A DNA stretch of 34,184 nt, from the NCBI GenBank assembly GCA_913063055.1, contig CAJXZK010000025.1:1-34184 (forward strand), read 5' to 3'. Under the pieces are notes generated by a model that was not told where the DNA came from, ran no database searches, and saw only the letters and a program-made list of their open reading frames with translations. The stretch is from an uncultured bacterium (GTDB taxonomy: Bacteria; Cyanobacteriota; Vampirovibrionia; Obscuribacterales; Obscuribacteraceae). Positions 1 through 34,184 of this stretch are shown piece after piece. The translations under genes and the position numbers were made by a program. Position 1 is the stretch's first letter. The number at the start of each line of letters is the position of its first letter.

Positions 1-701
1 GTTGAGTGATTGTCAGATTCTTGCTGACTAACGGCCCCTTCTTTCAACAAGTCTTTGTAGCGCCGAGCGTTACTGCGAGCGTTAACCAGGCTTGCTTCCA
101 TTTGAGTAACCATGGCCTGCCGCTGTTGCACATCAGCCAGAGCTTGCTGATAAGCAGCTGAAAGCCCAGCAATATCCTCTTGTCTGTTTGGCTGCACAGC
201 CTTAAGGGCGCTGGCGCGAGAACCCACCATGCGTGCCTCCATTCCTTTTAACTGAGCTTGCAAAATAGACGAGTCAAGAATGCAGAGAACCTGCCCCTTG
301 CGCACATAATCGCCTTCTTCGGCAAGTACTTGAACGATACTGAGCCCAGAGGCTTGAGAACCAATGGTCAACGGATCGATGGCTGAAATTGAACCAGTGA
401 CCGTCAAAGCGGAAGAGACTGTGCCAATCTTGGCCGCTTCAGTGGTTACCGTAACCACAGGAGGAGCAGCCTTGACGCTATCAGAGGACAGTGCGGTGTT
501 ACTGCCAACTGAGCTGGAAAGCCCATGGGCGTAGTTAAAGAGCGAAAGGCCGGCTACTGCCACAAGGGCCAGCCCTCCAGCCAACAGCCACTTTGTCTTG
601 ACTGAGCTAATTTTTGGCGTTGTCCGACGCAAGGGAGTGACATTGCCGCCCAGGCGAACTATTTCAGTTTGGTTTGTCTCGTCACGACTTGTTGTAAACA
701 T
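1..701 (-). CDS. RND efflux / HlyD-type periplasmic adaptor (membrane fusion protein), 3' end truncated by window start
   Basis: Own minus-strand translation from ATG at 701: MFTTSRDETNQTEIVRLGGNVTPLRRTTPKISSVKTKWLLAGGLALVAVAGLSLF...VVTVTTEAAKIGTVSSALTVTGSISAIDPLTIGSQASGLSIVQVLAEEGDYVRKGQVLCILDSS...; N-terminal TM, biotinyl-lipoyl-like 'EGDYVRKGQVLCILD', then coiled-coil. Not in the ORF track because it is open at the window edge. Confidence 0.88.
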   Translation of the reverse strand, partial: MFTTSRDETNQTEIVRLGGNVTPLRRTTPKISSVKTKWLLAGGLALVAVAGLSLFNYAHGLSSSVGSNTALSSDSVKAAPPVVTVTTEAAKIGTVSSALTVTGSISAIDPLTIGSQASGLSIVQVLAEEGDYVRKGQVLCILDSSILQAQLKGMEARMVGSRASALKAVQPNRQEDIAGLSAAYQQALADVQQRQAMVTQMEASLVNARSNARRYKDLLKEGAVSQQESDNHS

Positions 702-749
702 ATGCTTCCTAAACTTTACTGCGGTTCAGTTTCTATCCTAGCACTTAAC

Positions 750-765
750 TGAATGAATTCATTCA
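750..765. promoter_or_regulatory. Perfect 16-bp palindrome TGAATGAATTCATTCA, candidate TetR-family operator in front of the MFP gene
   Basis: Sequence equals its own reverse complement; lies in the divergent MFP/TetR intergenic region, about 48 bp upstream of the MFP start. Confidence 0.6.
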
Positions 766-860
766 TTAATTAAGGCCGCCCAAATTAAATCGATTTGCCT
801 GCTCGAATAGTAATTCCTCAATGCCTTTTGGGCACTTCATGCAAAAGAGATCGACTGCCG

Positions 861-886
861 GAATTTCACCGATATCGGTGAAATTC
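861..886. promoter_or_regulatory. Perfect 26-bp palindrome GAATTTCACCGATATCGGTGAAATTC, candidate operator in front of the TetR gene
   Basis: Sequence equals its own reverse complement over 26 bp; 57 bp upstream of the TetR ATG. Confidence 0.6.
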
Positions 887-943
887 TTAAAAACTGGCCT
901 TCGCCGGGTTATCCTTATAGAGACAACACAGACGGAAAATTAA

Positions 944-1519
944 ATGGCTAGAGCCCTAGATCCGCACAAAAAAGAAGCAATCTTAACGGCGGCTCGTATG
1001 ATTTTTATACGCGACGGCTACCGCGCGGCAAAAATGACCGATATTGCAGCCGCGGCTGGAGTTGCCGCAGGCACACTCTATCTTTATTTCAACTCAAAAG
1101 AAGCTCTTTCAAACGCCTTATCTGAAGATTTCTTCAATCGTTGCGCCCTGATGATCGATCAGTATGTACCGCACATTGCCGATGAAAACGGCTTGACTCA
1201 ATATATTGACTCGGTAATTCAGATTGCCCGGGACGAAATGCCAGTGCTTTCTTTCGCCCGCATTGAATCTTTTGAAAAAGCAGGAAAAGGCAAAGAAGTT
1301 CGCAAAGAGCTTTCCATACGCACGGCCAACCACTTGCAAAAATTGATGGATGAAAAAGCCATACGAAATTATGATGCCATTGCCCTGGCAGACATGATAG
1401 GAGGAATGCTGCACAAAGTGATAATGTCTTGCGTCGTGGAACAGACTTTCGATCTCGCTACTCATAAAGCCACCGCCATACGAATACTCGAGTACGCCTT
1501 ATTTGAGTCGAGAAATTAG
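944..1519 (+). CDS. TetR/AcrR family transcriptional regulator
   Basis: N-terminal HTH 'KEAILTAARMIFIRDGYRAAKMTDIAAAAGVAAGTLYLYFNSKEALSNAL' typical of TetR_N; divergent from the MFP gene. Confidence 0.95.
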   Translation: MARALDPHKKEAILTAARMIFIRDGYRAAKMTDIAAAAGVAAGTLYLYFNSKEALSNALSEDFFNRCALMIDQYVPHIADENGLTQYIDSVIQIARDEMPVLSFARIESFEKAGKGKEVRKELSIRTANHLQKLMDEKAIRNYDAIALADMIGGMLHKVIMSCVVEQTFDLATHKATAIRILEYALFESRN

Positions 1520-1546
1520 AATTTAAAAGACACAGAAGCTGCGCCA

Positions 1547-2077
1547 ATGAACAACCCTGAAGAGCCAAATCGCAATAACCTACCGCCGCCAGTGACTGTC
1601 ATTGTCACATTGATCGTAATTACCATAATAGTTTTCCCGACCGTAATCTTGGCGCAGTGGTGGCTCTACTATTCTTCGACTGTTTTACTCTGGGATGCAG
1701 CCCAAACAGCTATGATCAGTTACTCTGGACTAGCGGTTATCTTAGCTTTCTTCATCGTTCTGGCCATGCGTCGTCTCAGTCGATCAACCAAACCAGAAGA
1801 TATTCAAAGAATCTCAGGACTAGTAACCGAATGGACCGGCTGGGTAATTTTACTGCTCGCTTTCTCCTTCTCTGAATCACAGAGCATACTGCATGTCTCA
1901 AGACATCTTTACTTTCCCCTCGCCGTTGTCGGCTTGCTTTTACTAGGTGTTAGTAACTTCCGCCGCTACCAGAGGGGCAGTGACAAGACATCACTGATAT
2001 CAGTGGTTGTTGTAATAATCTGTCTAGCTACAGAATGTTTTCGCTATATCAGTGGACTAGAAAAATTGACATTCTAG
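1547..2077 (+). CDS. Small integral membrane protein, unknown function
   Basis: 176 aa with about four hydrophobic helices; short gap to the TetR gene on the same strand. Confidence 0.6.
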   Translation: MNNPEEPNRNNLPPPVTVIVTLIVITIIVFPTVILAQWWLYYSSTVLLWDAAQTAMISYSGLAVILAFFIVLAMRRLSRSTKPEDIQRISGLVTEWTGWVILLLAFSFSESQSILHVSRHLYFPLAVVGLLLLGVSNFRRYQRGSDKTSLISVVVVIICLATECFRYISGLEKLTF

Positions 2078-2133
2078 GCAATGAGTAAAGTTATCAAAGA
2101 AAAGAAAAACAAGAAATTGAGAAGGACACTTAG

Positions 2134-3822
2134 ATGAGCACTGAGCCAGCAAACGGAAAGGAATGGTGGCGCAACGCAGTTGTCTATCAAATTTATCCCC
2201 GCTCCTTTCAAGATAGTAATAATGACGGCACGGGTGACATCAAGGGCATAATCAGCCGCCTCGACTACCTGGCCAACCTTGGCATTGACTGCATTTGGCT
2301 GAGCCCATTCTATCCCTCGCCCAACAAAGATTTTGGCTATGACATTTCCGACTACTGCAACGTAGACCCACTATTTGGTGAACTGTCAGACTTTGATCAC
2401 CTAGTGAGTGAAGCACACAAACGCAATCTCAAAGTAATCATTGACTTAGTGCCAAACCACACATCAGATCAGCATGCCTGGTTTCAAGAAGCACTGGAAG
2501 GAAAGAAAAGCTTCAAACGAGATTGGTACGTTTGGCGCGACCCCGCCCCTGGTGGCGGCGTACCCAACAATTGGCCCAGCTATTTTGGCGGACCGGCCTG
2601 GACTCTAGACAAAGAATCTGGACAATATTATCTTCATCAATTTCTCAGTGAACAACCAGATCTCAATTTTCGCAACCCTCTTGTTGTAGAAGCAATGCTA
2701 GATGTTATGCGCTTTTGGCTCAAGCGCAACGTTGACGGCTTTAGAGTAGATGTAATCTGGTTATTGGTAGAAGCTGAAGATTTTGCTGACGAACCAATCA
2801 ATCACAATTGGAACAAAAATCTAATTGAGCGCGATCGAACCATTCATACAAAAATTGAAGACCAGCCAGAAACACATGTAATCATTCAACTGATGCGCCA
2901 AGTGTTAGACCAATTTAGCAGCCCTGGCCAAGAAAAAATGATGATCGGAGAAGCTTACCTACCATACGATCAACTGATTACCTACTACGGCACCAAAGAA
3001 AAACCAGAGTGCCATATGCCCTTCAATTTTCATCTAATTACAGAAGGCCTAGAAAACTGGCAGGCCTCTGCTGTGCGTAAAATTGTCGACGAGTACGAAC
3101 AGGCATTACCTCAAGATTGCAGCCCTAACTGGGTACTAGGCAACCATGATAAATTTCGCTTTGCCAGTCGCATCGGCAGCGAACAAGCCCGTGTTGCCAC
3201 CATGCTCTTGCTCACCCTGCGCGGCTCCCCCACCTGGTACTACGGGGACGAAATTGGCATGCTCAACGGCGAAATACCAGCAGACAAAATTGTCGACCCC
3301 AGGGGCATAAGACAGCCAGATGTTCCTAGTGAGCAGAGAGATCCAGAGCGCACGCCCATGCAATGGGATAGCACTACCTACAGTGGCTTTAGCAATACAG
3401 AACCCTGGCTACCTGTCAGCGCTGACTACAGCGAACGAAATGTCGCCGCGCAAGAGAAGCAACCGCAATCAATGCTCAATCTAGTCAAGCACTTACTCAA
3501 ACTGCGCAAAGAACATAAAGCTCTCAGTCATGGCTCCTATCTAGCCCTTGGTCCCGGCGTCAAAGACAAAGAAAAGGCAGAAGAAACTAGCGCAGTAGAA
3601 GATGGTCTCTTCATTTATGTAAGGGAGTTTGACGGCGAACGTATCGCCGTGGTGCTCAATTTTACAGACACAGATAAGAGCCACAAGTTACAAGGCCGCT
3701 GTCTGGCTTCAACTTATATGGACCATGAAAGTCTAAGTGCCGACAAAAACGCAGAAACAAGTACGGCGATAGACAACTTTAGAGTGCGTCCAAACGAGGG
3801 CATGGCCCTGCTGCTAGTCTAA
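2134..3822 (+). CDS. GH13 alpha-glucosidase / oligo-1,6-glucosidase-like alpha-amylase family protein
   Basis: GH13 motifs: 'VVYQIYPRSFQDSNNDGTGDIKGI', 'DLVPNHTS', 'GFRVDVIW', 'GEAYLP', 'VLGNHDKFRFASR'; RBS-like AGAAGGA upstream. Confidence 0.95.
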   Translation: MSTEPANGKEWWRNAVVYQIYPRSFQDSNNDGTGDIKGIISRLDYLANLGIDCIWLSPFYPSPNKDFGYDISDYCNVDPLFGELSDFDHLVSEAHKRNLKVIIDLVPNHTSDQHAWFQEALEGKKSFKRDWYVWRDPAPGGGVPNNWPSYFGGPAWTLDKESGQYYLHQFLSEQPDLNFRNPLVVEAMLDVMRFWLKRNVDGFRVDVIWLLVEAEDFADEPINHNWNKNLIERDRTIHTKIEDQPETHVIIQLMRQVLDQFSSPGQEKMMIGEAYLPYDQLITYYGTKEKPECHMPFNFHLITEGLENWQASAVRKIVDEYEQALPQDCSPNWVLGNHDKFRFASRIGSEQARVATMLLLTLRGSPTWYYGDEIGMLNGEIPADKIVDPRGIRQPDVPSEQRDPERTPMQWDSTTYSGFSNTEPWLPVSADYSERNVAAQEKQPQSMLNLVKHLLKLRKEHKALSHGSYLALGPGVKDKEKAEETSAVEDGLFIYVREFDGERIAVVLNFTDTDKSHKLQGRCLASTYMDHESLSADKNAETSTAIDNFRVRPNEGMALLLV

Positions 3823-3831
3823 AAATTACTC

Positions 3832-3880
3832 TTAGTCTTTAGGTATTAGGTATTAGGATTTAGGCCTTAGGCTTTAGCTC
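3832..3880 (+). repeat. Seven consecutive 7-bp units, consensus TTAGGNN
   Basis: TTAGTCT TTAGGTA TTAGGTA TTAGGAT TTAGGCC TTAGGCT TTAGCTC, just 3' of the GH13 stop codon. Confidence 0.75.
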
Positions 3881-4124
3881 TAAAAATTCAGTTCTAGAAA
3901 TTTAGCCTTTGCAGTCCAGCCCCTTGGAATCGACTGTGTAAAACAATACGTATTATCATATATGCGATCGAATACATTCTCGATAGCAAAGTGGTTCACG
4001 CGCTTGACTATCGGAGTGCATATACAGAACGGCCTCCCATGCGCCTTGATTAAAAGTCAGCAGATATGCAAAATAGTTTCATCGGGGGACTTCCAAGTAT
4101 CTTTTCTTCCGCTATACTAATTAC

Positions 4125-4327
4125 ATAACCGGTGAGCACACACTAAGTTGAGTGCTTTGAGCCGAGGGGTTAAGTGGAAACGTCAGGTCTGCGCAGACCG
4201 GAAATTGTAGCGATAACCCGCTAGCTGTGGATTCTGACTTGAAGCAGCAAGAAATATCGAGCCTACGCAATAGGCAGTCAGACGATAGTAAAAAAGCCGC
4301 CGCAGATTTATCTGGGTGGCTTTTTTA
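4125..4327 (+). ncRNA. Candidate structured small RNA of unknown family, ending at a rho-independent terminator
   Basis: No convincing ORF on +; TATACT -10-like box near 4116; hairpins GGTCTGCGCAGACC and GCCTAcgcaaTAGGC; GGGTTA...TAACCC closing helix; strong terminator at 4290-4327. Boundaries approximate. Confidence 0.4.
4290..4327 (+). terminator. Rho-independent terminator
   Basis: AAAAAAGCCGCCgCAGATTTATCTGGGTGGCTTTTTT: inner CAGA-TTTA-TCTG hairpin, extended stem GCCGCC/GGTGGC and T6 tail; may work in both directions. Confidence 0.85.
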
Positions 4328-4332
4328 TTGAG

Positions 4333-5346
4333 CTATTGAGAACTCATATACTGTTCAAGAGCCTCTAAGCGACCGCGCTTACTAGCCGTCTTCTTGACAC
4401 CATCAATAGAGCGGCAAAGATCAGTTATATCCTGGCGACATTCTTTTAAGCGATCAAAAGTGGTGGCACTTTCAGCGCCTTCAAAAACCCCCTCATCGCT
4501 TAGAAACTCGGGAATTACTTCTTTTGCCTCGCCGTCGACCGAAGCAGCATTTTGTCCCGGCTGTGAAATCTTAGAACGACTTTTCTTAGACTTGTTGTGG
4601 CCAGCACCGGCAAGAAAATCTTGCCCCAAGACCAATTGTTGTTTCAATGTGGTTCTAATACCAACCCAGCGACGCCCCTCTTGCAACATCTGACTGCGCC
4701 CCATGGCAGTCTTAGTGAAGTCTTGAAACTCTCCCAAGGTCCAGGTGCGAATAGATTCGGGCGCCTTATTCTTAAAAGCGAAATCACGCTCTTCTTGACT
4801 CATCGGCATGGGTCGAGCCAGCAGCATCTCTTCTTGGGTCCACTCATGATGATCGTCTAAAGGCCCGCTGCTTACAACAGTATCGTCACCCGATGAACTC
4901 GATGTACCAGATGAGCCAGACGAACCCGTTGAGCCTGGCATGGTAGCACCAGAATCAGAGCCGGCATAGGGTGGCGAACTGGCACCGGAATCTGAATCCG
5001 AACTAGAGCCAGAACTAGAACCGGGGCTCCCGCCAGAGCTAACACCAGGTATTGCACCAGGATTATCATCCGAACTAACACTACTATCTGGATTTGCAGC
5101 AGAAGTTGCCGACGAGCCTTCGTTACCGCGAGACGAGAGTAGCTGAGCTTGCTTACCACCACTTTCAGCCTGGGCAGAATGGCCCAGAGAGCCACTGCAA
5201 CCAGTCAAAGTAAAAGCGCTGAGCCCCAAACTCGAAACCATTAAAAGAGCAACAGAAATAGAATTGAAGTCTGCGGGTTGTAGCTTTAAACGTCGTAGTA
5301 GCAAAGCTAGCTGTGGTTGCAATGATTCTGGCGTTTGACTATGCAT
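4333..5346 (-). CDS. Putative lipoprotein with Ser/Gly/Asp-rich low-complexity linker
   Basis: Hydrophobic segment followed by lipobox 'LSAFTLTGC'; long SSGGSPGSSSGSSSDSDSG linker; charged C-terminal domain. Confidence 0.7.
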   Translation of the reverse strand: MHSQTPESLQPQLALLLRRLKLQPADFNSISVALLMVSSLGLSAFTLTGCSGSLGHSAQAESGGKQAQLLSSRGNEGSSATSAANPDSSVSSDDNPGAIPGVSSGGSPGSSSGSSSDSDSGASSPPYAGSDSGATMPGSTGSSGSSGTSSSSGDDTVVSSGPLDDHHEWTQEEMLLARPMPMSQEERDFAFKNKAPESIRTWTLGEFQDFTKTAMGRSQMLQEGRRWVGIRTTLKQQLVLGQDFLAGAGHNKSKKSRSKISQPGQNAASVDGEAKEVIPEFLSDEGVFEGAESATTFDRLKECRQDITDLCRSIDGVKKTASKRGRLEALEQYMSSQ

Positions 5347-5418
5347 GATCGCTCCAGGTGGTTTCCTGAATCTTAGCTTGAACCAACTAACATTGCTACT
5401 GAAGACAAAATCAAATGG

Positions 5419-5727
5419 CTAGGCCGGTTCTTGATTGTAATCTGGTGCGGGGACTTCGCTATGAGAGCCAGTGGAATCACGATTCATACATTTTTCGCAC
5501 TCGCCTACGAGTTTCGCATAGCTAAGGTTTAAACCTCGAGCGATACTTGCAACAGAACCGAAGCTCGGCTTGCGTTTACCTTGCTCGACATTGCTAATAA
5601 AGACACGATCTATTCCTGAAGCACTAGCCAGCTGTTGTTGAGTCATTTTCAAGCTCTTTCTTTTAGAGCTAATAACTTCGGCTAGAGACTGATATAGAAG
5701 TCTGTGAGTTGTTTTTTTGTCTTCCAT
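5419..5727 (-). CDS. XRE-family helix-turn-helix transcriptional regulator
   Basis: HTH_3 pattern 'LAEVISSKRKSLKMTQQQLASASGIDRVFISNVEQGKRKPSFGSVASIARGLNLS'. Confidence 0.92.
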   Translation of the reverse strand: MEDKKTTHRLLYQSLAEVISSKRKSLKMTQQQLASASGIDRVFISNVEQGKRKPSFGSVASIARGLNLSYAKLVGECEKCMNRDSTGSHSEVPAPDYNQEPA

Positions 5728-5937
5728 CTTTTTTCTCCTTGGAACACCCTCGACGTATCAACATCAATTTGGTTTCAATTTTTTTCAAAAAAGACAATCA
5801 TCTATCAACTACTACATACAGTATAAATAAGTCCATTTTTTTGAACTCTATTAATGATGGAGTGCCAACAGCAATAGAGCCCAGCATTCATTCTCAATGT
5901 GAGCGTCGCGATAGCATACACAGCCAGAAGAAATAAG

Positions 5938-6014
5938 CAGAAGACATAAGTAGAAGCTCGAAACAGAAGACATAAGCAGAAGACATAAGTAGAAGCCCGA
6001 AACAGAAGACATAA
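5938..6014. repeat. Two-copy tandem repeat, 39/38-bp units
   Basis: GCAGAAGACATAAGTAGAAGCTCGAAACAGAAGACATAA followed by GCAGAAGACATAAGTAGAAGCCCGAACAGAAGACATAA (one substitution, one 1-bp deletion). Confidence 0.85.
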
Positions 6015-6048
6015 ACAGGAGAGTGAGAGATTCTCACTCTCCTGTTTA
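6012..6048 (-). terminator. Perfect 17-bp stem hairpin, likely terminator of the minus-strand operon 6089-7933
   Basis: TAAACAGGAGAGTGAGA - GAT - TCTCACTCTCCTGTTTA; lies just downstream of the minus-strand stop at 6089. Confidence 0.7.
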
Positions 6049-6088
6049 GTCAGAAGTCAGTGTTTCCAGAGGTTGCAGAAGCTAAAAT

Positions 6089-6652
6089 TCAGTAGCGCTG
6101 TCGCACGCTCTGCATCACCGCCAGGCGGTTAAGCTGACCGGCTAACTCACGCGTCGCTTCAGCTTCCCGTGACATACCAAGCCAATCTTGCTTAAAGCCA
6201 AGCTGATGAAGATTAGCAATACGGTCATATGAAAGCGGCCGCACTTTGGCATAAACTGTCTCAGCAGCCTGATGGAAGGTGTGGGAGCGCTGATTGTCGC
6301 CAAGGCGACTATGAACCAATCCACGAAGGTGAAGAGTCTTTGCCACACGCACGCTAAAAGGGCCAAACTTCTTGACGAAGCTCAACTGGCATTCATGCAG
6401 CAAGGCTTCCGCCTGCATGCAGTCAACCGCGTTGCCATCGTAAAAGCTCAAGGCCAAGGCGTACTGTGCATTCGCCCTCGACACATGGTCTAAAGGCAAG
6501 TAACTTTGGCGGTGCTCAAGCAGACGACGCAAAGTTTTCTGGGCCTCGTTTTTCTGACCCAAAGCACCTTCGATAGAGGCTTTAGCACTCAAAGCTGCAT
6601 CAATCAAAGCCAGGCCAATCCTAGCTTTAGGCGAATAAAATTTCATAGGCAT
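6089..6652 (-). CDS. TPR/helical-repeat-like protein, unknown function (start trimmed)
   Basis: ORF track gives 6089..6850, but that 5' part overlaps the ferredoxin gene; start MPMKFYSPKARIG gives 187 aa with TPR-like helices ('RVAKTLHLRGLVHSRLGDNQRSHTFHQAAETVYAKV'). Confidence 0.7.
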   Translation of the reverse strand: MPMKFYSPKARIGLALIDAALSAKASIEGALGQKNEAQKTLRRLLEHRQSYLPLDHVSRANAQYALALSFYDGNAVDCMQAEALLHECQLSFVKKFGPFSVRVAKTLHLRGLVHSRLGDNQRSHTFHQAAETVYAKVRPLSYDRIANLHQLGFKQDWLGMSREAEATRELAGQLNRLAVMQSVRQRY

Positions 6653-6656
6653 AATC

Positions 6657-6953
6657 CTAATCTTTCTTCTTGATACGCAAACGCTCAACTGGTTTTCCAC
6701 CAGCCACGAGGTTGGCAACGATTTCTTTGGCATCAGTGGGAGCAACCCGGCCGTATGAGGCTTTGTCAGGCATGGTGACAACAACCGGGCCCTTTTTGCA
6801 AAGGTCCATGCACTTGCTGCCCTTGACGGAGACCGTCTTGTCGCAGCCAAGCTCGGCTACGGCCGATTCGAAAGCAAGGCAAACAGCCTCGCTTCCTTTC
6901 TTCGGACATTTCTTGCCTTTGGTGCAGACGAAAATTTTGAATTTGTCAGACAT
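6657..6953 (-). CDS. Thioredoxin-fold [2Fe-2S] ferredoxin-like protein
   Basis: 98 aa 'KIFVCTKGKKCPKKGSEAVC...VKGSKCMDLCKKGPVVVTMPD': cysteine spacing of the thioredoxin-like 2Fe-2S family. Confidence 0.85.
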   Translation of the reverse strand: MSDKFKIFVCTKGKKCPKKGSEAVCLAFESAVAELGCDKTVSVKGSKCMDLCKKGPVVVTMPDKASYGRVAPTDAKEIVANLVAGGKPVERLRIKKKD

Positions 6954-6958
6954 CGTTA

Positions 6959-7933
6959 TTAGTCTTTCTTTGGGGTTTCAGAGGGAAGTGGCGGCAGCAA
7001 AATCGCCTGGTAAGAAAATTTCGAGTCAAGTCCCTCGTCGAGCTTGAGACCGTGGAAGTCGTTGTACCACTCGTGGCAAAGACGAAGGTGGGTATCGCGC
7101 AAACGCTGCAGATAGAGATTCCAATCCCGGGTCTGAGCGAGCAAAGTAGCAAGCACCTTATCGAACACCTTAGCCTGCTCTTGCTGAAAAAGCTCTAGTG
7201 CCTCAGGGTGGCCTTGTTCGAAACGCTTCAAATGCTTCGAGAGCGGAACGAAACCCAGCAACTTGTCTGCCGCAACATGACCAGCAATGAATTGCTCGTC
7301 TTCAGCTCCCTCCACTTTATTGCCGAGAACGTAAGTCTTGTCAGCCAGAGCAGGCAATAGTTTGATGAAGTCCTTATAGACCTGCACTGACTTCTGAGTT
7401 GGCTCAACCACAAAGATATGCATGTCGTAAGCAAACCAGAGTGACGTAGCGACAGCATCAGTGCCGGCGGTATTGTCGGCAACGACAATATCGTTGGGGC
7501 CATCAAGCAAGTGATGAAGGATGCTGATGGCGCCAGAAAGCTTTGAGTGATAGCAGGCCGAGCCCACATCAGCTTGTTCATACTTTCCGACGGTGAGCAA
7601 GGCAATGGCACCTTGCCGACGCCCGTATTTGGCAATGAGAGGATCATCAAACTGACAGCGAATAAAGTTAGACAGGAGCGACGGCGGTGTGGTCATGATC
7701 ATAGGTTTCTCACCCAGATCAGTGCGCTTGCCCTTGAGATATTCAGTGATAGGCGTGAAGAGCTCTCCGAGATGTGGCGGCTCAGACTCAATAGATAGAG
7801 CGGCACCCAGGTGAGCATTTACATCAGCGTCAAAAGCCAAAACAAATGGGCTTTTGCCTGAGGCATGACGAATGAAGCTAGCGGCAGTAGTGGTCTTACC
7901 TGAGCCGCCTTTGCCAAGAAATGCGATTCTCAT
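6959..7933 (-). CDS. CooC/MinD-like P-loop ATPase (ORF extends to 7993; start at MRIAFLGKGG preferred)
   Basis: Deviant Walker A 'MRIAFLGKGGSGKTTTAASFIRH', 'VLAFDADVNAHLG', 'DIVVADNTAGTDAVATSLW', 'YVLGNKVEGAED' as in CooC-type nickel-insertion ATPases. Confidence 0.8.
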   Translation of the reverse strand: MRIAFLGKGGSGKTTTAASFIRHASGKSPFVLAFDADVNAHLGAALSIESEPPHLGELFTPITEYLKGKRTDLGEKPMIMTTPPSLLSNFIRCQFDDPLIAKYGRRQGAIALLTVGKYEQADVGSACYHSKLSGAISILHHLLDGPNDIVVADNTAGTDAVATSLWFAYDMHIFVVEPTQKSVQVYKDFIKLLPALADKTYVLGNKVEGAEDEQFIAGHVAADKLLGFVPLSKHLKRFEQGHPEALELFQQEQAKVFDKVLATLLAQTRDWNLYLQRLRDTHLRLCHEWYNDFHGLKLDEGLDSKFSYQAILLPPLPSETPKKD

Positions 7934-8079
7934 TATTGTTCTCCTTGTTAGGTTCGCGCAGTTGCGCAAACAATTCAGCTGCCCAGAAAACAACGACCAA
8001 CATGAGAAAAGGAACAGCGAATCGTCACGAAAACGATTTTCACTTTCTTTTGTCTTAAGTCGGCTTAGTCCAATGAAGT

Positions 8080-8240
8080 AAGATCTTGCAGTGGACGAGT
8101 TGTCTTGTTGTTTTGTGGGGATTCCTGAAAGTTTGCGTGAGAGAAAAGTAGAACCTCAGCCTAGCTATTCAAGACAAAACCAAACAAGCAATAGAGGCGC
8201 AGTTGCAGACTAGAAAAAAGCCGCCAAATGGGCATTTTTC
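8080..8240 (+). ncRNA. Candidate rod-like structured RNA in a long intergenic region
   Basis: 8100-8116 pairs with 8174-8191 (about 16 bp with three single-nt bulges), followed by terminator-like hairpin GAAAAAAGCC...GGCATTTTTC (8213-8240). No convincing ORF. Confidence 0.3.
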
Positions 8241-8265
8241 AGAGTTATTGCATTTCCTGTCAATT

Positions 8266-8294
8266 AGCTTATTGCAACATAGTCGCAATAAGCT
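8266..8294. promoter_or_regulatory. 10-bp inverted repeat AGCTTATTGC-N9-GCAATAAGCT
   Basis: Perfect arms 8266-8275 and 8285-8294; additional TTATTGC copies nearby. Confidence 0.5.
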
Positions 8295-8466
8295 CAAGTA
8301 AAGGCTCGCGCACATAGCGCAACATGACAACAAGAATCTCACAGACAATTAGGTTTTGCCATTTTTGTCAAATTATTGCGAATAGATATCATCGACATAA
8401 TTTACCCGTAGGCTAGTGTGAGCAAGCAAAGACGGGAGAAAAAGGTTAAATACACTCTGTCAAGAA

Positions 8467-8494
8467 TTGAAACTATTCGCATCTAAGTTATGAT
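8467..8494 (+). promoter_or_regulatory. Sigma70-like promoter: TTGAAA-N16-TATGAT
   Basis: -35 TTGAAA (8467-8472), -10 TATGAT (8489-8494); upstream of 8764/9108 genes. Confidence 0.55.
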
Positions 8495-8508
8495 AATCGG
8501 GCCTCAAT

Positions 8509-8523
8509 TGAGAATAATTCTTA
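8509..8523. promoter_or_regulatory. Fur-family-like 7-1-7 box TGAGAAT-A-ATTCTTA
   Basis: 6 of 7 arm positions complementary; resembles the 7-1-7 TGATAATNATTATCA Fur box; lies right after the predicted start of the promoter at 8467-8494. Confidence 0.5.
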
Positions 8524-8763
8524 GTAAGCGACAAGTGCCTTGGAGCGCTAAGAAAATCACCAACTCTAGTAGCCCGTGGCAGTTTCAGGAATTTTGCACA
8601 ACTACAAATAAGCAAAAAGGAGCAATCTTGAATCTTGAAATCGATGACAGAGGCGAATCTCAATACCTAAAACCAATTGAGAACAATTCGCATAAAATAC
8701 ATGGCAATGTCTTTCTTGGTTTTTTTATTCCCGGCAAGTGCCTCCTATTAAGGTCAAGCGAAA

Positions 8764-9111
8764 ATGAGCGCAACAATCAGCCACCACCAGTGGTTACATA
8801 CAAAGTTTCCAATCTCTTCAACAGAGAAGAAAACTAGCGTTGATTCGCTATCTCCCGCCGGTCTGCAGAACCTCAGAGGGCGGCGGGTATGGTCAAAGTT
8901 TTCCAGTGCCGGCGTAGCTGCCAATCTCGGCGGGACAATTGCTTTTCATGACCGCGACAACGACATGATTGTGCGCTGGGATAACGGCGTCGTCACGATG
9001 CACAGCAAAGACAAGCTGCTGCGCTCGGCATTTTTAATCGGTGGTCATCAGAGCCTGCAAGACCATATCGATTGCCTGAGCAACAGATGTCAGTGCGGTA
9101 AGAGAAGTTGA
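8764..9111 (+). CDS. Small protein of unknown function with SH3/KOW-like beta-barrel segment
   Basis: 115 aa; '[51 protein letters not shown]' suggests a small barrel; stop overlaps start of next gene (TTGA). Confidence 0.6.
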
Positions 9112-9686
9112 TTCAAGACCTAATGACCGAAGACGATAGAAACCTACGAGTTAGATTGCGCGAGCTAATCACCACCAGTCCAAGGGGAAAAGATATCACC
9201 CCCACCGAACTGCTGGCTTTGGCGAAGCAAAAAGGTCTGTCGGTAAGTGAACGATCGGTCTATCGTCTACTGGCCAGATTTCGTAAAGAAGGTGACCTTC
9301 CACCGAGCGGAGTTGCCGCAAAGTTGAAAAAATTAATAGAAGCACGTGACGACGGGTCGCACTTGACAGCGTCCGAGCTGCACGAACTTGCCAAGAAGGA
9401 CGGGGTCAAAGCCTCTCTATCGACCATATATCGGGCAATAGACAAGTTAAAGGCAGAAGGATTTGTCAACTCTGTTAAGCAACCAAAGGCTCAAGCTTTT
9501 GAAACTTCAACTAATAAAAGGGCCCACGATCACCTAATTTGCTTCAATTGCGGCAAAACTTTAGAGGCAGAATCGATATTTTCTGATTTAGGTTCGTTAA
9601 TAGCAGAGCGAAATGGCTTTGATTTTTCGCACTCAGAGCTTATTTTAAAAGGGTACTGCGAAGACTGCCGCGGCGCATCAGTCTAG
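9108..9686 (+). CDS. Fur-family regulator with an additional N-terminal winged-helix repeat
   Basis: C-terminal Fur features '[36 protein letters not shown]', '[15 protein letters not shown]', 'GYCEDC'; N-terminal half is a second copy of the helix pattern. Alternative start ATG at 9123. Confidence 0.88.
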
Positions 9687-9690
9687 CAGA

Positions 9691-9724
9691 CGCCCAAAAG
9701 GCACACCTGATAAGTGTTTTGGCG
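9691..9724 (+). terminator. Candidate hairpin terminator after the Fur-like gene
   Basis: CGCCcAAAAggCACacctgataaGTGTTTTGGCG imperfect stem. Confidence 0.4.
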
Positions 9725-9838
9725 ATTTCCTGTCTTCTCCAGGGATTTTCCAAAAAGCCAATCCGGTGACCGAAACTGCGATCAAACTATATTAAATCTC
9801 TATACATCCACCATATCCACCATATTTAAGGAGTAATC

Positions 9839-10435
9839 GTGCGGTACACGAAATCAACATGTAAGCGCTGCAGGTCAGTAGGAGCTAGTCTTTGCGGAAA
9901 GCCAAAATGCGCTTTCATTCGCAAACCCTATGGCCCAGGCCAACACGGCCAGGACAGAAAGAAGACTTCAGAATACTCTTTGCAACTAAAAGCTAAACAG
10001 CAGATTCGCTGGACATACGATGTCAGCGAAGCTCAATTCTATTCTGTCTACGAAGAAGCCACCCGCGCTAAAGACGTTACCGGTACTGTCATGCTGCAGA
10101 TTCTCGAATCTCGCCTTGACAATATCCTCTACCGTTCCGGCCTAGTTGGCACCAGAAGACAAGCTAGACAAGTGGTGACCCACGGTCACGTGCAAGTCAA
10201 CGGCAAGCGCTTGAACATCGCTTCAGCCAGACTACGTCCAGGCGACGTGGTAACTATCGATCCTAAGAGTGCAGCTTCTGTCAAACCAATGAACATCGGC
10301 TTGACAAGCGTAACTCCAACCTGGCTCAAGACAGATGCTGAGCAAATGAAAGTTGAATACGTCTTGGTTCCAGATCGCGAATCACTAGACCAAACCTTCA
10401 AAGAGAACTTGGTAATTGAATACTATTCAAGATAG
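9839..10435 (+). CDS. rpsD: 30S ribosomal protein S4, zinc-binding (C+) type
   Basis: GTG start after AAGGAG; 'STCKRCRSVGASLCGKPKC', 'KPYGPGQHGQDRKKTSEYSLQLKAKQQIR', 'LESRLDNILYRSGLVGTRRQARQVVTHGHVQVNGKRL', ends 'VIEYYSR'. Confidence 0.98.
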   Translation: MRYTKSTCKRCRSVGASLCGKPKCAFIRKPYGPGQHGQDRKKTSEYSLQLKAKQQIRWTYDVSEAQFYSVYEEATRAKDVTGTVMLQILESRLDNILYRSGLVGTRRQARQVVTHGHVQVNGKRLNIASARLRPGDVVTIDPKSAASVKPMNIGLTSVTPTWLKTDAEQMKVEYVLVPDRESLDQTFKENLVIEYYSR

Positions 10436-10480
10436 GTTCAATTTCTGACCTTTCTTTCGAAAGAGCAGCTTACGAAATCG

Positions 10481-10520
10481 AGAGTGATATTTCACAATAG
10501 TGAAATATCACTCTTTGGTT
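10481..10520 (+). terminator. Hairpin terminator after rpsD
   Basis: AGAGTGATATTTCAC-AATA-GTGAAATATCACTCT perfect 15-bp stem followed by TTGGTTT. Confidence 0.8.
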
Positions 10521-10595
10521 TAGGCATCACATAGTCAATGAAACTGGAATACCCGTTGCCTCAAAAAAATTTCGTACTCAGGTCAAAGTGCTCTT

Positions 10596-11432
10596 ATGAA
10601 AGCCACAATCTCCAAGCCTCTGATTCAGCTTGCTCGACACTTTCGACAAGGGCAATCTGTTCGACTAGTTAGGCTAGTTCGAATAGACCTGAGCCAGTCA
10701 ATCGCGGCACTAATCCTGGCGGTCCTCCTTAGCTCTCCAGCACTAGCTAAAGACAAGAGCGAAGCAGGTTGGACCTTAATACAGCGATCGCTGCTGCAGG
10801 GCGACCAAGAGCTTATTGCCTGTAAGTACGGCGTCAAGCTGACAGCGTTGCGCGGAGGACAAACCTACCTCTTCGCGCACCCATACAAACAAGTACAAGT
10901 TTGGAGCGTCAAAACTGGTAAATACTGCACAATTCCATTGAAAAGCTACAAAAGCCAAATTCAAACCGCCAAGAGCCTCTTTGACACCCAGTCACTAGAG
11001 ACAACACCGCTAAAGAAGATTAAAGAAGGAGTGTTTAGCGGCCTGGCCACCGTTGAGTACAGCGAAACCCCAGAGTTTCAAAAACGACAGCAGCAGCGCT
11101 TCGCCAAAAAAGAAGCCCCAGCACGGATAGCAAAAAGCGTTCAATACATAGTCTCTAATAAGTTCAATCTAGACCCAACCATTTACCGCTGCGTCTCAAC
11201 CTTCTATGGTTTTCCTTATACAGAAGCAATGCCACTCTCACTAATTTCGTTTGACATGGACCATGACCGCAAAACACAGCTGATCACAGCAAAGATCACA
11301 AACAGCAAATTCAGCCCTGAGCAATTTACAATGCCGTCAGGCCTAAAGCTCGTAGCAGACGAACACAAAATGGCTGAAACAGCTGACTACAACGAGGCAA
11401 TAGAGATGATGTTGCCTGGAAAAAACAAATAG
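10596..11432 (+). CDS. Secreted protein of unknown function (same architecture as 23704..24594)
   Basis: N-terminal signal peptide ('IAALILAVLLSSPALAKD'); 'GVKLTALRGGQTYLFAHPYKQVQVWSVKTGKYCTIPLKSY' and C-terminal 'FTMPSGLK'. Confidence 0.7.
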   Translation: MKATISKPLIQLARHFRQGQSVRLVRLVRIDLSQSIAALILAVLLSSPALAKDKSEAGWTLIQRSLLQGDQELIACKYGVKLTALRGGQTYLFAHPYKQVQVWSVKTGKYCTIPLKSYKSQIQTAKSLFDTQSLETTPLKKIKEGVFSGLATVEYSETPEFQKRQQQRFAKKEAPARIAKSVQYIVSNKFNLDPTIYRCVSTFYGFPYTEAMPLSLISFDMDHDRKTQLITAKITNSKFSPEQFTMPSGLKLVADEHKMAETADYNEAIEMMLPGKNK

Positions 11433-11450
11433 CTTGCTGCAGTCTAGAGC

Positions 11451-12194
11451 TTACTGATCAAGCAAAAGCTTGCTCTCACGCTCAGCTTCAGGTGTGCGTC
11501 CCAAATCATTGAGAATCTTGATGTGGGCGCCATAATCAACTAGAAGCTCTCCACGAAGTCGTTCGGCCGATTTTTGATCAGCCAGGGCAAAACCCTGAGT
11601 GGCCACATCGATGCTCTCCTTCAGCGCCTTCTCAGCTATTAAATACTTACCATGGCGCTGATACAGTTCGGCCAAATGGCGCAGGCTATTTGCCAAAGAC
11701 TCAAGACTCTCCGCCGCCGCCTGCTTATTGTTGCCTACATTGGCTAGGGCCGCTTTGGCTCTTTTCCTATAAAGCCCCACCGCGCATCGCCCATAGGCCT
11801 CTGAGAGGTGCGAGAAGTGCCATTGATACTCGTAAAACTTTGCTCTGTCGACAATTACAGCTATAGCTGTCGCCGAGGGTGTCTGAGACTGCTCTGTATG
11901 AGCCCCAGCCAACTCAAGAAAGTAATTTTGGAGCAAAGTAGCGGGTGCCCCCTGTTCAGGCCCTTGAGAAAGGCCCTGAGCTGACCCCGAACTATCCACA
12001 AAGGGCCAGCGCAAACTAATATCGCCAGGCACCGCAGCAGCGCATTCTGACCACCCCTTCGAGGCACATAGAACATCAATTCGCCTTTCAAGCTCGTTCC
12101 AGTAAATCGACAAACACAAAGAAACAAGCAAAACACCGACCAAAGTGAGGAGCAAAACTGATGCTATAGGGCCCAAAGTTATGCGTACGTGCAT
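11451..12194 (-). CDS. Membrane-anchored helical-repeat (TPR-like) protein
   Basis: N-terminal TM 'IASVLLLTLVGVLLVSLCLSIYW' and C-terminal 'ALANVGNNKQAAAESLESLANSLRHLAELYQRHGKYLIAEKALKESIDVA'. Confidence 0.7.
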   Translation of the reverse strand: MHVRITLGPIASVLLLTLVGVLLVSLCLSIYWNELERRIDVLCASKGWSECAAAVPGDISLRWPFVDSSGSAQGLSQGPEQGAPATLLQNYFLELAGAHTEQSQTPSATAIAVIVDRAKFYEYQWHFSHLSEAYGRCAVGLYRKRAKAALANVGNNKQAAAESLESLANSLRHLAELYQRHGKYLIAEKALKESIDVATQGFALADQKSAERLRGELLVDYGAHIKILNDLGRTPEAERESKLLLDQ

Positions 12195-12205
12195 AAAGCT
12201 TGGCG

Positions 12206-13015
12206 CTACTTCTTATATTTCTTGATCAAATCTTCTATCTGACCAGGATCAAGACCACCAAGACCAGCAGGAATTTTGTCTTTCAGGTTCTCGGGAATCT
12301 GGCCACCGCCTAACTTATCTTTGAGGTTAGCAGGAATTTGATCGCCATATTTTTCTTGCAACTTGCGAATAAGGTCACTAGTGCCTCCAGCAGAGGATCC
12401 ACCAGCGCTACCTAACCCTCCCGCAGGAAAGCCGGAAGCAGCAACCGGAGGCGCGGGCCGCTGTGTCTTCAGCACAGCACTGCGCTTCAATTGGTCGTCT
12501 AGACTGCTATTGAGAGAGTCAATGCGTTTGTTCAAATTGACCTCGGTCTCGCCGGTCTTGACCGAATTCTCGAGCATGGCAAAGGCATTTAGATAAGCAT
12601 CGATGCCAATACCTTGAGACTTGGCATTGAAAATTCGCATCAGTAGAGCGGTGCGCCGAGCTTCGGCCGGACCAGGCTCAACCAGGGGCCCATCATTAGC
12701 TGCGGCAGTGGCTGCTGGCGCGGAAGTAGATGCTGGCGCGGAAGACGACACGGTAGAGGAAGGCGGCACACTAGAGGAAACTGGAGCTGCAGTCGAAGTC
12801 GAAGCGGAAGTGGTGGTGGTGGAAGAACTTGTTTCCTGACCTGCAGTAGATTTCGGAGTGGCAGGGTTCGGAGCAACAGCATCCTCAGCAAAGGCAGCCA
12901 GTCCGAGCAGCCCCAAGCCGACCTGAAGTGCAAGCAAACAGCTTAGATGCCTTGCCATCCAGCCCCTTTTGGTTTCGTGCTCCGCCAGTAGTCTGGTCAT
13001 TAAAGTAGTCCTCAT
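12206..13015 (-). CDS. Secreted protein with Ser/Thr/Ala-rich linker and Gly-rich C-terminus, unknown function
   Basis: Signal-like 'LSCLLALQVGLGLLGLAAFAEDA', 'SSSTTTTSASTSTAAPVSSSVPPSS', C-terminal 'GDQIPANLKDKLGGGQIPENLKDKIPAGLGG' repeats. Confidence 0.6.
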   Translation of the reverse strand: MRTTLMTRLLAEHETKRGWMARHLSCLLALQVGLGLLGLAAFAEDAVAPNPATPKSTAGQETSSSTTTTSASTSTAAPVSSSVPPSSTVSSSAPASTSAPAATAAANDGPLVEPGPAEARRTALLMRIFNAKSQGIGIDAYLNAFAMLENSVKTGETEVNLNKRIDSLNSSLDDQLKRSAVLKTQRPAPPVAASGFPAGGLGSAGGSSAGGTSDLIRKLQEKYGDQIPANLKDKLGGGQIPENLKDKIPAGLGGLDPGQIEDLIKKYKK

Positions 13016-13149
13016 CAGCTCTTATTATCCTATTACCCATCCTACTGAACATACTATTGCCACGCCGCTGGATTGCCATTAATTCCGGCGAAATTGGCGG
13101 TGCTAGACTAGTCAAAAGAAGAAACGCTGAGCAGGCGAAGTAGGCCAAA

Positions 13150-14418
13150 ATGTCTTATAAAGTTAGCCGACAATTGAGATCAGTGGCGCCTATGGCACTA
13201 ATTACAGCCGCGGAAGCCATGTTAGTGTCGACCATGTGTCAGCCAGCTTTCACGCAGACGCAGTATGAATGGGTTCCAGGCTCTCGCCAGGCGCGAGTTG
13301 TCCCTAGTGGTCAAAGTAGTCAAAGCGGTCAAGGCCGCCAAGCTCCGCAGCAGCGCTACCTACAACAGACACAGCCGCAGCAATATCAACAACAACAGTA
13401 TCAACGGCAGCAATATCAGCAATATCAACGGCAATACCAACAGGTGCCTAACCACTCCAGCACAGCGAGTCAAGGTAGTCCAGCAGCAACCACCCAAAGT
13501 CAGCAAAGCCAACAAAAAGGCAAGTCATACCACTTTGTTGACTCGGTCATGGTGGACGGGCTACAACGCCAATTTCAAGTGCATGTACCGGCGAGCTACG
13601 ACCGCAGCAAACCAATGCCCGTAGTCCTCATTTTTCACGGTCTGCATATGAACAGCACCATGATGATGGGGATGACTGGCTTCAACCCGGTGGCCGATCA
13701 CAATAATTTCATTGCTGTGTACGGAGAAGGTGTTAACAACCGCTGGAGTGATGGCCGCACTAGCTCTGGGGTTGATGATATCGCCTACGTCTCGAGCCTG
13801 CTAGACAAACTAGCAAAAGAAGTAAATATCGACCGCCGACGTGTCTATGCTTGTGGTATCTCCAACGGTGGCTTTTTTGCCCAGGTTCTCGCCTGCAATC
13901 TTCCTGACAAAATTGCTGCAGCCGGCGTCGTCGCCTCAACTATGATGGACCGCACCCAGGGCATGATGCAGGGCAGCAAAGCAGTGCCTATTGTGTTCTT
14001 TCTCGGCACAGAAGATCCCCTTCTCCCCTGGGCCGATGGCCGCACCAAAGACATAGGAAAACTAGGCGAAACTCTCGGCTTAGGCGCGCTGGGCTCCATA
14101 GACAATGGCCTGGCTCGCTATGGTGGACTGATGACCGTACCAGAGACAATTGGATTTTGGACAGGCCACAATAACTGCAACGGCAGCCCCCAAGTCACTC
14201 AAGTCGCCGACCGAGACCCGAGAGATGGCACCACAGTTAAGAAAGAAACTTATGGTTCATACTCTAATCAGGTAGTGCTCTACACCATAGAAGGCGGAGG
14301 CCACACCTGGCCAGGCTGTCCAAACTTAAGCGCAATCTCTGGCCTTACTGGCAAAATCTGTCAGGACGTTGACGCCAGTGAACTGCTCTGGGATTTCTTC
14401 AAAAGCCGCAGTCGTTAA
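13150..14418 (+). CDS. PHB depolymerase / feruloyl-esterase-like alpha/beta hydrolase with Q-rich N-terminal region
   Basis: 'RQFQVHVPASYDRSKPMPVVLIFHGLHMN', 'RRVYACGISNGGFFAQVLAC' (GxSxG), 'GGGHTWPGC'; N-terminal QYQQQQYQRQQYQQYQRQYQQ tract. Confidence 0.88.
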   Translation: MSYKVSRQLRSVAPMALITAAEAMLVSTMCQPAFTQTQYEWVPGSRQARVVPSGQSSQSGQGRQAPQQRYLQQTQPQQYQQQQYQRQQYQQYQRQYQQVPNHSSTASQGSPAATTQSQQSQQKGKSYHFVDSVMVDGLQRQFQVHVPASYDRSKPMPVVLIFHGLHMNSTMMMGMTGFNPVADHNNFIAVYGEGVNNRWSDGRTSSGVDDIAYVSSLLDKLAKEVNIDRRRVYACGISNGGFFAQVLACNLPDKIAAAGVVASTMMDRTQGMMQGSKAVPIVFFLGTEDPLLPWADGRTKDIGKLGETLGLGALGSIDNGLARYGGLMTVPETIGFWTGHNNCNGSPQVTQVADRDPRDGTTVKKETYGSYSNQVVLYTIEGGGHTWPGCPNLSAISGLTGKICQDVDASELLWDFFKSRSR

Positions 14419-14507
14419 GGCTCTATAGCCTTGCAACAAAATTGTTCTCAGAAGCGAATCTGAAACATTTACGGGCAAGAAGAGCAGTTAGCAGCAATGC
14501 CTAATGC

Positions 14508-14711
14508 CTAGCCGCCGAGGAAGTCATCTTCTGTGTATAGCTGATTCTCTTCGAGATTATCCTTGATTGAAATTACAACCAACTCAGTTTTGTCGCCATT
14601 TTTACAGCGCGGACAGACCAGATTACCTTGTTCAAATTTGAACTGCTTGTCGCACTTATTGCACAAATAGGTAGCCGCTTCACTAGGCTTATTAGGCATT
14701 TTCGCTTTCAT
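14508..14711 (-). CDS. Small zinc-ribbon protein
   Basis: 67 aa with two CxxC pairs: 'YLCNKCDKQFKFEQGNLVCPRCKNG'. Confidence 0.7.
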   Translation of the reverse strand: MKAKMPNKPSEAATYLCNKCDKQFKFEQGNLVCPRCKNGDKTELVVISIKDNLEENQLYTEDDFLGG

Positions 14712-14846
14712 ATAAAGTCCTAAATTTCGAAACTATTTACGAATGCAACGGACGCAGCAAGAACCTGTTAGTTCCACAATCATCATGGCAAGAAACAATT
14801 AGGCCGCTCGTCGGGCCTTCCAATTTAATTTGCAATCGGAACGATT

Positions 14847-16424
14847 TTAATCACAACAGGCCTGCACCTTCGCCAGCCTCTCGGCGTCAGCCATTTTGGC
14901 AACGACATCGGCATTTTTGACTAGCTTGAGTGCTGCGCGATATTCCACCACAGCTCCTCGATAATCTTTTGCAGAGAGACAAAGCTGAGCCTGATTGAGA
15001 TGACTAGCAGCGCTTTCATCTATATGGAGATTGAACATACAGCTAGAAATGTTCTTAGCATAAACTACTTGCTCGCCATCAAAATAACTGGCCCACCGAA
15101 AATATTTGAGAGCTTGCAACGGCTCAGAAATCTTACTCAAACCCATGTTATTCAGTTCGCAAGCCATAAGCATTCGCCCGTTTTTATTGCTGCTATCAAT
15201 TTTCAGAACTTGCTCAAAGTACTCCAAGGCCTTAGCAGTATCATTATTTGCTTTAGCTTTGCTGGCTTCCGCAAAAAGCAATTGAATTTTACCTTTATCG
15301 GTTAAATCGGAAGATTCAGTGCTGATAGCGGCACCACCAATTTCATAGAGCTTATACAAAGTGGCCACATCACGCGAAGTAATACCACGCTGATTAGAGA
15401 GAGCAGGAAACATCACATCTTCTTCGTAGGGGCTATGCCCAGTTAGGCCGAGAGCATGACCAATTTCATGCACGGCAATCATGCGCATAAAGTCTTTCGT
15501 CATTAGCTGATCAGGAAAGGGCGATATGGTCAGAAGCAGCACATCGGCTTTGTTAACGCCGTCCATATTTCCTGTCAGCTGAGCTTTTCCAGCTTCAGCT
15601 CGCAATGCTGGCGCATGCAAATCATCAACAAAATTGACAGTTATATCAGCTTGATCAGCAGAATCTACAATCTTCAAACCAATCTGACCGAGTGTAGCTT
15701 TATCCCAGTCATCAATTGACTGACGGACGGCTTCCTCATATTCCGGCCTATACGACTTTATGGCATCAGCGCCAGCGATGTAAACACGCAAGGGAAAGCG
15801 CTTGATTGGCCAGCGGAAAAGCCCCTCAGAAACAGCATCTTTAAAATAATCGCCCGCACCACCAGTGGTGACTACATATTGATTTGGCTTAGCCTTAGCA
15901 GCATTTACTTGCGAGCGAATAACCCCGGCCAAAGCCACATACTGCTCGCGTTCATCACTCTTAGGAGCAACTTGCAGATAGGAATCGTAACAGGACAAAC
16001 ACTTGTCTAAATGGCCAGTACGATGATAGACCTTCGCACAAACAAGCCAAGCTGTAAGTGGCATGGTCGCCGAACCAGGCTTAACGCCAGACTCAGAAGC
16101 AGGCGGCGCTACTAAAGCAAGCATCCGATTGACTTGATCAAGGGCGGCATAGGCTTTGTTCTGAGCCAGCAAAGCACTGGCAAGACCAGACAAAGCAAGC
16201 GGCGATTGAGGGTAAGCTTTAACTGCACCTCTATACACCTCTTCTGCCGCCTTGGCTTGCCCTTGTAAGAGCAACTGCTCACCCTGCTGGCAGGCTACCG
16301 CAGCAGCATCGCTCTCTACTTTCTTAGCCGAGGCCGCCCAAGACGAATCAGAGAGCAAGGAAAGAGTAACAGCAGTAGCCCAAGCAAACTGCCTAAATCT
16401 ATTAGATAGAGTTCGCGCTACCAC
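14847..16424 (-). CDS. Secreted TPR protein with internal matrixin-type (M10-like) zinc metalloprotease domain
   Basis: 'HEIGHALGLTGHSPYEEDVMFP' = HExxHxxGxxH plus Met-turn-like segment; TPR-like helices on both sides; N-terminal signal. Confidence 0.85.
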   Translation of the reverse strand: MVARTLSNRFRQFAWATAVTLSLLSDSSWAASAKKVESDAAAVACQQGEQLLLQGQAKAAEEVYRGAVKAYPQSPLALSGLASALLAQNKAYAALDQVNRMLALVAPPASESGVKPGSATMPLTAWLVCAKVYHRTGHLDKCLSCYDSYLQVAPKSDEREQYVALAGVIRSQVNAAKAKPNQYVVTTGGAGDYFKDAVSEGLFRWPIKRFPLRVYIAGADAIKSYRPEYEEAVRQSIDDWDKATLGQIGLKIVDSADQADITVNFVDDLHAPALRAEAGKAQLTGNMDGVNKADVLLLTISPFPDQLMTKDFMRMIAVHEIGHALGLTGHSPYEEDVMFPALSNQRGITSRDVATLYKLYEIGGAAISTESSDLTDKGKIQLLFAEASKAKANNDTAKALEYFEQVLKIDSSNKNGRMLMACELNNMGLSKISEPLQALKYFRWASYFDGEQVVYAKNISSCMFNLHIDESAASHLNQAQLCLSAKDYRGAVVEYRAALKLVKNADVVAKMADAERLAKVQACCD

Positions 16425-16430
16425 CTGATA

Positions 16431-19400
16431 CTAGGCTCGACCAAGAAGAACCTTAGCCCTGTTATAGTGCTTCTCAGCCTCTTCTGGCTTGCCCAACTTC
16501 TTCAGAAGCTTAGCAAAATCGCGCAAGCTGTCAGCCAATTCAGGGTTATCAGCTCCCAACTCTTTTTCACGCAGCACTAGGGCCTTGGCTAATAGTGGCT
16601 CAGCCTTATCAAAGATGCCTTGCTGGAACTGTAAACCAGCTAAGCTCGTAAGGTTCTCAGCCAACTTCAAGGGCTCTGGCACTTCGGCATACTCAAGAAT
16701 GGTGACTGCTCTAGCAATGAGCGGCTCAGCCTCAGAAAATAGACCTTGAACGCACATTACACCAGCCAGGTTATTGAGATCGTCAACAACTTCAGGGTGG
16801 GAAGCACCAAGCTCGCCCTGCCGCCAGGACAGAATGCGCTCATAGGCCCGTTGAGCCTCTGGATAATTCTCTTGTTCATAGTGCATCTCGGCCATCTTCG
16901 TTAGAGCCGAAGACATGGTGGCAATTTGGGCAGCCTTAGCAGCAGCAACTTCAGCTTCATTCATCTTGGCTAGACGGGAACTGGAAGCACTCGGCTTAAC
17001 TTCAGCTGGTGGAGCAGAAACAGCAGCTGGTGCCACAGGAGCCTCAGGTTGTTTAGCAGGAGGTGGTGGCGGCGCAGACAGGGTCGCTGGAGCTGGTGCT
17101 GGAGCGGGCGCTGGAGCAGGAGCTGGAGCAGGAGCTGGCGCTGAAGCTGGCGCTGGCGTCGGAGCTGGAGCGGGCGCTGGAGCAGGCGCTGGCGCCGGAG
17201 CTGGTGCTGGAGCTGGCGCTGGTGCTGGAGCAGGCGCTGGCGTCGGAGCTGGAGCAGGCGCTGGCGTCGGAGCTGGAGCGGGAGCAGCACTTGCTGCCAC
17301 AGGAAGAGGAATATCAACTGTGGCAGGACCTTGTGGCGCAAGCTGCGGAACCACCAGCGGAGTGGGTGATGACTGCACCGCAGGCTCTGCTACCGGTGCA
17401 GTCACAGATATAGGAGCAGGGGCAGGAGTTGGTGCTGATGCTGAAGCGGCAGCAGCAGGAGCCTGTGGAGCAGTTAAAGGTTTAACCGAATCGCCCGGAC
17501 GGGCAGGTTCTGACTTAAGACTAGAGAAGAGCGAGCGCAAATCAACTTCATCTTCTGCCGCAGGCGCAGGCTCTTTTACTGGCTCTGCTTGAACTGGTTC
17601 TTGCTTTATCTCTGGCTTTAGCTCAGGTTTCGATTCTGTTAGTGTCTCTTGTGCAAGATCTTGTTTAGCTTCTTCCTTAACTTCCGATTTTGGCAGGTCA
17701 GCTTTTGCTTCGGCCTTGGCACTAAGGCTAAATTCAGCACCAATCATAAGGCTCTCAGATGAAAGGAAATCAGTGGCGAAAAGCGCATCACTGGCAATAC
17801 CAAAATTCGAGTCCAGAGCGCCAGAATCATTTACAGCGGATCCATTTGACGGGGCGCTGCCAGAAGCGGCAGAGTTGTTAACGGCACCTTCCAGCTTACT
17901 GAGAAGACTATCCAACGAGGCTTCCTCAGAAGCAGCCATGTCGGCTACCTTATCTACTTCTGCTTCGACTATCGCGCGGAAAACAGCAGTAGTCTGGAAA
18001 GCATCAGGGTTATCGGCAGCAGCCTCAGCTTCAGCGTTAGCAATAGCCTCATCAGGAATTTGCGCCAGCGAAGCCATCAGTGCTTCAGCCTGAGAAGCAG
18101 CGAGTGCTGTTTTCTCATCTACTTCACCGATTTCGCTGCCTTCACCGATTTCGGATCCATCATCGGCCAGACCAAACAAACTCAGAAGATCAGAGCCCTT
18201 CTCTTCAGCGGCAGGCGCAGCTGCTTGAGGAACCACCTGAGGAGTAATATCAGGAGTAACTTCTTGCTTTGCTTCAGGCTTCGCGTCAGGCTTAGCCTCG
18301 GGCACCACTTCAGGCTTAACGTCAGGTTTAGAGTCAGGGGTAATATCCAGACTATTGAGCAGAGCAGACAAATCTGGGGCTGCAGACGGCTCTGATGCCA
18401 GAGACTCTTCTACAGCAGAAAGCTTAGACTCTAGGCTAAATGCCGCAGCTTCAGGCTCCGCAACAACTTCTGCGGCAGTTTCTTCTCGCGTCCAACCAAG
18501 CTCAACTAAAGCTTGTTCAAAAGTAAGATTGCGCAAACGCCCCTGGTTTATACAATGATCAAGCACTTGCGCCGCATTAGCCAAAGCAAGATCGCCCTTC
18601 TCCATCAATTGATTGCAATCGAGAGAAGCCTGTCGACCAACATCAGTGAGAAAACCAGTAGTTTTTAGAACATCAGCTAAAGCCAGAGGATTTTGACGAG
18701 CCATCTGCAGGGCGCGGTCAATATCATCACTTGAAACCACCTTAGCAGCAATCAAAAGATCTTCAAAAGTCTGCGGAGTCTCAGAGGAGCCATCGCCGCC
18801 ATACTCCTTGGTAGAATCGCTGGCAGAGTCACTACTAGACGGCTCGGAGGGCACTTCAGTCAGGGCTTCATCTTTCAAATAATGAGCTTCAAGTGCAGCC
18901 AAACGCGAAAGAGTGTTATTGGGATTACCCAAGCCAGATGGCTTAGCTTCAGAAGTACCAACCACAGAAGCCATCAAAGACTCAAGGGAAGGTCCATCAT
19001 CGGAGGTAGCTGGAGCATTGGCGATAGCAGCGGCTTGCGAAAATTCACTTTCGAGCTCACCACTGCCCTGAGCAACGTCATCAGCAGCTGGAGCTTGATT
19101 CATGCGATCCATACAGTTCTGCACTTCGGGCAAAATCTGACCGGTCTCCTGCATCTGCCTCAGAGCAACACCAGCAGACTCTCGATCAAAAATGCCTTCT
19201 TCAATCATCTGTTGCACAGTCAAGGCGACATGCAGCATCTGTTCTGAAACATAGCCCTGCTCTACCATCACTTCGCCAATTGGCCGTTCGCTCAAAAGAC
19301 CAAGCTCTAAGCAGCTCATCACGTCAGTTTCATTGAGAAAATTAGCCATAACAAGCAGTTCGCCAATGCGAACTGTCTTCTGCATAGTAGGTCGCATAGA

Positions 19401-20030
19401 CAGATCAGCATACAAACCTTGATTGCCAGAAAGGGAAGCACCGGCTTTTGTTGCCTCATTACGCAGAGCATCGAGAGCTTCCTGACGCGCCATCATATCG
19501 TCGCGCACGCGCACCTGTAGCTCAAGAGCCACGCGCAAAAGTGAATCAGGCATCGAGCCATTAAGTACCAAAATGCGACCAAGAGGAAGGCCTGTAGCCA
19601 GCGAGCGCTGCATAGCAGCACCAAAAACAGCTTTGTTAATGATGCCTGAATCCATTAATAGTTCGCCGAGACGATTGGTTTGAGTGGAAGCCTGTTGCTC
19701 GATAGCCAACTCTTCCTTAACCAGGTCTTGAAAATTAGCACCACTCTTAACCGAAATCTTTAAACAACGCGCAGCCAGATTCATGTCAATAACTTTGTCA
19801 CGCAACATCGACTGAGCATCAACCGCCGACTGCAAATCGCGGTGATTGATAAATCCTGACATCGTTAACATCTGGCCGATATGTAAATGCTTAGTTCCAG
19901 CCGAACGGGCAGTGTCATCCAGTTGCTTCTGGGTAATTACCCCGGCCTTGACAAAGAGTTCACCGATTAAAATATCGGTTGGATAGCTTCTTGTTGTAGC
20001 GTTTTTCTTCAAAAAATCGAATGGCGGCAC
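16431..20030 (-). CDS. Large protein: multiple MshEN/GspE_N-like repeats, disordered region with (PA)n tract, C-terminal kinesin-light-chain-like TPRs
   Basis: Repeats 'ILIGELFVKAGVITQKQLDDT...HIGQMLTMSGFINHRDLQSAV', 'NRLGELLMDSGIINKAVFGAA...PLGRILVLNGSMPDSLLRVAL', 'VRIGELLVMANFLNETDVMSC...PIGEVMVEQGYVSEQMLHVAL', 'FEDLLIAAKVVSSDDIDRAL...ALADVLKTTGFL'; C-term 'YEQENYPEAQRAYERILSWRQGELGASHPEVVDDLNNLAGV'. Confidence 0.88.
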   Translation of the reverse strand: MPPFDFLKKNATTRSYPTDILIGELFVKAGVITQKQLDDTARSAGTKHLHIGQMLTMSGFINHRDLQSAVDAQSMLRDKVIDMNLAARCLKISVKSGANFQDLVKEELAIEQQASTQTNRLGELLMDSGIINKAVFGAAMQRSLATGLPLGRILVLNGSMPDSLLRVALELQVRVRDDMMARQEALDALRNEATKAGASLSGNQGLYADLSMRPTMQKTVRIGELLVMANFLNETDVMSCLELGLLSERPIGEVMVEQGYVSEQMLHVALTVQQMIEEGIFDRESAGVALRQMQETGQILPEVQNCMDRMNQAPAADDVAQGSGELESEFSQAAAIANAPATSDDGPSLESLMASVVGTSEAKPSGLGNPNNTLSRLAALEAHYLKDEALTEVPSEPSSSDSASDSTKEYGGDGSSETPQTFEDLLIAAKVVSSDDIDRALQMARQNPLALADVLKTTGFLTDVGRQASLDCNQLMEKGDLALANAAQVLDHCINQGRLRNLTFEQALVELGWTREETAAEVVAEPEAAAFSLESKLSAVEESLASEPSAAPDLSALLNSLDITPDSKPDVKPEVVPEAKPDAKPEAKQEVTPDITPQVVPQAAAPAAEEKGSDLLSLFGLADDGSEIGEGSEIGEVDEKTALAASQAEALMASLAQIPDEAIANAEAEAAADNPDAFQTTAVFRAIVEAEVDKVADMAASEEASLDSLLSKLEGAVNNSAASGSAPSNGSAVNDSGALDSNFGIASDALFATDFLSSESLMIGAEFSLSAKAEAKADLPKSEVKEEAKQDLAQETLTESKPELKPEIKQEPVQAEPVKEPAPAAEDEVDLRSLFSSLKSEPARPGDSVKPLTAPQAPAAAASASAPTPAPAPISVTAPVAEPAVQSSPTPLVVPQLAPQGPATVDIPLPVAASAAPAPAPTPAPAPAPTPAPAPAPAPAPAPAPAPAPAPAPAPAPTPAPASAPAPAPAPAPAPAPAPAPATLSAPPPPPAKQPEAPVAPAAVSAPPAEVKPSASSSRLAKMNEAEVAAAKAAQIATMSSALTKMAEMHYEQENYPEAQRAYERILSWRQGELGASHPEVVDDLNNLAGVMCVQGLFSEAEPLIARAVTILEYAEVPEPLKLAENLTSLAGLQFQQGIFDKAEPLLAKALVLREKELGADNPELADSLRDFAKLLKKLGKPEEAEKHYNRAKVLLGRA
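17086..17289. repeat. GC-rich minisatellite (GCTGGA/GCTGGT/GCGGGC hexamer variants) encoding the (PA)n tract
   Basis: About 200 bp of near-continuous 6-bp units; minus strand encodes PAPAPAPTPAPAP... Confidence 0.9.
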
Positions 20031-20256
20031 GGCTTCCCTCGGTCTACTCCCAGCTCCAAATACATATACGAACTATAGCAATACGTTCCCCCACAGAAGG
20101 CCTCTCTAACTCTTAGCGCCCATTGCTGTTGCAATGTTTTGCACAACTGGCATAAGAGCTGGTAACTCCTGACCCAGATTAGGTAGCAACTCTATATTAA
20201 ACGATTAGAGAGGGTAGATAGGAGATGTTAGCAACCCCCATGAACATTTATCAGCA

Positions 20257-20913
20257 ATGCCCAACACCCAGAACACAGACCTACCCGAAACTGCACTGGC
20301 AAAAGTGCTAATAGTAGAAGACCACCATGCGACCATGGACGGCCTATTTCTTGGCCTCTCCCACGTTCCAGGCCTGACGGTAGTAGGAACAGCCAGCACA
20401 AGCGATGAGGGCCTAAGGTTGATGCGCCACCATCAACCCGATGTCACCGTGTTAGATTTGCACCTACCAGGCTCAATGGGCCCCAAGGCAACAATAGAAG
20501 CCTTCAGAGAGGCAGCCGGTGAGCATACCAAGCTGATAATCTTTTCGGCCGAAAGCCGCATGGCTTTCATACAATCGGTTTTAGCAATGGGCGTTTCAGC
20601 CTATTTGCTCAAATCTGAACGGGTGGCAAAAGTTGCCGAAACAATTCAAGCGGTACTTTCTGGACAAACTGGTCTGATTTCCGACGAAGTAACCAAGACC
20701 TATAAAAAGATCACCAGGGCTGAGATGGAAGTATTAACGATGCTCGGCCGCGGCATGAAGTACCAAGACATCGCCGATCATCGCTTCACCTCGGTAGCAA
20801 CAGCCCGCAAACAATGCGAAACACTGCTGCTCAAACTCGGCCTAGAAACCCGCGAGCAGTTAATTGCCTGGGCTGTACAAAACGGCTTCGGCAGCGTTGA
20901 CATGGAAAATTGA
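20257..20913 (+). CDS. NarL/LuxR-type response regulator
   Basis: Receiver 'AKVLIVEDHHATMDG...PDVTVLDLHLPG...LIIFSAES...AYLLKSE', C-terminal HTH 'ITRAEMEVLTMLGRGMKYQDIADHRFTSVATARKQCETLLLKLGLETREQLI'. Confidence 0.93.
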   Translation: MPNTQNTDLPETALAKVLIVEDHHATMDGLFLGLSHVPGLTVVGTASTSDEGLRLMRHHQPDVTVLDLHLPGSMGPKATIEAFREAAGEHTKLIIFSAESRMAFIQSVLAMGVSAYLLKSERVAKVAETIQAVLSGQTGLISDEVTKTYKKITRAEMEVLTMLGRGMKYQDIADHRFTSVATARKQCETLLLKLGLETREQLIAWAVQNGFGSVDMEN

Positions 20914-20927
20914 GCACCTGATTCAAT

Positions 20928-22265
20928 ATGAATGACTTTCTCAAACAATTCTTTCGCGCTCAATCAGGTCAGGGTCTACCCGAAGAAGGTATTCTGCCAG
21001 GCGCAAAAGCGCGACAAAACTCTGAAAACCAGAAGCGATTTACCGAACAACAAGCCATCAGCGATGAAATAAATGGAGAGTACTTACAAAAGCAAGCAGA
21101 AGAACTATCAAAAGCTCTTAGAAACCATGCTGGGCAATATATCCAGACCTTGTCCGAGTCAATGCCTAATTTGCACTTGACCGCCAGCGACCCCCAAAGA
21201 GTGCCAGAACCAACAAACTGGCTGCCTCGCGCTGAACAAAGAAACCTGCAAAACAAAAACAGCCCATCTTTTTACAGCCGCTGGAAAGTATCGGGAGGTG
21301 GCAATGTCCTTTCGGTCAGGGCGACCAAAGGGCTGATTGAATTTTTCGTCGTACCAGACAAAGAAGTGCCGCACATCACCATGAGCGAATTTGGTTCGCG
21401 CTATCGAGGTAAATTTTCATACGTTGAGACCCGTGGCGGCAATGCAAGTGGCAGCGGCAGCGGTATGGCCTGGAAGCACGAAGGTATGAAGCTCAACGCT
21501 GAACAAACCTGCCGTTTTGTCGAACACCTAATCGACGAATTAGCCGTGGGCAAAGAGCGCGTTCGCAGCAAACCATTTCCTGAAAAAATTCTGCCCACCC
21601 TTGAAAAACAATTGGAGATTGAAAAAAACAATCTGCTCTTCAAGCTTCTCAATCAGCAAGAAGAACTGAAAAACCAGTTGGCGCGTGACTTACACGATAG
21701 CGTTATCGCAGATTTAATGATGCTCAAGCGCTATTTATCAGGCGACAAAAAGCTCTCAGCCGAAGAGACCATCGAGATTGTCGACGAAGTAGTCGTGCAA
21801 CTGCGAGACATCGTCAATGAATACTCGCCAAGACAATTGCAAGAATGGGGTTTGCAAGTAGGGGTTGAAGATCTACTAGAGCGCATTTCCAGACGCACAG
21901 GATTGACAATCGATTTCAAATTCAGCGGCGAGCTACCCAAATATCCCGACTTAGTTAGCTTGCACATATTTAGAGTAATTCAAGAAAGTCTCAACAATAT
22001 TGAAAAACACGCTGGCGCCTCGGCCGTTACAGTGGACATCCGGGCCTCTTCTCACGGCATCAGCACATTTAAAGTTACAGACAACGGCGCGGGCTTTGAC
22101 GCAGCTCAAGTGCGCCTTGAGGCTGATGGCTCGCATAGCATGGGCTTAGAGGGCATGCGCGAAAGAGTAGAGCTAATTCGCTGCTTCTATCCTTGTCAGA
22201 TTGCAATCGAATCAGAAAAAGGCCAGGGTACTACAATTACGCTCACTGTTTCTCAGCCAAAATAA
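20928..22265 (+). CDS. Soluble HisKA_3-type sensor histidine kinase
   Basis: 'LARDLHDSVIADLMMLKRYL' H-box, 'VIQESLNNIEKHAGAS' N-box, 'TDNGAGFD' and 'GLEGMRERVELI' G-boxes; no TM helix in the N-terminal 240 aa. Confidence 0.92.
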   Translation: MNDFLKQFFRAQSGQGLPEEGILPGAKARQNSENQKRFTEQQAISDEINGEYLQKQAEELSKALRNHAGQYIQTLSESMPNLHLTASDPQRVPEPTNWLPRAEQRNLQNKNSPSFYSRWKVSGGGNVLSVRATKGLIEFFVVPDKEVPHITMSEFGSRYRGKFSYVETRGGNASGSGSGMAWKHEGMKLNAEQTCRFVEHLIDELAVGKERVRSKPFPEKILPTLEKQLEIEKNNLLFKLLNQQEELKNQLARDLHDSVIADLMMLKRYLSGDKKLSAEETIEIVDEVVVQLRDIVNEYSPRQLQEWGLQVGVEDLLERISRRTGLTIDFKFSGELPKYPDLVSLHIFRVIQESLNNIEKHAGASAVTVDIRASSHGISTFKVTDNGAGFDAAQVRLEADGSHSMGLEGMRERVELIRCFYPCQIAIESEKGQGTTITLTVSQPK

Positions 22266-22333
22266 CTTCTCAATTCAATTAACTCTGCAACTCCAATAAA
22301 TTCACCCCTTCAAATAGATAAGGTCCAAATTCT

Positions 22334-22495
22334 GTGCACAAACTGCCAACCAAACCTTCGGCATTCCTAACCACATCTTTATGCCTGACAATCGCTTACT
22401 GTGCTACCGGCGCTGAAACAATAGGCGTCTCGCCAGCAGTTGCCGCACCGGCAAAAAAAAGATTTTGCACCTTACATGAAACTGGTACAAAATAA
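22334..22495 (+). other. Short frame encoding a signal peptide that runs into the A8 tract, out of frame with the downstream TonB_C/TPR ORF
   Basis: GTG at 22334: MHKLPTKPSAFLTTSLCLTIAYCATGAETIGVSPAVAAPAKKRFCTLHETGTK*; deleting one A of 22453-22460 gives ...APAKKDFAPYMKLVQNKIKW.... Confidence 0.65.
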
Positions 22496-23576
22496 AATCA
22501 AGTGGACGCCCCCAGCCAAAACCACTGTCAATAGCGTTGCCGTGACTTTCACTGTAGGAAAGACTGGCACAATAAGTGCAGTGAAGGTAAAAGAACCAAC
22601 AGCAGATCCAGCCGTAGACCAACTGGCAATTGCAACCATTCAAAAAGCAGCACCATTTCCGCCACTGCCTGCTGGTGAAACATCATTGGAAATTACTTTT
22701 ACTCTGCCCTGCCAACGGGGTGTCACTGCCAATGGCGTGGATTTAAACCCTTACAGCAACGAAGTTTTCAAACGCATTCATGCCGCTTGGTGGGTGCCAA
22801 AGCGGCTTTTGTTTATGCAAGTCGGCCTCAGTTATGAAATCAACAAAGACGGTAGCCTGGGAAAAGTCTCAATTGACAAATCCTCCGGCGACAAAAATGC
22901 CGATCGCTTAGCTGTAATTGGGGTCAAGAGAGCGGCACCATTCAAGCCATTACCTGAAGGAGTCGAGGCTCCTCTCAAGCTAAGTTTTAACGCCGGCTTC
23001 AAAGACGAACACGACAAAAACTTCTATATTTGGAACGGCGAACGCTTTAACATGGGCCAATCATATACAACCGCTGGTGGCACTGAAGTTGGACACAGAG
23101 ACAACACCACCGAAAAAGACAAAGCATTTCACTTGCGCAAAGAAGAAGCCTTGATCAAAATGGCTGACCTCGATGAGCAAATCGAAAAAGAAAGCAAAAC
23201 AAACCCAGACAGCATCAAACTAGTGCCTCTGCTTGTTCAGTACGCCGGCCAAGACCGGCTGATAGAAGAACATAGCGACGCCCTCGCCAAACTAAAGCAA
23301 GCTCTCGCCATCGCTAGAAAAAATCCAGCAGGGAATGAAAAAGAACTGGCCCAAAGTCTATGCGCACTAGCAACCGTTGAATATAACCTCGGCCACGTAC
23401 AAGAGGCAGAGCCACTGCTTAAAGAAGCGATAGAAATCAAAGAAAATGTTCTAAAAAGCAAAGACAAAGAACTAAAAGATTTGCTAGAGACATACGGTCG
23501 CATGCTTTATAAACAGGGTCGAGTGAAAGAATACGAAGAAGTAAGTAAGAAAGCTAGAGAAATTACGACCATCTAA
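22440..23576 (+). CDS. Two tandem TonB_C-like domains plus TPR protein (true N-terminus probably in the frame starting at 22334)
   Basis: 'IKWTPPAKTTVNSVAVTFTVGKTGTISAVKVKEPTADPAVDQLAIATIQKAAPFPPLP' and 'WWVPKRLLFMQVGLSYEINKDGSLGKVSIDKSSGDKNADRLAVIGVKRAAPFKPLP'; C-terminal 'AQSLCALATVEYNLGHVQEAEPLLKEAIEIKENV'. Confidence 0.8.
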   Translation: MPHRQKKDFAPYMKLVQNKIKWTPPAKTTVNSVAVTFTVGKTGTISAVKVKEPTADPAVDQLAIATIQKAAPFPPLPAGETSLEITFTLPCQRGVTANGVDLNPYSNEVFKRIHAAWWVPKRLLFMQVGLSYEINKDGSLGKVSIDKSSGDKNADRLAVIGVKRAAPFKPLPEGVEAPLKLSFNAGFKDEHDKNFYIWNGERFNMGQSYTTAGGTEVGHRDNTTEKDKAFHLRKEEALIKMADLDEQIEKESKTNPDSIKLVPLLVQYAGQDRLIEEHSDALAKLKQALAIARKNPAGNEKELAQSLCALATVEYNLGHVQEAEPLLKEAIEIKENVLKSKDKELKDLLETYGRMLYKQGRVKEYEEVSKKAREITTI

Positions 23577-23703
23577 ATACAGACACCGAGCGCAACAATC
23601 TGCTAGAAAGAATCTGCTAGAAAGAATTTACGATACAGAATATCCGACAAATAAGGTACGACAAAGAATTTACTAGCAACTAGCTGCTCGCGGTAATATC
23701 GAC

Positions 23704-24594
23704 TCAGAGCTTACGTTGAAAAAAGTCTTCAATATCTTCGTGCTTAATCACTCCATCACCAGAAAGATAAAGAGAGGTTTTGTCTTTGGCTGCCTTGTAC
23801 CCTACAGGCTTGGCATAGAACTTGTTGTCTAGAGGCTGCTTGGCAAAAGCTTTCAATTCAATGATTTGAAGCCATTTATCACTGGTACCAGAAAACTTCT
23901 TCTCCCCCCACCACTTTTTAATCACACGCCGCCCCAGGCCAACAGGTAGCCCCTTCGGCACACGCCTAGAGGAGGTCGCAGTATCTGAAGAAGAAGAAGA
24001 AGAAGAAGTATTAGTCTGCAATTCATCGCCAGTGAGCCCAATCAAAGCACACCAATGTCTTTTCACGGCTGTCGGAATGGGCTGCTCATCGATATAAACC
24101 ACCTCCGCCTCACGGCGAGTTCGCTTTAACTTAGCGAAGTCGGGTGCCTTCATATCAGTTCCTGGCAAATAATTTGTATAGCGACGCAACCGCAGTTTCA
24201 TATCCGAACCAGCGAGCTGTTCAACCTCGGGTGGATCTCTAAAAACACAGCGATTCGGCCCATACTCAGCCTGCTCATCTTTGGCGTACTTTTCGAATGG
24301 CATAAGCAAATAAGTTTTATTGTCTGGATTTACCATCCAAACATTCTCTGGTTCATCAGCAAGCCAAAGAGCATAGCCCTGCTTACAGGTAACCCGCAGG
24401 CCAACCTTGCTCAAGTAAACCCTAGACTGATTGAACATATCGCCACTAAGTGACAAGACAATCATGGGCGAAACACTCGCAGCAGCGTTGGCCCTGGGCT
24501 GCTCAATGGCTGTACTGAAAAACAGCAGCACAGCACAAGAGAACGAAATAAGTGGATTCCTGTTCATCGTTGTCACCATACGGTAGACGACCAC
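23704..24594 (-). CDS. Secreted protein of unknown function with poly-Ser run (probable start at MNRNPLISF, 24567)
   Basis: Signal peptide 'NPLISFSCAVLLFFSTAIEQPRANA'; 'GLRVTCKQGYALWLADEPENVWMVNPDNKTYLLMPFEKY'; SSSSSSS encoded by a GAA microsatellite near 23990. Confidence 0.7.
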   Translation of the reverse strand: MVVYRMVTTMNRNPLISFSCAVLLFFSTAIEQPRANAAASVSPMIVLSLSGDMFNQSRVYLSKVGLRVTCKQGYALWLADEPENVWMVNPDNKTYLLMPFEKYAKDEQAEYGPNRCVFRDPPEVEQLAGSDMKLRLRRYTNYLPGTDMKAPDFAKLKRTRREAEVVYIDEQPIPTAVKRHWCALIGLTGDELQTNTSSSSSSSDTATSSRRVPKGLPVGLGRRVIKKWWGEKKFSGTSDKWLQIIELKAFAKQPLDNKFYAKPVGYKAAKDKTSLYLSGDGVIKHEDIEDFFQRKL

Positions 24595-24662
24595 AGATTC
24601 CTAACTACTACAGTACCCCAAAAAAGTCTTACAGGGCAAGTTGAAAGAGAAAAGACAGCTTA

Positions 24663-26309
24663 GTGGTCTTTAATGGAAGTATCAGGAAATTTGAAACTGC
24701 TCTTTTCGCTTATCTGCCGCGTCGGAGAAGCACAGCCGCTGCCATTGGAGACAACGACTGCATGCCATCGAACACAGCCATACCCTCACAACCAAAACTC
24801 TCAAAAGAACTTTCGGCAGCGGTATTACTACTGCTCGTTGCTCTACCATTGAATATTGGCGTTGCCATTGCTGCAGGTGTACCAGCCGAAATCGGTCTCT
24901 TCTCTGGCTTTATAGGCGCAGTGATAACCGGAGGTCTATCACGCTGCCCCACTCTGGTATCAGGACCAGACGCCGGCATTGGCGCTCTCGTTGCCGAGAT
25001 GTTACACAACCATGGCATAGCCGCCCTTGGGCCTATTGTTTCGATTGCCGGCTTGCTGCAACTGGCAATTGGTCTAAGCAAGCAGGCGCGCTGGTTTCGC
25101 GCAGTGTCACCGGCAGTAGTGAGCGGCATGCTAATAGGTATGGGGCTACTGATTATCTTCTCGCAATTCCACATCATGCTTGATGATGCCCCAAAAGATA
25201 CCGGCTTCGCCAACCTGCTAATGATTCCGCAGGCTTTCATTGCTGGCATTAACCACAGCGCAGCACTACTGGGCCTGGCCTCGATTTCTATTGCCTACGG
25301 CTGGTCAAAGCTAAAACTTCCAATAGCCAAAATATTGCCACCAGCTTTAGTTGCAATAGTGATTGCAGCCCTAGCAGCCGAACTGATGCACCTGGGCGTG
25401 CAAAAGGTGCAATTACCTGCCGATCTTGGCATAACCTGGCTGCACAATACACCAGACTACTTCAAGCAGTTTATCGACCCAGCAATCTGGCTCTCGGCTA
25501 TAACGCTAACGTTCGTCGTCAGCGCCCAAACCACCATAACTGTTAAAGCACTTGAGACTGCAAGTAATGGACAGGAGCGCTTCAACTACGACCGCGAGCT
25601 GATCGCCCAGGGAGCAGGCAACGCACTAAGTGGAATGATTTGCGGCCTCCCTATTGCTGGGGTACTCTTGCGCAGCTCAGCCAACAGGCAAAGCGGAGCC
25701 ACAACAAAAATTCCCAACCTGGTACACGGCTGGCTAATGCTAATAGCTGCCATTCTCTGCCCTCGCTTACTCGAATACATTCCCACCTGCGCCCTGGCTG
25801 CCATTTTGGTTTTCATTGGCGTACGCATGGTTGCCGAGATCAAAAAAACAATTGTGGACTATCCCAGGGAAGAGAAGATACTACTGACCTTGACAGTGAT
25901 TGCCATTCTCGCCACCAATCTCTTCACTGGAGTTGTAATCGGACTGGTTGTCGCCATTGCCAAAGAGCTATACAGACTCATGCATCTGAAAGCAACCTTG
26001 ATACAGCCAAATGCTCGGGGCGTATACACGCTTAAACTCTCTGGTGCCGCCACATTCGCTCACATTCCATACCTGCTTAGCTTAATGGAAGAGATAAAAG
26101 ACAAGGCAGAACTGCATGTTCACTTAGAAGAAGTGACATACCTCGACCACGCCGTACTGCAAATGTTTATGGAATGGGAAATGGAACATCGAGAAAAGCT
26201 GGTAATCGACTGGAGCACCGCTGGCAGTGCCTCATCCAAACAGCCGCAGCTAAAGAGGAGCCTAAAGCTGCCGTACCTGTTTGGCAGGTGGCCGCAAGTT
26301 AACGATTGA
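24663..26309 (+). CDS. SulP/SLC26-family anion transporter (probable start MPSNTAIPSQ, 24759) with C-terminal STAS-like domain
   Basis: 'NIGVAIAAGVPAEIGLFSGFIGAVITGGLSRCPTLVSGPDAGIGALV', 'ERFNYDRELIAQGAGNALSGMICGLPIAGVLLRSSAN', C-terminal 'LKLSGAATFAHIPYLLSLMEEI...LHVHLEEVTYLDHAVLQMFMEW'. Confidence 0.93.
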   Translation: MVFNGSIRKFETALFAYLPRRRSTAAAIGDNDCMPSNTAIPSQPKLSKELSAAVLLLLVALPLNIGVAIAAGVPAEIGLFSGFIGAVITGGLSRCPTLVSGPDAGIGALVAEMLHNHGIAALGPIVSIAGLLQLAIGLSKQARWFRAVSPAVVSGMLIGMGLLIIFSQFHIMLDDAPKDTGFANLLMIPQAFIAGINHSAALLGLASISIAYGWSKLKLPIAKILPPALVAIVIAALAAELMHLGVQKVQLPADLGITWLHNTPDYFKQFIDPAIWLSAITLTFVVSAQTTITVKALETASNGQERFNYDRELIAQGAGNALSGMICGLPIAGVLLRSSANRQSGATTKIPNLVHGWLMLIAAILCPRLLEYIPTCALAAILVFIGVRMVAEIKKTIVDYPREEKILLTLTVIAILATNLFTGVVIGLVVAIAKELYRLMHLKATLIQPNARGVYTLKLSGAATFAHIPYLLSLMEEIKDKAELHVHLEEVTYLDHAVLQMFMEWEMEHREKLVIDWSTAGSASSKQPQLKRSLKLPYLFGRWPQVND

Positions 26310-26345
26310 CGAAGTGGACATATAAAAAGCGACTGAGGCAACTTA

Positions 26346-26882
26346 ATGAACGAAGAAAACACCAGCAACAGTAATAACAAGCGAACTGAAGGCTCTATCA
26401 GGCTTTTGGTTCCAATCAAAAGCTTCGACTATGGCGAAACTGTGCAAGACATACTATTTGCTAACAAAGACTTGCCTTTCGAGACCATAGTTTTCTTGCA
26501 CGTTATAGAAAACAATGTGCTCGACACCCCAGTCTACACCCCCATGGAAGCCATTGGCAGACTGAGCGAACAAGACCGCAAGACAAGAGAAGCGCGTGCC
26601 TTCCTCGAAGAAATAGCTTCCCGGGTAAGAAACTTTGCTAGTGCCGAAGTGCTAAGTCAAGTTATCGTGGCCGATGACATTGCCGATTGCATAATTAAAC
26701 AAGCAGAACAGTACGACTGCAACCTGGCAATTCTCTTAGCCGATACCTCGTCGTTCAACCAGGGCTGGTTCACCACCAGCGTCCTAAAAACGGTACTGAA
26801 GAAAGCGCCCCTAGACTTGCGTGTGCATGTTATCCGCCCCGCAGCCGACGAAGGCCTGTCTTTTGGCCTCAAGTTGCGTTAG
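26346..26882 (+). CDS. Universal stress protein (UspA-like) family protein
   Basis: 'RLLVPIKSFDYGETVQDILFANKDLPFETIVFLHVIE...ASRVRNFASAEVLSQVIVADDIADCIIKQAEQYDCNLAILLADTSS'. Confidence 0.7.
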   Translation: MNEENTSNSNNKRTEGSIRLLVPIKSFDYGETVQDILFANKDLPFETIVFLHVIENNVLDTPVYTPMEAIGRLSEQDRKTREARAFLEEIASRVRNFASAEVLSQVIVADDIADCIIKQAEQYDCNLAILLADTSSFNQGWFTTSVLKTVLKKAPLDLRVHVIRPAADEGLSFGLKLR

Positions 26883-26991
26883 AAGCGCCAGAAGTACCAA
26901 GCAGAGACCACAGCCTCGCTAGCCCGCGCGATTCAATCATACTGACAAATGTGCTATAGATACACCTGACAAAAATGAATCGAAATAGTCC

Positions 26992-27804
26992 GTGGAGGTT
27001 TCGGGAGCTACAGTGTCAGCAAAAGAAGCACCAAAAGAACAATCAAAAGCATTAACCAACCAATGGTACGCCGAATTCTTTCAAGGTATGTCGCTAGAGC
27101 TGTGGCGCAGAGCTATTCCTATCGAACAAACTGAAGAAGAAGTGGCCTTTCTACTCGAAACTCTTTCAGCACCACGAGGCAGCAAGCTACTAGACGTGCC
27201 TTGTGGCAACGGCAGACTCAGCCTGCCTCTGTCGCTAATGGAATACAAAGTAACAGCAGTGGATTTCGCTCAAACATTCATCGAGCAAGCAAAAGAATCA
27301 GCTCGGGCACACAAAACAAAAATTGACTATATCCAAGGCGACATGCGCCAACTGGCTCTGCCGCAAGAATATGACGGCGCTTTTTGCATGGGCAATAGCT
27401 TTGGCTACTTTGATCGCTCTGGCACCAACGAATTTTTACAAGCAATTGGCAAAAGCCTGAAGAGCAAAGCCCGCTTGGTGATTGACTCGGCCATGACAGC
27501 TGAATGCTTTCTCGTTAATGGCGGCGAGAAAGAATGGCTACAGGTCGGCGATATGTACATGCTCATAGAAAACCAATATAACTGCCAAAGCAGCACTGTA
27601 AAAACGACGTATACGTACATCCAAGACGGCAAGAAAGAAGTGCGGACAGCCAAGCATTGGATTTATACAGCCGGCGAACTCTGCCACATGCTAGAAGACG
27701 CAGGCTTTTCTACACTAGAATTGTTGGCATCTACTGACTTAGAAGCGCCAGAGCCATTTACTTTAGGCGCCGAGAAATTGATTTTAGTGGCCGAAAAGAA
27801 GTAA
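26992..27804 (+). CDS. Class I SAM-dependent methyltransferase
   Basis: 'GSKLLDVPCGNGRLSLPLSLMEYKVTAVDFAQTFIEQAKES...IDYIQGDMRQLALPQEYDGAFCMGNSFGYF'; GTG start. Confidence 0.92.
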   Translation: MEVSGATVSAKEAPKEQSKALTNQWYAEFFQGMSLELWRRAIPIEQTEEEVAFLLETLSAPRGSKLLDVPCGNGRLSLPLSLMEYKVTAVDFAQTFIEQAKESARAHKTKIDYIQGDMRQLALPQEYDGAFCMGNSFGYFDRSGTNEFLQAIGKSLKSKARLVIDSAMTAECFLVNGGEKEWLQVGDMYMLIENQYNCQSSTVKTTYTYIQDGKKEVRTAKHWIYTAGELCHMLEDAGFSTLELLASTDLEAPEPFTLGAEKLILVAEKK

Positions 27805-27874
27805 AGATCTAAACAAGACAACCCTGTAATACCTATAGGCCGCCACTGCTATACTGATTGCCCATTCGCTCAAG

Positions 27875-28690
27875 TTGCCCAGAGTGCTTTTGATGTTTAA
27901 GGTAATCAGTACGGCAATCAGTTTTGTAATCTGCTTAACAGCGGCCTGCCCTGCGCAAGCGGCCAATGGCGGCAGCGACAAAGAGCTCAAGGTAAACACC
28001 GGAAACAAAGAATCCAGGGGAACCAAGGAAACCGCAGGAATTGCCGTTGAGAGCGTCAAAGCCGCAAGCGGTGTTATCTATCAACTATTTCCACAAGGTA
28101 AATTGGTCTTCGAATTCTGCACAACGAGACCTTCAACAGCAGATAAAGATGTCATGCTTTGCATCCCGGCAGCATTTACCCGACACGATAACAAAATTGA
28201 CGGAGTATTCATCAGCAGTGGTGTAATCGGCAACGCCGGTGCCATTAATCATGAGCTGGGTGGCGCTATGGTCATCGAGAACGGCCAGTGCAAACTACTT
28301 GCCACAAACAAAGCCACAACGCTCACACCGACATTTCTAGAATCAGTGCAAAAAGCAAAAGGCTCGCTGTTCCAGCAATTTCTAATTGTACACAACGGCA
28401 GCCCTGCTACATTTCGCGACCAGAGCAAGTTTCAGCGTCGGGCCATTGCACTGACAAAGCAAGGTACTTTTAAAATCTTTGAAAGCGACAAGCCCATTAC
28501 CTTCAGCACATTCAACAATGACCTGGCGGCCCTGGGTGTAAGCGAAGCACTATACTTCGACATGGGCGCCTGGGACGAAGGCTGGTATCGCCATGCCACC
28601 ACTGGCAGAACCATCAAAATTGGCCTGGATCGCTCCCATACCGATAGACAAAGTAACTGGCTAGTATTGAAGAAGGTGAAAAACACATGA
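27875..28690 (+). CDS. Secreted phosphodiester-glycosidase (NAGPA)-like protein (probable start MFKVISTAIS, 27893)
   Basis: Signal peptide then 'GVFISSGVIGNAGAINHELGGAMVIENGQ...GVSEALYFDMGAWDEGWYR'. Confidence 0.55.
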   Translation: MPRVLLMFKVISTAISFVICLTAACPAQAANGGSDKELKVNTGNKESRGTKETAGIAVESVKAASGVIYQLFPQGKLVFEFCTTRPSTADKDVMLCIPAAFTRHDNKIDGVFISSGVIGNAGAINHELGGAMVIENGQCKLLATNKATTLTPTFLESVQKAKGSLFQQFLIVHNGSPATFRDQSKFQRRAIALTKQGTFKIFESDKPITFSTFNNDLAALGVSEALYFDMGAWDEGWYRHATTGRTIKIGLDRSHTDRQSNWLVLKKVKNT

Positions 28691-29850
28691 GTTCGCCAGA
28701 GAAAGCCCCACTTGAGCAAACTGCGCCAGATAACAAAAAAGAAGAGCCAAGCCTAATCGAAAAAGTGCGGCGCTATCGCTGCCCCGGTTGCGGCGCAGAC
28801 CTGCTTTTCGAGCCTAAAGATGGCGCCCTCACTTGCCAGTATTGTCAACACAAAGAGCTGATAGCCGAGAGTAAAGAAGCAATCGTCGAATGCGACTACG
28901 AGCGCTACTTAAAACTTCTGCCTGAGCAATTAATCGAACTTGCTCCTGACACCCTTGAAGTTGACTGCAAGAGCTGTGGCGCCAAAGTCACTTTCACTCC
29001 GCCTGTTACAGCAAGTCAGTGTAGTTTTTGTGGCGCCGCCTTGGTAGCCCAAGCCAAATCGCCAGACCCAATACTGGCACCAGCTGCAGTTCTTCCCTTT
29101 CGCATAGAGAAAAATGCCGCCACCGAGGCAATCAAAGAATGGATTGCCACCCGCTGGTTTGCTCCCGATGCACTAAAGCGCTTTGCAGTGCCTGGCGGCA
29201 TCTCGGGTGTGTATATTCCATTCTGGACTTACGATTCACACACAACCAGCCACTACACTGGCCAGCGTGGCAATTACTATTATGAAACCGAATACTACAC
29301 CGAGACCGATTCGAATGGTAATCAAGTTCAAGCCACTCGTGAAGTGCGCAGAACGGCTTGGTATCCAGTTGCCGGCACAGTGACACGCTGGTTTGATGAT
29401 GTTTTGATTTCGGGCACCAAGTCACTACCGGCCAAGGCACTGGCTGAGCTAGAGCCCTGGGACCTGCCAGAGCTAAAGCCTTTCGATCCAGCCTTTCTGG
29501 CTGGATACAAAGCTGAGCGCTATCAAGTAACTTTGTCTGAGGGCTTCGAGAAAGCGCAGACCGTTATGGCCCGGGTAATAGAAAATGATATTTGCTATCA
29601 GATTGGCGGGGACGAGCAGAGAATTTTTTCAGTGCAAACGCAGCATGCTGCTATTACTTTCAAGCACATTCTGCTTCCTGTCTACGTTGGCGCTTACCGC
29701 CTGCAACAGAAACTCTATCAAGTTGTAGTTAACGCCCGCACAGGAGAAGTGCAAGGCGAGCGGCCCTACAGCTGGATCAAAATTACGCTGTTTACCATCT
29801 TTGTACTTTCGCTACTCTACTCAATTTGGTGGGCAGTGCAAAAGCCTTGA
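28687..29850 (+). CDS. Zinc-ribbon protein with two zinc ribbons and a C-terminal TM helix
   Basis: 'YRCPGCGADLLFEPKDGALTCQYCQHKE', 'VDCKSCGAKVTFTPPVTASQCSFCGAALV', 'YIPFWTYDSHTTSHYTGQRG', C-terminal 'ITLFTIFVLSLLYSIWW'; ATGA overlap with previous gene. Confidence 0.8.
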   Translation: MSSPEKAPLEQTAPDNKKEEPSLIEKVRRYRCPGCGADLLFEPKDGALTCQYCQHKELIAESKEAIVECDYERYLKLLPEQLIELAPDTLEVDCKSCGAKVTFTPPVTASQCSFCGAALVAQAKSPDPILAPAAVLPFRIEKNAATEAIKEWIATRWFAPDALKRFAVPGGISGVYIPFWTYDSHTTSHYTGQRGNYYYETEYYTETDSNGNQVQATREVRRTAWYPVAGTVTRWFDDVLISGTKSLPAKALAELEPWDLPELKPFDPAFLAGYKAERYQVTLSEGFEKAQTVMARVIENDICYQIGGDEQRIFSVQTQHAAITFKHILLPVYVGAYRLQQKLYQVVVNARTGEVQGERPYSWIKITLFTIFVLSLLYSIWWAVQKP

Positions 29851-29910
29851 ACACTTAGTTGCGCATTTTCTGGCCTGTGAAAAGGCTATGTCACTGAAAC
29901 GTGGTCATTG

Positions 29911-31323
29911 CTACGAGATCAAGGGTGGTTGTATATTTGCAACAAATTTAGCCTGCAACTCATCGTATTTTGCCTGGTCTTTTGCGGCCTGCACCTTATC
30001 TCCAAGCTGCAGGTGAACTTGCGCTCTCAGTTGATAGGAATAGCGGCTATGGGAATTGTTGGTAATGGCTATGTTTAAGCAATCAAGAGCCTCGGAAGCT
30101 TGATCGTTTTTGAGATACGCATTGGCCAAACTGTACTGACTAAAGGCCTGCAACGGCTGCAACCTGGCAGCACTAAGCCCCTCATCGAGCGCTTCTTCAA
30201 GGCGTCCTAGACCTGCCAAGGCAAGACTGTGCAGAGCGCGCGAGGAGGTTGAGGTCGGACATCTTTCAATTGCCTTACTACTCGCCTCAAGCATTTTCTC
30301 CCATTCCCCCTGGCGCCAAAAAACGTACGATTGAGCGTCTCGAGCCATACTTGAGGAAGGCTGCCTCCCTGCGGTTATTTGGCATTCGGCTGTGGCTGAA
30401 TCAAGATGACCAGCATCAGCCAAAACAAAGGCTCTTAGTAAATGACAATTCTCAGCATTAGGCTCAAGAGCTATGGCCCTTGCAATAGAATCCAGGGCAA
30501 GAGCCCCTTCACTCAACTCGAAATAAGCACAAGCCTGCAAGGTAATAAATTCATACGCTAAAGGTTCTTTGTCAGTTACTTGAGCACAGAATTCCAAAAC
30601 CTCAGCATACTCATTGCGCCAACAGTGTAACTGCGCCAGGCACAGGGCATCGTATGAGCCTGGCTTGACTCTACCATTTAACTCCGCGATTAACGCCTCC
30701 GCCTCGCTCAATCGACCGGTCATCATATAGCAGCCAACAGACAATATGCGCGCCTCTGATACATACTTACCGAACCGTTGGAGGCGTTTAGTATCGTCTA
30801 GGCAGCCCTCGTAATTCTGCTGGCCCAACCTGGCGCTTGCACGATTAAGGTAGGCGTCATGCCAACTTGGTGCCAGCCCAATGGCCTGGCTAGCGTCCAT
30901 CTCTGCTTCTTCAAACTTAGATAGCTGGCACCTAACGCCAGACCTGTCTATCAAGTTTTGCACTGAAATTGGATTTAGCCTCAACGCCTTAGTCATTTCG
31001 CTCTCGGCCTCTTCAAATCTTTTGGCGCGAAACAACACATATGACTTGGCAGTTAACAGACCCTGGCTGGTTGGAAAATAAGAAAGGCCGTGATCGCAGA
31101 TTGCATTGCTGGCATCCACTCGATTACAAAATAGCAGCCGGGTTGCAGCCCAAGCCAGACACTCCGGATAAAAGAAGACGGGAAAGAAAGGCGCCATTAG
31201 AGCAATTATCATTCCGTCTCGCAGATTTAGCCAAACACAAACAATCCCAGCAGGAATAATTACCAGTGCAAAAAACAATCGCAACCGACGCTCAGCATTG
31301 ATGGAGTAAAACCGTTTCATCAC
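29911..31323 (-). CDS. Membrane-anchored TPR protein
   Basis: N-terminal hydrophobic helices and repeated TPR motifs. Confidence 0.85.
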   Translation of the reverse strand: MMKRFYSINAERRLRLFFALVIIPAGIVCVWLNLRDGMIIALMAPFFPVFFYPECLAWAATRLLFCNRVDASNAICDHGLSYFPTSQGLLTAKSYVLFRAKRFEEAESEMTKALRLNPISVQNLIDRSGVRCQLSKFEEAEMDASQAIGLAPSWHDAYLNRASARLGQQNYEGCLDDTKRLQRFGKYVSEARILSVGCYMMTGRLSEAEALIAELNGRVKPGSYDALCLAQLHCWRNEYAEVLEFCAQVTDKEPLAYEFITLQACAYFELSEGALALDSIARAIALEPNAENCHLLRAFVLADAGHLDSATAECQITAGRQPSSSMARDAQSYVFWRQGEWEKMLEASSKAIERCPTSTSSRALHSLALAGLGRLEEALDEGLSAARLQPLQAFSQYSLANAYLKNDQASEALDCLNIAITNNSHSRYSYQLRAQVHLQLGDKVQAAKDQAKYDELQAKFVANIQPPLIS

Positions 31324-31397
31324 AGGCTAATCACCTAACCAATTCATCACAAACTGCCCAGCCGGCGAACAGGTGCGATACCCTTACTGTCTTCAAC

Positions 31398-33626
31398 TCA
31401 ATGTCCATTTAACTTCTTCTCTATTTGATAATCTTTTTCGGCTAGATCATACCGACCCGATCTACCGTATACCCACGATCGCAGCCCGTAGGAAGAAGCC
31501 TTGGGCTCGAGTTTTATCAAGGCATTGCAGTCGGCTAAGGCTTGTGGAAACTTCTTTAAATTCGCAAATGCCACCGCTCTACCGAAAGTACAGTCGCCAG
31601 ACAATTCACTATCCAAAGCCATCGCCTTAGTAAAACTTCCTATGGCCCTTTGGTCCTCCTTGCGCGCGAGATAAAAATGTCCTTCGCGACGCAGGCTCTG
31701 AGCAGATTCCGAGCCTGTCTCGTTCGGTTCAAGAATGATTCGTCTGGATGGATAGTCGAAGGTAACAGTTTTGAACCGACTAAGAAAGTCATTGCCTAAA
31801 ATAATCCCTGATGCCGCCAACGGGGCCTCTCCCGCTGGATAGACATCGAAGATGGGCGCTTCAAAATTACCAACACCTACACTCACAGTCTTGAGCCGAA
31901 CACTTTCGCTGCTCAATTCACCAAGCCAAGGACCAGATATTTTCTCTTTATAGTTTAGTTTTCTAGGCAAAATAGGCTGCAATAGAGAGTCTGCCGACAT
32001 ACTAAAAGGACAACCTGTATCTAGTAGTGCACTAACTTCCAATTTTCCGTCAAGCCTAACTCTGCAGTGCGGATGGTGTTCATGTATTGTCATAGGCAGG
32101 ACAACTGTATTCTTTGATTTATTTTGCTCGAAAGAATTTGCCAATATTACTTGCTTATTTCGGTAGTCCACTGTCACCACAAAATTCTCTAAGATGTTGC
32201 CACCCAGAAATCCGCTTATAGTCCTATGACCAACAAGTCCATCATCGACATTCATGGCCACATTTGATAGGGTCAAGTCACCGAGTTTTAAATCTCTAGC
32301 TCGAAAGGTAGCATAGTTATACTCATTTCCATTAGCACTGGTGCCTCGCAACCGAGTTTTATTTATTTCGGCGACTCCAGGCATAGCTTGCTTCCAAATA
32401 TCTGAGTGCCCGCACCCCGTATCAAGCATTAACCGCAAAGAATTTCCGTTTACCTGCGCTGGCACGTAAAAATGGCCACCTGTATCGTAGTCAAAGGGCA
32501 GCACAACAGGCCTGCTTCTGATCTGATCAGCGATTCGGTCTTGAGGCCTTCTCTCAACGGCTGAAAGCTTGTTGAAATCAATCAAGGGGCTGCAACCTTG
32601 CATGCGAAGTCGTTCTCCAGGCCTGGCAAGCTCGTTGGCTTTCCGCCAATCAGCTATAGCCAGCTCGTGCTTCCCAAGCCGCTCATACACTTTCGCTCGT
32701 GCATTCCAACTGTATGCATCTTTCGTATCGAGCCCTAAAATCTTCGTTCGCAGCTCAAGCGCCTTGTCGTAGGAACCAAGTTCTTCGTACGAGTCGGCGG
32801 CAGTGAAACAAGCAGCTCCGGAATTCGGATCTAACTTCATGGCAGTGCGGCAATCGGCTATGGCATTTTGCAATTGCCCGAGTCGATAATACACGGAACC
32901 ACGCTGTTCATAAGTCTTTGCCGAACGGGGATCAATATGAGCGGCTGCTGTCAGATCCAAAATCTGCTTTTGATACTGACCCAGGTGCTGGTACATATGG
33001 GCACGCCTTAAATAGATCGATGCCTGTGGAGCGACTTTGATGGCAGCCGTGTAGTCTGCCACTGCTTTCTCATACTTATTTTGACCACCGTAGGCGTGCC
33101 CGCGTTCGATGTAAGGTTCTGCCTTTGAAGTTAGCCTCAATGCTTTATTGCAGTCATTGATGGCATTCTGGTACTGCTCCAAATTTCTATAGGCAGTAGC
33201 CCGATATAAATAGTATCTGTAATTCTTCGAATCTAGCGCGATCGCCTTGCTGCACTCTTCAATTTCTCTGCGGTAACTTTCAAGCCCCTCATAAGCCAAG
33301 CCTCTCAGCGCAAAAGCTAACGCCAATCTTGGTTGCAACGAGATGGCCTTGGTACTGTCATTAAGTGCATCATGATAGCGCTGAGTTCCTACATAAATTC
33401 CCGCCCTGTTGGCGTAGGCTAGAGCATTCTTCGGCTGTTTCTTAATCAGCGTATTTAAGCAAGCTAGTGCAGCATCAGTCTTATGCTGCTCAAGCAAAGC
33501 TTGGGCTTCCTTCAAGAGATCAGTCGACGGGGCAGCTGCTGCAATGTTCGGCTGTGAAAGCGCAAAGACTACAACTACGGCGAGATGCGTCGCTTTGGTC
33601 AAAATGTGATTTTCAAACCGCAGCAT
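31398..33626 (-). CDS. TPR protein with two retropepsin-like aspartic protease domains and C-terminal TPRs
   Basis: N-terminal signal and many TPRs; 'LRLMLDTGCGHSD' ... 'ISGFLGGNILENFVVTVDY' and 'VSALLDTGCPFSMS' ... 'ASGIILGNDFLSRFKTVTFDYPSRRIIL'; then TPR again. Confidence 0.88.
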   Translation of the reverse strand: MLRFENHILTKATHLAVVVVFALSQPNIAAAAPSTDLLKEAQALLEQHKTDAALACLNTLIKKQPKNALAYANRAGIYVGTQRYHDALNDSTKAISLQPRLALAFALRGLAYEGLESYRREIEECSKAIALDSKNYRYYLYRATAYRNLEQYQNAINDCNKALRLTSKAEPYIERGHAYGGQNKYEKAVADYTAAIKVAPQASIYLRRAHMYQHLGQYQKQILDLTAAAHIDPRSAKTYEQRGSVYYRLGQLQNAIADCRTAMKLDPNSGAACFTAADSYEELGSYDKALELRTKILGLDTKDAYSWNARAKVYERLGKHELAIADWRKANELARPGERLRMQGCSPLIDFNKLSAVERRPQDRIADQIRSRPVVLPFDYDTGGHFYVPAQVNGNSLRLMLDTGCGHSDIWKQAMPGVAEINKTRLRGTSANGNEYNYATFRARDLKLGDLTLSNVAMNVDDGLVGHRTISGFLGGNILENFVVTVDYRNKQVILANSFEQNKSKNTVVLPMTIHEHHPHCRVRLDGKLEVSALLDTGCPFSMSADSLLQPILPRKLNYKEKISGPWLGELSSESVRLKTVSVGVGNFEAPIFDVYPAGEAPLAASGIILGNDFLSRFKTVTFDYPSRRIILEPNETGSESAQSLRREGHFYLARKEDQRAIGSFTKAMALDSELSGDCTFGRAVAFANLKKFPQALADCNALIKLEPKASSYGLRSWVYGRSGRYDLAEKDYQIEKKLNGH

Positions 33627-33695
33627 GCAGCACCACTCATAATCTTTGCCGACATGCTACTGATTGTCCCACAATGCAGCGGGTAGAATAACAAC

Positions 33696-34127
33696 ATGCA
33701 AACAGAACCAGAAAAAAAAGTACCAAAGATGTTTGGCTTGCGCTACCACCAGCTAGTTGCAATTCTCTTGAGCCTAATCGCCTCAACACAACTGTATTCA
33801 TGGATAAATCCAATCAACATTGGAGAGCAAGACATAAGACCGTATCTTTGCCTGTTCATAGCCCTTCTTGGTCCAGCTTATTGCCTTATCTACAAAAAGG
33901 AAGCAATAGACTTAAAATCGATATGGTCACGCAAGTGGAAAGTTCGCTGTGATTCCGAGGAAGTGATGAGTTCACAAAGAAAGCCTGTCAGACTAATAGC
34001 CGCTGCGTCACTTACAGTAACAGCAACTATCTGCTCTATCATTTTTCTCCAGCAGCGCCAAAACTGGTCATTTGGCCAAACTCCAGAAGACGTTATACCA
34101 AACTCAAAACCGGCATCAGAGTATTTC
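33696..34127 (+). CDS. Hypothetical membrane protein, C-terminus truncated at contig end
   Basis: Three hydrophobic segments; last genuine codons before adapter sequence at 34128. ORF-track end at 34169 is artefactual. Confidence 0.65.
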
Positions 34128-34184
34128 CTGTCTCTTATACACATCTCCGAGCCCACGAGACCGTACTAGATCTCGTATGCCGTC
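34128..34184 (+). other. Illumina Nextera adapter read-through (mosaic end, i7 adapter, index CGTACTAG, partial P7)
   Basis: CTGTCTCTTATACACATCT + CCGAGCCCACGAGAC + CGTACTAG + ATCTCGTATGCCGTC matches the Nextera transposase/i7 adapter layout. Confidence 0.99.

Follow-up and report, generated by a model that had tools for sequence, protein, structure and literature searches.

Gene and Domain Organization

The window analyzed here is the whole stretch of 34,184 nucleotides that makes up contig C25 of a 5.7 Mb host genome from an uncultured bacterium related to cyanobacteria; the named relatives of this genome are metagenome-assembled genomes of Ca. Obscuribacterales/Melainabacteria. On its minus strand, the ORF list and the translation gave an ORF of 742 aa with an ATG start, spanning exactly the interval in the first line of Table 1. 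The first 32 residues had a basic n-region, a hydrophobic core and an Ala-rich end. The N-terminal TPR solenoid consisted of 18 helices and one capping helix according to DSSP of the AlphaFold2 (AF2) model, and was separated from the first of two retropepsin-like lobes by a linker. In total, the full-length model contained 12 TPRs.

Table 1. Features of the TPR-enclosed double-DTG gene.
Feature	Residues	Position in window	Strand	Evidence
Complete gene: signal peptide, 9 TPRs, lobe 1, lobe 2, 3 TPRs	1–742	31398..33626	-	ORF, Pfam, full-length AF2 model
Probable signal peptide	1–32	33531..33626	-	Sequence inspection by eye; orthologs L118, L119 and L121 start alike
N-terminal TPR solenoid, ~9 TPRs	34–345	32592..33527	-	Pfam PF00515/PF07719/PF13181; DSSP of AF2 model
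Cys345, end of capping helix ahead of lobe 1	345	32592..32594	-	Ortholog alignment columns
Lobe 1, retropepsin-like domain	372–497	32136..32513	-	PF13650, 38.4 bits alone (above cut-off); AF2
Active-site motif 1, D402-T403-G404-C405	402–405	32412..32423	-	Translation; D402 and G404 invariant, n = 49
Lobe 1 hydrophobic-hydrophobic-Gly motif, FLG	473–475	32202..32210	-	G475 invariant, n = 49
Lobe 2, retropepsin-like domain	508–634	31725..32105	-	PF13650, 21.5 bits alone (slightly under the 24.3 cut-off); 25% identity to lobe 1; AF2
Active-site motif 2, D536-T537-G538-C539	536–539	32010..32021	-	Translation; D536 and G538 invariant, n = 49
Lobe 2 hydrophobic-hydrophobic-Gly motif, ILG	609–611	31794..31802	-	G611 invariant, n = 49
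C-terminal TPRs, 6 helices = 3 TPRs	642–740	31407..31703	-	DSSP of AF2 model; TPR matches

The first-pass annotation, made from the sequence, had described two DTG domains between TPR arrays, each DTG followed by a hydrophobic-Gly element, and both parts of this description were borne out by the ORF, its translation and Pfam. TPRs flanked the protease domains on both sides (PF00515, 127.8 bits, E = 5e-38, seven stretches, above the curated cut-off), and Asp_protease_2 (PF13650) was matched twice, with 51.2 bits for the whole protein against a cut-off of 24.3 (E = 2e-13). Asp402 lay in LDTGCGHSD and Asp536 in LDTGCPFSM; their downstream partner motifs were GFLGGNILENF (G472/G475) in lobe 1 and GIILGNDFLSRF (G611) in lobe 2. 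Aligned with each other, the lobes showed 25% identity over 130 aa (E = 0.002). The pattern [LIVMF]2-D[TS]G[ACST] occurred at two places only when all six reading frames were scanned (68,364 codons in the window), both within this ORF; since the strict motif was absent elsewhere, the DTG pair is not a chance occurrence.

Elsewhere in the window, a second protein with TPR–protease–TPR order was encoded at 14847–16424 on the minus strand (525 aa, with a probable signal peptide). Between its TPRs lay a matrixin-type metalloprotease domain (PF00413, E = 3e-10) whose zinc site, HEIGHALGLTGH at residue 319, was complete. That a zinc metalloprotease and an aspartic protease should both be TPR-enclosed points to a general means of directing exported proteases. 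On the plus strand, 22440–23576 encoded a protein with TPRs after a TonB C-terminal domain (PF13103/PF03544). The contig end at about 34129–34184 was sequencing adapter (CTGTCTCTTATACACATCTCCGAGCCCACGAGAC ... ATCTCGTATGCCGTC), and the plus-strand ORF at 33696–34169 consequently has an artificial LSLIHISEPTRPY end.

Predicted Structure

Retropepsins normally carry one DTG lobe per chain and are homodimeric, and the two DTG domains of this chain had been suggested to form an intramolecular pseudo-dimer instead. AF2 was run on the two lobes with an alignment of 49 tandem domains from public contigs, and gave a bilobal model with a mean pLDDT of 90.2 and a pTM of 0.89. The full-length model (710 aa, signal peptide removed) had a pLDDT of 93.2 and a pTM of 0.90, which implies that the TPR coils, too, are placed in a definite way with respect to the protease.

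The top Foldseek match of the two-lobe model against the PDB was 9iy9 (TM 0.69 over 293 columns), followed by penicillopepsin, plasmepsin, renin and endothiapepsin (TM 0.55–0.64 over 330–360 columns). The rmsd to the pepsins was large (6–9 Å). As a single lobe, about half of the query, would cap the TM score at ~0.5, values of 0.55–0.69 indicate that both lobes lie roughly in the pepsin arrangement. When the full-length model was compared with the PDB, only TPR proteins and 9iy9 were matched and no solved TPR–protease composite was found. The confident bilobal model, with its end-to-end match to pepsins and to 9iy9, supports the predicted product as a single-chain pseudo-dimer in which both lobes form one unit; a model with the two domains far apart and their active sites incomplete, which would have counted against it, was not obtained.

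Conservation and Distribution

Across 49 aligned homologues both motifs were invariant or nearly so, and the two Asp and the two Gly residues of the DTG motifs were strictly invariant. The spacing between the two Asp residues stayed within 132–149 residues in the tandem pairs tabulated. Compared with the nearest ortholog, dN/dS was 0.15 for the whole gene and 0.095 for the protease part, values that are rough because dS exceeded 1, near saturation, in this comparison. They indicate purifying selection on the gene, with the strongest constraint in the protease region.

Of the 60 related genomes searched, 37 had a double-domain match; almost every genome of the same family had one, but few outside the family did. 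True orthologs, defined by E < 1e-30 and a matching architecture (with L125 as a TPR-poor exception), were present in 9 of 50 family genomes. The host genome itself encoded two more long double-DTG proteins on contigs C30 and C7, carrying TPRs or a LolA-like N-terminal part, as well as short ones of ~400–440 aa on contigs C298, C84, C32 and C130. Three short double-DTG proteins of ~430 aa stood in a row on the small contig C298 (L010, L011, L013, L016, L017, L020). In the double-lobe paralogue L082, an 817-aa reading frame, the first site was DTA rather than DTG, and this protein is possibly half-dead. Beyond the order, tandem DTG pairs were detected in Bacteroidota, Gammaproteobacteria and Krumholzibacteriota; judged by these sequences, a single chain with tandem DTG lobes is a common bacterial arrangement and not unique to the ORF at 31398–33626.

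Two orthologs, L127 (genome G070) and L128 (genome G064), were near-identical together with their flanks, though the genomes are assigned to different genera; this would reflect either a recent transfer or a mis-binned contig. A conserved operon or linked system was rejected, as the flanks were shared only with the nearest ortholog, and there only in part. Because the neighbouring genes were not conserved, they suggested no partner or substrate.

The Residue Following the DTG Motif

Cys405 and Cys539 occupy the position held by Ala in retropepsins and by Ser or Thr in pepsins. Retroviral-type enzymes characteristically have Ala after DTG, and pepsins have Ser or Thr (PMC12239564); the post-DTG position in the second pepsin lobe has been linked to the pH optimum (PMC2761423). 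In the tandem pairs from public genomes, this residue was Ala in 46 of 51 at each site. Among the nine orthologs, Cys was found in eight at site 1 and in six at site 2, the exceptions (site 1/site 2) being L121 with Ser/Ala, L124 with Cys/Ser and L125 with Cys/Ala. In a tree of 42 tandem domains, the protein fell into a 7-row clade with an SH-aLRT of 100, which L125 joined at 92; outside these, Ala after DTG was the rule.

On the evidence of these sequences, DTGA is ancestral and DTGC a derived mark of the ortholog clade, mostly but not strictly kept. The conservation of DTGC at both sites, to which the first-pass annotation had drawn attention, thus holds for most of the ortholog clade but not for the three exceptions, nor for the wider set of tandem pairs. 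Given the post-DTG counts and the tree, the idea that DTGC is an old redox element kept ever since was rejected. The enzyme does not require Cys, as L121 has DTGS/DTGA; in the product of the present ORF, Cys after DTG may act like Ser. Among the papers searched, none dealt with DTGC in aspartic proteases of bacteria.

Origin of the Two Lobes

A tree built from individual lobes separated the long-type lobe 1 sequences from the long-type lobe 2 sequences, and both lobes of the short same-genome proteins clustered together with full support. Forcing all lobe 1 sequences together gave a p-AU of 0.003 with distant long-branch rows and of 0.034 without them. One ancestral lobe duplication for all tandem proteins is therefore disfavoured, although not firmly. 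At least two separate lobe duplications would be the simplest reading, with the short double-DTG paralogues of the host genome appearing to have had their own, a reading that is tentative because the lobes span only ~140 columns and the branches are long.

The two lobes of pepsins retain no sequence resemblance to each other beyond the active-site motifs. Those of the present protein are still alike (25% identity), and more than one duplication is suggested within one bacterial order, so that these proteins may offer natural intermediates for testing how a dimeric protease becomes single-chain. It is a long-standing question whether duplication and fusion turned a retropepsin-like dimer into pepsin or whether evolution ran the other way (PMC2761423, PMC2642776).

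Proposed Function and Alternative Explanations

From the gene, its domains and motifs, their conservation and the bilobal model, all obtained from sequence and computation, we infer that the product is probably an exported single-chain aspartic endopeptidase whose two lobes share one pepsin-like cleft between TPR coils. A tandem duplication would have given two retropepsin-like lobes, which fold onto each other to make the cleft, and Asp402 and Asp536 would be the catalytic pair that activates a water molecule. The TPR coils (nine N-terminal and three C-terminal) would pack in a defined position around the protease core and most likely bind a substrate protein or a cell-envelope partner, so that cleavage would be steered to few targets. 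Cys405 and Cys539 would probably tune the site and not be required. We propose that it acts in the cell envelope as an exported endopeptidase guided by the TPR coils. An analogy may be offered by Pseudomonas, whose secreted retropepsins with a single lobe cut Glu-rich sequences and have roles in osmotic stress and biofilm formation (PMC12239564).

The loss of one site in paralogue L082 means that part of the family may lack protease activity. For the present protein it is unlikely that the pepsin-like fold is a catalytically dead bilobal scaffold, a TPR-presented peptide-binding module that does not cut, with parallels in plant basic 7S globulins and pregnancy-associated glycoproteins. Foldseek also matched two pepsin homologues that are inactive, basic 7S globulin and conglutin gamma, L082 lacks one DTG, and small loops beside the motif are variable. 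Nevertheless, both Asp and both Gly residues did not vary in 49 sequences and selection was strongest in the protease part, whereas dead homologues usually lose an Asp, as noted for pregnancy-associated glycoproteins (PMC2761423). It is harder still to believe that the lobes are two separate retropepsins, working only as inter-chain dimers, with one chain inactive alone. The single-lobe relatives RloA and APRick do act as dimers (PMC12239564); against this, the two-lobe model forms one confident unit (pTM 0.89) that matches single-chain pepsins from one end to the other, and the order and spacing of the lobes do not change across the family.

A redox-gated protease, in which disulfides involving Cys405 and Cys539, possibly with the linker Cys345, would shut the cleft or open it, develops the earlier suggestion of redox control at the DTGC sites and is an improbable alternative. 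Cys345 was present in the same eight of nine orthologs as Cys405, both being missing in L121, and DTGC is retained in most of the clade. Cys521 also occurred in eight of nine orthologs, in a pattern unlike that of Cys345/Cys405. The identical pattern of Cys345 and Cys405 reflects a single loss event, however, and this co-occurrence, one event in nine sequences, is only a lead. In L121, where the sites read DTGS/DTGA, the remainder of the enzyme is intact; site 2 is without Cys in L124 and L125, and the site can hold Cys, Ser or Ala, all of them small residues. The shared pattern is a hint of redox control, but the idea is weakened by the Cys being non-essential and is still speculation. We give very little credence to its fuller form, a redox-gated, TPR-presented pepsin analogue that arose from bacterial retropepsins by its own lobe duplication, separate from those behind pepsin and the short tandem proteases of the same genome, and in which Cys345 can lock Cys405.

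Comparison With Known Proteases

The nearest known structure is 9iy9, a putative endopeptidase of B. fragilis ('Exported protein'), which likewise has two retropepsin-like lobes in one exported chain and was the best match both by structure and by PDB profile (E = 4.5e-10). The two proteins share 16% sequence identity over the structural alignment. Unlike the present product, 9iy9 has 420 aa with no TPR domain annotated, and its sites are DTGA in lobe 1 and DTGN in lobe 2, compared with DTGC at both here. Similarly, the tandem proteins L106, L109, L094, L112 and L102 from Bacteroidota, Gammaproteobacteria and Krumholzibacteriota have two DTG lobes 130–150 residues apart in one probably exported chain; they differ in having DTGA instead of DTGC and no detected TPRs, and L102 has a PDZ domain C-terminal to the lobes. 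Among the papers searched, none dealt with tandem PF13650 proteins that have TPRs, and none described 9iy9.

Each lobe has the D[ST]G and hydrophobic-hydrophobic-Gly combination of clan AA, and shares its fold and motifs with the single-lobe retropepsins APRick (5c9d; profile match E = 3.5e-6), RloA/RimB and TIGR02281. For TIGR02281 the scores of 28.7 bits (full protein) and 33.4 bits (lobes) were below the cut-off of 57.95. The single-lobe enzymes have one lobe per chain and are dimeric when active (PMC12239564), whereas here there are two. The protein is also set apart from retropepsin family A2 by two homologous lobes per chain modelled as one unit, and by Cys at both sites instead of Ala after DTG (PMC12239564).

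The predicted arrangement resembles that of pepsin family A1 (penicillopepsin, plasmepsin, renin), in which a single chain has two lobes with one catalytic Asp each. It differs from this family in size (~265 aa compared with ~325 for pepsin), in lobes that are still 25% alike, and in its flanking TPRs. PF00026 was absent from the 25 Pfam matches listed for the protein (last E = 0.07); a relative, L063, scored 19.8 bits against the PF00026 cut-off of 19.9. The enzyme is thus predicted to work in a pepsin-like manner, yet by sequence it lies outside A1 and by lobe number outside A2. The bilobal bacterial form is already known through the crystal structure of 9iy9; new features are TPRs that encase the lobes from either side, DTGC at both sites and lobes that appear to have been duplicated more than once.
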